From: Lachnospiraceae bacterium | GTDB taxonomy: Bacteria > Bacillota > Clostridia > Lachnospirales > Lachnospiraceae | DNA: 64,000 bases | Direction of reading: 5' to 3' | Assembly (NCBI GenBank): GCA_015056945.1 | Contig: SVFH01000017.1 | Coordinates: forward strand, 1-64,000 | Part shown: in pieces, positions 1-64,000 of the stretch | Numbering within the stretch: the stretch's first letter is position 1 | How the letters are laid out: the number at the start of each line of letters is the position of its first letter | Made by a program: the position numbers and the translations under genes | Notes under the pieces: model-generated | Databases searched by the model: none | What the model saw: only the letters and a program-made list of their open reading frames with translations | Told to the model about the DNA's origin: nothing

Positions 1-83
1 TTTAATTTAGTGCGGTTGGCGAACCTGCACTTATTATATCACTGGAGGTTTTTTATTCTTGAAGCTAAAGCTATCTGGGAACT

Positions 84-126
84 CACCTGCATAGCAGGTG
101 GTTTTATTGGTTTCTAAACCAATAAA
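84..126. repeat. Two stacked palindromes at the left edge
   Basis: Positions 84-100 form a perfect hairpin, CACCTGC, three-base loop, GCAGGTG, followed by a short T run. Positions 103-126 form a second, TTTATTGGTTT, two bases, AAACCAATAAA. They abut the terminator of the first minus-strand gene. The first may end a plus-strand transcript entering from outside the window. Bases 1-83 hold no recognisable gene. An insertion-sequence end is possible, but no transposase is visible. Confidence 0.5.
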
Positions 127-128
127 AA

Positions 129-162
129 GAAAAGCATGAGTTCATCACTCATGCTTTTCTCT
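129..162 (-). terminator. Rho-independent terminator of the leftward glycan operon
   Basis: The arms AGAAAAGCATGAG and CTCATGCTTTTCT enclose a seven-base loop and are followed on the minus strand by a T-rich tract. The stem contains the last codons and the TGA stop of the upstream membrane protein gene, so the terminator is built into the gene end. Confidence 0.85.
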
Positions 163-1801
163 TTATTACAAATAAATAAGAAAACAATAATAAAAACCAG
201 CTAATCTGTCCCAGCTGCCATGCAAGTTCAACGAATCCAAAACCAAGCACAAGACATAACACCCCAAGAGGAAGAACCCCGTACAAAGAGCCTTTATATT
301 CTCTCAAATGTCTGAATGCAGCAATCGTGTAGCATACAATCCATCCGAAAAAGCAGAGGCCTGAAATCCATCCATACTGAAAAATCATTTGAATAAATAT
401 ATTATGTGCATGAATCATTGCAACATAAGGCGTAATGTACTGTACCCTGTTTTCCGTTGCGACACCCGTCAAACCGGAATTTGCAAGGAATGTTCTCCAA
501 ATTGCAATTCTGATTTCAAAGGCATTGTAACCTTTTTCATAATCCACATAATATTCTTTCCCCTCCCAGTCGGGATCTAACGGTGTCAGAACTTCCGGTT
601 CCTCAGGCGGCTTTGTTGTATCATTTAACACTCTGTCAGCAAGTTCCTTTTCACTTGAAGAAGGAATAAACAACTTGCCAAAGCGCCCCAAAGACTGCTC
701 CATAAATTCGCTGACACTAACATAATCATCCGGATTATTTAAATCGCCACGCATATAATATTCATCATGAAATTCCACGGGATGTTTCAAAATTGTCGGT
801 AAATATCTGATAGACAAATAAGTTGCCGGAAAAACCAAAATCAACAAAGCAACCGTCAATCCAGCTGTAAACAGAACCTTTTTCCATGCAATTCGGCGAT
901 ATTCCCAAAACATAAGCACAAGGAAAGCTGCCGTAAAAGCCAAAGCCAGAAGAATCGTAATTCTTCCGATTGAAAAGAAAATAAAAGCAAAGGTAAAGCA
1001 GTACTGCACCAGCATCAAAACATATAAAATACCGTTTTTATTTTTTTCAAGTTTCAACGAATACAGCTTACACAACGTTAGCGTAAGAACTGCCAAACAC
1101 AAAAGCGCATATATATTGGAATTATAGTACATTCCCCGATATCGGATATACGAATCCGTATACGGTCTGAACCCCAACGCATGAATTTGCTGCAACCAAA
1201 AGCCCAGCATAATCCCCCATACCAGATTGTTTGCCAGCTGCTTTCTCTGTCGTTCGGTAAAAGGTATAGCATAAAGAAATCCAAATACACACAGGGTAAC
1301 AAGCGGCTTATGTACATCATCCGGCATAAAAGCTGCAATCAAAAAATATAAGATAAAGAACACAATTCCCGGATTATGACGTATAAAAGAAAGTAAGACC
1401 TTGCCAATCTTCAATCCGTTCTCTTTGCTCTTTTTGACCCAATCCATACAGGAAAGTAAGAATAATGCTCCGGCCAGTCCAAGTACCCATATATTTATTG
1501 TGATTGTAAAAAGTTCGATATACGGAGCATTCGGTTTTTTCCACAACAAAACATATACAGCGATGAGCATCGCTGCAGAGGCTGCTGAAATCACCGGCAC
1601 CCACCACTTTTTCAAATTACGCAGACCGTAATGCATAAGAATCAGCACACCGAGTATCCACCAGATATTCAAATTAGCAGCTGCCCATTGATCTCCGGTT
1701 CCGCTGCACCTTTTAATATCAATGTATACCATCGTAACAAACAACACGACTTGTATCGCATTAAAAATCCAAGATTTTCCTTTATTAACGATTTCCTTCA
1801 T
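149..1801 (-). CDS. O-antigen ligase/polymerase-like membrane protein
   Basis: Polytopic membrane protein of 550 residues with about ten or more hydrophobic segments. A large hydrophilic loop of roughly 120 residues lies before the last segments and ends in HAHNIFIQMIFQYG, the His-Asn signature typical of the Wzy/WaaL (O-antigen ligase) superfamily. By family it would polymerise or ligate lipid-linked glycans at the outer face of the membrane. I start it at the ATG at 1801, preceded by AAAGGATG. A longer reading frame reaches 1858, but that start lies inside pseB and has no ribosome site. It is the last gene of its operon, just before the terminator at 129-162. A second protein of this type is two genes upstream (2798-4303). 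Substrate unknown. Confidence 0.75.
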   Translation of the reverse strand: MKEIVNKGKSWIFNAIQVVLFVTMVYIDIKRCSGTGDQWAAANLNIWWILGVLILMHYGLRNLKKWWVPVISAASAAMLIAVYVLLWKKPNAPYIELFTITINIWVLGLAGALFLLSCMDWVKKSKENGLKIGKVLLSFIRHNPGIVFFILYFLIAAFMPDDVHKPLVTLCVFGFLYAIPFTERQRKQLANNLVWGIMLGFWLQQIHALGFRPYTDSYIRYRGMYYNSNIYALLCLAVLTLTLCKLYSLKLEKNKNGILYVLMLVQYCFTFAFIFFSIGRITILLALAFTAAFLVLMFWEYRRIAWKKVLFTAGLTVALLILVFPATYLSIRYLPTILKHPVEFHDEYYMRGDLNNPDDYVSVSEFMEQSLGRFGKLFIPSSSEKELADRVLNDTTKPPEEPEVLTPLDPDWEGKEYYVDYEKGYNAFEIRIAIWRTFLANSGLTGVATENRVQYITPYVAMIHAHNIFIQMIFQYGWISGLCFFGWIVCYTIAAFRHLREYKGSLYGVLPLGVLCLVLGFGFVELAWQLGQISWFLLLFSYLFVIKRKA

Positions 1802-1812
1802 CGGACATCCTT

Positions 1813-2796
1813 TCACATCTGCTTCAAAAGTTCGCGAATTTCTTCCACCGTCAGCCACTCGGTATTGTTGTCAGAAGAATAAGAAAAACCTTCCGGTACC
1901 TTTTTACCTGTAGGAACCGGACGTTTCACATCACTCCATACCATCTGCGGATATACAATATAATGCTTATCATATTCATACGTTGTCATGGAGTCCTCTA
2001 CTGTCACCATGATTTCATGCAATTTCTCACCTTCGCGGATTCCCACTTCGGGCATTTCACATCCCGGAAGCATTGCCTGTGCCAAATCCGTAATCTTAAA
2101 GGAAGGAATCTTAGAAATAAAAGTCTCTCCGCCCTTTGCTTCTTCAAGTGCTTTAATAACAAGCTTTACACCTTCTTCAAGGCTGATCCAGAAACGGGTC
2201 ATTCTGTAATCCGTAATCGGAAGTTCCTTCTTACCGCTTTCAATAATATCTTTAAAGAAAGGAATAACGGAACCACGGCTGCCAGCCACGTTTCCGTAGC
2301 GAACGATGGAAAAGCTGATATCCTTGCTTCCCGCATATGCATTTGCTGCGATAAAAAGTTTATCAGAAACAAGCTTGGTTCCTCCGTAAAGATTTACGGG
2401 ATTTACAGCCTTGTCTGTGGAAAGTGCTACAACCTTCTTAACACCGCAGTCAAGCGCTGCTTCAATGATATTCTGTGCACCGTGAATATTTGTCTTAATA
2501 GCTTCATTCGGATTGTACTCACATGCCGGCACCTGCTTCATTGCCGCTGCATGAATCACATAATCAACGCCTTCAAATGCGCGTTTCATACGTTCCAAAT
2601 CGCGAACATCCCCGATAAAAAAGCGGATTTTTTCCTTATACTCTTTAAAGTCAATCGACATATTAAACTGCTTAAATTCATCTCTCGAGTAAATAATAAT
2701 CTTCTTCGGGTTATAATGTGTCAGCACATATTTGGTAAATGCCTTACCAAAGCTTCCTGTACCTCCGGTAATCAAAATGGTCTTATTGTTTAACAT
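1813..2796 (-). CDS. pseB: UDP-GlcNAc 4,6-dehydratase (inverting), PseB-type
   Basis: A 327-residue short-chain dehydrogenase. It has the Rossmann motif TGGTGSFG at residue 10, AAAMKQVPACEYNP, the catalytic STDKAVNP...YGGTK and the RMTRFWISLEEGV stretch seen in PseB rather than in CapE. The C-terminal SSDNNTEWLTVEEI tail is also typical. PseB converts UDP-GlcNAc to the 4-keto-6-deoxy-L-arabino sugar, the first step of pseudaminic acid synthesis, in the cytosol. One base separates it from the upstream gene. PseC, PseG and PseI are not in the window, but a PseF-like cytidylyltransferase lies at 40288. The intermediate could instead feed another amino sugar. Confidence 0.88.
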   Translation of the reverse strand: MLNNKTILITGGTGSFGKAFTKYVLTHYNPKKIIIYSRDEFKQFNMSIDFKEYKEKIRFFIGDVRDLERMKRAFEGVDYVIHAAAMKQVPACEYNPNEAIKTNIHGAQNIIEAALDCGVKKVVALSTDKAVNPVNLYGGTKLVSDKLFIAANAYAGSKDISFSIVRYGNVAGSRGSVIPFFKDIIESGKKELPITDYRMTRFWISLEEGVKLVIKALEEAKGGETFISKIPSFKITDLAQAMLPGCEMPEVGIREGEKLHEIMVTVEDSMTTYEYDKHYIVYPQMVWSDVKRPVPTGKKVPEGFSYSSDNNTEWLTVEEIRELLKQM

Positions 2797-2797
2797 T

Positions 2798-4303
2798 TTA
2801 TTTCTTCTCCTTCTCGTTCTTCTCTATTTTAACCAACAACGGATATTGCATCAAAAGCATGATAAACGGAATCGGATAAATCCAATGATACATATCCGTA
2901 AGCATCCCGCCGAGTGCAAGGGCAATCCATAACACCGGTAACAAATAAATCTTATTATCTGATGCTGCTTTTTTGATTGCCGTAACAAATAATCCTATAT
3001 TCCAACAAAGATATGCACCACCGCCAATAATACCGTAATTATACAAATTGGAAATGTAGGAATTATGTGCATGTAAACGATGCGGTTTCACCTCTTCCAG
3101 ATAAGTTGAAAGATGTCCGAACCAGTTTAAATTCGTAAAGTAATTATACCAGATGCCCAATCGACCGCTTGAAAAACGGTCTAACATGGCAATCGGGGTT
3201 CCATGTTCAAACATACGGCTTTCCGCGCGGAACATGGTACTTGCACGCACATGCCAGTATACAACTTTATTATAAATCATATCATTCGGAATCAAAGCAC
3301 GCAATGTTTCGCGGTCAACCTGATACAAGCCCCATAAAACGCCAAAGCCTGCGACAAGAAGAACACATGCCGTAATACAAATAATCAGGAATCTTTTTTT
3401 CATCGTTCCCGGCTTTTGATCCGCCGGACAACAAACAAAGGCAAAAAAGACAACACAAATTAACGCAAGCATTGCTGTTCTGGCACTAATCATGGATACT
3501 GCCGTAAGAGAGAACGCCAGTGCTCCAAGAATCGGAATGAAGCGCCATGACCATTTCCACCTGCCTTCTCTTTTGACAAGAAACCAATACATGGCACATA
3601 CCGTTGCCCCGGCACAAAACAAACCTATTGTAGAAAGATTTAAAAACACTCCCCAGTAACGGCTTCCTTCATAAGGCACTTCCATTAATGACTTGCCAAA
3701 AATCCAGCAAACGCTTCCCACAAAGGAAACTGAGAAACAGTTCATCAGCTTCACCCAGACCTGTGGTGTCAGTTTAATCAGATAAATCACCGCAAACGGA
3801 CAAAGGAAACAAAATGTATTTGCCCTTCCGATACTGAATATCCACGTAAATACAAACGCAAACATTAAGATTCCGGTCAGCCACCAGTTTCTGTTTTTCA
3901 ACTTCACAAAATTCTTTCTGATAATCGCATCAATCAGAATAATGCCACAAAGCCCATACGCAATCAGGCGCATTTCCATTGCCTGAAAGAGTTCGGATTC
4001 AAACATCATCTTTTTCATATAAAAGATACAACCTGCTGCATAGCCACCTGCCGCAAGCAGACAAATCCAATGCCAGATATGTGCGCGCGTTGCTACAATA
4101 ATAACGCCTAGCAGATAACAGATTGCCTTGAAATTATAATAATCCCTGATAACCTGAAATTCTGCTTCCGTACCATAACATAAATTCAGACACATTTTTA
4201 AGAAAAAGTACAGATAAAACGCAATCTCTGCTACCGCGAGCATCTTTTTCACAATACTTTTGTCTTTTAATTCTTTGATTTTATCAATCATTGATTTCAT
4301 CAA
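2798..4303 (-). CDS. O-antigen polymerase/ligase-like membrane protein
   Basis: A 501-residue polytopic protein with about eleven hydrophobic segments. The outer loop near the C-terminus contains RLHAHNSYISNLYNYG, the same HAHN motif as the protein at 149-1801, placing it in the Wzy/WaaL-like superfamily. Overall identity to that neighbour looks low, so the two probably act on different acceptors or one polymerises while the other ligates (inference). It lies between pseB and the PglF-like dehydratase with almost no spacing, so it is co-transcribed. The first Met (MMKSM) is used; the start one codon later is equally possible. Confidence 0.72.
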   Translation of the reverse strand: MMKSMIDKIKELKDKSIVKKMLAVAEIAFYLYFFLKMCLNLCYGTEAEFQVIRDYYNFKAICYLLGVIIVATRAHIWHWICLLAAGGYAAGCIFYMKKMMFESELFQAMEMRLIAYGLCGIILIDAIIRKNFVKLKNRNWWLTGILMFAFVFTWIFSIGRANTFCFLCPFAVIYLIKLTPQVWVKLMNCFSVSFVGSVCWIFGKSLMEVPYEGSRYWGVFLNLSTIGLFCAGATVCAMYWFLVKREGRWKWSWRFIPILGALAFSLTAVSMISARTAMLALICVVFFAFVCCPADQKPGTMKKRFLIICITACVLLVAGFGVLWGLYQVDRETLRALIPNDMIYNKVVYWHVRASTMFRAESRMFEHGTPIAMLDRFSSGRLGIWYNYFTNLNWFGHLSTYLEEVKPHRLHAHNSYISNLYNYGIIGGGAYLCWNIGLFVTAIKKAASDNKIYLLPVLWIALALGGMLTDMYHWIYPIPFIMLLMQYPLLVKIEKNEKEKK

Positions 4304-4306
4304 ACT

Positions 4307-6184
4307 TTATTTCCTTTCTTCCGAGAAAGTATAAGTAGATACAATTTCACTCACCTTCTCACGTACACCCGGACATTCATCGCGGACAATTTTATCCAGT
4401 TCCGTCAACTGGTCACGGAAACGTTCCTCGTCAAACACAATCGGCTTACCGATATGAATCAGATTGTTTTCCGTACTCTGTAAACCTTCTTCTGACATCA
4501 GAAGCTCTTCATACATTTTTTCACCCGGGCGCAATCCCGTAAATACAATTTCGATATCCTCACCGACACGGTAACCGGATAATTTAATCAGATTCACCGC
4601 CAGGTCATAAATCTTAACAGGTTCACCCATATTCAGGACAAAGATTTCACCGCCCTTGGCATATGCGCCAGCCTGAAGCACAAGCGATACTGCCTCCGGA
4701 ATGGTCATAAAATAGCGAATGATGTCAGGATCGGTTACCGTTACCGGTCCGCCGGCTGCAATCTGACTCTTAAAAAGCGGAATAACACTGCCGTTACTTC
4801 CAAGCACATTACCAAAACGCACTGCCACAAATTTGGTCTCGGAATGTCTGCTCATCATCTGGATAATCATTTCACAGATTCTCTTGGAAGCTCCCATAAT
4901 GTTCGTGGGATTTACCGCTTTATCCGTAGAAATCATAACAAAACGCTGCGCATGATATTTATCGGCCATCTTAGCTGTTTTGTAGGTACCAAAGACATTA
5001 TTCTTAATCGCCTCATTCGGACTGTCCTCCATCAGGGGAACATGCTTATGCGCTGCCGCATGATAAACAATTTCCGGTTCATATTCTGCAAAAATCGCTT
5101 CAAGACGCTTTTCATTTCGGACAGAAGCAATCAATACCTGCAAATCAAGTTCCGGATGTTTTTTCTTTAATTCCTGTTGTATTTCATATACACTGTTTTC
5201 GTATATATCAAGTATCAGCAACTGTTTCGGATGATGTGCCGCAATCTGCCTGCACAACTCGCTTCCGATAGATCCGCCACCACCGGTCACAAGAACCTTA
5301 CGGTCTTTCACATACCCAATGATTTCTTCAATATTAACTTTTGCCGGGTCTCTTCCGAGCAAATCTTCAATCTGAACTTCGCGAAGCTTTGAAACACTGA
5401 CTTCACCGTTAATCAACTGATAGATTGCCGGTAAAATACGTAGTTTACATCCGGTATCTTTACATATGTCAATAATCGGTCCAACCTGCGAAGGTTTGGC
5501 TGAAGGAATCGCAATGATAATCTCATGAATATCATATTTTTTGACGGATTCTTTAATCACATCCCTGCCGCCCACAATCGGTACACCACGCAAGGTTTTA
5601 CCGTGGCAGCCTTCACTGTCATCAATCAGGCATTTCACCTTCATCGTCAGATAATTTGTACTTTCAATCTCTTTGAGAATCGCATTTCCTGCCGCACCGG
5701 CACCAATTACCATGACATTGCTCAACTCTGAACGATGTAATATCTGCTGTCTCCGCTGGTTTACCATGCGAAGTAACCTATATCCGAAACGGATTGCACA
5801 CGTACAGCCAAGCAACGAAAATCCGTAAAACGGTATAAACGAACGAGGCATCACGATTCCTTTGAGTTTATAAAGGATAAAAACCACAATACAGGATGAA
5901 CAAACGCCCAAAATAATATTAACCAATTCATTGGCACTTGCATAACGCCAAACACTTTTATATAACCGCCATAACCAAAACAGCAAAATCGTACATATCA
6001 CGCATACCCACAGCATGTCAAAAGCCGGTTCCAAAAATCGTTTCTGAATTCCTGATACTGAGAAGTCGAATCGCATGAACAATGCCCAAAATACCGAAAA
6101 AGACACAGAAATAACATCAAGAAATACCAACAAAAGCATTCTTGTATATTTTGCTACCGGCTTACGCTCTTTTGTCTTACTCAT
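4307..6184 (-). CDS. UDP-sugar 4,6-dehydratase, membrane-bound PglF/CapD family
   Basis: A 625-residue protein. Four transmembrane segments fill about residues 15-140, a first nucleotide-binding fold starts at VIGAGAAGNAIL near residue 160, and the catalytic dehydratase fold begins with VTGGGGSIGSE near residue 300. The active-site stretch STDKAVNPTNIMGASKR has Met in place of the usual Tyr of YxxxK, as in PglF and other large members of this family. The expected product is UDP-2-acetamido-2,6-dideoxy-xylo-hexos-4-ulose, the substrate for a PglE-type transaminase, and one is encoded at 12182. The ATG at 6184 is chosen for its GGAGG site six bases upstream. The frame extends to 6217 but overlaps ugd. 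Confidence 0.88.
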   Translation of the reverse strand: MSKTKERKPVAKYTRMLLLVFLDVISVSFSVFWALFMRFDFSVSGIQKRFLEPAFDMLWVCVICTILLFWLWRLYKSVWRYASANELVNIILGVCSSCIVVFILYKLKGIVMPRSFIPFYGFSLLGCTCAIRFGYRLLRMVNQRRQQILHRSELSNVMVIGAGAAGNAILKEIESTNYLTMKVKCLIDDSEGCHGKTLRGVPIVGGRDVIKESVKKYDIHEIIIAIPSAKPSQVGPIIDICKDTGCKLRILPAIYQLINGEVSVSKLREVQIEDLLGRDPAKVNIEEIIGYVKDRKVLVTGGGGSIGSELCRQIAAHHPKQLLILDIYENSVYEIQQELKKKHPELDLQVLIASVRNEKRLEAIFAEYEPEIVYHAAAHKHVPLMEDSPNEAIKNNVFGTYKTAKMADKYHAQRFVMISTDKAVNPTNIMGASKRICEMIIQMMSRHSETKFVAVRFGNVLGSNGSVIPLFKSQIAAGGPVTVTDPDIIRYFMTIPEAVSLVLQAGAYAKGGEIFVLNMGEPVKIYDLAVNLIKLSGYRVGEDIEIVFTGLRPGEKMYEELLMSEEGLQSTENNLIHIGKPIVFDEERFRDQLTELDKIVRDECPGVREKVSEIVSTYTFSEERK

Positions 6185-6194
6185 GTTTCCTCCA

Positions 6195-7406
6195 TTAATC
6201 CCTTGCAAAAACATCACGGGTATATACTTTTTCCGTCACATCCGCCAAACACTCCTCGTAACGGTTCGCAACAATCACATCACTGCGTTTTTTGAATTCC
6301 TCAAAATCCTTCACCACTTCAAAACCTGCAAAGGTATCACTCTGAAGCGTCTTCTCATATATAATTACATTTGCTCCGCTTTCCTGCAAATGCTGCATAA
6401 CCCCCTGAATGGAACTTTGTCTGAAATTATCGGAATTGGATTTCATTGTCAGTCTGTAAATACCTATTACGGTATCTTTCGGCAACTTATTACCGTTTTC
6501 ACCTGCATCCGCTTTGCGCAACACACGTTCTGCAATGAAATTCTTACGCGTCTGATTTGCTTCCACAATTGCCTCAATCAGATTCTCCGGCACATTTCGA
6601 TAATTTGCAAGCAGCTGCTTGGTATCTTTGGGCAGGCAGTATCCGCCGTAACCAAAAGACGGATTATTATAAAAGTCCCCGATTCTCGGATCCAAACAAA
6701 CCCCTTTGATAATTGATGACGTATCAAGTCCATACACCTCTGCATACGTGTCCAGCTCATTAAAATATGCAACGCGCAATGCCAGATATGTATTGGCAAA
6801 CAGCTTCACCGCTTCCGCTTCCGTTGCCTGCATCACAAGGATATCTATTTCTTCCTTTAGGGCGCCTTCATTTAAAAGTCCTGCAAACACATTTGCAAAA
6901 GGTCTCATTTCATCAGTGCAAATGCCTACAATAATACGGCTCGGATAAAGGTTATCATACAACGCTCTTCCTTCGCGCAAAAATTCGGGGCTGAAAATAA
7001 TTCTGTCATGACCTGTTTCTTCAATCATTCTCTGCGTAAATCCGACAGGAACCGTTGATTTTACCACAATCACAGCCTCCGGATTTGCGTCAATCACCTG
7101 GCGGATAACTGCTTCCACCGAAGAAGTATCAAAGAAATTCCGCTCTTCATCATAATTTGTCGGTGTTGCAACAATAACAAATTCCGCTGTTTGGTATGCT
7201 TCTTTCGCATCCAGTGTGGCTGTCAGACGCAAACCGCCGTTTTTTAAATATCTTTCTATTTCAGCATCCGCAATGGGAGAAATACCGTTACGAATCATTT
7301 GCACTTTTTCTTCAATAATATCAACTGCCGTAACTTCATGTCTTTGCGCTAACAATACCGCAAGAGACAATCCCACATATCCGGTCCCTGCAATTACTAT
7401 TTTCAT
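6195..7406 (-). CDS. ugd: UDP-glucose 6-dehydrogenase
   Basis: A 403-residue protein with the N-terminal NAD fold ([10 protein letters not shown]), the ATPTNYD and STVPVGFT motifs, the [11 protein letters not shown] substrate loop and the catalytic cysteine in [14 protein letters not shown] near residue 255. It oxidises UDP-glucose twice to UDP-glucuronate for the surface polymer. Length and motifs are full and normal. Its start overlaps the end of the cytidylyltransferase gene by four bases (ATGA), so the two are translationally coupled. No glucuronate epimerase or decarboxylase is visible, so glucuronate itself is the likely product. Confidence 0.93.
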
Positions 7407-7819
7407 TCTTCAATCATCCTTTCCGCATCATATCCCAATTCACGCTTAATCTGCGTTGTTGAGATTTGTGGAGTCCTCGGAAGATATACAACCTCTGCCC
7501 CTTCTTCCTTCAGGAAATCAAACTTCCCTTCCCAGTCATTTCCCATTACAAAAACATCCACATTGTAATCATGGATATCACTTCTTTTCTGTTCCCAGTT
7601 ATTTTCCGGAATAATCAAATCCACGTAACGAATGGCTTCGAGCATGCTTTTACGTTCTTCATACGTAAAATAACATTTTTTCTGTTTTTCTTTCCAGTTA
7701 AACTCATCGGTAGAAAGCGCCACAATCAGATAATCCCCCTGCGCCTTGGCACGACGTAAAAGATTGATGTGACCGTAATGTAATAAATCAAATGTCCCGT
7801 AAGTAATGACACGTCTCAT
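7403..7819 (-). CDS. tagD: Glycerol-3-phosphate cytidylyltransferase-like (TagD family)
   Basis: A 138-residue single-domain nucleotidyltransferase with the HxGH motif in [14 protein letters not shown] and the C-terminal [11 protein letters not shown], both hallmarks of TagD/GCT enzymes that make CDP-glycerol from CTP and glycerol-3-phosphate. Length is close to the family norm of about 130 residues. It sits directly after a LicD gene, whose family moves phospho-alditols or phosphocholine from CDP donors, so the pair probably adds a phosphoglycerol-type group to the glycan (inference). No TagB/TagF-like teichoic acid polymerase is in the window. A related alditol phosphate cannot be excluded. 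Confidence 0.85.
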
Positions 7820-7847
7820 GAAAGAATTCCTCCGTCATCATGCGATG

Positions 7848-8741
7848 TTATAAGTCAAAAACAATCTGCCAGTCTTCTCTGGCTTCAATTCCCAAATCAT
7901 GCAGCGGCACCCTTGCCTCAGGCTCCGGCACACTCTTGTAATTGCCGTATCTGTTAATCAGGAAATCCTCCGGATTGGCAATTGCCAAAAAAGAATAACC
8001 GCAAAGATTCATCTCTGTTAAATTCTCAAACCATTCCATGCGATAGGTGCGTGACACATCCTGCCAGGTTCCCGTGTGTGAAAGCGCATACTCGGAAGAT
8101 TTCTTATAGTTTCCGGTAATCATCTTCTCATGCATGGAAATCATTTTGCTTCCCCAAATCGCCTTTTCCAAACGTCCGATAGCCCTGCAGAAATAATATT
8201 CCATCGCAAAAAGGAATCGTCCCAAACCGCGTTTTTTCTTAATCCTCTCCTGGTAAGTTACGCCGGAAAAGAAACCGAAACGGAACATTCTTGAAACCAT
8301 ATTCATCGTAAATCTCTTGAACTCCGAAGCCGGTGCCGGATCAAACACAAAAATATCGATAAAACAATCCTTTTCAAAAGATTCTTTGGTTGCAAAGCGG
8401 TCCGTAAACAACACCTTAAACAGTTTGTATGCCTCGTCCCCCTTAACAACCTTCTTAAATTTCTCAAACTCAGCGCGCGTCATCATGACATCCGCATCAT
8501 CATCCCACGGAATAAATTCGCCGTGACGAAGTGCTCCCAAAAGGGTTCCGTATGCGATGGAATACCCGATTCCGTTCTCGCGGCAAATCTTGTCCACACA
8601 AATCAAAAGTTCCAAAAGTTCCTTGTGTTTCTCAATAAGATTACAGCGCACTTCTGCCTCAGCAATCTCTTCCCATGACACAATGGGCACGGACTCTATT
8701 TCTTTCTTAATACGCGCAATGCGTTCCTCAAATTTCTTCAT
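7848..8741 (-). CDS. licD: LicD family phosphotransferase
   Basis: A 297-residue protein with the LicD/fukutin-type core: YGTLLGALRHGEFIPWDDD near residues 64-82, then DADVMM and DCFIDIFVFD. The Asp cluster is the nucleotidyltransferase-like active site. The family transfers phosphocholine or phospho-alditols from a CDP-activated donor to glycans. The next gene is TagD-like, which suggests CDP-glycerol as donor. A helical N-terminus and a cytosolic location are expected. It follows a glycosyltransferase gene by about 20 bases and is probably co-transcribed with it. Confidence 0.85.
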   Translation of the reverse strand: MKKFEERIARIKKEIESVPIVSWEEIAEAEVRCNLIEKHKELLELLICVDKICRENGIGYSIAYGTLLGALRHGEFIPWDDDADVMMTRAEFEKFKKVVKGDEAYKLFKVLFTDRFATKESFEKDCFIDIFVFDPAPASEFKRFTMNMVSRMFRFGFFSGVTYQERIKKKRGLGRFLFAMEYYFCRAIGRLEKAIWGSKMISMHEKMITGNYKKSSEYALSHTGTWQDVSRTYRMEWFENLTEMNLCGYSFLAIANPEDFLINRYGNYKSVPEPEARVPLHDLGIEAREDWQIVFDL

Positions 8742-8762
8742 TTCATGCTCCTCAAAAAAAGC

Positions 8763-9926
8763 TTATCTTGTCGTCTCAGCTTTTTCCCAGAAAGGCTTTG
8801 CCTTTCCCGTCAGAATATTGAATACACCGTTCCACTGTGCAACCACAGTCATACAGTAGTAGAAAATCATACGTAATACTTTGTTTTTGGTTTTAAAAAT
8901 CAATTGCAGCAATGCACAGAAATAGAACAAATTCTGCAGCACAAACAGTACAAAATATACCGGATGTAAAACAAGCAATGCGTTCAGTACATATACAAGC
9001 AGATGGTTAATCCACAAAAGATATCTGCAGGTTCTGTGTCCGAAATAAAAGTAGGAATACCACTTGCAACGGAATACATTCAGGATACGTATATCGGGTA
9101 AAATTGCCCGCAAAATACCTCTGCACATACGTACTTTTCTTTTATACTCATCCTCGTCCACTTCACCGGCTTTTTCATAAGCGACTGCATCTTTGTTATA
9201 TAATGCCTTTTTTCCGTGAATCGCATAATGCATCGGCATATTTCCGTCATGGCAGCGAATCGGATCCAGATAAATATATTCGGAATTACGGCATGCATAC
9301 AGCGCACCGTTCCCTGCTGTAATTGTCTGGATTCTGCTTTCTATTTCGCGGCTTCGCAAATCCGAATCCCAATAGCCCGATTCCGAACTTGCCGTCATGG
9401 AATCTCCGGGATTGACATAGGTCAGTCGGCCGGTTACATACGAAACATCCTCTGTGGCAAATGCCGCCATCAGTTCCTTCACCGAATTCTTATCAAGCAT
9501 CGCATTGGCATCCGTCATCACAAGGAATTCCGTCGTTACTTCACGCTGCGCTTCATTCTGCGCATTTGTTTTACCTTTGCGTTCTTTCACACAAAACAGC
9601 CGCATGTCAACTTCAGGATGTTCTGCAATAAAAGCTTCCGTAATCTCGTTCGTCGCATCCGTACTGTTATCAGAACTGATTAAAAATGAGATCTTATCTC
9701 GCGGATAATCCAGTTCACAAATATTCTCAAGCTTTTCACGGATTACTTTTTCCTCATTATGTGCCACAACCATAACCGTGACTGTCGGCAACCGGGAATA
9801 GTCTTTTTTTAATTCACGCTTTCTAAAAATCTTGGATAAAACCTTCAGGGAAACAGGATATCCCACCATCGCCCAAAAGATGAAAAAAGCACATATCCAA
9901 AATACAATCTGAATTGCAATAAACAT
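8763..9926 (-). CDS. Membrane-anchored family 2 glycosyltransferase
   Basis: A 387-residue protein. An N-terminal transmembrane helix (about 5-28) is followed by a GT-A domain starting PTVTVMVVAHNEE, with SSDNSTDATNE and the metal-binding TDANAM, and about three hydrophobic segments near 300-365. The layout resembles processive membrane GT2 enzymes, but the acceptor motif is RKVRMCRGI instead of QxxRW, so it may add single residues. The ATG at 9926 has GAGG seven bases upstream; a TTG two codons earlier lies too close to that site. Sugar and acceptor cannot be read from the sequence. Confidence 0.78.
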   Translation of the reverse strand: MFIAIQIVFWICAFFIFWAMVGYPVSLKVLSKIFRKRELKKDYSRLPTVTVMVVAHNEEKVIREKLENICELDYPRDKISFLISSDNSTDATNEITEAFIAEHPEVDMRLFCVKERKGKTNAQNEAQREVTTEFLVMTDANAMLDKNSVKELMAAFATEDVSYVTGRLTYVNPGDSMTASSESGYWDSDLRSREIESRIQTITAGNGALYACRNSEYIYLDPIRCHDGNMPMHYAIHGKKALYNKDAVAYEKAGEVDEDEYKRKVRMCRGILRAILPDIRILNVFRCKWYSYFYFGHRTCRYLLWINHLLVYVLNALLVLHPVYFVLFVLQNLFYFCALLQLIFKTKNKVLRMIFYYCMTVVAQWNGVFNILTGKAKPFWEKAETTR

Positions 9927-9951
9927 ACTCAAACCTCTTATCAGTGTTGCA

Positions 9952-11574
9952 TCATGACAACTTCACTTCATCCTCATTATGAAACCAGATTTTGCGTATG
10001 CTCTGATTTCTGAGGGCAATATCCTTACGGTAGTTATTGCCGACATAAACATACGAATCCGTTCCCAATCTCAATTTCATAATCTCGAAAGGAATCTCAC
10101 AGGGTTTACGAAGCAATGTCACATCACCGTTGCCTGCAAGTTCATCCGTAATCAGGATTTCATCTGCCAGCCCCTCCAGGCCGAGAGCCTTGATTTTATT
10201 ATGCTGACCGCTTGGACGCCCATCTGTAATGATTCCGATTTTTACACCGTTTGCACGCATTCTTTCCAACATTTCCTTCACACCGGGATACAGTGAAATC
10301 TCCGGCATCTGCTCACGGTAAATCTCTAAAAGTTGCTTTTTTAATGTTTCATCGTAAATACCCGCATCGTTTAGTACGGTATCAATCGCAGGCAGACCTT
10401 TTTCAAAGGCATCCCAAAGTTTCACGCCTGCATCCTTTATCTGCGGAAGAGCTTCTGCTACCAGACGATACCCGCTTCTTACATACTCTTTCTCGCCATA
10501 GAGCGTATCATCCAAATCAAAAACAACAAAGCGCTCTTCTTTGCAAACTGCTTCCACCGCTAAAATATCATCAATCTCGTTAATTCCGGTTGTACTGACG
10601 CAAATACTCTGATCAAATCTTGAGAACACAAGACCTTCTTTGGCTGCATTCTTATTATAGGCAGTTTTCTCTCCCTGAAGCATCTTAAGAATTGCAAGCG
10701 GCGCATTTGCACCTGCCTTAACAGAAAGCGGTGCACCTCCGCCAAAACGGGGATTGATTTCAATGTAAAAGTTCTTTCCGGTTCTTTCATCCTGAATCAA
10801 CTGCACCGTAATCGGTCCGCAGGGGCGGAACTCTTTCACAATTGCAAGTGCTTCTTTTTCCATTGTTTCATCGCTTACAATCTGTGTTTTTAACACCTCG
10901 CCGCTTCGTACCATGACACGCTCACGCGGTGTGATAAAAACCGGATTGCCGTCGAAATCGCATAATATATCAATCGTAAACTCACGTCCCGAAATATAAT
11001 CCTGAATAATATAGTCCTCTACCTGGGAAGCATACATCCGAAGGTCTTCCGGTGTATCTACCTTGTAGGCATTGATGCTTGAACTACCGTCCTTGGGTTT
11101 AATAAAACAGGGAAACTCTCCCTTGTATGCATCCACATCATCTACTGTGGAAGGACAGCTCACACCGCATTTTTCAAAGAATGCCGTCGTAAATCTTTTA
11201 TCCCTGCATAAGGATACCGACTCCACGGAAGATATCATCACTTTCGTGCCCTGTGCTTCGAACAATTCTTTGTTTTTGGCCAGAAGTAAAAGGTCTGTAT
11301 CAATTGTCGGAATAAGCAAATCAATCCCTTCCCTGCGGCAGATTTCAAGAAGCTGCGGAATATATTCCTTATCCCTGATTCTGCAAACCTGCAACTGTTT
11401 ATCACAGTAAAAAAGTGCAGGAGCATCCGTAGTCAGATCCGCACCGTAAAGACACAGCGGAACATGATGCAATGCAGCAGCCTTACGAAATGCCTGCATC
11501 AGTTCCACACGGCGTCCCACGCTGGTAAACAATATTCTGATTGTCTTATTTCTTTTACTCATCTTTGTTCTCAC
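9952..11574 (-). CDS. ATP-grasp ligase fused to a HAD phosphatase domain
   Basis: A 540-residue two-domain protein. Residues 1 to about 325 look like a carbamoyl-phosphate-synthase-type ATP-grasp: ILFTSVGRRVELM at the start, CFIKPKDGSSS for ATP binding, and FYIEINPRFGGGAPL with the metal-binding Glu/Asn. About 345-540 is a HAD hydrolase: VVFDLDDTLYG (motif I), IGIITDGRPSG (motif II) and VYVGNNYRKDI (motif IV). It lies between the PglC-like transferase and the glycosyltransferase, where an acetyltransferase would be expected, so it may join an amino acid or other carboxylate to the amino sugar (inference). The start is either GTG at 11574, overlapping the upstream stop as GTGA, or ATG at 11562. 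Confidence 0.8.
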   Translation of the reverse strand: MRTKMSKRNKTIRILFTSVGRRVELMQAFRKAAALHHVPLCLYGADLTTDAPALFYCDKQLQVCRIRDKEYIPQLLEICRREGIDLLIPTIDTDLLLLAKNKELFEAQGTKVMISSVESVSLCRDKRFTTAFFEKCGVSCPSTVDDVDAYKGEFPCFIKPKDGSSSINAYKVDTPEDLRMYASQVEDYIIQDYISGREFTIDILCDFDGNPVFITPRERVMVRSGEVLKTQIVSDETMEKEALAIVKEFRPCGPITVQLIQDERTGKNFYIEINPRFGGGAPLSVKAGANAPLAILKMLQGEKTAYNKNAAKEGLVFSRFDQSICVSTTGINEIDDILAVEAVCKEERFVVFDLDDTLYGEKEYVRSGYRLVAEALPQIKDAGVKLWDAFEKGLPAIDTVLNDAGIYDETLKKQLLEIYREQMPEISLYPGVKEMLERMRANGVKIGIITDGRPSGQHNKIKALGLEGLADEILITDELAGNGDVTLLRKPCEIPFEIMKLRLGTDSYVYVGNNYRKDIALRNQSIRKIWFHNEDEVKLS

Positions 11575-12182
11575 TCTTCTTCATTTCCACGGAAAAATTC
11601 CATGGTTGCACTGGTCTCGGAACTGATTCCTTCTCGCACCAAAACGGTTTTCACCGTTAAAAACATAATCTTGATATCCATCCATAAAGACATCTTGTCC
11701 ACATATTCAACATCTAATCTGAAACGTTCCTGCCAGCTTACAAGATTACGGCCGTTTACCTGTGCCCATCCTGTAAGACCGGGTCTTACCGCATGCCTTC
11801 TGTGCTGTTCTTCGTTATATAACGGCAGATACTGTACCAGCAACGGGCGAGGGCCTACGAAGCTCATTTTACCGGTAAAAATCGCCCACAGTTCCGGCAA
11901 TTCATCCAAACTCGTAGAACGCAAAAACTTGCCAAACGAAGTCAGTCTGACCTCATCCGGCAGTAATGCTCCATTTTCATCCCGTTCATCCGTCATCGTG
12001 CGGAACTTATACATCCGAAAAATCTTCTCATCCTTTCCCGGGCGCTCCTGTGAAAACAGTACCGGCGAACCAAGCTTGATTCTGACAAGAACTGCCACCA
12101 CTAAAAGCAGGGGCCATAATACTGCCAATGCGCAGAACGATATCACAATATCCAAAACTCTCTTCAAAAAATGTCGGTACAT
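11571..12182 (-). CDS. Initiating sugar-phosphate transferase, PglC-like
   Basis: A 203-residue monotopic phosphoglycosyltransferase: an N-terminal hydrophobic re-entrant helix (KRVLDIVISFCALAVLWPLL), then YKFRTMTDER, STSLDELPELW with the catalytic Asp-Glu pair, and FVGPRPLLVQYLPLY. Enzymes of this size and type (PglC, EpsL) move a phospho-sugar, commonly di-N-acetylbacillosamine-phosphate, to undecaprenyl phosphate. It overlaps the transaminase gene by one base (TAATG). It is the smaller of two initiating transferases here; the other is the WbaP-type protein at 51367. Confidence 0.9.
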   Translation of the reverse strand: MYRHFLKRVLDIVISFCALAVLWPLLLVVAVLVRIKLGSPVLFSQERPGKDEKIFRMYKFRTMTDERDENGALLPDEVRLTSFGKFLRSTSLDELPELWAIFTGKMSFVGPRPLLVQYLPLYNEEQHRRHAVRPGLTGWAQVNGRNLVSWQERFRLDVEYVDKMSLWMDIKIMFLTVKTVLVREGISSETSATMEFFRGNEEE

Positions 12183-13312
12183 TATGCGAACAATCCTTTA
12201 ATCATTTCAATAATCTTTGCCATCTCTTCCGGTGTATTCTTAATATCACTCGGCAGACAAACACCTCTGTTAAATACATCTTCACTGACACTGCTACCGT
12301 CTTCATAATGGCTGAAATAATCACAGTCAGCAAACACGGGCTGTAAATGCATCGGTTTCCAGATGGGTCTGGATTCTATATTTTCTTTCTCAAGCAAAAC
12401 CATAATATCCAAGGGTTTCACCGATGAATCCGCATCAATCGTAATACAGGACAACCAGTAATTCGGCTCCATACAACTCTCATCATAAGGATTCATTGTA
12501 ATCGCAGGAATCTCTGCAAATGCATCCTTATAGGCCATATAAATTGCTTTCTTCTTTGCAATATGCTCATCAAGATGCAGAAGCTGTCCTCTTCCGATTC
12601 CCGCAAGCACATTAGACATTCTGTAATTGTATCCGATCTCTTTGTGTTCATAATGACGCTCCGGTTCTCTTGCCTGTGTTGCAAGGAAACGGGCTTTGTT
12701 CATATCTTCTTCCGACTCCGAAACCAGCATACCGCCGCCGGAAGTCGTAATAATCTTATTCCCGTTAAAAGAAAAGATTCCGTATTTACCGAAAGTTCCT
12801 GTCTGTTTTCCTTTGTAGGTTGCCCCCAGCGATTCTGCAGCATCTTCAATCAGAATTGCTCCGTACTCCTCGCATATTTCAAGAATTTCATTAAGCTTTG
12901 CAGGCACACCGTAAAGATTGGCAGCAATCACAACCTTTGTCTGCGGATACTTCTCAAATGCCCTGCGCAGTGCATCAGGAGACATATTCCATGTATCAGG
13001 TTCCGCATCAATAAAAACAGGCTTTGCACCTTCATAACAAATCGGATTACAGGTTGCCGAAAATGTAAGCGTGGAAGCAAATACAGTATCTCCCGCTTTC
13101 ACACCGGCAAGCTTTAATGCCATATGAATTGCCGCAGTTCCGGCGGACAAAGCTGCCGCATGTCCGGTATTTACATAAGCCGCAAGTTCCTTCTCAAATG
13201 CGTTCACATGCGGTCCTAACGGGGCTACCCAGTTTGTATCAAATGCTTCATTCACAAATTGTAACTCTTCACCATGCATGGTCGGTGAAGAAAGATAAAT
13301 TCTTTTTGCCAT
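12182..13312 (-). CDS. UDP-4-keto sugar aminotransferase, PglE/EpsN-like (DegT family)
   Basis: A 376-residue PLP-dependent DegT/DnrJ/EryC1/StrS transaminase. It opens with IYLSSPTMHGEELQFVNEAF, a signature of the PglE/EpsN branch, and carries IEDAAESLGATY and the PLP lysine in SFNGNKIITTSGGGML. It should aminate the 4-keto sugar made by the PglF-like dehydratase (4307) to UDP-4-amino-4,6-dideoxy-GlcNAc. The direct downstream partner is the PglC-like transferase, overlapping by one base. GGAG lies eight bases before the ATG. It is clearly distinct from the FdtB-like (21849) and WecE-like (35500) transaminases. Confidence 0.88.
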   Translation of the reverse strand: MAKRIYLSSPTMHGEELQFVNEAFDTNWVAPLGPHVNAFEKELAAYVNTGHAAALSAGTAAIHMALKLAGVKAGDTVFASTLTFSATCNPICYEGAKPVFIDAEPDTWNMSPDALRRAFEKYPQTKVVIAANLYGVPAKLNEILEICEEYGAILIEDAAESLGATYKGKQTGTFGKYGIFSFNGNKIITTSGGGMLVSESEEDMNKARFLATQAREPERHYEHKEIGYNYRMSNVLAGIGRGQLLHLDEHIAKKKAIYMAYKDAFAEIPAITMNPYDESCMEPNYWLSCITIDADSSVKPLDIMVLLEKENIESRPIWKPMHLQPVFADCDYFSHYEDGSSVSEDVFNRGVCLPSDIKNTPEEMAKIIEMIKGLFA

Positions 13313-13339
13313 GTTACCAACTCCGTATCATTGTAATCT

Positions 13340-13996
13340 TTATAAAACCTTCTCTCCGTTCACACGCAGTTTAAACTTCGCACCAAGCATCTCTGCCGCG
13401 CGTCTGCTCATCATCATACGTGTTAAGAAGATATCAAAATACTCATACATACTGCAGATGCTCTCATCAATCTCTAAGTTCAGTGTGATTACATCCTTTT
13501 CATCGTTGAGCAGGATTTCTGTCTTTGTCACCGCGTAATTGACAGTATCATGAATATCAAAATCGGCTCTGTCCTGCACACGCACGCGGCTTCTGCGTAC
13601 GTCTGTCTTATCCGCAATAATCAGCGCGGCCGAGATAACATCCATGGCACCACCGGTGGATTCATCATGATTACCGATGGCAGATACCACAGTCACCCTG
13701 TCTTCAAGCGACATATCCGTCTTTTCCAAAATGGAATTCGCAAGAATCGCACCGTATTCCGCATGCTGCTTACGATTTACCGCATTTCCGATATCATGCA
13801 TATAACCTGCAATCTTTACAAGCTCAATCTCTTTCTCACCATATCCTAATTCCCGTAACAGCCATGCAGCTCTTTCAGCCACAAACCCCGTATGTGCCTT
13901 GGAATGATCCGTATATCCAAGCACACCGAGATTGGCATTCCCGCGTTCCATAAACGCATTCACTTCAGGGTTTTTCCGAATCTCTTCGTATGTCAT
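13340..13996 (-). CDS. HD-domain phosphohydrolase
   Basis: A 218-residue cytosolic protein with an HD metal site: HSKAHTGFVAERAAWLL, then YMHDIGNAVNRKQHAEYGA and a later ALIIADKTDVRRSR. The family hydrolyses phosphate esters of nucleotides or similar compounds; the substrate is not evident. It is the first gene after its own promoter (14059-14087), so it heads the transcription unit that continues into the amino-sugar genes. It may be an ordinary housekeeping gene caught in the locus. The ATG at 13996 has AAGGAA upstream. Confidence 0.8.
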   Translation of the reverse strand: MTYEEIRKNPEVNAFMERGNANLGVLGYTDHSKAHTGFVAERAAWLLRELGYGEKEIELVKIAGYMHDIGNAVNRKQHAEYGAILANSILEKTDMSLEDRVTVVSAIGNHDESTGGAMDVISAALIIADKTDVRRSRVRVQDRADFDIHDTVNYAVTKTEILLNDEKDVITLNLEIDESICSMYEYFDIFLTRMMMSRRAAEMLGAKFKLRVNGEKVL

Positions 13997-14058
13997 CTTC
14001 CGCGTTCCTTCCTCCGGACTTCAAACCTTTTATTTTCCATCAAGTCCTTAATATTTCT

Positions 14059-14087
14059 ATTTTATCAGAATCCACGTCCCGTGGCAA
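14059..14087 (-). promoter_or_regulatory. Promoter inside the leftward operon, before the HD gene
   Basis: On the minus strand TTGCCA (14087-14082) and TAAAAT (14064-14059) are 17 bases apart. It lies in the 110-base gap between manA and the HD gene, the largest gap in the block. A short palindrome CCACG-TCC-CGTGG (14072-14084) overlaps the -35 box and spacer. It could uncouple the amino-sugar genes from the GDP-fucose genes. Confidence 0.65.
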
Positions 14088-14106
14088 GTAAAAAGCACCG
14101 CAGGAC

Positions 14107-15135
14107 CTAACACCGGATTTGCAGAATCGTCAGCATTCCGCCAATTCGAAAGGCTGCTCCAGCAGCAGGAACAAAAACACAATCTCCCGCGTTTATCTCC
14201 ATTCTCACTCCCGTTTCCTGTAACTGCAAATATCCGTCACCCGAAACGCACAACAGAATCTGAAAAGATTCCTCATCAGGAACAAAACAAACACTGCTGC
14301 CGAAATCACCTGCCGAAATCAGTTTACGCTCCACCTGGAAATATTTACAGCGACACAAAAATTCCGTAGCACATCCCGGTTCATAACGAAGAACCCTCAT
14401 CGGCTGTCTCGGTTCTGCAGAACTTTGGTAATTTAACACTTCAAGTGCCTTTTCTACATGAAGTTTACGTTCTTGACCATCTTGGTCAACTCTCCCGAAA
14501 TCATATAACCGGTATGTCAAATCAGAGTTTTCCTGAATTTCCACCAGCAAAATACCTGCTCCGACGGAATGTACACAGCCGGGCGGGATAAAAAACACAT
14601 CGTCCTTTTTTACCGGGACAGACTGCAGGTATTTCTCCACACTTCCGTCTGCAAGACTTTTCTTTAAACGTTCCGCATCCATATCGTGGGCAAAACCATA
14701 AACAAGCTCTGCGCCTTTCTCTGCATCAAGCACATACCACATTTCAGTTTTACCGAGGGAACCGTTCTCATTTACCAGGGCATACACATCATCAGGGTGA
14801 ACCTGAATGGATGCATTTTCACCTGCATCAAGAATCTTGACCAGTACCGGAAGTTCTCCCTCTTTGCAGAGCTCTGCCTGTCTGGTTCCTATCATCTCCG
14901 GATGCTCTTTCAACACACTTCGAAGAGTTCTTCCCGCATAGCTTCCGCTGCGGATGATGCTCTCCCCATGCGGATGCGTGGAGCATTCCCAGCTTTCCGC
15001 AATCCTCTCCGCATTTTTGCCTTTGCCGTATTCAGCAGAAAGACGTGTTCCGCCCCAAAGATAATTTTTCAAAACAGGTGTCAGGAATAACGGTGCCTTT
15101 TCTGTATTATTCCCGTTCATGTTTCTTTTTATCAT
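14107..15135 (-). CDS. manA: Mannose-6-phosphate isomerase, class I
   Basis: A 342-residue type I phosphomannose isomerase. It starts PLFLTPVLKNYLWGGTRL, has the zinc-binding NASIQVHPDD and EMWYVLDAEKGAE, and the late VEIQENSDLTYRLYDFGR. It interconverts fructose-6-phosphate and mannose-6-phosphate, feeding GDP-mannose and GDP-fucose. Its start overlaps the end of manC; either Met 1 (15135) or Met 6 (15120) is possible, both within the manC frame. A phosphomannomutase, needed between ManA and ManC, is not in the window. Confidence 0.92.
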   Translation of the reverse strand: MIKRNMNGNNTEKAPLFLTPVLKNYLWGGTRLSAEYGKGKNAERIAESWECSTHPHGESIIRSGSYAGRTLRSVLKEHPEMIGTRQAELCKEGELPVLVKILDAGENASIQVHPDDVYALVNENGSLGKTEMWYVLDAEKGAELVYGFAHDMDAERLKKSLADGSVEKYLQSVPVKKDDVFFIPPGCVHSVGAGILLVEIQENSDLTYRLYDFGRVDQDGQERKLHVEKALEVLNYQSSAEPRQPMRVLRYEPGCATEFLCRCKYFQVERKLISAGDFGSSVCFVPDEESFQILLCVSGDGYLQLQETGVRMEINAGDCVFVPAAGAAFRIGGMLTILQIRC

Positions 15136-16420
15136 CCACGCTAATCTCCTTACCTAACTGAACCTCTATCAGCTTCAACTCGGTATCCGCCATAATCATA
15201 TGTTTGCATCCGGCCTGCATCGTAATCACATCGCCGGCCTTCACACTTTGTTCCATTCCGTCCACAACCGTACGGCCGCAACCGGAAATAATGGTCCAAA
15301 CTTCATCACGGCGCTCATGACTGTGATAATTCATCGCATTGCCTGCATGAAGGGTTACCTTAATCGTGGTGCTTTCCTCTTCCACATCCATCACGCGATA
15401 GCTTCCCCAGGATTTTTCCGCATACATAATCGGTGCATCAATTGCATCCACAAAAGGCTTGATATAACTGGATTCGTTTTTATCCGATACCAGAATGCCG
15501 TCCGCACTTGCCGAAACCACAATATCTTTTAATCCCATGCAGAGAACGGGAACGTCAAGCTCATTTATCACATGCGTATTTTCGCAGGTCTCATTCATTC
15601 TTGCATTACCGATTACCGCTTCCTCCATTGCTTCCGTCAGCGTATTCCATGTACCAAGATCCTTCCAGTCGCCCGCAAAACGCATCACGGCAATATCATC
15701 TTCCTTTTCCACCACTGCGTAATCAAAACTGATTTTGGTCAAAGTATCATATTTGCTGTAAAGATCATGATAATCGGTAAAATCAATCAGCTCATGAGCA
15801 CGCTTCAGCACATATTTCAGCTTATAAGCAAAAATTCCGCCGTTCCAGAGTGCGCCCTGTGCAATATAATCCTTGGCAGTTTCCGTATCAGGTTTTTCCT
15901 TAAATGTTGCCACCTTGCTTACTTTCTCTGCACATTCCGGAATGATATAGCCGTATTTTTCACTCGGATAGGTCGGCTCCATTCCCATTAGCACGAGGTT
16001 TGCCGTATCCTTTGCGGCAAGCTCGGAGAGAGAATGCAGGGCTTCGAAATATTCCTTTTGCACATAGGGGTCTACAGGACACACCACAACAACTTCATTT
16101 TCATCCATGCCCTTCACATCATGCAGATATGCCGTCGCAAGGGCAATGGCAGGGAATGTATCCCTTCTGCAGGGTTCGACGGAAATGGACACATCTTCTC
16201 CCAATTGGTTTTTCAGGGAAGAAATCTGTTCTTTGGATGTTGCCACGGTAATATCTGCGGATGCATCCACATTCCTAATCTGGCGGTACACTCTTTGCAC
16301 CATGGATTCGTAACCGCCGTCCTCACTTTTAAAAATCTTGATAAACTGTTTGGATCTGATATCGTTTGATAACGGCCAGAGTCTTTTCCCCGAACCGCCG
16401 GATAATAAAATAATATTCAT
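15107..16420 (-). CDS. manC: Mannose-1-phosphate guanylyltransferase
   Basis: A 437-residue protein. The N-terminal nucleotidyltransferase has the pyrophosphorylase loop LLSGGSGKRLWPLS and FKEKPDTETAKDYI. The C-terminal cupin from about residue 330 (WGSYRVMDVEEESTTIKVT, YHSHERRDEVWTI) resembles type II phosphomannose isomerase. Since a separate manA follows, the cupin may be partly redundant or regulatory. It makes GDP-mannose, the substrate of Gmd two genes upstream. Gene order in transcription is gmd, fcl, manC, manA, a complete GDP-fucose set apart from phosphomannomutase. Confidence 0.92.
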   Translation of the reverse strand: MNIILLSGGSGKRLWPLSNDIRSKQFIKIFKSEDGGYESMVQRVYRQIRNVDASADITVATSKEQISSLKNQLGEDVSISVEPCRRDTFPAIALATAYLHDVKGMDENEVVVVCPVDPYVQKEYFEALHSLSELAAKDTANLVLMGMEPTYPSEKYGYIIPECAEKVSKVATFKEKPDTETAKDYIAQGALWNGGIFAYKLKYVLKRAHELIDFTDYHDLYSKYDTLTKISFDYAVVEKEDDIAVMRFAGDWKDLGTWNTLTEAMEEAVIGNARMNETCENTHVINELDVPVLCMGLKDIVVSASADGILVSDKNESSYIKPFVDAIDAPIMYAEKSWGSYRVMDVEEESTTIKVTLHAGNAMNYHSHERRDEVWTIISGCGRTVVDGMEQSVKAGDVITMQAGCKHMIMADTELKLIEVQLGKEISVDDKKKHERE

Positions 16421-16433
16421 GCCTGTGCTTCTC

Positions 16434-17375
16434 CTATCGCTGTGCTCTCATCGGATTGTTCAAAAAATCATCATAAGCAAGCCTGATGCCATCCTTAAGC
16501 TCTGTCTTATATGTCCATCCAAGCGCCGCCGCCTTGGAAACATCAAGAAGCTTTCTCGGTGTTCCGTTCGGCTTGGAAGTATCCCACTTAATTTCACCTT
16601 CATAACCGACGGTTTCTGCCACAAGCTCCGTCAATTCCTTAATGGAAAGCTCCTTACCGCTGCCGGCATTTACGGTTTCATCTCCACTGTAGTTGTTCAT
16701 CAGGAACACACAGAGATTTGCCAGATCATCCACATATAAAAATTCACGCAAAGGACTTCCGTCTCCCCAACAGGTCACTTCGTTAACTCCTGCTTCCTTC
16801 GCCTCATGGAAGCGACGAATCAAAGCCGGCAACACATGACTGTGCGTCGGATGATAATTATCATTCGGACCGTATAAATTCGTCGGCATAACGGAAATGT
16901 AATCCGTTCCGTACTGTTTATTCAAATATTCGCAATACTTAAGACCGGAAATCTTCGCCAGGGCATATGCCTCATTCGTCGGCTCAAGTGCCGAAGTCAA
17001 AAGACAGTCTTCCTTCATCGGCTGCGGTGCCATCTTCGGATAAATACAGGAGGACCCTAAAAATAAAAGTTTTTTGCATCCGTTCTGCCATGCCGCATGG
17101 ATTACATTCATTTCCAGAATCATATTTTCATACATGAAATCTGCCAGCGCGCTCTGGTTTGCCACAATACCGCCCACCTTTGCCGCAGCAAGAAATACAT
17201 ACTCCGGTTTCTCTTTTTCAAAAAAGGCTTCCACCGCTTCCTGACGGCACAAATCCAGTTCCGCATGCGGTTTCACGATAATATTTGTATATCCCTGTGC
17301 GGTAAGTTCCCTCACAATAGCAGAACCCACCATGCCTTTATGACCTGCAACAAAAATCTTACTGTTCTTTTCCAT
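16434..17375 (-). CDS. fcl: GDP-L-fucose synthase
   Basis: A 313-residue short-chain dehydrogenase with [30 protein letters not shown] and the catalytic YALAKISG. Fcl epimerises and reduces GDP-4-keto-6-deoxymannose to GDP-L-fucose with NADPH. Length and motifs are typical. It overlaps gmd by one base (TAATG), so expression of the two pathway steps is coupled. It implies fucose, possibly 6-deoxytalose, in at least one glycan. Confidence 0.95.
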
Positions 17376-18430
17376 TATTCGTCCCTTCCCTTTAATGCCG
17401 CTTCCTTTTTCGCAAGCTTTCTGTCATGCGCTGCCATAAGTCTTACCAGTTCTTCATAAGAAGTCTTCTGCGGATTCCAGCCAAGCACCTCTTTGGCCTT
17501 AGTAGGATCACCCCAAAGGTTATCAACATCGGTCGGTCTGAACCACGCAGGATTTACACAAACTAACATTTTACCGGTTTTCACATCGTAACCTTTTTCC
17601 TCGAGACCTTCTCCTTCAAAACGAAGTTCAATTCCATTCTCTTTAAATGCAAGCGTTGTAAACTCACGAACCGTATGCTGAACACCTGTCGCAATAACGA
17701 AATCTTCCGGAGTTTCATGCTGAAGCATTAACCACATACATTCCACGTAATCCTTGGCATACCCCCAGTCACGAAGGGAATCCATGTTACCAAGCTCCAG
17801 GTGGTCCTGCAAGCCTTCCGCAATGCGGCCTGCTGCAAGCGTAATTTTACGGGTTACGAAGTTCTCACCTCTTCGTTCTGACTCATGATTAAATAAAATA
17901 CCGTTTACCGCAAACATACCATAAGCTTCGCGGTATTCCTTGGTAATCCAGTATGCATACTGCTTTGCCACGGCATACGGGCTGTACGGATGAAACGGCG
18001 TAGTCTCCTTCTGGGGAATTTCTTCTACCTTACCAAACAACTCGGATGTGGACGCCTGATAAATTCTTGTATGGTCTGCAAGTCCCGTCAACCGCACCGC
18101 TTCCAGTATACGCAATACGCCGATTGCATCCACTTCTCCGGTATACTCAGGCACATCAAAAGATACCTGTACGTGTGACTGTGCCGCGAGATTATAGATT
18201 TCATCCGGCTTTACAAGTCCGATGATTCTGACCAAAGAAGATGCATCTGTTAAATCTCCGTCATGAAGTTTAATCAAACCATCTGCCAGCAGATGGTCAA
18301 TTCTTGCTGTATTTGAAATGGAAGCTCGTCTCGTGATTCCGTGTACCTCGTACCCCTTCTCCAACAGAAACTCTGCAAGATAAGATCCGTCCTGTCCCGT
18401 AATTCCTGTAATCAATGCTCTTTTTGCCAT
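17375..18430 (-). CDS. gmd: GDP-mannose 4,6-dehydratase
   Basis: A 351-residue dehydratase with [30 protein letters not shown] and the catalytic [12 protein letters not shown]. It converts GDP-mannose to GDP-4-keto-6-deoxymannose, which Fcl turns into GDP-fucose. It is the first gene of the leftward block and is divergent from the AraC-family gene at 18637. No good -10/-35 pair is visible upstream, which fits an activator-dependent promoter. A short upstream frame, [12 protein letters not shown] (18491-18453), begins like Gmd itself. Confidence 0.95.
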
Positions 18431-18548
18431 TTTATCATTCTCTCTTTCTTTTTTACTCTGCTGCCTGTGCGCAGTTTACCCTCTTTGCCATTTTAAAGGA
18501 TTCCATATAAAAAGTGGAGTGAATATCTTGCTTTTTAGTAGCACAATA

Positions 18549-18576
18549 TTGACTTTTGTGTTATGCTTTATAAAAT
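18549..18576 (+). promoter_or_regulatory. Promoter of the AraC-family gene
   Basis: TTGACT (18549-18554) and TAAAAT (18571-18576) are spaced by 16 bases, about 60 bases before the AraC-family start. The 206-base region is shared with the divergent gmd operon, so a regulator bound here could act on both. Confidence 0.6.
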
Positions 18577-18636
18577 AAAGGTTTCATATATATTTTTTCA
18601 ATAAAACTGCACAATTTTGCAAGAAAGGATTCTTCA

Positions 18637-19491
18637 ATGTCCGACAATCTTTTATCAAACGATTCCTCACGTATTCTTTATACCCCGTCCGCCTTTGCCA
18701 AGCAAGCACTTTTACACCTGCAGGAAACAGGAATCCTGCATGCCACAAGTCCGCATACAAGCCGAAGGGAAGAGCTTTCTTCACTTCTTTTTTTCATCGT
18801 ACTTTCGGGGGAAGGCTTGCTTTCCTATTCCGGTGAAACTTACCCGCTCAAAACCGGTGACTGCGTGCTGATTGATTGCAGAAAACCCTATTCACACAGC
18901 ACTTCAGTCAATCTCTGGAGTCTTCAGTGGGTGCACTTTTACGGAAATCACGTTTCTGAGATTTATGCAAAATACCTGCAACGGGGTGGCAAATGCTGCT
19001 TCTGTCCGCATAACTTTGATACGTATCGCGAATTGCTGACGGAAATTTCACAGATTGCCCGCGGCACGGATTCCATACGGGATATGTTGCTGTGCGAAAA
19101 ACTCACTTCACTTTTAACGCTGATTATGAAGGAGACAACGCAGATAGAATCCGGCCACCTCTCTGCCGGCAGGGAAACCTTACATAACCTCAAAGATTAT
19201 TTAGATATGCACTATACTGAAAAACTCTCTTTAGACGACCTTTCCGCGAGATTTTTCATCAACAAATTCTATCTTACCCGTGTTTTCAAGGAACAATTCG
19301 GTCTCTCGGTCAATAACTACATCATCGGCAAACGCATCACGAATGCCAAAGAGTTACTCCGATTCAGTGACATGTCAATTGAAGAGATTGCCGGAGAATG
19401 CGGTTTCTCAGATGCAAACTATTTTTCAAGAATTTTCAAAAAAATCGAAGGTATCACTCCGGGTGCATTCCGACATAACTGGCGTCCCTGA
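18637..19491 (+). CDS. AraC-family transcriptional regulator
   Basis: A 284-residue regulator. The first 130 residues form a cupin-like sensor (SGEGLLSYSGETYPLKTGDCVLI), and the last 100 hold the paired AraC helix-turn-helix: LSLDDLSARFFINKFYLTRVFKEQFG, abbreviated here from about residues 205-230, and the second at IEEIAGECGFSDANYFSRIFK. Such proteins usually respond to a sugar or related metabolite and activate a neighbour. The divergent gmd operon is the obvious target (inference). AAAGGA lies seven bases before the ATG. The ligand cannot be read from the sequence. Confidence 0.88.
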   Translation: MSDNLLSNDSSRILYTPSAFAKQALLHLQETGILHATSPHTSRREELSSLLFFIVLSGEGLLSYSGETYPLKTGDCVLIDCRKPYSHSTSVNLWSLQWVHFYGNHVSEIYAKYLQRGGKCCFCPHNFDTYRELLTEISQIARGTDSIRDMLLCEKLTSLLTLIMKETTQIESGHLSAGRETLHNLKDYLDMHYTEKLSLDDLSARFFINKFYLTRVFKEQFGLSVNNYIIGKRITNAKELLRFSDMSIEEIAGECGFSDANYFSRIFKKIEGITPGAFRHNWRP

Positions 19492-19587
19492 TTGTCGAAT
19501 TCTGCCATAAAAACACGACCGTTCTTCCTTGACGCCAAACGCATAAAATGACATACTTTTTACATACGCTTCTAAAGGAGAATGGTC

Positions 19588-19827
19588 ATGCTTTATTTAC
19601 ATTATTGCCCCGTCTGCACACGTATTCATATTCTAAGCGGCCACAGGACATCCTGCCCTGCCTGCGACAACAGTGTTGCAGAACTCAAAGTACCTTACAC
19701 AACTTATATCACCTGGGGTGTCGAAGAGCGGCGAAATTTCCTGAATCGCTGCAAAGAACCGGCTTCCCTCCAAAGATTGTCTACCGTATATACACTGCAC
19801 AAATACAGACCGCGCAACGAGAAATAA
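19588..19827 (+). CDS. Small zinc-ribbon-like protein of unknown function
   Basis: A 79-residue protein with two Cys pairs, CPVC near residue 6 and CPAC near residue 24, which probably bind one zinc ion. The rest (WGVEERRNFLNRCKEP) is basic and unremarkable. I use the ATG at 19588 because AAAGGAG ends seven bases upstream; the ATG at 19582 is only one base from that site. I do not recognise the family. It may be co-transcribed with the regulator upstream, 96 bases away. Confidence 0.65.
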   Translation: MLYLHYCPVCTRIHILSGHRTSCPACDNSVAELKVPYTTYITWGVEERRNFLNRCKEPASLQRLSTVYTLHKYRPRNEK

Positions 19828-19854
19828 ATTTTCTCTCCTTTATACATACTTTCA

Positions 19855-19883
19855 TTGAAATATCACCTGATTCATTGTATAAT
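19855..19883 (+). promoter_or_regulatory. Strong promoter of the GtrB-like gene
   Basis: TTGAAA (19855-19860) and a perfect TATAAT (19878-19883) are separated by 17 bases. AAGGAGG (19906-19912) follows, six bases before the ATG at 19919. Confidence 0.85.
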
Positions 19884-19918
19884 GGCAACGTGCGAAACGG
19901 CACACAAGGAGGCAGTTC

Positions 19919-20851
19919 ATGAGTAAATTATCCATCGTTATACCTGTTTATTACAATTCAGATACCTTAATGGATTTATATAATGACATGAAAGAAAAGA
20001 TTCTGGGCATCATCGGTGACTATGAAATCGTCATGGTTGATGACGGTTCCGGCGATAATTCCTGGGAAATCATGAATCAGATTCATGAAATGGATGAGAA
20101 TGTCAGACTTGTGAAGCTTTCCCGTAATTTCGGCGAGCATGCCGCTCTCCTTGCAGGCCTTTCCGTCTGCACAGGCGACTGTGCAGTTACCAAACAGGCT
20201 GATTTACAGGAAGATTCCTCTTTAATTCTTGATATGTATGAAAGTTGGAAGAAAGGAAACAAAGTCGTACTTGCCATCAGACGTTCCCGTGACGAGAACA
20301 AGATAAAAGTCATGTTTGCAAATATGTACTATGTTTTAATCCGCCAGTTCGTAAATAAAAACATGCCGACCAGTGGCTGTGACTGCTACCTAATTGACAG
20401 AAAGGTAATCGAAGTTCTCGAAAGACTCGATGAAAAGAATTCCAGCCTCACCTTACAGGTAATGTGGTCAGGCTTTCAGACAGACATGGTTTACTTTGAC
20501 CGCAAGAACCGCGAAAAAGGAAAGTCCCGCTGGACACTTTCCAAGAAGATCAAACTTGTGATGGACTCCATGATGAGCTTTTCCTATGTGCCCATCCGTT
20601 TCATGTCTGTTGTCGGTGTACTCTTTAACATCGGTGCCATCGGTTTATTCATCAGCGTCCTGATTGAATACTTCTCCAAAGGAACACCGATTGTAGGCTG
20701 GGCCTCATTAATGTGTGTCAACCTATGTTCTTCAGGTCTCATTCTTCTGATGCTTGGAATCCTCGGCGAATATCTCTGGCGCACACTTGATGCGGCACGC
20801 AAGAGACCGCCCTTCATTATCGATGAAGAGACAAAGCCGCGTAAGGAATAA
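19919..20851 (+). CDS. Polyprenyl-phosphate glycosyltransferase, GtrB/DPM1-like
   Basis: A 310-residue GT2 enzyme: IVIPVYYNSDTL, MVDDGSGDNSW, SRNFGEHAALLAGL, then two C-terminal transmembrane segments (about 225-250 and 260-285). GtrB-type enzymes put a sugar on undecaprenyl phosphate at the cytosolic face for flipping and use by a GT-C or GtrII protein. The usual DxDLQ metal motif reads KQADLQEDSS, so the first acidic residue is replaced; activity may be altered. It has its own strong promoter and is convergent with a gtrA gene (20920), a natural partner. Confidence 0.82.
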   Translation: MSKLSIVIPVYYNSDTLMDLYNDMKEKILGIIGDYEIVMVDDGSGDNSWEIMNQIHEMDENVRLVKLSRNFGEHAALLAGLSVCTGDCAVTKQADLQEDSSLILDMYESWKKGNKVVLAIRRSRDENKIKVMFANMYYVLIRQFVNKNMPTSGCDCYLIDRKVIEVLERLDEKNSSLTLQVMWSGFQTDMVYFDRKNREKGKSRWTLSKKIKLVMDSMMSFSYVPIRFMSVVGVLFNIGAIGLFISVLIEYFSKGTPIVGWASLMCVNLCSSGLILLMLGILGEYLWRTLDAARKRPPFIIDEETKPRKE

Positions 20852-20880
20852 ATAATTCATAATATTCAATATATTTAAAA

Positions 20881-20905
20881 AACAGGGGATCCTTCCCCTG
20901 TTTTT
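20881..20905. terminator. Bidirectional terminator between convergent genes
   Basis: AACAGGGG, six-base loop, CCCCTGTT, followed by TTT on the plus strand and preceded by an A run that serves the minus strand. It ends both the GtrB-like gene and, on the other strand, the operon that finishes with gtrA. Confidence 0.85.
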
Positions 20906-20919
20906 CGCTTATACGGAAA

Positions 20920-21399
20920 TCAAGCTTCCTTCTTCTCCTGCTTACGATACGCCCAGTACTTATTCACCAGATAATTCACGGGTACCGTAACCGGAAGACA
21001 TAACAATTGTGCCACCAGGTCACCCAGCATTTTATTATCAAAATAGGTGATATGAAAGCTTTCCAGAAATAATCTGAAAGGATCCATGAAACGTGACAGT
21101 TCCACAACATCCACCCAGAGAAATAAAAGACCGATATTCAAAAGAAATCCCGCAATATAAGCAACGTAAGTCTTCAGAAGTGTTTTCCACCATACACGCT
21201 TCTTTTCGCCGGCTTCCTGCTTAAACACGTAACGGTTGCTCCAGAAGTAAGCATTAAAAACACTGATGGAAAAGCCTAAGAAATTTGCAAGAATATAATG
21301 TCCGTGCAGGCAAATTACAATCGCATAAATCCCTTCGCTGATTAACGTGTTGCTCACACCGACAATTCCAAACTTAATAAACTGCCATAAATTTTTCAT
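20920..21399 (-). CDS. gtrA: GtrA family membrane protein
   Basis: A 159-residue protein with four hydrophobic segments, the GtrA signature near the start (FIKFGIVGVSNTLI) and NAYFWSNRYVF, and a basic tail. GtrA proteins are thought to flip the undecaprenyl-phosphate-linked sugar made by GtrB. It is the only gtrA in the window, against three GtrB-like genes. It is the last gene of the 26129-20920 operon. GGAGG lies eight bases before the ATG. Confidence 0.85.
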   Translation of the reverse strand: MKNLWQFIKFGIVGVSNTLISEGIYAIVICLHGHYILANFLGFSISVFNAYFWSNRYVFKQEAGEKKRVWWKTLLKTYVAYIAGFLLNIGLLFLWVDVVELSRFMDPFRLFLESFHITYFDNKMLGDLVAQLLCLPVTVPVNYLVNKYWAYRKQEKKEA

Positions 21400-21415
21400 A
21401 TTACCAACCTCCGGA

Positions 21416-21838
21416 TTATCCGCGGCTTTCCGAAAGAATCTTCAGATAGTCTTCATAATTTCTGATATACTCCGCACCATCATAATGACGGCTGGCAAGC
21501 ACCAGCAATACGGAATCCTCTGAGAAATCATACATATCTTTCCAGACCATATTCGGAATATATACACCCATACGCGGCTTATTTAATTCCACAACAACGG
21601 ACTCTTCCCCGTTATCAATGCGCACCTTACTGCTACCGCTTACATTCACAAGAAGAAACTCTGTTTCCCTGTTCGCATGCTGACCACGCACCACGTCCGC
21701 ATCAGATGCATAAATGTAGAAAACTCTCTGGATTTCAAACGGAATATCCATACCGCCACCTTCAATCACCACGAGATTTCCGCGTTCATCTCCCAAATCC
21801 TGAAATTCTATAATCTTGTAACAATCTTCAATCTTCAT
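21416..21838 (-). CDS. dTDP-4-keto-6-deoxyhexose 3,4-ketoisomerase (FdtA/QdtA-like)
   Basis: A 140-residue single cupin of the FdtA/QdtA (WxcM-like) family: DLGDERGNLVVIEG, IPFEIQRVFYIY, the catalytic-type RGQHANRETEF and YIPNMVWKDMYDFSEDSVLL. It isomerises dTDP-4-keto-6-deoxyglucose to the 3-keto form; family members differ in C4 stereochemistry, so Fuc3N or Qui3N cannot be told apart. The next upstream gene is the matching 3-transaminase. I start at 21838, seven bases after GGAG; a Met two codons earlier is too close to it. Confidence 0.88.
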   Translation of the reverse strand: MKIEDCYKIIEFQDLGDERGNLVVIEGGGMDIPFEIQRVFYIYASDADVVRGQHANRETEFLLVNVSGSSKVRIDNGEESVVVELNKPRMGVYIPNMVWKDMYDFSEDSVLLVLASRHYDGAEYIRNYEDYLKILSESRG

Positions 21839-21848
21839 TACCATTCTC

Positions 21849-22943
21849 CTACATAAAGCTGTTCAAAGCCTCTATTACAACCGTCTGTTCTTCTTCAGTC
21901 ATGCCGTTATACATCGGCAGGGACAGAACTGAATCCGCATACTGTTCCGTAATGGGGAAATCTCCCGCTTCGTGGCCTAAGTATGCATACGCCTCTGACA
22001 AATGCGGCGGAATCGGGTAATGTACAATCGTTCCGATACCCTTATCCGCAAGATATGCAATCAGCTCTTCCCTTCTATCATGGCGGATTACAAACTGATG
22101 CCATACATGCGTTGCTCCCTCCGCAATCGTCGGCAAAATCATCGACGGATTCGTAATCTCTTTCAAATAACGCGCAGCAATCTGCTCACGCTCCGCAGTC
22201 AGCTCACTCATATGCTGCAGACGCACTCTTAACAGTCCCGCCTGCATCTCATCGAGTCTTGAATTAGCGCCAACCACCTCATTATAATATCGTTTCCTGC
22301 TGCCGTAATTGCGATACATCCGCATATCATCTGCAATTTTATCATCATTGGTTACAATCGCGCCGGCATCCCCGAACGCACCTAAATTCTTGGACGGATA
22401 AAAGGAAAAACATCCCACATCCCCAAACGTTCCCGTCATCTGCCCGTCATAATATGCCCCGTGTGACTGCGCACAGTCTTCTACGAGAAACAGATCATGT
22501 TCCTTGCAAAGTTCCTGCACTTTACGCATATTGCAAGCCTGTCCGTACAGATGCACTACAAGAATCGCCTTGGTTTTCGGCGTGATTTTCTCACGGATTT
22601 TGTCTACATCAATATTATAAAAAGCATCCGGTTCCACAAACACCGGTGTCGCATCATTGATGGTAATTCCCATCACGCTGGCAATATATGTATTGGCGGG
22701 AACAATTACCTCATCCCCGGCTCCTACTCCAAGAACACGGAATGCAAGCCAGAGCGCATCCAGTCCGCTTGCCAGTCCGACGCAGTGCTTCGCTCCGGTA
22801 TACGATGCAAATTCTTCTTCAAAAGAAGAAACTTCTTTCCCAAGAATATAGTAACCGGAATTTAACACCTCAAGTGCTTTTTTCTCAAATTCTTCTTTGT
22901 ATTTCTCAAAACCTCTGTCGAGGCGGTTTGGCATAATCTTCAT
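21849..22943 (-). CDS. dTDP-3-amino-3,6-dideoxyhexose transaminase (FdtB/QdtB-like)
   Basis: A 364-residue DegT-family transaminase with LNSGYYILGKEVSSFEEEF, the PLP-binding IVEDCAQSHGAYY region and the lysine in SFYPSKNLGAFGDAGAI, typical of FdtB. It aminates the 3-keto sugar from the FdtA-like enzyme encoded next. The ATG at 22943 follows AAAGGA by eight bases and avoids overlap with the upstream gene; the frame itself is open to 22979. RmlA and RmlB, needed to make the precursor, are not in the window. No matching 3-N-acetyltransferase sits beside it. Confidence 0.88.
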   Translation of the reverse strand: MKIMPNRLDRGFEKYKEEFEKKALEVLNSGYYILGKEVSSFEEEFASYTGAKHCVGLASGLDALWLAFRVLGVGAGDEVIVPANTYIASVMGITINDATPVFVEPDAFYNIDVDKIREKITPKTKAILVVHLYGQACNMRKVQELCKEHDLFLVEDCAQSHGAYYDGQMTGTFGDVGCFSFYPSKNLGAFGDAGAIVTNDDKIADDMRMYRNYGSRKRYYNEVVGANSRLDEMQAGLLRVRLQHMSELTAEREQIAARYLKEITNPSMILPTIAEGATHVWHQFVIRHDRREELIAYLADKGIGTIVHYPIPPHLSEAYAYLGHEAGDFPITEQYADSVLSLPMYNGMTEEEQTVVIEALNSFM

Positions 22944-22965
22944 TTCACTTTTCCTTTTATGATTT

Positions 22966-24711
22966 TTACTGTTTCTCAACTACGCAGACTACGTACTTTT
23001 CATTGCGGTACACTTCACCATAACCTTTTTCTTTCATGAAACGCATCAACAAAGCTTCTTTCGCAGACAACGCTTCCTCTTTCGGTTTCGTTAACAAATC
23101 ACCATAATAAGTTGCTTCATAGATTACAACCGGTGTTCCCTGCACGGCATTCAGTTCTTCCTCATACTGCACGGTCGGATAACTTGCAAGAGAAGGCCAG
23201 ATATGCGAAACGGCACACGGCATTTCACAGGCATAGGAAACCATCGGAATATGACCGAAAAAGAGTGCTTCCCTGCCGCTTAGACCGTTCTCATTAACAT
23301 ATACCGTCAGGCTCTCTAACGGGGCAGCCGTAGCCGCACTTGTCTTCATTCCTTTTAGTCTGTCGTTCTCCGTAAATACCATATGATTCTTGGCAAACAA
23401 TCCATCATCACGGAAAGAAAACTGTACCCCGAAGCAAAGGCTTTGGAAACAGGTAATTGCAAACATTAAGACAAGCATTAACATCGCCGGATACGCATTG
23501 ATGCAAACTGCTTTTCCAAGCTTTAATTCCTTTGTTATCCACTTCGGGAAATATGCTCCCGCACAGGATAAAAGGTATGGTGCCATAAGGAATAAATTGT
23601 TGAAATTCGAATACACGTTATTATTACTGCCAAGCGGTGTAATGCCGATGATACAAAGAATCATCAGTGCAAACACCTTACGTTCTTTGGGCACACCCTT
23701 CACAAGGATTTCACCGAGCGCAAATGCAATGGTTACCATTAACAGAAACATCATCCACGGAAATACGGACACATATTCATTGAATTGAAAGTTCCAGATT
23801 CCCCGGCTTCGAAGGAATAAAAGAATCAAACCGAACCCGAAACAAAATACTACCGTGAATGCTATCTTTAACTTTTTGTTCCGAAGGAATATATAAACCG
23901 CATAGCCGCCCAGTGTTCCAAGCACAAAGCAGGCAAACCACTTTGCATATTCCACATAGACAAGAAGCGTATCCTTCACCATGGCAACCGGCGAATAAGA
24001 TGTCGCCTCTTCCGTCATAAAGAAGAGTCCTTCAATCATTCCTGCGTAAGAGCCAAAGCCCCAAATAAGTTCCACTGCCAGAATTCCCGGTAATGCCACT
24101 GCAAAAAAGCCGGCCATACAGATTCCAACCTGTGCAAGAAGCTTGGTAAACTTCGTTTTATTTATCATCGCATGGTAAAATACCACTACAATCAATGCTG
24201 TTTCAACGATATTCGGAAAACGCACAAAAAGGTTCGCCCCAAGAATCATGCCGCTGATAAAAAGGAGCTTGTCACGGCCGGAAACAAGACCTTTGACAAG
24301 AATCACCGCCGCAAGGCAAAACAGATAATATGTCATGTACTGATACAGAATGTATTTCGGGGACCAGCATAAACAAAGCGCCAGCAATTCACCCGCAAAA
24401 ACCATCCATGGTTTAAAGTCCTTACGCAACAATTCAAACATCAGCACCGCAAATCCGCCCAACAGTAACAGGCAGTAAAAGTGCATACCCATCATGGTAT
24501 GTCCAAACGGCAAAAATGTCATCCCTTTTCCCACTACCTGTGCAAGCAGGGTGGAAAGCATCCATGTCTCGTTGAAATGCGGAAACGCCTCAAAATTAGC
24601 AAGATTGTAACCGATATCCGCAACATCCACACCTATATTCAAATGAAGCATTGGAAATCCAAGCAGCAAAAGCCTGTATATCCAATTCAATACATTTTTC
24701 TTCTTTTCCAT
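22966..24711 (-). CDS. GT-C-like multi-span membrane protein
   Basis: A 581-residue protein with about twelve hydrophobic segments and a soluble C-terminal part of about 140 residues. The first outer loop carries an acidic motif (VDVADIGYNLANF), as in GT-C glycosyltransferases, and a later segment reads LFVRFPNIVETAL. GT-C enzymes use polyprenyl-phosphate sugars outside the membrane, consistent with the GtrA and dTDP-amino-sugar genes in the same operon. No precise family can be assigned. Confidence 0.6.
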   Translation of the reverse strand: MEKKKNVLNWIYRLLLLGFPMLHLNIGVDVADIGYNLANFEAFPHFNETWMLSTLLAQVVGKGMTFLPFGHTMMGMHFYCLLLLGGFAVLMFELLRKDFKPWMVFAGELLALCLCWSPKYILYQYMTYYLFCLAAVILVKGLVSGRDKLLFISGMILGANLFVRFPNIVETALIVVVFYHAMINKTKFTKLLAQVGICMAGFFAVALPGILAVELIWGFGSYAGMIEGLFFMTEEATSYSPVAMVKDTLLVYVEYAKWFACFVLGTLGGYAVYIFLRNKKLKIAFTVVFCFGFGLILLFLRSRGIWNFQFNEYVSVFPWMMFLLMVTIAFALGEILVKGVPKERKVFALMILCIIGITPLGSNNNVYSNFNNLFLMAPYLLSCAGAYFPKWITKELKLGKAVCINAYPAMLMLVLMFAITCFQSLCFGVQFSFRDDGLFAKNHMVFTENDRLKGMKTSAATAAPLESLTVYVNENGLSGREALFFGHIPMVSYACEMPCAVSHIWPSLASYPTVQYEEELNAVQGTPVVIYEATYYGDLLTKPKEEALSAKEALLMRFMKEKGYGEVYRNEKYVVCVVEKQ

Positions 24712-24725
24712 CGGGTTACCCTTTC

Positions 24726-26129
24726 TTACTCCTGTTCATGAACCATGTCCGAGATATTCAGATAGTCAATCAAAACATTCGCATACGCCAGTCTTCCGGC
24801 CTCATTTAAATGACATTCATCTTCAAGATAGGCGACATATGCTTCCTTCTCAATTCCCATCAAAGTATTCATATCAATATATGTTATTCCCAAATCCTCA
24901 GCTACAGCAGTTGCAGCAAGTACATATTCTTCCAACGTATGCTCACTTTCCTCTTCCGGTATCACATAAGTTGGTGTCAGAATACAGATATCTGCCTGAG
25001 GATAGTCCTTCCTCAAACGCTCTACCGTCATGCGAAGCGCCCCGTAATACTCTGTCTCCGTTTCCGGATTGGCAGAACTTCCCAACGGCGTCTGTTTGAG
25101 AAAATCATTGATTCCAAACTCGATAAAAATATGTGTATTCTTCTCACTATCATAATCTGCTGCAAACAGTTCTACGCCTTCCGTATACTGTCCTTTATCT
25201 GAAACCGGTCGTGTTCCTTCATCACTGATTCCCATCGCCATTCTGTAAGCCGACCAGTCGGAATCCTCCGCCTTAGCTGCACAAACACCACCTTCACCGC
25301 AATTAAAAGCTTGCGCACCGGTAAGACCTGCAATCATGCCTGGAATGGAATAACTGCCTTTATAATTTCCCATAATGCTGTCTCCGAGAAACAAAAGCTG
25401 ATAGTCTGACAAATCAGGATATGTATATACTCCTCTTTCATACTGTTCCAACAGCTTCTCTGTCTCTGCCCTATGTTCTGCCAAAGAAGCTTCCGTTATG
25501 GTATACAACCTGTCACAAAACGTTGCACATAACATTTTGTCCGCAATCGTTTCATTAAAGCCAAGCTCTGTTTCATAATGCGCCTGATTAATCACCAGCC
25601 ACTCCTGATTTCCCACGTAATAAACATATGCATTCTGACATTCTTTTAAACCGGCCAGCAGATAGGAGATTGCATCAAAATAGTCCGACCTTTCTTCCTC
25701 CGTCCGCTCTGCCAAATCTTTTAACTGTGGTGCGGAAAGAAGAATTTCAAATGTCACACCATCTTTCTTTTTCACCAATTGAATCAAATTATCCAATGCA
25801 TCCGTCTCATTCACAGGATTCATACAAATATAGATTTCCTTCAATGAACGGTTCTCTGAAATGTCACCTTTTACATCTTTGACCAAATCGGTCAAGTTTA
25901 TGTAATCCTCATATTCCGTATAGACTTTCAGTCCACGGTAGGTAAGAAAATCTTCCTCCGCAAAATAGGTCAACTCATAATTGGAATACAAGGCGCCCTC
26001 GTATCCGTCTTCTTCCAATGCGCCTGTCTTGAATATGCATGCTGCCATTCCCGTCAGCACTAAACCGGCTGTTATGAAAAAGGCAACCTTCAATATTATT
26101 TTGGTGTAAAAATGCCTGTTTTTATCCAT
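24726..26129 (-). CDS. Membrane-anchored SGNH/GDSL hydrolase
   Basis: A 467-residue protein with one N-terminal transmembrane anchor (about 8-30) and an extracellular body. The last 220 residues are an SGNH hydrolase: LLFLGDSIMGNY (catalytic Ser), CGEGG, IEFGINDFL (Asn) and DECHLNEAG (Asp/His). The preceding 200 residues are not recognised. It may remove or transfer an O-acyl group on the glycan (inference). It is the first gene of its operon and head-to-head with 26327, a relative that lacks the catalytic residues. GAGG precedes the ATG. Confidence 0.82.
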   Translation of the reverse strand: MDKNRHFYTKIILKVAFFITAGLVLTGMAACIFKTGALEEDGYEGALYSNYELTYFAEEDFLTYRGLKVYTEYEDYINLTDLVKDVKGDISENRSLKEIYICMNPVNETDALDNLIQLVKKKDGVTFEILLSAPQLKDLAERTEEERSDYFDAISYLLAGLKECQNAYVYYVGNQEWLVINQAHYETELGFNETIADKMLCATFCDRLYTITEASLAEHRAETEKLLEQYERGVYTYPDLSDYQLLFLGDSIMGNYKGSYSIPGMIAGLTGAQAFNCGEGGVCAAKAEDSDWSAYRMAMGISDEGTRPVSDKGQYTEGVELFAADYDSEKNTHIFIEFGINDFLKQTPLGSSANPETETEYYGALRMTVERLRKDYPQADICILTPTYVIPEEESEHTLEEYVLAATAVAEDLGITYIDMNTLMGIEKEAYVAYLEDECHLNEAGRLAYANVLIDYLNISDMVHEQE

Positions 26130-26225
26130 ACTATCCTCATTGTATCATTATGAAATATCTTCTTCATGGTAACATAAGCGCGCATAATTTACAACCAAAG
26201 AGTTTGTGACCATTCTGTGTTTTAG

Positions 26226-26255
26226 TAGACAAAAAACTCCGGTTTATAGTAAAAT
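26226..26255 (+). promoter_or_regulatory. Promoter of the inactive-looking SGNH gene
   Basis: TAGACA (26226-26231) and TAAAAT (26250-26255) with an 18-base spacer, about 70 bases before the ATG at 26327; AAAGGA provides the ribosome site. The divergent SGNH gene starts at 26129, so both share this 197-base region. Confidence 0.55.
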
Positions 26256-26326
26256 GAAATGGCATTCTTTCCCAAAGGGTGTAAAAAGGCTGTTTTTACG
26301 GCAGCCGGTAACAGAAAGGAACTTTT

Positions 26327-27346
26327 ATGGCAGAACAAAAAAAGACAACACCAAAGAATAATAAGAAAGAAAAAAATATAGTCTCTTTTATTCCCTTTAT
26401 CATTGGCGGAGTGATCCTGCTTCTTATCATTATTGCAGTCATCCGTATCATCATCTGGAATAAGGGGGAGAAATTTGAAGTGGATCCCGACTATGAAATC
26501 GGAGTGGAGACGCAGGATTATCTGTTCTTTATGAATCCCGCGCTGATTGAAGGAAATGAATATGACGGCAATTTCGATGTTGTGATTCTTGGAAATGACA
26601 TGTATCTCTATGACGAGGACGGCAAGAGCATTGCCGAGATGTTACAAGAGGATATCAACGGAACCGTATACAATTGTGCGCTGAAAGGGTCAAGACTTTG
26701 CTCCGTCAACGACCACTGGGATGAGGAATTCCCAGAGAACAACAATCCGATGGATGCATTTGACTTTTTCTGGATCTCAGAAAGCATCCAGCATCAGAAT
26801 TACACCAGACAGTGGACCGAATTGGAACGTCTCCCGGCAGAGATTGACAGGGCACATTACAGTGAAGTACTCCGTCAGTTAGAAAGTATTGATTTCAATA
26901 CCGTTGATTTGTTACTGGTCTGCTACGACGGACAAGACTTCTTAAATGATTTCCCCGGCGCAATCGTTGACCAGCCTTACACTATTCTCTCCATGGAGGG
27001 TACCATGGGTGCCGTTTACGAAAAGTACGGTCCCAATTATCCGTCCATGCAGTTAATGTTCGTTGCTCCTACTTACTGCTACAAAACATTGCCGGACGGC
27101 ACTAAGAAAGGCGCCGACTTACCGAACGAATACGGACTTTCCCTTCCTGATTCCGTAGGTTTTGTCCTCGCAAAGTCCATGGATTATTCCGTTTCATATC
27201 TGGACAACTATTTGGGAATCAATATTAACAGTGAAACCGCAGACGAATATCTCTTAGAAGACGGTATTACTCCAAATGAAAAAGGACGTAAAATGATCGC
27301 AGACCGTATTGTTAAGTATGTGAATGAACGACTTGCGGTGAAATAG
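26327..27346 (+). CDS. Membrane-anchored SGNH-like protein lacking catalytic residues
   Basis: A 339-residue protein: a Lys-rich cytosolic start, one transmembrane helix at about 19-43, then an extracellular domain. By eye it lines up with the SGNH hydrolase at 24726: GDSIMG corresponds to GNDMYL (residue 89), GINDFL to DGQDFL, and DECHLNEAG to EDGITPNEKG. So the Ser, Asn and His of the catalytic set read Asp, Gln and Thr. The fold appears kept, as does the NCALKGS block that matches NCGEGG. It could be a binding or scaffold protein for the same glycan (inference). It is monocistronic. Confidence 0.65.
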   Translation: MAEQKKTTPKNNKKEKNIVSFIPFIIGGVILLLIIIAVIRIIIWNKGEKFEVDPDYEIGVETQDYLFFMNPALIEGNEYDGNFDVVILGNDMYLYDEDGKSIAEMLQEDINGTVYNCALKGSRLCSVNDHWDEEFPENNNPMDAFDFFWISESIQHQNYTRQWTELERLPAEIDRAHYSEVLRQLESIDFNTVDLLLVCYDGQDFLNDFPGAIVDQPYTILSMEGTMGAVYEKYGPNYPSMQLMFVAPTYCYKTLPDGTKKGADLPNEYGLSLPDSVGFVLAKSMDYSVSYLDNYLGININSETADEYLLEDGITPNEKGRKMIADRIVKYVNERLAVK

Positions 27347-27354
27347 AAAAGGGC

Positions 27355-27462
27355 TCAAAATCAGCGGTATTTCATGAACTTTTAGGTGCTTAGAAATACC
27401 GCTGATACTGTGTTTTTATTTAATTGTGAAGGAAATTTTCTTACCCCTTATACCCCCTAGTG
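27355..27462 (-). ncRNA. Candidate small RNA without coding potential
   Basis: Predicted only from a promoter (27469-27497) and a hairpin terminator (27361-27405) on the same strand, about 105 bases apart. No reading frame with a start and a ribosome site was seen between them. The transcript would begin with a G-rich stretch near GGGGGTATAAGGGG. It does not match a class I recognise. Confidence 0.3.
27361..27405. terminator. Hairpin terminator after the SGNH-like gene
   Basis: A perfect 13-base inverted repeat, TCAGCGGTATTTC and GAAATACCGCTGA, with a 19-base loop. T-rich stretches lie on both sides, so it can serve the plus-strand gene ending at 27346 and a minus-strand transcript from the promoter at 27469-27497. 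The rest of 27347-27604 contains that promoter and AT-rich sequence without a gene. Confidence 0.7.
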
Positions 27463-27468
27463 AGTGCC

Positions 27469-27497
27469 ATTGTAGCATGGGCGTTTTGGAGCATCAA
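27469..27497 (-). promoter_or_regulatory. Orphan minus-strand promoter
   Basis: TTGATG (27497-27492) and TACAAT (27474-27469) are spaced by 17 bases. It points away from the immunity-like gene and has no gene downstream before the terminator at 27361-27405. Confidence 0.45.
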
Positions 27498-27604
27498 GGG
27501 GAATGTTGCATTTTCTTACATTAAAAAATTTAAGATAAATTGACATATTTCTGAATTACAGGAATGCTCCTATTACTCAATTATCTCTCCATCATTAAGT
27601 ATAA

Positions 27605-28108
27605 TTAAGTTTCTTCATACATAGTAATACATAATCCAAATTCACCCATTAAATCATTACCTAATTCGACAATAATTTCTCTTTCTGGCAATAATTCCTT
27701 TACTCTAATCTTCCAAAAATATACTACTGCATCACCAAATTGTCGAATTAACTTTTCATTATCCATAAATTCACTAGGGTCGCCAATAAAGAAATCGCCT
27801 ATACTCCATGTATTGACACTCATTTCAATAGATCTTTTATCGCAACCATATTGTTCTTCTAATCTACGAATGCGCTCCATAGATTCCTCGACACTACAGT
27901 TCCAAAATTGCTTAACAAATATATAATCTTTAACCTGTATGATTTGGGGACAGTACAAATATGCAGCAGCTATTAAACCATCCATTTTACACTTGTATGT
28001 GCCGTACTGAATTAAATCTGTACACCAGTTAGCTTCTATAATCTCATTTTTGATTGATTCATCAACTATACTTTCAAATATTTTAATATTCTCCATATTT
28101 ATCACCAT
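27605..28108 (-). CDS. Hypothetical protein, candidate immunity protein
   Basis: A 167-residue acidic, soluble protein with no signal peptide and no recognised family. It follows the broken secreted-protein gene with a short overlap, the layout of polymorphic-toxin/immunity pairs, so an immunity role is a guess from context. The region is visibly more AT-rich than the glycan genes around it, suggesting separate acquisition. The frame is intact although its partner is broken. The start may be the ATG at 28108 or the ATG at 28096. Confidence 0.5.
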   Translation of the reverse strand: MVINMENIKIFESIVDESIKNEIIEANWCTDLIQYGTYKCKMDGLIAAAYLYCPQIIQVKDYIFVKQFWNCSVEESMERIRRLEEQYGCDKRSIEMSVNTWSIGDFFIGDPSEFMDNEKLIRQFGDAVVYFWKIRVKELLPEREIIVELGNDLMGEFGLCITMYEET

Positions 28109-28567
28109 CCAAATAATTTTTTAATTGCGTCTGGCACAGCGCCTTCTAGTTTATATGCTTGATAATGTTCAATACCATTAGGGTCAACATTTATTTTAAA
28201 ACCTTTAACTCGACTACTGCTTATATCGTATATTAATTTTCCATCTCCATCATATACAAATATATGCTCTCCATTTCCGGTTTTATAATAACTATTAGGC
28301 GCCCCTGTTAATGGTCTATCACTACCTGATGTGTTAACTTTCACAACACCATTTATCTTTTAATGATAAGAAATCATCTACATTTAAATCGCTTGTGTTA
28401 TCTAGGTTTCTAACCCAAGAACTAGTGCCACCCTCAATAACCTCATCACCATGCTTCACAACCATCTCTGCAGCATAGATTACCGGGGTAACGCTTTGTG
28501 TAAGCATTACCACAACAAGCACGAAACATAGCAGTATTTTACTTAGTTTCTTTGTCTTTTAGTTCAT
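28102..28567 (-). pseudogene. Broken gene for a small secreted, toxin-tail-like protein
   Basis: Reading on the minus strand, an ATG at 28567 follows GGAG, and codon 3 (28561-28559) is TAA. After that stop the same frame gives a good signal peptide (KTKKLSKILLCFVLVVVML, then TPVIYAAE). About residue 66 the frame shifts near 28352-28358, where one extra A in AAATGG explains it: the next frame continues NGVVKVNTSGSDRPLTG to the end at 28102. Without the stop and the shift the product would be about 154 residues. The C-terminus (GEHIFVYDGDGKLIYDISS) resembles tail domains of secreted toxins, but I cannot name it. Confidence 0.6.
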
Positions 28568-28598
28568 TATCGGGTTCTCCTTCGCCTTTTACAAAAAT

Positions 28599-28631
28599 TT
28601 AAGGTTGTGCACAACAAATACACAACCTTAA
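28599..28631 (-). terminator. Terminator of the 26-kb minus-strand operon
   Basis: Arms TTAAGGTTGTG (28599-28609) and CACAACCTTAA (28621-28631), followed on the minus strand by ATTTTTG. It lies 53 bases past the stop of the last operon gene (28684). Confidence 0.7.
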
Positions 28632-28683
28632 TCATCATATCATATAAAGTTATTAAAATAAATATTTTTAACGAAAAACATTC

Positions 28684-30090
28684 CTACCTCTTCTCCACCT
28701 TCGCAAACCCCTGAAACATCCCGAACAGAATCGGTGTCACCCAGACGCACTGTGCAAAAAGACTTAAGCGATAGTCATACATTCGTGTCGCGAATAACGC
28801 AAGCGGTACAGTAATACATACGATTGCGCTCAAAGAAAGAAGTAATGTCCGTAACAGGTTCTTGAAATACTTTTTATCTTTGATTGAAAGAAAGATTGTA
28901 CACGCAATTCCCGTTGTCACAACAAGGGCAAATCCAATCGCTCCGACTCTCATATACATCCCGGTAAGCTTCGGTGCCTGCAACCACATTCTTGAGAAAT
29001 TATATCCATAATGGGAATTTCCTGCCGCATAAATATATTTCACATTTGAAAAAGGGGCTACAAGATAGCCTGCCGTCTCTTTGACAAAACGGGACAGAAT
29101 ATCTGCACCGTTTCGTTTCATACTGTATAGAATCAAATCCGCATAAACAGAATCCTGCGCAGGTGCAGTCTTTTGTTCAATGGAAGGAAGTATCACAGTA
29201 TAAAAACCAATCTCACTGTCCTCATGTGCCTTGACAAGCTCCGGTGTAATATACGCGCTCCATTCTTCATTCGCATCCTTAGATGTTTCGGTCACATACG
29301 GCACCACGGTTCTTCGCATGAAATCTGCAGTAATACTGTATGAAGGATATGGACCCGCAATTCCGATTGCGCGAGGATAGAGCATCGTTGCAAATGTCAC
29401 AATCACAATTACAGTCGGCAGAAACACTGCTGTTTTCCATTCCTTTTTCAAGCCCTTAAAAGTTTTGATTTTACTGATAACCACTGCAAATCCAAAACAG
29501 ATTGTAAGTACCAGGCAGCCATAGAAATAATGACGTTCATAGGTCCCCGTCAGAAGAAGGGCACCCGCAACGACATACAGGCAGTCCCAACGGAAATTCA
29601 GGGGATCGCGTATCATTTCAAGCAGTTTTACGGCCAGAATGCATGTAGCCGCAAGACACATCGCATCCGGTAACAGGGCAAACTGCATCTGCCAGATTGT
29701 CGGCAACGTAAGAATATAAATCCCTGCCAAAACGGCATATAAATAAGACAAATGACGCCCTGTCCAAGCTTTCACAAGGCTTCTTAGACCTTCCGTAAAA
29801 CAAAACAGCGAAAACAACACCTGGAACATATAAACGCCCGGAATATATTCCGCTTTCACAAATCCGAAGAACTTACGAATTACGAATAACAGAACCGAAT
29901 ATCCCGGAAGATGCCAGCCATCCGTTGTACGGTTAATAATCCCATCAATATATATCTTTGTATCATAGAATTCCTGTACACAATTCCAATTTTGCACCGC
30001 CCAGCAAACAGCTAAGACAAGCTGTGACAGAAAAGCAGCCAGCCACACGGACATCAGAATGCGTTTACACCAATTATGCTTCTTCCTCAT
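28684..30090 (-). CDS. GT-C-like multi-span membrane protein
   Basis: A 468-residue protein with about ten hydrophobic segments. The first outer loop has DTKIYIDGIINRTTDGWHLPGYSV, here positions about 43-67, with an acidic residue and a PGY stretch like those of polyprenyl-phosphate-dependent GT-C transferases. It is the last gene of the large operon, one base after the SGNH hydrolase gene, so the two products probably act on the same glycan outside the cell. Donor and acceptor unknown. Confidence 0.6.
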   Translation of the reverse strand: MRKKHNWCKRILMSVWLAAFLSQLVLAVCWAVQNWNCVQEFYDTKIYIDGIINRTTDGWHLPGYSVLLFVIRKFFGFVKAEYIPGVYMFQVLFSLFCFTEGLRSLVKAWTGRHLSYLYAVLAGIYILTLPTIWQMQFALLPDAMCLAATCILAVKLLEMIRDPLNFRWDCLYVVAGALLLTGTYERHYFYGCLVLTICFGFAVVISKIKTFKGLKKEWKTAVFLPTVIVIVTFATMLYPRAIGIAGPYPSYSITADFMRRTVVPYVTETSKDANEEWSAYITPELVKAHEDSEIGFYTVILPSIEQKTAPAQDSVYADLILYSMKRNGADILSRFVKETAGYLVAPFSNVKYIYAAGNSHYGYNFSRMWLQAPKLTGMYMRVGAIGFALVVTTGIACTIFLSIKDKKYFKNLLRTLLLSLSAIVCITVPLALFATRMYDYRLSLFAQCVWVTPILFGMFQGFAKVEKR

Positions 30091-30091
30091 C

Positions 30092-30949
30092 TTATTCCTG
30101 CTCCTTTTCCAACACTGTCATCAGACACTCCAAATACTTCTCTCTCCCCGCCCGGTTAAAGTGCATGGAATCCAACAGGTAAGTTTCGTAGTTGGTAAAA
30201 TCAATTTCCATTTCCGCTAAAGCATCCATAAAAATCACATTTTCAAATTCTGATGCTACCTGAGCCGCCGCATCACGATACGCATCAATGGTACCGCCAC
30301 CGAAATCCTTCTCATATCCGTCGTATGCACTACCTGCTTCATCACTATGTGCCGTATAAGTAATGGACGATAAAATAATTGTAGCATCTGAAATCTCCTG
30401 CAGTCTTTGAATCCCTGCACGGAGCGCACCACTGTAAGTTGTCTCATCCAGCGCATCTTCGCCGGACGCCGGAATACCTACCGTATAGTCATTCAGTCCA
30501 TAAGAAAGAACGATATAATCCATCTTACTCCAGTCAATATCCGTTATACACGCAATCCTGCCAATCATCTCACCATTTGCTTCCGTTTCAAGCGCAACGA
30601 CTGACTGATAGTCTTGCGTAATGGCAATTTTCGTCAAATGATGAAATCCGAATAAATCTTCCCCACGTTCCGGATTCCCTACAGTATTGATTCTGGCTGC
30701 TGCAGAACCTCCGACTGCCACGTTAAATACAGTATATCCGCCCGCCCCGGCAAGCATATCAGGAAGGGAATCACTATCAAACGCATATGCCATATTGGAA
30801 TCGCCCATGAAAACCACCTGCAAATTTTCATCCCCTTCGTATGGGTAAAACTTGCGCGGTGAAATCTGTGAAATTGCAAGCAGCCCCACTATTACGATAA
30901 GCATAATCGCAAGCGATATGAAATTGTCTTTTCTCATCCATTTTTTCAC
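30092..30949 (-). CDS. Membrane-anchored SGNH/GDSL hydrolase
   Basis: A 285-residue protein: one transmembrane helix (about 10-30), then an extracellular SGNH domain with VVFMGDSNMAYAF (Ser), VAVGGSAAARIN, LSYGLNDYTV (Asn) and LLDSMHFNRAG (Asp/His). All catalytic positions are present. It resembles the C-terminal half of the protein at 24726. A role in O-acyl editing of the glycan is inferred. I start at the GTG at 30949, nine bases after AGAGG; the frame opens at a TTG three codons earlier that almost touches that site. Confidence 0.82.
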   Translation of the reverse strand: MKKWMRKDNFISLAIMLIVIVGLLAISQISPRKFYPYEGDENLQVVFMGDSNMAYAFDSDSLPDMLAGAGGYTVFNVAVGGSAAARINTVGNPERGEDLFGFHHLTKIAITQDYQSVVALETEANGEMIGRIACITDIDWSKMDYIVLSYGLNDYTVGIPASGEDALDETTYSGALRAGIQRLQEISDATIILSSITYTAHSDEAGSAYDGYEKDFGGGTIDAYRDAAAQVASEFENVIFMDALAEMEIDFTNYETYLLDSMHFNRAGREKYLECLMTVLEKEQE

Positions 30950-30979
30950 TGTCTGCAACCTCTTTTGATGTTCAATGCT

Positions 30980-32188
30980 TTATAAGAAATACGTATACCC
31001 CTGCAAAATCATCGCGAAGAAATATACACCACAAACGAAATGGTACAAAAGAATCGCACCAGCAAACACACCATATACAATTCTCACCTTTTTATTTGCA
31101 AACGTTTCATCCTTTAAATTCTTCACGAAATAAACCATACTGACTACAAATAATATAAAAATACAGAAATCATATCCCCAGGAAAAATTTCCGTCCTTCG
31201 CACGGTTGCCGGTCTCGCGTAACAGCACATACTCTGCGAAACCTACAAACCACATCAGCCATGAGAAGATGTAATCCCTGTGTGTAAGTTCTCCTTTTCG
31301 TTCCTTCAAATCTGCAAAAGTCTTTTTCAACACAGGCCATGCATTAAATCCAAGTACCACCAAAGGAAAAAGTACCGATAGCGGCATGGTAAGATACGGG
31401 CGTCCCGTTGTCAGATAAACAGAATATGCGAAATCAATCGTAATGCCGTTTCCTGTATCATCACCGAATAAAACAGTTTGCTGCAAAAGCACAATCGCAA
31501 TTGTAGGAACAACGGTTGTTGCCACAAGCAAAACCTTTTTCACAGGAATTTTCAAATACAAATCAAGTCCCAGCATCAAAAGCGCTGCCGGCGCAAAGGC
31601 AAGCACAAAGCTTGTCTTGGTTGCGGTCGTCACTGCAAGTAAAACTGCAAAAAACCCCCAATCCTTCCACGTAAACTTCTTACCGTAACGTTTTGCAATC
31701 AGACAATATAAGAAAAATGTTGCAGCCGCAAACACCTTCATCACGATATACGTGGAATTATGCCAAATGCTTCCGCATTGATACCCAAAATATCTTGAAT
31801 ACTGCACTGCCCTGATAAAAAAGGCCATGACAAAACCGGAACTCAATGCAATTCCAAATGAAATCCATTTGTTCTGAACGCAAAGAGAGACCCATTTCTG
31901 TGTCACAAGAATCGCCGCAATCGTACAAAGCGACAGAAAGATTGCAATCAGATGATTCGATGCGGGCAACATGCTAAGAAGGCGATAAACAATCGCCGTC
32001 AGACTATAGCCCCAGCCATCCAGTGCCATCTCAATATGATACGGTAAATCCGACTCATACAATCCTGCTTCCAGTTTCAGGGTCTGCATATAATACATAT
32101 ATTCACAAAGAATGGCATAGACACCAAGAACAACGGTCTCTACTGCCACAAAGGCAAAACTGCCTTTTTTCTTCGTCTCACTACTCAT
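30980..32188 (-). CDS. Multi-span membrane protein, probable GT-C transferase
   Basis: A 402-residue protein with about nine hydrophobic segments and the acidic loop motif YESDLPYHIEMALDGW after the first one. It follows a GtrB-like gene whose end it overlaps by eight bases. That pairing suggests it uses the lipid-linked sugar made by the GtrB-like enzyme (inference). ATG at 32188 is preceded by AGGA eight bases upstream; a Met five codons earlier lies within the upstream frame. Confidence 0.58.
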   Translation of the reverse strand: MSSETKKKGSFAFVAVETVVLGVYAILCEYMYYMQTLKLEAGLYESDLPYHIEMALDGWGYSLTAIVYRLLSMLPASNHLIAIFLSLCTIAAILVTQKWVSLCVQNKWISFGIALSSGFVMAFFIRAVQYSRYFGYQCGSIWHNSTYIVMKVFAAATFFLYCLIAKRYGKKFTWKDWGFFAVLLAVTTATKTSFVLAFAPAALLMLGLDLYLKIPVKKVLLVATTVVPTIAIVLLQQTVLFGDDTGNGITIDFAYSVYLTTGRPYLTMPLSVLFPLVVLGFNAWPVLKKTFADLKERKGELTHRDYIFSWLMWFVGFAEYVLLRETGNRAKDGNFSWGYDFCIFILFVVSMVYFVKNLKDETFANKKVRIVYGVFAGAILLYHFVCGVYFFAMILQGYTYFL

Positions 32189-33125
32189 CTTTTTGTTCCT
32201 CATGATTAATCATTTCACGCACAACATACTGGGGAGAACAATTCATACAAATATACATTCTTCCCACATATTCTCCAATCATACCAAGCATCAGCATAAT
32301 CATTCCGCCCATGAAAACAAGTACGGACATTAATGCCGAAAAACCTGCCTCTACATTCACAAGCACGAGTTTTTTGATAATCGTATAAATTCCGTAAGCA
32401 AAGCCGCCAAATGCACATGCACTTCCGATAAAAGTCGCAATACGAAGCGGTTTGATGGAAAAAGCCGTAAAACCGTTAAACCATAAGCCCAACAGCTTCT
32501 TTAACGTGTATCCGCTCTCCCCTTCTGCTCTGGCTCTGTGATTCACTTCCACATTCGTAATCTTCTTCGTAGAGCGAAGAACAAGACCAATGACATAAGG
32601 ATAGGAATGTTCATAACGAATCATTTCATCTACAACAAAACGTCTTGTAGCGAAATAACTGGAAACCATCAGTTCCTTTGGTTTGCCAAGCATCACACGC
32701 GTCATCAGTTCATTTACCTTACTTCCGAAATTGCGGAACGCACTATGCTTTTTCTTGCCATAGCTTGCATAAACAACATCGAAACCTTCTTCCAGTTTGG
32801 AAAGCAGCTTACCGACCTCGTCCGCCGGTGTTTGTCCGTCATCATCGAGGCATACGACAATATCACCTTTTGCCATGCGCATACCCGCCATCAACGCAGC
32901 ATGCTGTCCGAAATTTTTCGCAAGATCAATTCCTTTGACAAAAGAATGTCTCTCACACAGTTCTCTGATTACGCTAAACGTATCATCCGGCGATGAATCA
33001 TTTACCAGAACAATTTCAAATCCGTATTCCGGTTCTTTGTCCATCGCAGTACAAATCTCATCCACAACCTGTCCAATCGTTTTCTCGGAACGATAACAGG
33101 GAATTACAAAACTTACCAAACGCAT
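32181..33125 (-). CDS. Polyprenyl-phosphate glycosyltransferase, GtrB/ArnC-like
   Basis: A 314-residue GT2 enzyme with VIPCYRSEKTI, LVNDSSPDDTF, LAKNFGQHAALMAG and VCLDDDGQTPADE, then two C-terminal transmembrane segments (about 230-255 and 262-290). It is closer to the ArnC/GtrB pattern than the enzyme at 19919 because its acidic motif is complete. It should load a sugar on undecaprenyl phosphate. It overlaps the GNAT gene upstream by 13 bases and the GT-C-like gene downstream. GGAGG precedes the ATG. Confidence 0.87.
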   Translation of the reverse strand: MRLVSFVIPCYRSEKTIGQVVDEICTAMDKEPEYGFEIVLVNDSSPDDTFSVIRELCERHSFVKGIDLAKNFGQHAALMAGMRMAKGDIVVCLDDDGQTPADEVGKLLSKLEEGFDVVYASYGKKKHSAFRNFGSKVNELMTRVMLGKPKELMVSSYFATRRFVVDEMIRYEHSYPYVIGLVLRSTKKITNVEVNHRARAEGESGYTLKKLLGLWFNGFTAFSIKPLRIATFIGSACAFGGFAYGIYTIIKKLVLVNVEAGFSALMSVLVFMGGMIMLMLGMIGEYVGRMYICMNCSPQYVVREMINHEEQKDE

Positions 33126-33664
33126 TCTTTATCCTCCGGATTAATAATACCCATTAAAACAATGTCTCTGTAACGACCGTTAATGCGGACGTCATCTTTC
33201 AAATATGCCTCTTTGACGAAGCCTGCTTTCTCATAGCTTCTGATTGCCTGCGGGTTATCCGCAAACACACGTAAAAACAAACGATGCAATTTTCTTTGTT
33301 TAAAACAGTAATCAATCATCAGGGATGCTGCCATACTTCCGATTCCGCAGCCCCTCGCAAATTCTTCCCCGATAAAAATACCGTACTCAGCTTTGTTGTG
33401 TTTCAAATCAATATCGCGGATATATACACTTCCGACAGGCTTTCCTTTCCCATCAGGAAGTTTGACACAGATAATCAGCTGGTCTGCCTTATCCGTTTCA
33501 ATCATGGTACGAATCCAGTTCTCGTGCGTTTCTCTGGTAAATAATTCCTGATAAATGAAATTCTCCCTTACCGCACTGCTGTTTCTCCATTTGATGATAT
33601 GGTCCGTATCCTTGCTTTCCATTTTACGTAAATAAATCTGTTCGTTCTCAATTACTTTTCTCAC
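33113..33664 (-). CDS. GNAT-family N-acetyltransferase
   Basis: A 183-residue RimJ/PseH-like acetyltransferase: YLRKMESKDTDHIIKWRN at the start, the acetyl-CoA loop FARGCGIGSMAASLMI near residues 107-122, and RVFADNPQAIRSYEKAGF. In this context it probably acetylates an amino sugar, either the product of the WecE-like enzyme (two genes upstream) in a WecD-like role, or the PseB/PseC product in a PseH-like role. The sequence alone does not decide. Starts at GTG (33664), eight bases after AGGGG. Confidence 0.8.
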   Translation of the reverse strand: MRKVIENEQIYLRKMESKDTDHIIKWRNSSAVRENFIYQELFTRETHENWIRTMIETDKADQLIICVKLPDGKGKPVGSVYIRDIDLKHNKAEYGIFIGEEFARGCGIGSMAASLMIDYCFKQRKLHRLFLRVFADNPQAIRSYEKAGFVKEAYLKDDVRINGRYRDIVLMGIINPEDKECVW

Positions 33665-33677
33665 GTTTCAAGCCCCT

Positions 33678-35450
33678 CTATTCAGTTTTATTTCTTGGCT
33701 TCATAACTATAAACTTACGTCCTGAAGGCACAACAATGGTATCCACAAGTTCCGGCTCTGCATTATATCCTTTTTCAAACCATCTTTGTTCCAACCACTC
33801 AGTACTATATTCCTTCATCTGAACAAAATAGAAATCCTGTGTATCATCCGCAAATACGTATGACACGTTTATTCCATTCATCTGGTAATGTTTTTTTTGC
33901 AAAGGACTTCCCTGAACCCAGGTACCAAGTCTCAAAATATTCCCATTTTCTGTCTGCACTTTAAACATACCTTCTGCTGAGAAAACAAAAGAGTACGTAT
34001 CAATACAAAATTTTTTGTCAGAATGCTCGTCAAAGTATTCATTGATTGCTATCCAGTCAGCACTATTGATTGCAAACGTTTTATTTGCCTCTTTCATCTC
34101 TCGGAATTTATATAATCCCATTCCCGCAACAAATATAATCGCAACAGAAATTAATACAATCCACCAGAATTTAGTCAAAGTCGTTTCTACCCCTGCTTCC
34201 GTGCCTTCTTCCGCTTCTCTATTTCCCGCAAACAACATTCCTGCCAAAAAACTTGCGTTCATGAGATAAAAACCATACGAAACACGCTCAGGGAATCTTC
34301 CTCTCCATACAAAATATCCAACAATCAAAAACTGGAACAAAAGTAAACACAGAATAAGGGTGAAATCTATTTTCTTATTATTCTTTACAGTATTAATGCA
34401 AGCCGCCAAATAGAGAATGGTTATAAAAAGTCCCATCGGCTGCACGGGATTATGCAGAATTTCCCTTACTGAAGCCTCTACCATGATTCGAATCACACTC
34501 TTTATCCCATATCCGGCTTTCCATGCGTGCTTTGCCGTATCCGCAAGTTTCTGAAGCTGTGGCGTAAGTAAACCTTCCACTACTTCTGAATTATACAAAT
34601 CTATCGCCAAATAATCAGCATAAGAAAGGCCCAATTCCTCATATACTGTACTGTACTGTGTATACCGGGGAATTCCATAATAATCATAAATATCCGTACG
34701 CGCCTCATTATAGGCAAGAAATTCCTGCCATTCAGGCGTATCGTAAGCCTTCAACTCCACACCATAAGATGCAATCGTAAGGACTGCAAATACAGCGATA
34801 AAAACAATCTTTCCGGCAAGAACAGCACGTGTCTTTAACTGCTTTGCGTCTCTGATAAATTCAAGCACCAGAATAATTGCGCCAATCGGTAATGCAAGAA
34901 TGAAAACCTGCTTACGAAGCCAGAGACAAAGTACTAAAAACACGAGACAAAGAATGCGGTCTGACCAAAAAGAAAAGCCTTTTGACTCCTTCGAAGTAAG
35001 GAGAAAAAGAATAGCCACCGCCGCAAACCACGCCGCAAGAATCGTATACTGGTGCATCACAACATACTGCGCATCTAATAAAAGAATTGCAAGAAAAGAT
35101 GCAAACACAGCAATCAGCTTTCCTTTTTTACTCTGAAACTGCTCACCGATTCTGCCAATCACAAGAAACCAGCAGAGATAATGCGTAACCGTCATAAAAA
35201 TGTCATACCACGGAACATGTGGCAATAACATATAGAGGCATTGTCCGATAAATCCAAGCGGATACATAATGTAAATCAGATGTGCTTCCGGTGTTCCTGT
35301 ATAACTTCCGCTTACAATACTTCTTAACATCGCATCATCATTGGTTGAGAACGAATATCCAAACAAAACCGTAAGCGCACCTGCTGCCAAGCTTACCAAT
35401 ACTGCAGAAAGAACATATTCAAACCAATGCTGCTTCCAATACTGCTTCAC
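33678..35450 (-). CDS. Large multi-span membrane protein, GT-C-like
   Basis: A 590-residue protein with about eleven hydrophobic segments and a C-terminal soluble domain of about 140 residues. The first outer loop contains STNDDAMLRSIVSG, an acidic motif like those of GT-C transferases. No family was recognised beyond that. It starts at GTG (35450), nine bases after AAGGAGG. It lies between the WecE-like transaminase and the GNAT gene, so it may transfer the resulting amino sugar outside the cell. Confidence 0.58.
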   Translation of the reverse strand: MKQYWKQHWFEYVLSAVLVSLAAGALTVLFGYSFSTNDDAMLRSIVSGSYTGTPEAHLIYIMYPLGFIGQCLYMLLPHVPWYDIFMTVTHYLCWFLVIGRIGEQFQSKKGKLIAVFASFLAILLLDAQYVVMHQYTILAAWFAAVAILFLLTSKESKGFSFWSDRILCLVFLVLCLWLRKQVFILALPIGAIILVLEFIRDAKQLKTRAVLAGKIVFIAVFAVLTIASYGVELKAYDTPEWQEFLAYNEARTDIYDYYGIPRYTQYSTVYEELGLSYADYLAIDLYNSEVVEGLLTPQLQKLADTAKHAWKAGYGIKSVIRIMVEASVREILHNPVQPMGLFITILYLAACINTVKNNKKIDFTLILCLLLFQFLIVGYFVWRGRFPERVSYGFYLMNASFLAGMLFAGNREAEEGTEAGVETTLTKFWWIVLISVAIIFVAGMGLYKFREMKEANKTFAINSADWIAINEYFDEHSDKKFCIDTYSFVFSAEGMFKVQTENGNILRLGTWVQGSPLQKKHYQMNGINVSYVFADDTQDFYFVQMKEYSTEWLEQRWFEKGYNAEPELVDTIVVPSGRKFIVMKPRNKTE

Positions 35451-35499
35451 GAACGCTTACCTCCTTTTTATCTGATTATCATCTGCATCCTAACTAATT

Positions 35500-36627
35500 C
35501 TATTTGTAAAACTCTTTTACTTTGGAAATGATATACTCCACTTCATCATCCTTCAGGCCATAATACATCGGCAAACGTACAAGGCGCTCGCTTTCACGGG
35601 TAGTATAAACATCTTCTCCATGGAAACGGGCAAACTTCTCACCCGCCGGTGCCGTATGAAGCGGTACGTAGTGGAACACTGCCATCACACCCTGTTCTTT
35701 CAGGAATGCAATGAGTCTCGTTCTCTCTTCCAAATCCTTACATTTCAGATAATACATATGTGCATTGTGCTCACAATACTCCGGCACAAAAGGTCTGGTG
35801 ATTTTACCCGCGGCTTCAAGCTCTGCGAAAGCCTCATGGTAACGGTTCCAAACCGAAAGTCTTGCCGCCGTAATCTCTTTCGCCAACTCCAACTGTGCAT
35901 AAAGGTATGCCGCATTCATATCACTCGGCAAATAGGAAGAACCCTTATCAACCCATGTATATTTATCAATCTGTCCGCGGAAAAACTTCGCACGGTTTGT
36001 TCCTTTTTCACGGACAATTTCAGCCTCTTCGATTTTCGCTTCATCCTGAATTAAGATTGCACCGCCTTCGCCCATTGAGAAATTCTTGGTCTCATGGAAG
36101 CTGTAGCAACCGTAATCACCGATGGCGCCAAGGGCTTTTCCTTTGTAAGTAGCCATAATGCCCTGTGCTGCATCCTCAATGACGCAAAGATTGTATTTGT
36201 CCGCAATCTCCATAATCTTATCCATTTCACAGGAAACGCCTGCATAATGCACGGGCACAATTGCACGGGTTTTCTCCGTAATCGCTGCCTCAATCAGGTT
36301 TTCGTCAATATTCATGGTATCCGGACGGATATCCACAAACACGACAGTTGCACCGCGCAACACAAACGCATCTGCAGTCGAGACAAATGTATATGCCGGC
36401 ATAATCACTTCATCTCCCGGATTAATGTCAGCAAGAATTGCTGCGAGCTCCGTCGCATGCGTACAGGAGGTTGTAAGCAAAGCTTTCGCTGTTCCCGTCT
36501 GCTTCTCCATCCATTCATTACACTTCTTTGTGAATTCCCCGTCACCGCAAATTTTCTGGTTTGCTACTGCCTTGGCAATATATTCCATTTCCTTCCCGGT
36601 ATAGGGCGGCACATTAAAATTAATCAT
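35500..36627 (-). CDS. wecE: dTDP-4-amino-4,6-dideoxygalactose transaminase (WecE-like)
   Basis: A 375-residue DegT-family transaminase that matches WecE/RffA: INFNVPPYTGKEMEYI at the start, LTTSCTHATELAAIL, the VIEDAAQGIMATYKG block and the PLP lysine in SFHETKNFSMGEGGA. WecE aminates dTDP-4-keto-6-deoxyglucose to dTDP-4-amino-4,6-dideoxygalactose. A nearby GNAT (33113) could acetylate the product. Its start overlaps the acyltransferase gene by four bases (ATGA). RmlA/RmlB are missing from the window, as for the FdtA/FdtB pair. Confidence 0.9.
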   Translation of the reverse strand: MINFNVPPYTGKEMEYIAKAVANQKICGDGEFTKKCNEWMEKQTGTAKALLTTSCTHATELAAILADINPGDEVIMPAYTFVSTADAFVLRGATVVFVDIRPDTMNIDENLIEAAITEKTRAIVPVHYAGVSCEMDKIMEIADKYNLCVIEDAAQGIMATYKGKALGAIGDYGCYSFHETKNFSMGEGGAILIQDEAKIEEAEIVREKGTNRAKFFRGQIDKYTWVDKGSSYLPSDMNAAYLYAQLELAKEITAARLSVWNRYHEAFAELEAAGKITRPFVPEYCEHNAHMYYLKCKDLEERTRLIAFLKEQGVMAVFHYVPLHTAPAGEKFARFHGEDVYTTRESERLVRLPMYYGLKDDEVEYIISKVKEFYK

Positions 36628-37748
36628 TTTATTCCTCCGTTGATTCCGTTTTCAAACTTCTCAAACTTTGTAAACAGGCCGTTTACAACCTTATTCTGAA
36701 ATACAAATTTAAAAATCCACTGTCTGACCATGTCAATGACTGCACAGGCAATAAATACCGCAAGAACCGTTCCTGCCATATGAAGAATCATGAACGGGCT
36801 GTCTGCCATTTCTGCCACACCAAACCATTTCGGCCAGAGATAACGCATATAAAAATGCTCATGTATTAAAAAGACACCGAACGTGCATGCACCGAATTTC
36901 ACGATACAGCGCGCTACAAAACCGTCTTTGATATTCCACTGTAAAAAGAATAAAAACAACGCTACACTTGCTGTTAATGTCAGGAAACTGTTATAAGGAA
37001 AAAAGTTTCCGGCAAAACCGCCAAGCTTCCCTACCTTCGTATCTACCATGAGAAGAAGAAGCCCCAGCAAAACACTTAGAACAGCACTGCCTGCATAAAT
37101 CGGCAGACAGAAGCATTTCTTCAATTTCACACAATCCGGATATTTACGGATATATGCTGCAATCAGATACAAACAAATAAACCAGGGTAAATCCATTCCT
37201 TCACCGTCTGTCACCGGTATGGTAAACGGTAAAACAGTATTCCACAAAGAAAAAATCAAAACCATAATGCCGATTGCCCAACCATGTTGCGCACGTGTCA
37301 TATGCTTAATTGCCACATTAATAAAAGGCGATACCGCAAACAGAGTAAGATACACTGTTGCAAACCAGTAATGATTGCCGGTAACCGGTAAAACAACAGG
37401 AATCAGGTCATAAATGCCTTGCTCTCCGATATTGACCGCACCGGTCAGGAAGAATATCGCCGCCATTCCCCACGCATAAAACAGAACCTGCGCCCATAAC
37501 AGCACAACTTTCTTAACCGTAAATCTTGCTTCCAGCAAAAAATATCCGCTGATGAGTACATACAGATTTACGGCACCAATGCAAAAAATCTGCAGCAGGC
37601 GATGCCAGATTTGTGCTCCGGTTATCCCATGGGTAAAAGGTACTAAAATGCCTCCCTTATCCAGATAATGCAACGCAATAATCATAAGCATCGCGAGGAT
37701 ACGAAGCAATTCGATATTCGCTTGTCTTGCTTTCTTTTCCTGTGCCAT
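36624..37748 (-). CDS. Acyltransferase 3 family membrane protein
   Basis: A 374-residue protein with ten hydrophobic segments. It opens RQANIELLRILAMLMIIALHY, with the R and H positions typical of OafA/WecH-type acyltransferase 3 proteins. These move acetyl or succinyl groups across the membrane to exported glycans. It has no fused SGNH domain, whereas separate SGNH proteins are encoded at 24726 and 30092, which may supply that function (inference). Confidence 0.86.
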   Translation of the reverse strand: MAQEKKARQANIELLRILAMLMIIALHYLDKGGILVPFTHGITGAQIWHRLLQIFCIGAVNLYVLISGYFLLEARFTVKKVVLLWAQVLFYAWGMAAIFFLTGAVNIGEQGIYDLIPVVLPVTGNHYWFATVYLTLFAVSPFINVAIKHMTRAQHGWAIGIMVLIFSLWNTVLPFTIPVTDGEGMDLPWFICLYLIAAYIRKYPDCVKLKKCFCLPIYAGSAVLSVLLGLLLLMVDTKVGKLGGFAGNFFPYNSFLTLTASVALFLFFLQWNIKDGFVARCIVKFGACTFGVFLIHEHFYMRYLWPKWFGVAEMADSPFMILHMAGTVLAVFIACAVIDMVRQWIFKFVFQNKVVNGLFTKFEKFENGINGGIK

Positions 37749-37766
37749 TTATGCTCCTTTTAACGC

Positions 37767-38690
37767 TTAAATACCACGCGTTCTTTCACTGATAATATAA
37801 CGGGGACGCCCTTTGACTTCTTCATAAATTCTGGCCAGATAATGCCCGATGATACCAAGACTTACCATAATGCAACCACCGATAATTAATAACAGAATAA
37901 TAACCGTTGTGAAACCTTCCACAGCAGTTCCCATGAAATATTTCACAAGCGTCTGAATTCCGACAATGACTGAGAAAATAATGGAAAGGAATCCGATTCC
38001 CGTAATGAACTGTAACGGTACCGTTGTAAAAGAGGTTGTATTCGAAATCGCATATTTAACAAGCCCCATGAAAGACCACTTACTTTCGCCGGCCACACGT
38101 TCCTGTACTTCAAACGATACGGACGTAGAGCGGAAGCCTACCCAGAAGCTGAGTGCACGGAAGAATGTATTCTTCTCCGTCAAAGCAAGCAATGCATCAA
38201 CCACTTTGCGATCCATCAGTTTAAAATCCGAAGTGGCATTCATATCAAGCTTCATAAGCTTACTCATAATCCCATAAAAAATTCCTACAAACATTTTGTG
38301 AATCAGGCTTTCTTTCCCGCGACTGGATTTGATTCCTTCTACTACCTCGTAGCCTTCTTCCCAAAGCTTGTACATCTCAACCAGTGTTGCGGGCGGATGC
38401 TGTAAATCACAATCGATTACGGCAACACAGTCTCCTTTGGCAACCTCAAGGCCAGCAAAAACAGCGGCTTCCTTACCAAAATTACGACTGAACTGAATGC
38501 CTTGCACATGTACATCCTGCTCGGATAATTCTTTCACAATTGCAAATGTTGTATCCTTAGAACCATCACTGACAAACACCAGCTCATATTCAATTCCTGC
38601 TTCACGTAACGTTTTGCCGATCACCTCGGCTGCCCGGGCTACATTCGCCTCTTCGTTATAAGAAGGTATTACTACCGACATCAAAGCCAT
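37767..38690 (-). CDS. gtrB: Polyprenyl-phosphate glycosyltransferase, GtrB
   Basis: A 307-residue GT2 enzyme of standard GtrB form: VVIPSYNEEANV, FVSDGSKDTTF, SRNFGKEAAVFAGL, CDLQHPPATLVEM, and two C-terminal transmembrane segments ending in a short basic tail. It should make undecaprenyl-phosphate-glucose or a similar donor. The gene directly upstream in the operon is a GtrII-type glucosyltransferase, so the two form a glucosylation pair; the flippase GtrA is encoded separately at 20920. AAAGGAG, which includes the upstream stop, is the ribosome site. Confidence 0.9.
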   Translation of the reverse strand: MALMSVVIPSYNEEANVARAAEVIGKTLREAGIEYELVFVSDGSKDTTFAIVKELSEQDVHVQGIQFSRNFGKEAAVFAGLEVAKGDCVAVIDCDLQHPPATLVEMYKLWEEGYEVVEGIKSSRGKESLIHKMFVGIFYGIMSKLMKLDMNATSDFKLMDRKVVDALLALTEKNTFFRALSFWVGFRSTSVSFEVQERVAGESKWSFMGLVKYAISNTTSFTTVPLQFITGIGFLSIIFSVIVGIQTLVKYFMGTAVEGFTTVIILLLIIGGCIMVSLGIIGHYLARIYEEVKGRPRYIISERTRGI

Positions 38691-38695
38691 ATCCG

Positions 38696-40270
38696 TTACT
38701 CCTTTGCCTCTGTCTTAACATAAAGAATACCGTCTACCACCTGCATGGAATTTAAAGCCGGAAAGCTGTCCATACTTCGGTACTCATCTGAATTATAGAT
38801 TTCCACAAGTTTGTCTCCCTCAATTACTTCGAAAGAAACATTCATATAGTGCTTCATAAATGCAGCATACTGTTCCCCCTTATACAAAAGGGTACTACCG
38901 CCGCTTCCCGAGATTCTTGCAGTAACGGGAGCCGTGATATCCGTATTCGGATATTTGCTCTCATCAATCACGCCAATCATCGCAACCGGCATTCCCGGTT
39001 CGTATCCCGGTGTCTCTTCCATTCTGTCCAAAAGACGCAGACAATACGCATACGTACGCTCATATCGTTCATTCATATTGAAATAAGCAATATTATCTGC
39101 CACCGCAAATGTATAGGATAATACCATAACACTCAACGTTGTAAGCATCGCCGTCACAAAAGGAAGAGAGAACTTTGTCTTTGCCCCTGCCGCTTCTTTT
39201 TCCTGCGCAGTTTCACAGCACAAATCTGTAAGTACAACTGCAAAAACCGGGAAAAGAATCCACTGCATGCGCATCAGTAAATGATAATACGCATCTGACG
39301 AAATCAAGAGAATTACATTCGTTGCAAACGGAGTCATCAGGCAAAAAATGCCGATAAAAACCAAATGATACCACCTTGTTTTTTCTCCCGCTTTGGCATA
39401 GCAAAATAAGGCAGCCGTCAGAGCCACCACACTTAATAATACCACAGCGACGAAAGAAAATCCATTATTTATGAAAATATTCCCTTTTACGACAAAAGCC
39501 GCAAAGTCCTTAAACGCACCAAACAACATGGACGGAAGCTCTGCTAAATGAAGCGATCCCATCTCGCTGATTCCCTGATAACTGTCCAGTTCTTTGGCGG
39601 ATGCCGCAAGCAGAATTTTTAACACTATCATATAAAAGGCTCCGCCCGACACACCCATAATCAGGTATTGTAAGCCCTTCTTCCAAAGAGCTGCTATTTT
39701 ATGTCCGCACAGGCAATCTTTCATCAAATCAAAAATACATAAAAGAATTGTCACAGCAAGGTAAGCCTGATAAATACCAAGACTTAACCCCAAACAGACT
39801 GCACCGATTGCCACGCTCTTTTTACCGCGTTTGGCAAGATACGCCGCAAGCACGGAAAGAATCAACCCAATCATATAGCCGTCCATCGTATACATATAGG
39901 CAAAAGTCGCACAGACTGCAGGAAACGTCACCAGAAGCGCCGCTGTAAGCATTCTGTTCACCATGGATTTCAATTCAAAAAATTCACAAACCAATACTGC
40001 TGCCAGTGCCAGATAAAAAACAGATAAAACACCGATAACCCAGTTCAAATCATAGAAAGACGAAATTCCGCAAACCACGCTCAAAAACCACCTGCCGGAA
40101 GTAATCATATTCTGATCTGCATAGAAATTTGCCATGGCATCGGAATTGGGAAACTTATTCACCAGCACGGGCATATGTGTCAGAAATCCCACAATCAAAG
40201 CTGTCCAAAACGGATACGCATATTCTTTTTTTGCAATTTTTTGCCAAACACCGCGTACGAGTTGTTCCAC
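38696..40270 (-). CDS. GtrII-type glucosyltransferase
   Basis: A 524-residue protein with about twelve hydrophobic segments and a soluble C-terminal tail of about 115 residues. Its start (FWTALIVGFLTHMPVL) and MITSGRWFLSVVCGISSFYDLNW are shared with the paralogue at 52734. GtrII proteins transfer glucose from undecaprenyl-phosphate-glucose to an exported glycan. It starts at GTG (40270), nine bases after AAGGAG. The partner gtrB follows immediately. Confidence 0.85.
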   Translation of the reverse strand: MEQLVRGVWQKIAKKEYAYPFWTALIVGFLTHMPVLVNKFPNSDAMANFYADQNMITSGRWFLSVVCGISSFYDLNWVIGVLSVFYLALAAVLVCEFFELKSMVNRMLTAALLVTFPAVCATFAYMYTMDGYMIGLILSVLAAYLAKRGKKSVAIGAVCLGLSLGIYQAYLAVTILLCIFDLMKDCLCGHKIAALWKKGLQYLIMGVSGGAFYMIVLKILLAASAKELDSYQGISEMGSLHLAELPSMLFGAFKDFAAFVVKGNIFINNGFSFVAVVLLSVVALTAALFCYAKAGEKTRWYHLVFIGIFCLMTPFATNVILLISSDAYYHLLMRMQWILFPVFAVVLTDLCCETAQEKEAAGAKTKFSLPFVTAMLTTLSVMVLSYTFAVADNIAYFNMNERYERTYAYCLRLLDRMEETPGYEPGMPVAMIGVIDESKYPNTDITAPVTARISGSGGSTLLYKGEQYAAFMKHYMNVSFEVIEGDKLVEIYNSDEYRSMDSFPALNSMQVVDGILYVKTEAKE

Positions 40271-40287
40271 GCTTTTGTTCTCCTTTT

Positions 40288-40968
40288 TTACATTCTCTGA
40301 TATTTCAATTCCGCAAGTTCCCAGTCGGTCATGGTGTCAATATCCTGCACTTCCATTTCGGATACCTCAAACGGTATAATTTCACCTTCCATAAGCTTAC
40401 CGGTTCTTAAGAAAGATTCCGTTCTTAAGAAATAGAACTGCCCCGCATCGTGATACCACGGATCTAAATCCTGAGATCTGCTCAGCATAAACTCCGGCAT
40501 GTTAAACACCAGTCTTTCATCTCGCATCACAAGCGCACGCTGAGGCGGATAAGAGAAACGCACCACGGGGATTAACGCATCCGCATCCGTCTCACTAAGA
40601 CGCGCATAAGCGGTTCTTAATTTCTCTGCCGTAATAAAAGGGGCTGTCGGATAAATGCAGCAAATATATGCAAATTCTTCTCCCCTTTTCTGATATTCTT
40701 CAATCACTTCCATAATAACATCCGCCGTACTTGCGAAATCATTGGAGGTTTTCTCGCTTCGCATAAAGGGCACCTTTGCACCGGCTTTTTCTGCAATACG
40801 TGCAATCTCTTCATCGTCCGTAGACACCATTACCTCGTCAAAAATTCCGCTTTCAAGCGCAGCCTGAATGGAATATAAAATAATCGGCTTCCCGCAAAAA
40901 GGCAAAACATTCTTTCTCGGAATTCTTTTGCTTCCTCCGCGTGCCGTAATCATTGCTATTGTTTTCAT
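40288..40968 (-). CDS. pseF: CMP-sugar synthetase, PseF-like
   Basis: A 226-residue cytidylyltransferase with the CTP-binding ITARGGSKRIPRKN, VSTDDEEIARIA, YPTAPFI and the SRSQDLDPWYHDAGQFYFL block that is closer to PseF than to NeuA. PseF makes CMP-pseudaminic acid. PseB is encoded far away (1813), and PseC, PseG, PseI are absent, so either the pathway is completed elsewhere or the substrate is a different nonulosonate. The ATG at 40968 follows GGATGG; an in-frame ATG at 40992 is possible. Confidence 0.85.
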   Translation of the reverse strand: MKTIAMITARGGSKRIPRKNVLPFCGKPIILYSIQAALESGIFDEVMVSTDDEEIARIAEKAGAKVPFMRSEKTSNDFASTADVIMEVIEEYQKRGEEFAYICCIYPTAPFITAEKLRTAYARLSETDADALIPVVRFSYPPQRALVMRDERLVFNMPEFMLSRSQDLDPWYHDAGQFYFLRTESFLRTGKLMEGEIIPFEVSEMEVQDIDTMTDWELAELKYQRM

Positions 40969-41016
40969 AAAAATACCATCCGTTCTTTTCATTTCTGATG
41001 CGTACTTAAACTTCCT

Positions 41017-42054
41017 CTATTTCTTCCGAAAGCTTTTACGCACCTTTCGGTAAAAGCATAACAGTGTATAGTACCAGTAAAATTTAAAAGGAGATTCCAC
41101 ATGCATCTTCGTTAAGCGTTTCACTTCCTCATCCTGTTTTTCCTGAAAATACGGATTCTGCCAAAAATCAGGGAAGTACGCAAGAATTCCTTCACGAAGG
41201 AGCTTCACGTAAGATAATCTTCTTTTGTGAAACGGCATTCCGAGCATGTACGTAAATAATGTATTCACATAAAAAATTTCCGTGAAACGATATTCAATTT
41301 CTGCCGGATAGTCCTGTAGAAAATCTCTTTTATAACATTCCTGAATCAGATATTCCATCGTCGTCAGTCTGTCATTACATTTCTGCAAATCCACATGATG
41401 TACGGTGGAAGTCCCATGCTGGAAATAATAATAGTCTGCCTCATCCACATACTCAAAATGCGTTGCACATAAAAGTGTCAGCGGTCCCAGACAATTATCT
41501 TCATAAAACATTCCCTCCGGGAACCAGAGTCCGTTCTCATAAAAGATGGAATACTTATAAATCTTTGTTACCATGCTGCCCGGATTCAATAACAGCTCTG
41601 CATGCTTTTTCTCATCCAGAATTCCGGTCTGACCGGCATGATTACAACGGACAATTTCGCCCTTCTTAAAAGAATGCTCATACGTAATGTTGTAATTGCA
41701 TGCCACAATGTCTGCGCCCGTCTCTTCTGCCTTATCCAGAAGGACTTTGTAGTAATTTTGACCAATCCAGTCATCGCTGTCAATAAACCCGATCCACTCG
41801 CCTTTTGCCGCACGCAAACCCAAGTTTTTGGCACCGCCCTGACGACGATTTTCGGGTGATGCAATTACACGTACTTTCTCCGGATTTTTCTTTTCATATT
41901 CACGTAAAAGCTGCAAGGAATCATCCGTGGAACAATCATCCACCGCAATGATTTCATAATCCTCAACCGTCTGTGCCAGAAGGGAATCCATACAAAATGC
42001 AAGTTTTCCGTCTGCCACCATGTTGTACACCGGCACAATGATACTTAACTTCAT
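41017..42054 (-). CDS. Family 2 glycosyltransferase
   Basis: A 345-residue cytosolic GT-A enzyme: SIIVPVYNMVADG, AVDDCSTDDSL, RRQGGAKNLGLRAA and the metal-binding FIDSDDWIG. The C-terminal 200 residues have no transmembrane segment and end in a basic amphipathic stretch. It adds one sugar to the lipid-linked repeat unit; donor and linkage are unknown. It follows the ABC transporter gene by three bases. Confidence 0.85.
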   Translation of the reverse strand: MKLSIIVPVYNMVADGKLAFCMDSLLAQTVEDYEIIAVDDCSTDDSLQLLREYEKKNPEKVRVIASPENRRQGGAKNLGLRAAKGEWIGFIDSDDWIGQNYYKVLLDKAEETGADIVACNYNITYEHSFKKGEIVRCNHAGQTGILDEKKHAELLLNPGSMVTKIYKYSIFYENGLWFPEGMFYEDNCLGPLTLLCATHFEYVDEADYYYFQHGTSTVHHVDLQKCNDRLTTMEYLIQECYKRDFLQDYPAEIEYRFTEIFYVNTLFTYMLGMPFHKRRLSYVKLLREGILAYFPDFWQNPYFQEKQDEEVKRLTKMHVESPFKFYWYYTLLCFYRKVRKSFRKK

Positions 42055-42057
42055 GTT

Positions 42058-43803
42058 CTATCGCTCCTTGACTGCCTTACCGTCTTCAATTCGATATACT
42101 GCATCACACTTCTCGATGGTCTGTAAACGGTGGGCGATAATAATCAACGTCTTATTTCCGTGCAGGCAGTTAATGGAATCCATAATTGCCTTCTCCGTAT
42201 CGTTATCAAGTGCAGAAGTTGCTTCATCAAGCACAAGTACTTCCGGATCTTCGTAGAGTGCCCTTGCAATACCGATTCGTTGACGCTGACCTCCTGAAAG
42301 GCGCACACCGCGTTCTCCGATTCCGGTATCAAGCCCGTCCGGAAGGGATTTCACGAATTCATCCAGCTTCGCATCTTCCAGCACCTTCCAAATACGCGCT
42401 TCATCAATTTCCTCATCCGGTACACCAAACGCCACATTTCTTCGAATGGTGTCATCTAACATAAAAATAGTCTGGGGAATATATCCTATATTTTTTAACC
42501 ATTTTCTGTAATTCTCTTTTTCAAGTACATTCTGTCCGTCAGCAAGAATTTTACCTGATTTCAAATCAAGGAGTCCTAACATAACATCCACAATCGTTGA
42601 TTTACCTGCTCCGGAACTACCCACGATACCAATCGCCTGACCGATGGGGATTGTCATTGACGCATCTTTTAACACCCATTTTTCTGTGTTCGGATAGTGG
42701 TAGGAAATATTCTCCAACACAATCTCTTTCTTTACATCAAGTTTCTCACGGGGCACTTCAAAAACAGACATATCCACTTTATTCTCACCGATTTCATCCT
42801 GAAGATTGTCGGATACTCCCATAAAGAACGGTTCAAAGTAGGAAATGTTATTTAACTGGTTATTGATACGGTTTGCACACGGCATCAGACGCACCAGTAA
42901 AACCCCCAGCAAAGTAACTGTGCTGAAAACATCCGTCGAAGTCTGATTCATCAGATAAATAACAATGAAATAAACTACAATTCCGGCGACGCATATTGTT
43001 TCAATCAAAAGACGCGGAATGTTATTAAATAACGTGTACTTCTGTACGGCATCCACATAACCTTTACCGCAGGCGCGGTATGCATCTACGAAATACTTCT
43101 CTTTTCCGCCGATTTTAACTTCTTTGATACCGGTTACAGTCTGACTGATCCATTTGAAAAGGCCGCTGTAATAATTCTGGTTATCCTGCCCTGCCTTATA
43201 CATAATCGGTTTCAAAATAACTTTAATTGCCAAAAGCGTAATGCAAAGAAGAATTGCTATCAGCAAACTCATAAGCGGTTCTGCCGCAACCGAATAAATC
43301 ACTAACGCCAGGAAAATAATTCCTTCCGAGACAAGCTGGAGCACTGCAAGAATCAATGCATACATGTTATTTACATCTGAGGTAATGCTTCGCTGCACAA
43401 CCGCCGTATCCGCGCTCAGATAGAACTCATATCCGCGGCGTAAATAATTACGCATCATACGTTCCGAAGTGCGGAACTGATTGGTATATACAAAACGGTA
43501 TAACGTCTTTTGCTGAATCAGTAAAAATACATTTTTCAGTGTAAAAGCCACAATCAAAAGTACCATAATGGCAACCGCAAACACCTTTTCACTTTGCAGG
43601 CCGGAAATACGGAATAATGTATTAACAAGCTCATTCTCCTGAATCGCATTACTGTCTATTACAATCGAAATAACCGGAACGATTACTGCCACACTAAACG
43701 CTTCCAAAATTGCGCCGATTAGCATCATGAACAAAAGAAGTATCATGAAACGCTTTTGTTTTTTATCTAGCAATTGTCCCATTTTTTGTAAAATCTTTTT
43801 CAT
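42058..43803 (-). CDS. ABC transporter, fused permease/ATPase, lipid-linked glycan flippase type
   Basis: A 581-residue half-transporter. Six transmembrane segments lie in residues 1-330. The ATPase domain has Walker A GIVGSSGAGKSTIV, the signature LSGGQRQRIGIARAL, Walker B VLVLDEATSALD and the switch His in IIIAHR. The N-terminal sequence (EAFSVAVIVPVISIV) and its place among glycosyltransferase genes recall PglK, which flips undecaprenyl-diphosphate oligosaccharides. No Wzx-type flippase is present in the window, so this is the best candidate exporter. Confidence 0.85.
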   Translation of the reverse strand: MKKILQKMGQLLDKKQKRFMILLLFMMLIGAILEAFSVAVIVPVISIVIDSNAIQENELVNTLFRISGLQSEKVFAVAIMVLLIVAFTLKNVFLLIQQKTLYRFVYTNQFRTSERMMRNYLRRGYEFYLSADTAVVQRSITSDVNNMYALILAVLQLVSEGIIFLALVIYSVAAEPLMSLLIAILLCITLLAIKVILKPIMYKAGQDNQNYYSGLFKWISQTVTGIKEVKIGGKEKYFVDAYRACGKGYVDAVQKYTLFNNIPRLLIETICVAGIVVYFIVIYLMNQTSTDVFSTVTLLGVLLVRLMPCANRINNQLNNISYFEPFFMGVSDNLQDEIGENKVDMSVFEVPREKLDVKKEIVLENISYHYPNTEKWVLKDASMTIPIGQAIGIVGSSGAGKSTIVDVMLGLLDLKSGKILADGQNVLEKENYRKWLKNIGYIPQTIFMLDDTIRRNVAFGVPDEEIDEARIWKVLEDAKLDEFVKSLPDGLDTGIGERGVRLSGGQRQRIGIARALYEDPEVLVLDEATSALDNDTEKAIMDSINCLHGNKTLIIIAHRLQTIEKCDAVYRIEDGKAVKER

Positions 43804-43808
43804 CTTTG

Positions 43809-44864
43809 TCAGGAAACTCCCTTCAAGCGCATAATTACATTGTGTACTCTTTTACTTAACTTCGGTACACGGCTTAAAATCAGAAGATTGCGCTTTTCTT
43901 TCTTTGTTAGATGCGGATTCTTTCTGATTTCTTTTCGGCTCTTCTTTAAATCTCTGATGATACCACAACAAACCGCATTGTCTTTCTTCATCAAAGATAC
44001 CGGAATATGAAGCATATAATCTAATCGCTGATATAGCCAGAAGCGCTTCGCCTCCGACTCATACATCGGAAATTCTTTCTCCATCAGTGCATATGCGGTG
44101 TCACTGTTTGCAATCATGGCATCATACATGGTTGTCCTGAAACACCCTCTGGTATTACTCATATTCCGAAGCATAATATTGTAGCCTGCTTTTTCGTAGG
44201 AATATACGCCTTCCACTTTCATCAACATACGTAAAAGCAGTTCAAAGTCTTCATTCAGCTTCCCTTCCTGAAAGCGGAATTCCTTCATCAGGGACGCTTT
44301 AATCATCTTGGTGCAATACGAGGAATCTCCCACATGGAGCATCAGCAGACGAAACATCTCATCCCTTGACAAAAATGCGATTTCTCCGGAATCACGGTAC
44401 GGCCCCTGTACGAGAGTACCGTCTTCTTTCCTTATGTTTGTCATCATCTGCGCCATATCCGCGTCAGGATACTTACCAAACACTTCCAAAAGGGATTCGT
44501 ACATATCCTGTTCAATGTAATCATCGCTGTCACAGAATCCGACGTAGTCCCCCTTTGCCATTGTGATACCTACGTTTCTTGCACTGCTTGAACCACCGTT
44601 TGGTTTGTGGATCACAAGAATTCTTTCATCCTGTGCGGCAAACGCATCACACATCGCTCCGCTTGCATCTGTTGAGCCATCATCCACCAGAATAATTTCC
44701 AAATTCTTCCATGTCTGGTTACGAATGGAATCCACACTTCTTTCAAGATACTTTTCCACATTGTAAATCGGCATAATAACCGAAATCAACGGTCCCTTAT
44801 CAGGCTCCTTTTCTGATGCCTTTTTATTCTTTTTTAGAAAAATGTCTTTCAGACTTTTTGCCAT
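43809..44864 (-). CDS. Family 2 glycosyltransferase
   Basis: A 351-residue cytosolic GT-A enzyme with a Lys-rich N-terminal extension of about 27 residues, then SVIMPIYNVEKYLERSV, LVDDGSTDASG, GGSSSARNVG and FCDSDDYIEQDM. It is probably one of the enzymes that assemble the repeat unit on the inner membrane face. The start lies four bases after the upstream GT4 gene. Sugar specificity cannot be read. Confidence 0.87.
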   Translation of the reverse strand: MAKSLKDIFLKKNKKASEKEPDKGPLISVIMPIYNVEKYLERSVDSIRNQTWKNLEIILVDDGSTDASGAMCDAFAAQDERILVIHKPNGGSSSARNVGITMAKGDYVGFCDSDDYIEQDMYESLLEVFGKYPDADMAQMMTNIRKEDGTLVQGPYRDSGEIAFLSRDEMFRLLMLHVGDSSYCTKMIKASLMKEFRFQEGKLNEDFELLLRMLMKVEGVYSYEKAGYNIMLRNMSNTRGCFRTTMYDAMIANSDTAYALMEKEFPMYESEAKRFWLYQRLDYMLHIPVSLMKKDNAVCCGIIRDLKKSRKEIRKNPHLTKKEKRNLLILSRVPKLSKRVHNVIMRLKGVS

Positions 44865-44867
44865 ATT

Positions 44868-46046
44868 TTACTTCTTCCCTGTCAAATAATCATACATTTT
44901 CCGCTGTTTTATCACCGGTGCTTCGCTAAGCGGTCCTGTCTTCTCAAACGACTGCTCACCACGCATCAGCTTCCTGCATAAACGCAACAGGCGCAGCGCA
45001 GCTTCGTTCGGATTCCACTCAGACGCAATTGTCTCATATGCATTCGCTCCAAGCCTTTCCCGAAGGAGAGCATCCTTACAAAGACGTTCCATACAGGAAG
45101 CAAGCTGTGTCACATCGCCACTTTTATAAATCAGTCCGTTCTCTTCATGTCTGATCAGAAAAGGAGCGGCTCCCACAGCATGACTTGCAACCACAGCGCA
45201 GCCAGCATTCATCGCCTCATTCACCACGGCACCCCAGCCTTCACGGTAATCACTGGTGAAAAGATAAATGTGCGCTTTTTTCATTTCTTCACGCACCTGA
45301 TGGGGTTTTAGAAATCCTGTAATCCTAACCGAATCCTCCATCTCATGCAACTTAATAAACTGACGCATTTCTTCTTCACATTCGCCGCCGCCTACAAACT
45401 GCATTTCAAAAGAAATGCCTTTTTGTTTCAGCAGTAAAAGCGCCTGCAACACATCCATGGAATGCTTCAACTGAAGGAATCTTCCCGCCCAAAGCATGCG
45501 AATGGTGTCACCTTTTTTATAGCTTGTAATCTCATCGGCCGAAAGCTCTTCAAATGCGGTAAAGTATCCCCACTTGAAGCGTTTGTTCCGATAAGCTTTA
45601 ATAATCTCAAAATCATCTGCCACATATCCGCCGGCACACAGCAAATATACCGGAGCCTTCGAATAGCGGGTATGGTCATGATATTTTTTCATCAGTCCGC
45701 GGGGTGAAATCGCCTTCCACTGTCCTTCGCGGTAAAGACGCTCCATATATCGGAGTACGATTTTTCCGCTCTGCAGTCTCTTCTCAATAAAGCTTTCATC
45801 CTCACAACCGCCAAACATGACAATATCACTGTTTTCAATCAAATCCTTACATTCCTGCGGATTCTCATCATAAATCATCAGATACGGCAAGGACGCGAAA
45901 TCATCCGCCCAGCCTTGCGCAACACGGTCTTCCTCCATCGGCTGTGTTTGGATGAAGCGGTATTTCCCGCCCGTCTCACGATACAACACATCCGCAAGCG
46001 GAATCTGATGATGATTTATATAATTGGATACAAACGTTATTTTCAT
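44868..46046 (-). CDS. Family 4 glycosyltransferase
   Basis: A 392-residue GT-B enzyme. The N-terminal acceptor half starts KITFVSNYINHHQIPLAD; the C-terminal half has MLWAGRFLQLKHSMDVLQAL, VGGGECEEEMR and the EGWGAVVNEAMNAG motif with the two Glu residues typical of GT4. Retaining transfer from a nucleotide sugar is expected. The neighbour upstream is another GT4, so the two probably add successive residues. Confidence 0.88.
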   Translation of the reverse strand: MKITFVSNYINHHQIPLADVLYRETGGKYRFIQTQPMEEDRVAQGWADDFASLPYLMIYDENPQECKDLIENSDIVMFGGCEDESFIEKRLQSGKIVLRYMERLYREGQWKAISPRGLMKKYHDHTRYSKAPVYLLCAGGYVADDFEIIKAYRNKRFKWGYFTAFEELSADEITSYKKGDTIRMLWAGRFLQLKHSMDVLQALLLLKQKGISFEMQFVGGGECEEEMRQFIKLHEMEDSVRITGFLKPHQVREEMKKAHIYLFTSDYREGWGAVVNEAMNAGCAVVASHAVGAAPFLIRHEENGLIYKSGDVTQLASCMERLCKDALLRERLGANAYETIASEWNPNEAALRLLRLCRKLMRGEQSFEKTGPLSEAPVIKQRKMYDYLTGKK

Positions 46047-46052
46047 TTGCTT

Positions 46053-47381
46053 TTATTCCTCTATTCCGCAAATTTCCTCGTAGATTTCCATCAGCCTTTT
46101 ATAATTCTTGGCAGGGTTATGCGTTTCATACGCGCGTTCTCTTGCTTTGATTGGTAACGTACGCACTCTGGCAACGTCTTCCTCTTTCACACGCATCGGA
46201 CGCATTTTGGACGGGTCTTCATATTCATATGCATCAAATACTTTGAGCACGGCATGACTCAATTCCTTGATATTTGTTGCTTCGTAAAGAATGCCTTCTT
46301 CCATATCTGTCAAAATACTCGATACACCGCCAACATTCGAAGCCACAACCGGAACGCCAAGAAGCATCGCTTCCCCAACGGAATTCGGCGAATTCTCCAT
46401 GGTGGAGCAGGACACATATACATTACATTTCAGGAATTGCTCCTTCATGGCTTCCGCGTTTAAATTTCCAAGAAAAATAACCTTATCCTGAATTCCGGAT
46501 TTCTCCATCAATTCTTTCAAATACTTCCCATAGGAAGCAATTTTAATCTTTTTACTGATACTTTCATCTCCGGTAATACAATTGCCGGCAACATAAATTT
46601 TGGCATCCGGATACTCATCAAGAATCGCCGGAAATGCTTGTAACATAAGGTGAAGTCCTTTAATCGGGTAGTCACCCTGACTGACAAATACAGAATGCTT
46701 CTCGCAATTTTTAGAACTCCAGTTACCCTGATAAAAGTTTGAACGCAGGGTTTCGTTCATAAAGAAATATTTCACACGCGGATTACATTTCATGGAATAT
46801 TCTTTATCCAAATCCGTTCTTCCGGTTACATTACCGGTTAAAGAGAGTGCCTTTTGCTCAAACATTCCTCTCTTATAAAATTTCTTTTGTTGCTCGATAA
46901 TACTGTCTGACTTAATCATATCACGCAGCGTGCTTCTTTTCACAATCTGCTCCGGAAGCCCGATTAAATATGCATCCGCAAGCAAAGTACACATTCCTTG
47001 TATTCCGATCAAGGTACGTTCAGGACGGTCAAACGCTTTCACCATAGCCAGTGTATGCGGAAATTCCGTACCAAAAATGTGCACGACATCCGGCTTGAAA
47101 TCTGCCACGATTTCACGCATACGCGCTTCCAACTTGTCATTGTATAATTCCGGTTTGGAAGTATCTTCATAAAAGGCATACGCATGAAGTGCAAATTCCC
47201 CTTGCCAGTGTTCCATTTCCTTCTTAGCCGGGAAACATACCCCAAGCGTAAGCTCTCCGTTCTTTTCTTCAAGAATACGTTCAGAAAGGCCCGCAAGCCA
47301 TCCTTCTTTATTCCCCGCATCCATATTAATTTCTGCTGCCACAACCGGAAGACAGCGGTTACATACCCACAAAACCCTCAT
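46053..47381 (-). CDS. Family 4 glycosyltransferase
   Basis: A 442-residue GT-B enzyme. The acceptor half starts RVLWVCNRCLP; the donor half contains VFVSQGDYPIKGLHLMLQAF, KVIFLGNLNAEAMKEQF and ENSPNSVGEAMLLGVPV, the GT4 Glu motif. AGGAGG lies before the ATG. It is co-transcribed with a GT2 gene upstream (five-base gap) and a GT4 gene downstream (six-base gap). Confidence 0.87.
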   Translation of the reverse strand: MRVLWVCNRCLPVVAAEINMDAGNKEGWLAGLSERILEEKNGELTLGVCFPAKKEMEHWQGEFALHAYAFYEDTSKPELYNDKLEARMREIVADFKPDVVHIFGTEFPHTLAMVKAFDRPERTLIGIQGMCTLLADAYLIGLPEQIVKRSTLRDMIKSDSIIEQQKKFYKRGMFEQKALSLTGNVTGRTDLDKEYSMKCNPRVKYFFMNETLRSNFYQGNWSSKNCEKHSVFVSQGDYPIKGLHLMLQAFPAILDEYPDAKIYVAGNCITGDESISKKIKIASYGKYLKELMEKSGIQDKVIFLGNLNAEAMKEQFLKCNVYVSCSTMENSPNSVGEAMLLGVPVVASNVGGVSSILTDMEEGILYEATNIKELSHAVLKVFDAYEYEDPSKMRPMRVKEEDVARVRTLPIKARERAYETHNPAKNYKRLMEIYEEICGIEE

Positions 47382-47385
47382 TTTT

Positions 47386-48171
47386 TTACCTCCTGTACAA
47401 CGCTCTTTTCAAACTGTCATACATACCTGAAAAAGGACTGGCGGTTGCGATCCATTTTCGCAATGGCTGCAAGGTAAGTACAAGCCATGCCCGATATTTC
47501 AATACCTTCTTTTTTCCCAAATATTGTTTCGCAATCCTCAAATGTTCTTCTTTATCTCTTTTACGGTTTTCCTTCGTTTCGGAATATCCACCGCCTTCAT
47601 AGTCAGCAACAACAATCCCCGTATACAAAGGCTTCACATCTTTTGTATAAACCTGACGTAAAAAGAATTCATAGTCGGCTCTTATTTTATACTCCGTAAT
47701 AAATCCCTCTGCATCCCAAAGCGTACGGTCGAAAATACAGGACTGATGGTTCGGAATATGACTGAAACACACATAATCCGTAATCCGGTCCGGCATATGA
47801 AAAATTTGTTCCGCTTTCCTGAAATAAGCATCTCCGTAATAGATTCGTCTTCCCGGATTTGCCTCAATTACAGTCGCGATTTTGGCCAGTACATCGTTTG
47901 CGTAAAAATAGTCTCCGCAATTCATAAAAATCACATACTCGCCCTTTGCCGCAGCAACAGCCTGGTTCATGGCATCATAAATCGACTTATCTTTACAACG
48001 AACCAGCCGAACGGGACCTTCTTCTTTGATTCCATCCACGGAACCGTCCGTCGACATACCGTCTTTAATCAACAGCTCATAATCATGATATGTTTGTTGT
48101 AATACATTGGCTACCGTTTCCGCCAGCTTCTCCCCCGCGTTAAACGTCACCGTAATTACACTAAATTTCAT
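47386..48171 (-). CDS. Family 2 glycosyltransferase, WcaA-like
   Basis: A 261-residue compact GT-A enzyme: SVITVTFNAGEKLAETV, IKDGMSTDGSVDGI, CKDKSIYDAMNQAV and FMNCGDYFYANDV. The D.SIYDAMN and NCGD blocks mark the branch of small GT2 enzymes common in colanic-acid and O-antigen clusters. Cytosolic. It follows the EpsG polymerase gene by 15 bases. Confidence 0.87.
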   Translation of the reverse strand: MKFSVITVTFNAGEKLAETVANVLQQTYHDYELLIKDGMSTDGSVDGIKEEGPVRLVRCKDKSIYDAMNQAVAAAKGEYVIFMNCGDYFYANDVLAKIATVIEANPGRRIYYGDAYFRKAEQIFHMPDRITDYVCFSHIPNHQSCIFDRTLWDAEGFITEYKIRADYEFFLRQVYTKDVKPLYTGIVVADYEGGGYSETKENRKRDKEEHLRIAKQYLGKKKVLKYRAWLVLTLQPLRKWIATASPFSGMYDSLKRALYRR

Positions 48172-48186
48172 CTTGTTTTCAGCTCC

Positions 48187-49287
48187 TTAATTCAGAATCC
48201 AGTTCAGGTAAGGTACAATGCGTGTGCCGTCATCCTTACAGGAATGAAGAAACAGAGCATAGTAAACAATACCCGCCGTAACGGTCAGAATTGTAAAAAG
48301 TGTTCGCTGCCACTTCTTTTCCATTGAGGAAATCACTGCCGGAATCAGAAAAATCTGAAAAATATTAAAGAAAAATCCGATTCGTGAAACCACCGGAATA
48401 AAAGAACAACAGGCATAAACAATCAGCGCCTCAAGGTTTAAGTTGAAATAAAACATATTAACTCTGTTTCCTTTCAACGCTCTTTTATAAAAAATAAGTG
48501 CAAAGACCAAAACTGCTACACAGCGTAAAATATTTGCAACAGAAGTCTCGCCCGTATCGTAAACCGAGTTTTCGTAAAACGGATAAAAATGGAAAATCAA
48601 CGACCGGTAAAAGTTCGGGAACAAAAGAAGACTTCCCGTAAACAATGCTACCAACGGCACCGTTATCTTGTTCCACTTAATCAAAGCAAGCGGATACGCT
48701 AACAGCACCAGCAATACCGCTTTATGGAAAAAAGAAGCCAGCACAATGCAGATTGCGAATTTCCAAAATTCCTTTTTTAACAAAAAGGATGTTGCAAAAA
48801 AAGCAATGGCAAGTACAAAATAGTAGCGCACTGCACTAAATGTTGTCAGATAATAACCAAAAACCATAAACAAAAAAAACGTCATCCCGAAGTCTTTCGC
48901 CTGTTCAAACATTCCGCGCAGGAAAAAGAACACTGTCACGGCAGCAAAAAAAGCAAAAATCCAAAAATAATTTTCCACACCGAAAACAGCCTGAAAAAGG
49001 CGTACAAGAGTATTAAATCCAAACTCGGTGGAAACATGGCGATCCTGTGCAATCAAGCTGAAAATACCGGTATATTCCCAGTAATCATGACCAATTGCTT
49101 TGCGCAATGCGGACACAGCCAGAAGAGCTATAAATATCATGCTCATAATAATAATATTTCTTGCTCGCTGCATGCTTAGATTCTGCGCTGACAAAGTCAT
49201 TGCAACATGCTCATTTTCTGCCTTTTCTGAACGCACAAAAAGTGCTATTGTGCAAGTGAAGATTGTTAATATGATATATATTATCAT
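48187..49287 (-). CDS. EpsG-family polysaccharide polymerase
   Basis: A 366-residue protein with about ten hydrophobic segments. ALRKAIGHDYWEYTGIF and TEFGFNTLVRL after the second segment are typical of EpsG, the Wzy-like polymerase of Gram-positive exopolysaccharides, as is the AVRYYFVLAIAFFATSFLL block. It would join lipid-linked repeat units outside the membrane under control of the Wzz-type protein encoded two genes upstream. It overlaps the upstream GT2 gene by four bases. Confidence 0.88.
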   Translation of the reverse strand: MIIYIILTIFTCTIALFVRSEKAENEHVAMTLSAQNLSMQRARNIIIMSMIFIALLAVSALRKAIGHDYWEYTGIFSLIAQDRHVSTEFGFNTLVRLFQAVFGVENYFWIFAFFAAVTVFFFLRGMFEQAKDFGMTFFLFMVFGYYLTTFSAVRYYFVLAIAFFATSFLLKKEFWKFAICIVLASFFHKAVLLVLLAYPLALIKWNKITVPLVALFTGSLLLFPNFYRSLIFHFYPFYENSVYDTGETSVANILRCVAVLVFALIFYKRALKGNRVNMFYFNLNLEALIVYACCSFIPVVSRIGFFFNIFQIFLIPAVISSMEKKWQRTLFTILTVTAGIVYYALFLHSCKDDGTRIVPYLNWILN

Positions 49288-50078
49288 GCTTTTCTTTTCT
49301 CCCTTTTGCCCTCTTTGATTCCTGCAAGAATCAGCTGAAACGCTTTTTTCGTACGGATTTCTCCCTGTAACATACCTCTTTTGGTCAGTACAAACCGTAT
49401 AGCCCAGACCGGTGCCAGATTACCATACAAAAAAGCAAACAATACACCCCTGTCAAAGAAAAATTTCTCTGTATAACCATGAAACCAGGTCGATTCCCTT
49501 GGTATCTCCTCTCCGATACAAACCGGAGTCGTATAAAGCTTTAATCCTCTTCCGGCGCATGAGCGCAAAAACAAGCTGTCTTCTCCGTTACTGTATTTGG
49601 CTCCGCCTCCAAAAAGTTCGGAATACTTCACACCGCTCTTTACAAGCGCTTCACGCCTTGCTGCAATACTGTATGCCGGAAATCTTCCGCAATTATACCA
49701 GCGAATCCGGCGACAATCTTTATTCCAATAAGTTCTTCTTTCCTCGCACACACGGACATTGAAGAGAAGTAAATCCGCTTTCGGATTCTCACGAAACGCT
49801 TTCATTACTGCCTCTGCATAACCGGTATCATAAACGATATCATCATCCGAAAAAATAATAAGCTCCGCATCAGCTGCCGCAAGCGCTGCATTCCTGCTTC
49901 TTCCCACGCCGCGCTCCTTCTTATTCAGAACCAAAAAACGATACCCGTTTACCTGAATTTCTTCCTCTGACTCTTCCTCGCACTGATTTACCAATACCCC
50001 TTCACATTCTGGTTTCATGCCTTGAATCAGTTTGTTCGGATTTGCATTTAAGGACGAAATCAACATCTGTAATCTCAT
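49284..50078 (-). CDS. Family 2-type glycosyltransferase
   Basis: A 264-residue GT-A protein: LQMLISSLNANPNKL at the start, GVGRSRNAALAAA, FSDDDIVYDTGYAEA for metal binding, and a late GGGAKYSNGEDSLFLRSC that supplies a likely catalytic ED pair. The C-terminal region is basic. It overlaps both neighbours by four bases (ATGA), so it is tightly coupled to the chain-length gene and the polymerase gene. Substrate unknown. Confidence 0.8.
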   Translation of the reverse strand: MRLQMLISSLNANPNKLIQGMKPECEGVLVNQCEEESEEEIQVNGYRFLVLNKKERGVGRSRNAALAAADAELIIFSDDDIVYDTGYAEAVMKAFRENPKADLLLFNVRVCEERRTYWNKDCRRIRWYNCGRFPAYSIAARREALVKSGVKYSELFGGGAKYSNGEDSLFLRSCAGRGLKLYTTPVCIGEEIPRESTWFHGYTEKFFFDRGVLFAFLYGNLAPVWAIRFVLTKRGMLQGEIRTKKAFQLILAGIKEGKREKRKA

Positions 50079-51367
50079 GAATTCTCTCTCCTTGCTGAGA
50101 TATCCTCAACATCAAAGTCCTGTTCTTCCGTATCATCTTCTATAGCCTTATCTTTACGGTTTAAGAATGAAACCGGCCTATAGTAATAAAATCTCAAAAT
50201 CCATGCATCCGCATCATATAACTGTACACCTATAATATTACAACCCTGTTTCTTCAGAAAATTAATTGCACGCTCCACTACTTGCGCATTATGCTCTCCT
50301 GCCCGCACAAGCAGAATTGTACCGTCATATTTGGCGCATTCGGCTGCGACATCCGCATTTTCTTTGAAAGCATCCTTGCTGTCCAATCGGAAATTCGGGG
50401 CGGAAAAACATGCATCTTCTTCTGCGAGATCACCTTTGGCAATCTCAGTCATCTCTTCCTGCTCATTCAATAATTTCAAATGCAGAAGCGTTTCAAAAGC
50501 ACGTTCGGATGCCGGTTTAATGGATATATCCGTTACTGCAATATTCATACATCCTTCGGCACATTTTCTCAAATTTCTCTTTGCAATTTTAATTGTGAGA
50601 TAATCGTGTTTGCCGCCCTTCTTTGTTTCTATGTTTTCATCCGACATTACAAGCCCGCTCAATTCTTTCTCGGTATGTCCGTGGAATACACCGATTACCG
50701 GAACTCCGAATCTTCGCTCAAACGTAAGCGGGATATAAGTTGCATCATCAAACGTATAGCAGAATAAAATCATAAATACCGCAAGAACAATACCTGTAAC
50801 CGTACCGGCAATTGCCATATTAAGTGTTTTATTTTCTTTCACAATCTCTTCCGCATGATCAGCATTTGTGAACACAACAACATTCTCCACATCTACCATA
50901 TCCTCTGTAAAAAGAATAATCGCTTCCTGAAAATATCTTGCAATATTCACAGCCTGTCCCGGATCCTTTGCCGTAACCTTCAACGTCACAAAACGCACAT
51001 CCGAAACCAAATTTGCAGTAACGCAGGCCTTTAACTCTTCGTCCGTCATGGAATAGGATATTTTTTCCCTGACATAGTCAATCGCACGATCCGTATGCAC
51101 AAGATTCTGCCACGTATAATCATTGATATAAATATTGTCAAGTCTCACATCCGTAGCATATTCAATATACAATTCTGCCTGTGCAACATACTGTTCTTCA
51201 TCTGTCAGTACAAACTGAAACAAGTAATAGCTCAGTGCAAAAACAATGCAGCCGGCAATTGCCGAATAAATTACATATCTAAAATTTCGCACAAAGAAAA
51301 TAAACATCAGTTTCAAATCTGCCGGCTCATTTCCATACTTGCGTGCATACAATTTCAAATCTTTCAT
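50075..51367 (-). CDS. Wzz/YveK-type chain-length protein with a kinase-like tail lacking a P-loop
   Basis: A 430-residue protein. Two transmembrane helices (about 29-52 and 182-205) flank an extracellular Wzz-type domain, as in CpsC/YveK. The remaining 220 residues lie in the cytosol and resemble the BY-kinase (CpsD/YwqD) Rossmann core: NIAVTDIS, a run like GTILLVRAGEHNAQVVERAI and IIGVQLYDAD. I see no Walker A GxxGxGKT and no terminal Tyr cluster, so it should not be an active kinase. It may be a regulatory or dimerising module (inference). No separate active BY-kinase is in the window. Confidence 0.78.
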   Translation of the reverse strand: MKDLKLYARKYGNEPADLKLMFIFFVRNFRYVIYSAIAGCIVFALSYYLFQFVLTDEEQYVAQAELYIEYATDVRLDNIYINDYTWQNLVHTDRAIDYVREKISYSMTDEELKACVTANLVSDVRFVTLKVTAKDPGQAVNIARYFQEAIILFTEDMVDVENVVVFTNADHAEEIVKENKTLNMAIAGTVTGIVLAVFMILFCYTFDDATYIPLTFERRFGVPVIGVFHGHTEKELSGLVMSDENIETKKGGKHDYLTIKIAKRNLRKCAEGCMNIAVTDISIKPASERAFETLLHLKLLNEQEEMTEIAKGDLAEEDACFSAPNFRLDSKDAFKENADVAAECAKYDGTILLVRAGEHNAQVVERAINFLKKQGCNIIGVQLYDADAWILRFYYYRPVSFLNRKDKAIEDDTEEQDFDVEDISARRENS

Positions 51368-52698
51368 TATACTCCTTCCGTGCTGCTTGGTGTAATCAGC
51401 ACCTTCAACGTAAGTAACATCAGTTTCAAATCAAGCCATACGGAATAATTCTCAATATACGTCAAATCAAGTCGCAACTTATCATACGGCGTTGTATTAT
51501 ACTTTCCGTACACCTGCGCATAGCCTGCAAGTCCGGCTTTTACCTTAGTTCTAAAAGCAAATTCAGGCATTTCTTTACAGAATTCCTTAATCAGCTCCGG
51601 ACGTTCCGGACGCGGTCCGATGAAAGACATATCGCCTTTAATAATGTTTAAAAGCTGCGGCAGCTCATCAATACGCACTGCACGGATAAAGCGCCCAATC
51701 GGTGTGATTCTGTCATCATTTTTGGCCGCCAGTCTTGCTTTCCCATCTTTTTCTGCATCTACACGCATGCTGCGGAATTTAAGTATTTTAAACTCTTTAT
51801 CTCCCATGGTACATCTGGTCTGGGCATAAAATACAGGTCCTCTGTCCGTGATTTTAATTGCCAGCGCGGTTATAAGCATTACCGGTGAGGCAAGAATTAA
51901 TAAAATGATGGCGCAAACCAAATCAATTGTTCTTTTAAGGAAACGCTGTTCTACCGTCAACGCATATTCACGTGTCAGCCAGATTGGTGAATCAAACAAA
52001 TGCATCTGATCCGATCCCATAATAATAACGTCCGAAATCTTTGGCATAAGATAAACACGGATGGATTTACTGTAACAATATTTCAAAAGTGTGTTACGCT
52101 CTTCAATCGGAATATCCCAAAGTACAACTCCTCCGTACCGGAGCAGTATCTCCTGCTGAATTTTATCTATTCCTTCCGTAATGCAAATCGTTCCGGCAAT
52201 ACGGTAACGGTCTTTTCTGCTGGCAAATTTGGTCTGGATTCCGTCTATCGGACGTTCTCCGTGAATCAACAACAATTCTCTCGGCGGAAAAACCATTTTA
52301 TAAAACGTGTCACAGGCAAAAGACCATACGAACACAAATATAAGTTCAGCTACCGTCAAAAGCGCAATCGGTTTGACAGCTGCAAACCATTCACACATCA
52401 GTGAAATCTGTGCATATGAAATTGCATTCACCATCAGAATCGCAAACACCTCTGATAAAAAGACATCAAACGGTTTCAAATAGCCGATTTTGGTACCTCC
52501 ATATGTGACGGAAAAGAAGAATAAAAGTACGGCATAAATTGCAATAACAAGCCAGTCACCTCTTCCCCAGAAAACCAATTTAATTGCGTTCTCATAATAT
52601 TTGAACCAAATAAAAGCATAACCTGCCACCTGAATAAGCAGCCCCAAAGTTGTCAACTGCAATACAATAAGTCGTTTAATGGATTCCATTTTACTCAT
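51367..52698 (-). CDS. Initiating polyprenyl glycosylphosphotransferase, WbaP-type
   Basis: A 443-residue protein: four N-terminal transmembrane segments (to about residue 130), a soluble middle domain, then a re-entrant helix and the catalytic domain from about 260, with YAQTRCTMGDKEF, FRSMRVDAE, VRIDELPQLL, FIGPRPERPEL and GYAQVYGKYNT. It transfers a sugar phosphate from a UDP donor to undecaprenyl phosphate, starting the repeat unit built by the following glycosyltransferases. It is the second initiating enzyme here, besides the PglC-like one at 11571. GGAG lies eight bases before the ATG. Its stop is shared with the Wzz-type gene. Confidence 0.9.
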   Translation of the reverse strand: MSKMESIKRLIVLQLTTLGLLIQVAGYAFIWFKYYENAIKLVFWGRGDWLVIAIYAVLLFFFSVTYGGTKIGYLKPFDVFLSEVFAILMVNAISYAQISLMCEWFAAVKPIALLTVAELIFVFVWSFACDTFYKMVFPPRELLLIHGERPIDGIQTKFASRKDRYRIAGTICITEGIDKIQQEILLRYGGVVLWDIPIEERNTLLKYCYSKSIRVYLMPKISDVIIMGSDQMHLFDSPIWLTREYALTVEQRFLKRTIDLVCAIILLILASPVMLITALAIKITDRGPVFYAQTRCTMGDKEFKILKFRSMRVDAEKDGKARLAAKNDDRITPIGRFIRAVRIDELPQLLNIIKGDMSFIGPRPERPELIKEFCKEMPEFAFRTKVKAGLAGYAQVYGKYNTTPYDKLRLDLTYIENYSVWLDLKLMLLTLKVLITPSSTEGV

Positions 52699-52733
52699 GT
52701 CTCAATCTCCATTCCTGTGTTCATGATAGTTCC

Positions 52734-54284
52734 CTATCCGTTTATTTTAATAATCCAAATATCCTCTACTTTCCGAATGCTTCCTTCTTTGGGGAAGACC
52801 GGCATTTCCTCAAATTCCGGACTCAAGATCAGTATATCGCTTTCCTGTGGACTTGCCTGCACAATCGTCACATTCAGATAGCGCTCCATAAACGTTGCAT
52901 ACTTGTCCGTGGAATTCATTACCAAATCCCCGCCTGCACCAAAATAGTCTTTTAAGACATCCCGCGTAATATCCGTGGAAGGATAATATTCTTCCTTCGG
53001 AAAGCCGCCAAGAACTGCTACCTTATCTCCCATTTTATAATCGGGCTGCGCCTCCAGTCTGTCAGCAATCCGAAGCGCATATGCAAATGATTTCTCATAT
53101 CTTTCATTCATGTTAAAATACGCAATATTGCCGTTCACCACAAAACAAAATGCCATCACAACAGTCGCAGCAGTTACCATCCAAAGCAACATATCTGCTA
53201 TTTTTTTCTTTGTAATCACCTTTTGCACTTCTCCTGCAAGCACCAGCACATAGATGAAAAACAGAACCCACGGATAACGCATTAAAAGGTGAAAGAATGC
53301 ATCCGGTGCCATTACGCACACAATCGTACTTCCAATCGGAATTAACGGAAGCAACAACAATGTCATGATGATTTTCATCACATCCTTATACGCCTTTGCT
53401 TTAATGAACAATGCCACATACAGACCTACTGCCGCCGCAATCAGGACAACCAGTGAAATCTTCATGAAAATATTTCCTGTCAGAACATTCGCCCGCAAAA
53501 GAAACGAACCAAACATTCTGACTGCCATATAAATTCCCTTCGGCAATTCAGAAAGCGGCATGGACAATATCCTGTCCGTTCCCTGATATCCGGAAAGTCC
53601 TGTCTCCTTCACTGCCAACATCACTTTCAAAGTAACAAAGTAAAAGAGATATCCTCCGATTCCCATCCCCAAAAATCTGAATGCCGGCAACACAAGCTCT
53701 TTCCCTTTCTTCTCGGAAAGAATATCCGAAAGCAATCCCAGAATGCAAAGCAGAATCGTGAACGAATAATATGCCTGATAAATCCCGAGAGAAACCCCCA
53801 CAAAAAGTATGCCGGGAAGGAATCCCCATTTATATTTCCTTGTAACTGTATACGCAGCCACGGAGCAAAGAACCGCAAGCATATAGCCATCTATCGTATA
53901 TGCATAACAGAACGTTGAAACCAGCGCCGGAAATGTTGCTGTCAACACACCGGTTAACGTTGCAAAAACCTTATCTTTCATTTCAAATGCCTCAACCAGT
54001 AAAGCAGATGTAATTGCCAGATAAAAAATCGCCAATACTCCGTTTAACCACGGTAAATCATAAAAGGAACTGATGCCGCAGGCATACGTCAAAAACTGTC
54101 TCCCCGAAGTAATCATGTCCTGAGGTGAATACTGGTTCCACATGGAATCATACGTCAGAAAATGATGTGTCATCGGATACATATGCATCACAAATCCCGC
54201 AATGACACATCCCCAAAAAGCACACCACCATTGCGGTTTCATTTTATCTTTTATTCTATAGAACTGTTGATCCAATCCAATCAT
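52734..54284 (-). CDS. GtrII-type glucosyltransferase
   Basis: A 516-residue protein with about twelve hydrophobic segments and a soluble C-terminal tail. MITSGRQFLTYACGISSFYD and AYTIDGYMLAVLCSV align closely with the protein at 38696, so the two are paralogues. Expected to transfer glucose from undecaprenyl-phosphate-glucose to an exported glycan. No gtrB gene lies next to it, so it probably relies on the enzyme at 37767 or 19919. Second gene of the large operon. Confidence 0.85.
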   Translation of the reverse strand: MIGLDQQFYRIKDKMKPQWWCAFWGCVIAGFVMHMYPMTHHFLTYDSMWNQYSPQDMITSGRQFLTYACGISSFYDLPWLNGVLAIFYLAITSALLVEAFEMKDKVFATLTGVLTATFPALVSTFCYAYTIDGYMLAVLCSVAAYTVTRKYKWGFLPGILFVGVSLGIYQAYYSFTILLCILGLLSDILSEKKGKELVLPAFRFLGMGIGGYLFYFVTLKVMLAVKETGLSGYQGTDRILSMPLSELPKGIYMAVRMFGSFLLRANVLTGNIFMKISLVVLIAAAVGLYVALFIKAKAYKDVMKIIMTLLLLPLIPIGSTIVCVMAPDAFFHLLMRYPWVLFFIYVLVLAGEVQKVITKKKIADMLLWMVTAATVVMAFCFVVNGNIAYFNMNERYEKSFAYALRIADRLEAQPDYKMGDKVAVLGGFPKEEYYPSTDITRDVLKDYFGAGGDLVMNSTDKYATFMERYLNVTIVQASPQESDILILSPEFEEMPVFPKEGSIRKVEDIWIIKING

Positions 54285-54303
54285 ATTGTTAACCTGCCAT
54301 TTA

Positions 54304-55050
54304 TTAAACGCGTCGTAAAACTGCTCTTACTGCCCACTGCATAAAGTACCATGCACTCACCAAAACGTTCAGCTTCTCCGCTTTACGATACAAATTCCAG
54401 ATACGTTTCATCGCAACAATTTTGTTGGACGAAAGGGAATTATCCGGTCTTCTGTAGCGAACCAGATTACGATTCAAACCGTACGCAGTTTCACCCTCCC
54501 GCAGAAGTTTAAACCAAAGAGCCGTATCTTCACTCTCTATCACGGGCATCTGCAGGCGTTCTTTTGCAATCTTTTTCGTATCAAACATAACGGTTGAAGT
54601 AAATATTGTTGTATTTCCAAGTGCCTGACGATAGGTTATACACTCCGGCACCCTCACAATTTTACCAAGTCGTTCTCCGTTAGCATCCGCAAATTCATAT
54701 CCGGTAAAACAGAAGGCAGCCTGCTTTTCCTTCATAAAAGCAATTTGTGAAGAAAGCTTGTCCGCATCCCACAAGTCATCCGCATCAAGGAAACAGGCAT
54801 ACACTCCGGTTGCCTCTGACATTCCCATATTCCTTGCACGTGCAGCACCTATGTTGTCTCCCGCAGAAATAACACGGATTCTTTCATCGTGAAACGCCTG
54901 AATATATTTCAGGGAATCATCGGTGGAACCGTTCTCTACAAGAATGAGTTCCCAATTGTGATAATCCTGTGCCAAAACACTTTCAATCGTCTCTGTAATA
55001 TAATTTTGTGCATTATAAACCGGTACAATAATACTTACTTTTTCTTCCAT
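54304..55050 (-). CDS. Family 2 glycosyltransferase, first gene of the large operon
   Basis: A 248-residue cytosolic GT-A enzyme: VSIIVPVYNAQNYITETI, LVENGSTDDSL, GAARARNMGM and FLDADDLWDAD. I start at the ATG at 55050, which has GGAGG five bases upstream; the frame extends to 55077 without a ribosome site. The promoter at 55088-55116 is close upstream. It likely acts on the repeat unit built after WbaP. Confidence 0.87.
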   Translation of the reverse strand: MEEKVSIIVPVYNAQNYITETIESVLAQDYHNWELILVENGSTDDSLKYIQAFHDERIRVISAGDNIGAARARNMGMSEATGVYACFLDADDLWDADKLSSQIAFMKEKQAAFCFTGYEFADANGERLGKIVRVPECITYRQALGNTTIFTSTVMFDTKKIAKERLQMPVIESEDTALWFKLLREGETAYGLNRNLVRYRRPDNSLSSNKIVAMKRIWNLYRKAEKLNVLVSAWYFMQWAVRAVLRRV

Positions 55051-55087
55051 TTTTCCTCCAAAGCACAAAATGGGCATATTATCCTAT

Positions 55088-55116
55088 AGTATAACACAAA
55101 AGTTACAATTCGTCAC
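55088..55116 (-). promoter_or_regulatory. Promoter of the 26-kb glycan operon
   Basis: GTGACG (55116-55111) and TATACT (55093-55088), 17-base spacer, with TG one base before the -10 (extended -10). The leader is short, about 35 bases, so there is little room for an antiterminator target. Genes from 55050 down to 28684 show no gap above 50 bases. Confidence 0.6.
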
Positions 55117-55156
55117 TCTTTTATTATTTCCCGTATATTTCTCATGAAACAACAAA

Positions 55157-55184
55157 TCCCGGGAAGAATAAATCCTTCCCGGGA
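55157..55184 (-). terminator. Terminator of the chemoreceptor-like gene
   Basis: Arms TCCCGGGAAG and CTTCCCGGGA with an eight-base loop, then TTTGTTGTTTC on the minus strand, 29 bases past the stop codon at 55213. It separates that gene from the operon promoter at 55088. Confidence 0.85.
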
Positions 55185-55212
55185 AATTAAGTACCCTAAT
55201 CTTTTTGTTCAA

Positions 55213-57261
55213 TTATGCTTCAATCAAGCTTTCCACATTATTCTTATCGACTACAGACAAGCGACACGGAATGAATTCTCCGGGGAACGGCTCATCTGCT
55301 GCAATGTTATTATAAAGCCATACAATCGGGTCATGTCCCTGACCAAACGCATCCTGGCCGATTGCTGCTGCAATAATGCCTTTCTTGATATAACGGAAAA
55401 TATCCTGATTGTGGTCAAACGCAAAGAGCTTAACCTTACCGGCTCTTCCGCTGTCATCAATTGCTCTTGCTGCTGCACAAGGGAAGCCGTTAGTAATGTA
55501 AAGTGCCTGAATATTATCATTAGCACGAAGCATATTCATTGTCTTACGATATACATCATCTTCATCATCCGCAATAATCACTTCATCAACAATGCTAATT
55601 CCCTTAACATTTGCTATCTCTTTCTTAAAGCTGTCTCTACGTTCTACGTTAACCCCTACATCAAGATTACCAATCAAAAGACCGACATTGCCTTTCTTAC
55701 CGAGCTGTTTAGCCATCGCCTGCGCTGCAATGATACCGGGTTCATCAGGATCAGGGCGTAAGCACGCAACTCTCTTAATGTTCGGACCGCAATCACAGTT
55801 AAACATCATGACTTTCATACCGCTACCTGCCACTTTGGAAAGAGGCTCAGCTGCATTCAGGAAGCCCGGCATAATAATACCGTCAAATCCGCGTTCTGCC
55901 GCACTAAGAATAGTATTTGATACCAATTGATCCAAATCCTCTCCGGGACCGGGAATCAAGGGAACATACTCTGCAATTCCGCCAACAGATGCAAGCTCTT
56001 TTACCGCATAGTTTGCGCCACGTCCTACACCATACCAGAAATCATTGTCATACATACTCATCAACATAATCTTAGTCGGTTTACTGCGTTTAGAACGAGC
56101 CGGAACAATTGCGGTATTGAACTGTCCAAGCAATCCCTGAATACCCATCAACATACCGCCCAGTTTCTCGGTATGCATTGCAATCTTATTAGACTCAGCT
56201 GCAACTTCTTCCGATACTGCTGCAATTTCATGTGTACTTTCGCTAATCGCCTGTGAAGTATCAAACAACTTGGTTGCTTTCCGCTTTGTTTCGACTGAAT
56301 TGTCTGCCATCACTTCAAACTTACCGGATACATCCTGCATCATATTATGAATCTCAACAGACTGTTCGTTGATGGAACGGAAGGAACTGTTTACACGCTC
56401 AAATGTATCTTTACTCTTGTTATATGTATCTTCACAAGTACGGATACTGTCATTAACCTGCTTACTGCTGTTAATAATCTCATGTACAATCTTATTGATG
56501 GTATCCATACCATCCTTGGTCTTTGCAGACATATCATTCATTTCATCTGCAACAACCGCGAAACCGCGACCGGCCTGTCCTGCTCTGGCTGCTTCAATGG
56601 ATGCATTAAAAGCAAGGAGTTTTAACTGTTCAGAAATACCGATAATGAAATCACCGACTTCTTCAATTCGTTTAATCTCAGCATTAAAAGCTGTCAGGAT
56701 TTCATCAATATTATTCAATTCCACAGACATTGCATTCATGTCAGTCTCATACCCTTCAAGCTTCGCGATACCTTCTTTGCAGCTTGCAACACTTTCATCA
56801 AGAAGTGTACGAATAGACTGCATGGAATGTTCTACCTTTTCCATCTGCTCATTGTTTGCTTCAATCAGTTCAAGGTTATCTTTTACAATTTCAAACTGCT
56901 CTGCCGTTTTACCTGCTACATTGGTAACGCCGTCGGCAATCTGCTCGTTCCCCTTCTGATTTGCTTCCACACTCTTTGAAAGAACGTCAATTGCATCAGA
57001 GAGGATAATTACATTACCTTTGGTCGCTTCCACGAACGTAAGTAAGTTACTCTTGATTGCATTGATGGAACTGGCAATAATTGTGGATGTACCTTTTCCC
57101 TCATCCACCTTAATGTCATCAACATTAAGCTTTCCTTTCACAATCTGCTGTCCTTTTTTCACAATCGCGTTATAATCGCGGTTATTCTTTAATAATTTAA
57201 AAATCAGAAAAGCAATAACCAGCAGTTCAATAATTACTAGAATCAATAAAACAATTTCCAT
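55213..57261 (-). CDS. Chemoreceptor-type signalling hairpin fused to a sugar-binding domain
   Basis: A 682-residue protein. A single transmembrane helix (2-22) is followed by KLLKNNRD, which places the rest in the cytosol. Residues about 50-380 form a long coiled coil with an MCP hairpin tip near 205-240 (ISEQLKLLAFNASIEAARAG, then GRGFAVVADEM). Residues about 396-682 are a periplasmic-binding-protein fold of the ribose-binding type: KIMLMSMYDNDFWYGVGRG, DGIIMPGFLNAAEPL, VGLLIGNLDVG and YITNGFPCAAARAI. So the ligand domain sits inside the cell, after the signalling domain, the reverse of a classical receptor. It has its own terminator and a promoter-like -10. No chemotaxis genes are near. 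GGGAGG precedes the ATG. Confidence 0.85.
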   Translation of the reverse strand: MEIVLLILVIIELLVIAFLIFKLLKNNRDYNAIVKKGQQIVKGKLNVDDIKVDEGKGTSTIIASSINAIKSNLLTFVEATKGNVIILSDAIDVLSKSVEANQKGNEQIADGVTNVAGKTAEQFEIVKDNLELIEANNEQMEKVEHSMQSIRTLLDESVASCKEGIAKLEGYETDMNAMSVELNNIDEILTAFNAEIKRIEEVGDFIIGISEQLKLLAFNASIEAARAGQAGRGFAVVADEMNDMSAKTKDGMDTINKIVHEIINSSKQVNDSIRTCEDTYNKSKDTFERVNSSFRSINEQSVEIHNMMQDVSGKFEVMADNSVETKRKATKLFDTSQAISESTHEIAAVSEEVAAESNKIAMHTEKLGGMLMGIQGLLGQFNTAIVPARSKRSKPTKIMLMSMYDNDFWYGVGRGANYAVKELASVGGIAEYVPLIPGPGEDLDQLVSNTILSAAERGFDGIIMPGFLNAAEPLSKVAGSGMKVMMFNCDCGPNIKRVACLRPDPDEPGIIAAQAMAKQLGKKGNVGLLIGNLDVGVNVERRDSFKKEIANVKGISIVDEVIIADDEDDVYRKTMNMLRANDNIQALYITNGFPCAAARAIDDSGRAGKVKLFAFDHNQDIFRYIKKGIIAAAIGQDAFGQGHDPIVWLYNNIAADEPFPGEFIPCRLSVVDKNNVESLIEA

Positions 57262-57303
57262 GGCAACCTCCCGGAATATATTTCGCTACTATATTCCTCA
57301 CAT

Positions 57304-57330
57304 CGTGTTATTTAGATGAATTATAACACG
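57304..57330 (-). promoter_or_regulatory. Palindrome over a -10 box upstream of the chemoreceptor-like gene
   Basis: CGTGTTAT (57304-57311) and ATAACACG (57323-57330) form an inverted repeat with an 11-base centre. On the minus strand it contains TATAAT (57325-57320), about 60 bases before the ATG. No good -35 is visible. It may be an operator, or a small hairpin in the leader. The rest of 57262-57442 is AT-rich and empty. Confidence 0.45.
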
Positions 57331-57442
57331 TTTTTGTTTAAAATAACAGACTTTTTCTGAAATTTTTAATTATTTTTATACAATTTTTTCAACTTTCTTA
57401 ATAATATGCTATTTTATCGGTCTTTTAACGAAATGAAACTAA

Positions 57443-59026
57443 TCATTCTCGATTTTTACGGAAAATAATATAATCTTCGGACTCATAAATCATTGCATAA
57501 TTCAATTCTAAACGTTCTCCGAACTGTGCTTCAATGTCAGCATAACTTTTCTCCAGCCATTCCGGATTCAACCCATCCGGTGCCGTTTTTGAGCAAAGCA
57601 CATATGCTGCATCTTCCGGAAAAATACCATCCTGCATAATGAAATTCACACCAAAGCCGCCCGGAATGGCAAGAATCGCTTTGGGTTCCATCGTATATAA
57701 ATAAACAGTATTGTCCCACGGATCATCGGATTCCTCAAGCACAAGTACCTTGGCGAAATCTTCTTCCAATGCTTCCCATTCATTCTTTTGCGCCTCTGTC
57801 ATATAACGCTCCTGCATAAAATAATCCATATTGGCCGGCAGGAATATCAGGCTGACCGCCTGCAATACAAGAACAATAACAAATAAAATTTTATCTTTCA
57901 TCAAAGCAAGGAGCCATAAGGAGAACACTACCGCAATCTGCGTTCCGCGGACAAAAGTAAACGGTTCAATGGAATACAGCGTCATATACATCAGATAAAA
58001 GAGGGGAATGCTGTAAACAACAATTGCTCCAAGAATCCCGTCGTGGGCATTTTCCTCTTTTTTCTTCCCGATGAACATACGAACCAACGGGATGCAGGCA
58101 ATGACTACAAGCAATATACTAAACAAAACATGCCACGGAATCAACGGATTGGAATATACATATGTCCAAAGCTGAAACACCTGCCCCATGCCGGCTTTCA
58201 TCATACGCAGAAAAGCAACTACAGCGCCGGGAATATCCATTGCCTTGACCGCCGCAAGCAAGGCTTCTGTTTTATAAATATTGTAATTACTTGAAATCAG
58301 ATGCAACAAATAATAACTTCCTAATGCAACAATTCCCATGGCAGGAACCGAAACAACAAGCCTTACCCATAATTTGGATTTGCGTAAAAGTGCAAACACA
58401 TAAATCGGAACGCAAAAAGCAAAAAAAACATAAATTTGGACCGACGCAATAATCACTAGCGGTGTAACCACATATTTCACTATCGGTTTTGCTTCGTGAA
58501 AAAACATATGATACAAAAGACCTGCAATCACAATTGCAAATGCATACCGAAAAATTTCAGACATATTTACGGAAAGATATAAAATAAACACCGCGGAAGT
58601 TGCCTGAGTCAGCGCTATCTTCAAACTGTTTGCTTTCGAAGGTCTGACACAAATCCAAAAAATTAAATTTGCCAATGTAATATAAAACAAATTCACATAG
58701 TATACAAATCCGCCGGTTATCGGAAATACAAACGCAAAGACGGCATACGGCCAGATAATGGCGGGACTCCACGCCCCACCGGTACCTACCAGCGCATGAT
58801 TTCCGTTAAATCCCCAGTATCCGACGGGCTGTCCTGTCGTGATACAGTTCTTAATCATTTGAAGGTATGCGGCTTCATCATTCCACTTCAGCCCCGGTTC
58901 CGGAAACAAACCGGTTTTCACAAAACCGACAAGCGCCACCACCAAAGCAATCAAAAGCGGAATACCAATCATCAGACCGGCACAAATATATTCTGTTATT
59001 TTTTGATTTTTTTCTCTTTTATCCAT
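57443..59026 (-). CDS. GT-C-like multi-span membrane protein
   Basis: A 527-residue protein with about twelve hydrophobic segments and a soluble C-terminal part of about 110 residues. The first outer loop has GLKWNDEAAYLQMIKNCI, an acidic motif placed as in GT-C transferases, and GYWGFNGNHALVGTGGAW follows. It is a single-gene unit with its own promoter (59110-59138). It probably modifies a glycan or teichoic-acid-like polymer outside the cell; no closer assignment is possible. Confidence 0.58.
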   Translation of the reverse strand: MDKREKNQKITEYICAGLMIGIPLLIALVVALVGFVKTGLFPEPGLKWNDEAAYLQMIKNCITTGQPVGYWGFNGNHALVGTGGAWSPAIIWPYAVFAFVFPITGGFVYYVNLFYITLANLIFWICVRPSKANSLKIALTQATSAVFILYLSVNMSEIFRYAFAIVIAGLLYHMFFHEAKPIVKYVVTPLVIIASVQIYVFFAFCVPIYVFALLRKSKLWVRLVVSVPAMGIVALGSYYLLHLISSNYNIYKTEALLAAVKAMDIPGAVVAFLRMMKAGMGQVFQLWTYVYSNPLIPWHVLFSILLVVIACIPLVRMFIGKKKEENAHDGILGAIVVYSIPLFYLMYMTLYSIEPFTFVRGTQIAVVFSLWLLALMKDKILFVIVLVLQAVSLIFLPANMDYFMQERYMTEAQKNEWEALEEDFAKVLVLEESDDPWDNTVYLYTMEPKAILAIPGGFGVNFIMQDGIFPEDAAYVLCSKTAPDGLNPEWLEKSYADIEAQFGERLELNYAMIYESEDYIIFRKNRE

Positions 59027-59109
59027 ATATTCAGTCTCCGAATCATCACTCTCATTTGTTTTTTCATTTTATCCAAACAGCATATGATAAAATACACTGT
59101 TTGAAATAA

Positions 59110-59138
59110 ATTTTACTAAATAATTTTATGATTGACAA
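59110..59138 (-). promoter_or_regulatory. Promoter of the GT-C-like gene, overlapping a divergent promoter
   Basis: TTGTCA (59138-59133) and TAAAAT (59115-59110), 17-base spacer on the minus strand, about 85 bases before the ATG at 59026. Its -35 box shares five bases with the -35 box of the plus-strand promoter at 59132-59159. Confidence 0.65.
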
Positions 59139-59159
59139 TATTTATTGTATTTTTATAAA
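59132..59159 (+). promoter_or_regulatory. Promoter of the divergent PAP2 gene
   Basis: A perfect TTGACA (59132-59137) and TATAAA (59154-59159) with a 16-base spacer. A TATAAT at 59167-59172 with TTGTAT upstream is an alternative. The start codon is at 59213, after AAGGGG. Confidence 0.65.
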
Positions 59160-59212
59160 AATCGGTTATAATACTGATTAGAAGAAATCACAGGAAGATA
59201 AGGGGCTTACAT

Positions 59213-59677
59213 ATGAACTATGTAATGGATTTTGTCAGAAACGAAATATTAATGTCTGCCGCACTCAGCTGGGGATTGGCACAAGTAATTAAAACAATCA
59301 TTCACCTGATTGTCACAAAGAAATTTGTCGCAGAACGATTAATCGGCAGCGGCGGAATGCCAAGTTGCCACTCAGCTACAGTTTGTGCGCTGACCACTTC
59401 AATTATCATAAACGAAGGCATTCACTCTCCGTTTTTTGCCATGTCTGCAATTCTTGCAATCATTGTTATGTATGATGCAAGAGGTGTACGTCGTGAAACC
59501 GGAATTCAGGCTACAGTCTTAAACGAAATGATTGAAATCGTCGAGAAACTCGGCGCAGATGTTTCTTATGATGAGAAACTGAAAGAATTCATCGGACATA
59601 CACCTTTACAAGTACTTGTTGGTGCCATTTTCGGAATTTTTGTTGCATTGGTTTACTGCTTACTCATTATCAGATAA
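59213..59677 (+). CDS. Divergent PAP2 family membrane protein (DUF212)
   Basis: A 154-residue protein with about four hydrophobic segments and the DUF212 signature: SWGLAQVIKTIIHL, GSGGMPSCHSATVCALTTSI and MYDARGVRRETGIQ, which keep the conserved SCHSA and DA.GVRR residues of distant PAP2 phosphatases. A phosphatase role on a lipid phosphate, such as undecaprenyl diphosphate recycling, is plausible but not shown for this family. It is monocistronic with its own terminator. Confidence 0.85.
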   Translation: MNYVMDFVRNEILMSAALSWGLAQVIKTIIHLIVTKKFVAERLIGSGGMPSCHSATVCALTTSIIINEGIHSPFFAMSAILAIIVMYDARGVRRETGIQATVLNEMIEIVEKLGADVSYDEKLKEFIGHTPLQVLVGAIFGIFVALVYCLLIIR

Positions 59678-59697
59678 ATTGAATTTAGATTTGAAAT

Positions 59698-59749
59698 ACC
59701 CCGGTGTATTTCCTTTCAATAACAGAAGGAAATATTCCGGGGTTTTTTT
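59698..59749 (+). terminator. Terminator of the PAP2 gene
   Basis: A long hairpin: ACCCCGG (59698-59704) pairs with CCGGGGT (59737-59743), and the inner TATTTCCTT with AAGGAAATA, followed by seven T residues. It also lies 39 bases past the end of the convergent rmlD gene. Confidence 0.85.
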
Positions 59750-59787
59750 ATTTGTTCCATATTAATCAGGATTTCAATAACGAACCA

Positions 59788-60633
59788 TTATAACGTCTGC
59801 ATATATTCCTTGATTGCATCTTTCCAATCAGCAAACATGAAGTCTGTCGTATTCTTAAGCATATAGTTATCCAAAACAGAATATGCAGGTCTTTGTGCCT
59901 TTGCCGCAAATTCTGAACTTGAAATGCGAACAACCTTTGTGCCTGTTCCTGCAAGGCGGAAAATTTCTTCCGCAAAGTCTGCCCAGCTGCAAACACCTTC
60001 ACAGGTTCCGTGGAAAGTACCGTAATTATTTGTAAACAGAAGAGCATCCATTGCCTTAGCAAGTTCGCTTGCACTCGTAGGACTTCCAACCTGATCATCC
60101 ACAACTTTCACTTCCGGCATTGTTTCCGCAAGCCGAAGCATGGTTTTCACAAAGTTCTTTCCGTCACCGTAAAGCCATGCCGTTCTGATAATAAAGTGTC
60201 TGCTTGAAAAACGTTCCACAAATTTCTCGCCGGCAAGTTTGGTTCTTCCATAAGCCCCCTTAGGACCTGTGGCATCAAACTCGCGATACGGCACATTGCT
60301 GTTCCCGGCAAAAACATAATCTGTTGAAATATGCATCATCTTCGCACCGTTTGCTTCAGCTGCGATTGCAAGATTTCTGGGACCGATTGCATTTACCTTA
60401 AACGCAAGTTCTTCCTGATCTTCGCAGGCATCTACTGCAGTATATGCCGCACAATTCACAATTGCATATGGTTTCTCCCTGGCAACCAAGGCCTCTACCT
60501 CTTCTAAATTCGTAATATCGAGTTCATCCACATCCGTATTTACACATACAATATCTTCACGCCCTTGATAAAGTGCATTGATGGCACGTCCAAGCTGACC
60601 GTTCGCACCGGTAATGATTAATTTTTTTGTCAT
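59788..60633 (-). CDS. rmlD: dTDP-4-dehydrorhamnose reductase
   Basis: A 281-residue short-chain dehydrogenase with LIITGANGQLGRAI, ISTDYVFAG, the catalytic YGRTKLAGE and RTAWLYGDGKNFV. RmlD makes dTDP-L-rhamnose in the last step of that pathway. RmlA, RmlB and RmlC are not in the window; their products would also feed the FdtA/FdtB and WecE enzymes. The ATG at 60633 follows AGGTGA by six bases; an in-frame ATG at 60651 is less likely. It is a single-gene unit with a promoter and an overlapping palindrome. Confidence 0.9.
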   Translation of the reverse strand: MTKKLIITGANGQLGRAINALYQGREDIVCVNTDVDELDITNLEEVEALVAREKPYAIVNCAAYTAVDACEDQEELAFKVNAIGPRNLAIAAEANGAKMMHISTDYVFAGNSNVPYREFDATGPKGAYGRTKLAGEKFVERFSSRHFIIRTAWLYGDGKNFVKTMLRLAETMPEVKVVDDQVGSPTSASELAKAMDALLFTNNYGTFHGTCEGVCSWADFAEEIFRLAGTGTKVVRISSSEFAAKAQRPAYSVLDNYMLKNTTDFMFADWKDAIKEYMQTL

Positions 60634-60663
60634 ATTTATCACCTGTTTCATTTTTAGTAATTT

Positions 60664-60702
60664 ATCCTTTTATATTTTATCTGTAAAAGGATAATTATGC
60701 AA
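60664..60702 (-). promoter_or_regulatory. rmlD promoter with an overlapping palindrome
   Basis: TTGCAT (60702-60697) and TAAAAT (60679-60674), 17-base spacer. An inverted repeat ATCCTTTTA (60664-60672) and TAAAAGGAT (60684-60692) covers the -10 and half the spacer, a placement expected of a repressor operator. Confidence 0.65.
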
Positions 60703-60726
60703 GATAGAGAGGATACTATTTTTTAT

Positions 60727-60755
60727 TTGTATTTTTAGTTCCTCTATGATATAAT
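60727..60755 (+). promoter_or_regulatory. Promoter of the beta-helix lipoprotein gene
   Basis: TTGTAT (60727-60732) and TATAAT (60750-60755), 17-base spacer, with TG before the -10 (extended). GGAGG lies five bases before the ATG at 60804. It is divergent from the rmlD promoter. Confidence 0.75.
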
Positions 60756-60803
60756 GGCTACAATTATATCAAAAAACAGTTGAATATCAGAATGGAGGAT
60801 CCC

Positions 60804-61724
60804 ATGAAAACAGTACGGACAAGTATCTTTCTTGTAGCTCTGTGTGCACTTTCCTGTCTATTTTTTGCCGGATGTGGCGAAGAACCGGTGGTTACCGTTA
60901 ATTATTTCGTTGACGACACCAAAGTCGGAGAAGTTCCGGATCGGAATTTTTACGACATTATAACCTTAGACAGCACCAATGCTGATGCAAATGCGACCTG
61001 GAATCAGAACACCTGGAGTTTAACCTATACACCGGTCAAAAAAGATACTGAAATCAATGTTTACTTCGAATATACCAAGCATCCGTTCAAAATCGACGGT
61101 GTCGGTTACGATGATTTACTCGAAGCATTTGCAACCATATCAATGGATGCACCGATAACCATCGAACTTACCAGAGACTATGAAGGTTTTATCTCCTCTC
61201 CGATGGGTTCGGACATTACTTTGAACCTGAATGGTTTCACCCTCGACGGTGTTGGTTTTGATACCATCAGTTGTAATGGTAAAATGGTCATCAATGGGGA
61301 AGGAACTATCACAAATTCAGTTTTTGGTGAATATTCCAAATCCCTTGTGAATTACGGCGCATTAACATTAAATAATGTAACCGTTGAAAACAGCACATCC
61401 AATGTAACCATTTGGAACAGCAACAACGGCGGCAGCACAATGGCATTAAACGATTGTCAGATTTCACATACGCAGGATTGCATTGTTATCATTAATTCCG
61501 GCGAAATGAATTTAAATAACTGCACGGTTACAGGTGCCGGCGCAGAGACACATCCTACGATTTACAGCAATGTGGAAGGTGCCGTATTAAACTTGAATGG
61601 CGGTTCTGTTAAGAATACTGCAACCGGTTACACAATCTACCGTGAATTCGGAATCGTTACATTGAACGAATGTGATGCAGAGAATACCTACGGACTTGAG
61701 GAAGAGGAAACAGCAGAAGAATAG
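60804..61724 (+). CDS. Secreted lipoprotein with a beta-helix-like repeat region
   Basis: A 306-residue lipoprotein. The signal peptide ends in the lipobox FFAGC (Cys near residue 24). After a short VTVNYFVDDTKVGEVPD module, residues about 110-300 carry repeated short strands with Asn, such as ITLNLNGFTLDG, ALTLNNVTVENS, MALNDCQISHT, MNLNNCTVTGAG and LNLNGGSVKNTA, spaced about 20-27 residues apart, a pattern of right-handed parallel beta-helices. Such proteins often bind or cut polysaccharides; no catalytic motif is visible. The start is set by GGAGG. It ends acidic (EEEETAEE). Confidence 0.75.
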   Translation: MKTVRTSIFLVALCALSCLFFAGCGEEPVVTVNYFVDDTKVGEVPDRNFYDIITLDSTNADANATWNQNTWSLTYTPVKKDTEINVYFEYTKHPFKIDGVGYDDLLEAFATISMDAPITIELTRDYEGFISSPMGSDITLNLNGFTLDGVGFDTISCNGKMVINGEGTITNSVFGEYSKSLVNYGALTLNNVTVENSTSNVTIWNSNNGGSTMALNDCQISHTQDCIVIINSGEMNLNNCTVTGAGAETHPTIYSNVEGAVLNLNGGSVKNTATGYTIYREFGIVTLNECDAENTYGLEEEETAEE

Positions 61725-61756
61725 TCTCATCCTTAAGAATATGTATGAATTTAAGA

Positions 61757-61807
61757 AACCCTCCTATCCCAAGAGGCACAAGCAAGCCTCAACCGGATAG
61801 GAGGGTT
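61757..61807. terminator. Terminator between convergent genes
   Basis: A 13-base perfect stem, AACCCTCCTATCC (61757-61769) and GGATAGGAGGGTT (61795-61807), with a 25-base loop that contains a smaller GAGGC/GCCTC stem. It serves the lipoprotein gene and probably also the convergent CgeB-like gene. Confidence 0.75.
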
Positions 61808-61824
61808 CATTTATTCTAATCTTC

Positions 61825-63003
61825 TTAAAAGCCAAAATTGCTTCCGCTTTTGGCATCTAACATTTTACGTAATTTCGTTGCATAATTGTATTCACGGATT
61901 ACCTTCTCATATCCGGCACGGATAATTTCAGTACGTTCGCTGTCGTGCTGCAAATAGTACTCCGTCTTCTCCAACAATTCTTCAAGACTGCGATACATCA
62001 CGATTTCTTTATCTTCTTCGAATTCAGCCGCCAGATCTTCCTGATAGTTTGTAATAACAAATCCCTGACAGGCAATTATTTCAAGAACACGTTCCGGAAT
62101 ACCGCTGCGGATACATCTTGGCGTCACATAGACATTTACCTTACTTTGATTGTATACCAACGGCGCATCCTTCAGTGGGTCTATCGCCCCTAAATTATTG
62201 ACTTCCGGATAACGTTCCATATTGGAATCACTGTACAATTTGAAATCAAATTTTCTCGCAAGCATCCTACAGGCAAGTTTACGTTCTTCTGCGGTAATCT
62301 TTCTGGCAAGTACCGACTGTACAATAATATCCTTACGCTCCGCAAAAAAGAAATTTCCTTTATCGTTATCCGTTTCCTTCGCAAGAAAGTCAACCATATC
62401 TTCATCCACTCCGCGATAAAGTGTTTCATTTCCATAAGAAAAACGTTTCTCTTTAATCAATTCAACCAGCTTCGGAAATCTCTCATCTTCTTTCGCAGAG
62501 GGCAGAATGCGCGTTGAAGACTTACTGAACACATCACCCACGTAAGAAACTTCACCCTGGAATTTATATCTCTTCGTTGCTGCTCCTCGTAACGCATTTT
62601 CCAGAATCTGTTTATCGGCAGGAAGAGAAAGATACTGCGCAGTATTAATATTATGCTGACGCAAATCCTTCAAAAGCATTTTATCAAAAACGAAAATACG
62701 GTTAAACGGAGACTGCGCCTGATAAGAATAAAGATTCCACTGCGGAAGATGGAATAACCATGAATAATATAAAATCCCTATCTTCTTTGCCGCCATAGCC
62801 ATATTTGTAAAATAATCAATTGTAAAAAAAATCTCTGCATGAAAATCACTTGCAGCATGAACGAGGCAATTTACCTCTGCCTCTATACCATCTTGCGGCA
62901 ATTCATCCATACGGAACACACGCACAAAATGCCCCATATCCCGCAAAGTATTTTCAATTATTCCCTCGTTTGCAAAACCCCATTTACAAAACAAGATTCT
63001 CAT
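61825..63003 (-). CDS. CgeB-like glycosyltransferase (DUF3880 type)
   Basis: A 392-residue GT-B-like protein: RILFCKWGFANEGIIENTL at the start, the ILYYSWLFHLPQWNLY stretch of DUF3880, and a C-terminal half with PRCIRSGIPERVLEIIACQG and ITNYQEDLAAEFEED, the conserved donor-side region of CgeB-type enzymes. CgeB proteins glycosylate spore or cell-surface components. It is a single-gene unit with a good promoter. The ATG at 63003 is eight bases from GGGAG; a GTG three codons earlier lies within that site. Confidence 0.8.
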   Translation of the reverse strand: MRILFCKWGFANEGIIENTLRDMGHFVRVFRMDELPQDGIEAEVNCLVHAASDFHAEIFFTIDYFTNMAMAAKKIGILYYSWLFHLPQWNLYSYQAQSPFNRIFVFDKMLLKDLRQHNINTAQYLSLPADKQILENALRGAATKRYKFQGEVSYVGDVFSKSSTRILPSAKEDERFPKLVELIKEKRFSYGNETLYRGVDEDMVDFLAKETDNDKGNFFFAERKDIIVQSVLARKITAEERKLACRMLARKFDFKLYSDSNMERYPEVNNLGAIDPLKDAPLVYNQSKVNVYVTPRCIRSGIPERVLEIIACQGFVITNYQEDLAAEFEEDKEIVMYRSLEELLEKTEYYLQHDSERTEIIRAGYEKVIREYNYATKLRKMLDAKSGSNFGF

Positions 63004-63031
63004 ATGTTTCACTCCCTTTTCTTACATTTTA

Positions 63032-63060
63032 AGTATAATTTTTTTTTGCATTTCAGTCAA
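63032..63060 (-). promoter_or_regulatory. Promoter of the CgeB-like gene
   Basis: TTGACT (63060-63055) and TATACT (63037-63032) with a 17-base, A-rich spacer, 29 bases before the start codon. Confidence 0.75.
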
Positions 63061-63078
63061 TAAAAAGAGCATGAAAAA

Positions 63079-63114
63079 AGTTCTGTTCTGTCAGATTTCT
63101 GACAAAACAGAACT
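63079..63114 (-). terminator. Terminator of the DUF4854-like gene
   Basis: A long hairpin with outer arms AAGTTCTGTT and AACAGAACTT and an inner CTGTCAGA/TCTGACA part, followed on the minus strand by a T run. It lies 29 bases past the stop of the gene at 63143. Confidence 0.85.
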
Positions 63115-63142
63115 TAATTTAACAATCAAACTTCTATAAATT

Positions 63143-63541
63143 TTAGTATGCTTTAGAAATGTTGATATACTCGCTTCCGTCCGGATTATAGAAGATATAT
63201 CCAAGTGTGATTTCTTCAGCCACTTTGGATTCAGCCTTAATCTGAGGAGCTGTCTGATCAAGTGCTGATGTGAGAGATTCTTCAAGCATTGCCTTCATTT
63301 CGTCGCCGCCTTCCATCTCTTCTGCTAAGTAAAATTTGTAAGTTAATGTGTTACCTACTACTTCATAAGCGATGTCTGTGTAAGTATCACCTGCTTCTTC
63401 AAGCTGCTGTTCCATCTGTGCATCAAGAAGCTTCTTTGCCAAAGCATTTCCATAGTAAGATTCCAATGTTACTGTACCGCAAGCTACAAGGCTCATAACG
63501 AGAACTACACTTGCTACAAGAGCTAAAATTCTTTTTTTCAT
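63143..63541 (-). CDS. DUF4854-like lipoprotein
   Basis: A 132-residue lipoprotein with a clear signal peptide, MKKRILALVASVVLVMSL, and a lipobox ending in VAC (Cys near residue 21). The mature part is acidic and resembles DUF4854 proteins found in Lachnospiraceae: a helical stretch with KLLDAQMEQQLEEAG, then YTDIAYEVVGNTLTYKFYL. Function is unknown. The ATG at 63541 is nine bases after AAGGGG. It has a strong promoter and a palindrome at the transcription start. Confidence 0.75.
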   Translation of the reverse strand: MKKRILALVASVVLVMSLVACGTVTLESYYGNALAKKLLDAQMEQQLEEAGDTYTDIAYEVVGNTLTYKFYLAEEMEGGDEMKAMLEESLTSALDQTAPQIKAESKVAEEITLGYIFYNPDGSEYINISKAY

Positions 63542-63571
63542 TCCTTTAATCCCCTTCTTATATTGGTTATT

Positions 63572-63626
63572 TTTGTACCACCATTGGTACAAAGGTAATT
63601 ATAAGAACTGAAAAGAATTTAGTCAA
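63572..63626 (-). promoter_or_regulatory. Promoter and candidate operator of the DUF4854-like gene
   Basis: TTGACT (63626-63621) and TATAAT (63603-63598), 17-base spacer. A perfect inverted repeat, TTTGTACCA (63572-63580), four bases, TGGTACAAA (63585-63593), begins four bases after the -10 and so covers the expected start of transcription. Confidence 0.75.
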
Positions 63627-63711
63627 TGTGCGAAATCACTAGAATATTTTTGTTTTTTGAGGTAAATTTATGGGATTTGTTGTATTTTAATGAATACTCT
63701 CACTAAAACTT

Positions 63712-64000
63712 CTAGGAATTGTGAGAGTGACTTGTAAAATACTTATTATTGTAAATGTCCAATTTGGATGTATCATATCTTTGATTATTCTTCCAACAAG
63801 AATAATTAAAACTCAATTGATCACGACGACTTCCATGTAATACTTCATTCCACCATATCCGCATTGTTTCCTGAAGTTGTTTATCATGCAAGTCCCTTAC
63901 AAGACATGCCGAATCAATCATACCATTTCCTTGCGGATAACCTTCATCACGATAACGATTGATTTGTTCTTGCATTATTTCAGAACTATCTTTTTGCAAC
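63712..64000 (-). CDS. Glycosyltransferase-like protein, DUF616/TOD1 type, 3' part only
   Basis: The frame is open to the window edge, so only the last 96 or so codons are seen; the start lies beyond 64000. It has MQEQINRYRDEGYP, GMIDSACLVRDLHDK and MRIWWNEVLHGSRRDQLSF, the conserved C-terminal block of the DUF616 (TOD1/MUCI70-like) glycosyltransferase family, including the RDQLSF motif. The sequence is more AT-rich than most of the locus. About two thirds of a usual family member would lie outside the window. Confidence 0.7.
   Translation of the reverse strand, partial: LQKDSSEIMQEQINRYRDEGYPQGNGMIDSACLVRDLHDKQLQETMRIWWNEVLHGSRRDQLSFNYSCWKNNQRYDTSKLDIYNNKYFTSHSHNS

Follow-up and report, generated by a model that had tools for sequence, protein, structure and literature searches.

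The gene at 55213..57261 of the window, by which we mean the whole 64,000-nucleotide stretch of Lachnospiraceae DNA analyzed here, joins a chemoreceptor (MCP) signaling hairpin to a periplasmic-binding-protein (PBP) domain that lies behind it, and raises the question of where in the cell this domain sits, what it binds, and which output it controls. Our best reading, in which our confidence is evenly balanced, is that of a flagellar chemoreceptor that senses a sugar in the cytosol, perhaps a pentose derived from hemicellulose, by closure of the PBP clamshell.

Domain Architecture of the Fusion Protein

A first-pass annotation had described an N-terminal helix, an MCP hairpin with its tip, and a PBP domain at residues 396–682, and this description is confirmed by the open reading frame, by Pfam, and by a predicted structure. 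The features of the locus are as follows.

55213..57261, minus strand: MCP-PBP fusion gene, 682 aa plus stop (ORF, Pfam, relatives)
57184..57258, minus strand: N-terminal membrane helix, approximately residues 2–26 (hydropathy scan)
57028..57183, minus strand: neck, approximately residues 27–78, which corresponds in alignment to TM2-HAMP of ordinary MCPs
56128..57027, minus strand: MCP signaling hairpin, approximately residues 79–378 (Pfam MCPsignal and helices of the model)
56524..56649, minus strand: hairpin tip, residues 205–246 (17-row alignment)
56191..56229, minus strand: possible methylation-type stretch EIAAVSEEVAAES, residues 345–357 (by eye in the alignment)
56077..56127, minus strand: linker, residues 379–395, with a basic run ARSKRSKP; low pLDDT at 373–382
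55216..56076, minus strand: type-I PBP domain, residues 396–682 (Pfam, model, structural matches)
55157..55184, minus strand: terminator-like hairpin with a T tail, downstream of the fusion gene
57304..57330, minus strand: inverted repeat CGTGTTAT-N11-ATAACACG over an extended -10, TATAAT at 57320–57325

Pfam returns MCPsignal (E 7.8e-25; 88.1 bits vs a cut-off of 34.6) followed by Peripla_BP_4 (E 6.4e-35, a complete type-I PBP domain), which is the order that had been expected, and both families are found in 17/17 aligned relatives. In the predicted structure, helices cover residues 2–41, 58–226, and 231–378, corresponding to the N-terminal helix and the long helices of the hairpin, and the C-terminal domain has a complete, two-lobed type-I PBP fold that is also recovered in structural matches. 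No Pfam match to HAMP, a domain that many but not all MCPs have, is obtained at E 0.01 in the 17 relatives; the matches to ordinary MCPs begin at fusion residues 2–11 and cover the TM2-HAMP part of those proteins. The tip residues N219, E223, and R226, which correspond to residues with a role in array entry in E. coli Tsr, are invariant in the 17-row alignment of fusions, and the receptor is therefore likely to enter a CheA/CheW array. The possible methylation-type stretch is not conserved throughout the alignment (L069 differs).

Membrane Topology and Location of the PBP Domain

The hydropathy scan places the start of a hydrophobic segment at residue 2; no basic residue precedes this segment, and the 15 residues that follow it have a net charge of +3. 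Measured with a crude window, the 15 residues after the N-terminal segment are net positive in 20/23 fusion frames, and no hydrophobic segment past the N-terminal region, and thus no second membrane span, is detected by the scan in any of the 23 frames. Because the hairpin must meet CheA and CheW in the cytosol and no span follows the hairpin, residues 396–682 are very probably cytosolic; the PBP domain sits behind the hairpin with no membrane span between the two, and is thus predicted to lack the export signal and extracytoplasmic location of type-I solute-binding proteins. The single span and cytosolic PBP domain proposed earlier are thus supported. The accompanying premise that sugar-binding proteins work outside the cell is too strict, as LacI-type regulators, which act in the cytosol, account for three proteins closely related to the PBP domain (L095, L099, and L122).

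All 17 rows of the alignment share four cysteines, C489, C491, C500, and C666, which were considered as a metal or redox site or as a mark of cytosolic location. This idea was dropped because five more distant fusions (L108, L109, L112, L113, and L117) lack one or more of these cysteines and because cysteine counts do not differ between the fusions and the standalone set (means of 5.0 and 4.8; p 0.81), the latter including six proteins in which an export signal was recognized by eye and the three LacI-type regulators.

Comparison with Known Sensors

The ribose- and galactose-binding proteins of E. coli act with Trg, where, as in the fusion, a PBP fold feeds a chemoreceptor; these proteins are, however, periplasmic and separate, and dock on the outside domain of Trg. 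LacI-type regulators with Peripla_BP_4 employ the same PBP domain as a cytosolic sensor but control transcription through an HTH domain, whereas the fusion has an MCP hairpin that would act on CheA instead. In XylFII-LytS (5xsj, 5xss, 5xsd), a sugar-binding PBP that shares this fold and is 24–26% identical to the fusion PBP domain serves, by the titles of these entries, as sensor partner. XylFII lies outside the cell, is not fused to its receptor, and is coupled to a histidine kinase; the fusion differs from it at N488 and M403.

PMC7390727 presents chemoreceptors with a C-terminal sensor domain as a known class that is poorly characterized and spans 17 or more domain types, CZB being the commonest of the C-terminal ligand-binding domains. 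In that class, as in the fusion, the sensor follows the signaling hairpin and is assigned to the cytosol, but the fusion sensor is a full PBP clamshell. Among titles and abstract openings of the open-access papers searched, we found no description of an MCP that carries a PBP domain at its C-terminus, and no mention of hydrolase neighbors or of a proposed role for such a protein. In PMC12268683, the AI-2 receptors with MCPsignal are distinct from those with Peripla_BP_4.

The Putative Ligand Pocket

Residues F408, W409, N488, D490, R541, and D616 are identical in 23/23 aligned fusions; N406 is kept in 21/23 and Q636 in 20/23, with histidine as the replacement in L110, L111, and L112. That the compared positions line the pocket is our assumption, based on how they align with XylFII and on the ribose-binding protein. 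At position 591, the fusions have N, S, or T vs A in 9/10 standalone rows, and position 643 is H in 23/23 fusions vs 0/10 standalone rows. These two fusion-specific positions would suit a PBP domain that has lost small-ligand binding and acts as a structural or protein-docking module, an alternative that we regard as very improbable given that the residues usually lining the pocket are kept.

The D103 residue of XylFII aligns with fusion N488 and H22 with M403, such that the xylose-site residues are not matched; the numbering offset derives from H22 and D103 alone, and the role of D103 is taken from the title of the D103A entry, 5xsd. The assignment of H22 to the xylose site of XylFII is given in PMC9601137. 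The fusion pocket looks conserved but differs from that of XylFII. CbpD, the best sequence match, bound none of the sugars tested according to PMC9601137, which calls for caution in naming a ligand for the fusion. The domain has a probable sugar-like ligand, and a pentose or hemicellulose product is our guess for the best single candidate.

Genomic Neighborhoods

Within the window, the fusion gene stands alone among polysaccharide-synthesis genes. The terminator of its own that the first-pass annotation ascribed to it corresponds to the hairpin with a T tail listed above. The palindrome noted over the -10 is likewise present, but it is not beyond chance for an AT-rich stretch; it is a possible operator. 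The upstream neighbor (57443–59026, minus strand) encodes 527 aa with no Pfam match at E 0.1 and is membrane protein-like by eye.

The surroundings differ in relatives. A GH43 homologue lies co-directionally upstream of the fusion gene in eight congeneric genomes (nine loci, of which L045 and L066 form one contig). In the eight loci that were measured, the distance, which includes the stop codon, is 23–85 nt; the G011 contig ends before it reaches the upstream gene. As far as the fetched stretches reach, the GH43 cluster also contains GH39 (seven loci), GH3 (six loci), an AraC-type regulator (six loci), and a sugar ABC transporter, whose ATPase and permease are seen in five loci, with most families assigned by Pfam and NCBIfam on L063 and the other loci assigned by homology to L063. 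The cluster transporter, a monosaccharide system of ChvE-GguA(B) type, scores above the cut-offs for ChvE and GguA and just below that for GguB, and a second, XylF-like binding protein of the cluster scores below its cut-off. In the present genome, a GH43 orthologue is retained on another contig (78% identity), and a search run with no positive control found no GH39 relative.

Other hydrolases take this position elsewhere. In the near-identical loci L037–L041, the upstream gene encodes a GH10 with a feruloyl-esterase-like domain (Pfam on L037), 37–41 nt away in four loci and, in L040, predicted to overlap the fusion gene. The G034 upstream protein, of GH51 type, has an alpha-L-arabinofuranosidase C-terminal domain and is encoded 94 nt away, and in G321 the upstream gene, 131 nt away, is a GH1. 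Counted by lineage, with the contig-cut G608 locus left out, a hydrolase is upstream in 4/13 and not in 9/13, the latter including this window and G691 (divergent gene). For an assumed background of 3% hydrolase genes, 4/13 corresponds to p 0.0005, and for an assumed 8% to p 0.016. The association between fusion and hydrolase genes is thus suggestive and, with only 4/13 lineages showing it, not uniform.

These neighborhoods bear on the earlier proposal that an internal sugar or nucleotide sugar is sensed to signal glycan supply. An internal sugar-like cue is a reasonable guess; the nucleotide sugar and glycan supply are unsupported, because the polysaccharide-synthesis setting is unique to this window among the neighborhoods examined and hydrolases precede the fusion in the lineages counted above. 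A cytosolic chemoreceptor of the same design with a non-sugar ligand, e.g., AI-2, a polyol, or a nucleoside, seems unlikely in view of the hydrolase and monosaccharide-transport neighbors in relatives, a permease gene that lies on the opposite strand, and standalone relatives that are only distantly alike.

Two neighbors outside these clusters were also observed. In G254, a gene 137 nt upstream of the fusion gene (L111:6750–9329, plus strand) encodes a hybrid histidine kinase with an N-terminal Peripla_BP_3 and no hydrophobic segment in its reading frame, possibly a second cytosolic PBP sensor. In G402, a serpin-family protein (L110:1386–2744, plus strand) is encoded two genes upstream of the fusion.

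Chemotaxis and Flagellar Context

No che genes lie near the fusion within the window, as had been noted; the che run of this genome (48 contigs, 88% complete) sits on contig 39. There, FlhB, FlhA, an SRP54-type GTPase (FlhF-like), CheB, CheA, CheW, CheC, and CheD are followed in one run by a sigma-70-family factor (FliA-like) and FapA, and then by rpsB and tsf. The CheA of this run bears Hpt, P2, dimer, ATPase, and CheW domains, and the genome has four other MCPsignal proteins, three CheW-domain matches, and three flagellin matches. In L036, L042, and L044, the fusion gene lies directly after rpsB-tsf (200–216 nt), and L044 also has FapA; since rpsB-tsf adjoin the che run here, the fusion of this clade is at the edge of the same region.

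Comparison of the 99 genomes, uncorrected for relatedness, reveals CheW proteins in 11/11 carriers of the fusion vs 60/88 non-carriers (p 0.03) and flagellin in 10/11 vs 54/88 (p 0.09). Within the genus, again uncorrected for relatedness, flagellin is found in 9/10 carriers vs 7/21 non-carriers (p 0.006) and CheW in 10/10 vs 14/21 (p 0.07). A scan for motility promoters covered 22 genes, from 20 relatives (197 bases only for L064), from the window, and from G073, discussed below; it yielded no full promoter before these genes, nor before 2/4 flagellin control loci, and so speaks neither for nor against such a promoter. In the window, CCGATAA occurs 159 bases before the fusion start with no -35.

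The suggestion that the receptor might work without chemotaxis is not supported by this context. Signaling via CheA to a non-flagellar output, e.g., surface glycan, would fit the position of the gene amid polysaccharide-synthesis genes, the 14 MCPs that PMC2914790 reports for a non-motile Butyrivibrio, and G004 and G015, two genomes of the same genus listed as 100% complete that have three CheW-domain matches each and no flagellin match, though both are non-carriers. The flagellin and che genes of this genome, the flagellin of nearly all carriers, the terminator that separates the fusion gene from the glycan genes, and the location of the relatives' fusion genes outside glycan-synthesis surroundings make this output quite improbable. 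The first-pass observation has been confirmed and its interpretation upheld in part, for the domain order, the single span, the cytosolic placement, and, as a reasonable guess, the internal sugar cue, and not for the absence of chemotaxis or for glycan supply.

Proposed Mechanism

MCP hairpins control CheA, and type-I PBPs close on their ligand. In a flagellar chemoreceptor for a cytosolic sugar, the N-terminal helix would anchor the receptor and the hairpin would join the CheA/CheW array; the second arm of the hairpin would return to the membrane, with the PBP domain tethered beneath it by the linker of approximately 17 residues, near the dimer neck. The clamshell would close on a sugar in the cytosol, in all likelihood a pentose or another small product of hemicellulose, and closure may alter the packing of the arm ends or of the neck and thereby shift CheA activity, such that the cell would steer by sugar already imported or released inside. 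We infer the cytosolic location, the array membership, and the sugar-like nature of the ligand, and we guess at the pentose and at the route from PBP closure to the hairpin.

The gut and rumen Lachnospiraceae with this putative cytosolic PBP sensor, several of which encode it with hemicellulose hydrolases, may navigate by the intracellular product of their own fiber digestion and not by outside sugar, a proposal that we make tentatively. If true, such a receptor, encoded next to genes for hydrolases and sugar uptake, would make motility depend on digestion that has succeeded, and metabolism-dependent taxis in fiber-degrading gut bacteria would have a defined sensor domain, with a PBP clamshell controlling a CheA hairpin from the cell interior and from the receptor's C-terminus.

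Distribution and Phylogeny

Among 99 relatives, full-length homologues are present in seven other congeneric genomes and in one of another genus, G034; carriers amount to 11/99 genomes, nine with whole fusions and two with fusions split in the assemblies (G016 and G029). Surveys that scored only a few candidates per genome find full-length fusions in at least 9/397 Lachnospiraceae genomes, this one included (G321 has a TAG in the matched stretch), in at least 2/295 genomes of the order, this one included, in addition to the contig-cut G608 of another family, and, among the matches listed for 398 genomes of the phylum, in this genome only. Divergent fusions are undercounted, as the G073 fusion is absent from the matches listed for the order. 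A scan of viral contigs for close relatives found none that would point to a viral origin.

In 24 fusion rows, the PBP halves group as a single clade (87/99, not starred), which adjoins six standalone binding proteins whose export signals were recognized by eye (84/92). The G073 protein (L072:9314–11410, minus strand), from a different family of the order, has the same domain order, MCPsignal and then a C-terminal Peripla_BP_4, and at its N-terminus two hydrophobic windows that abut each other, but is approximately 24% identical to the fusion. It sits on a long branch and is neither united with the fusions nor separated from them (p-AU 0.216), and on these grounds a second origin of the MCP-PBP architecture in G073 was set aside.

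A scan of named genomes recovered 10 loci, all in Lachnospiraceae, from nine metagenome assemblies and the isolate AC2028 (JNJD01000007, L041), in which the fusion lies behind the GH10 gene; rumen, omasum, and horse faeces are named as the source in some of the titles of these metagenome assemblies.
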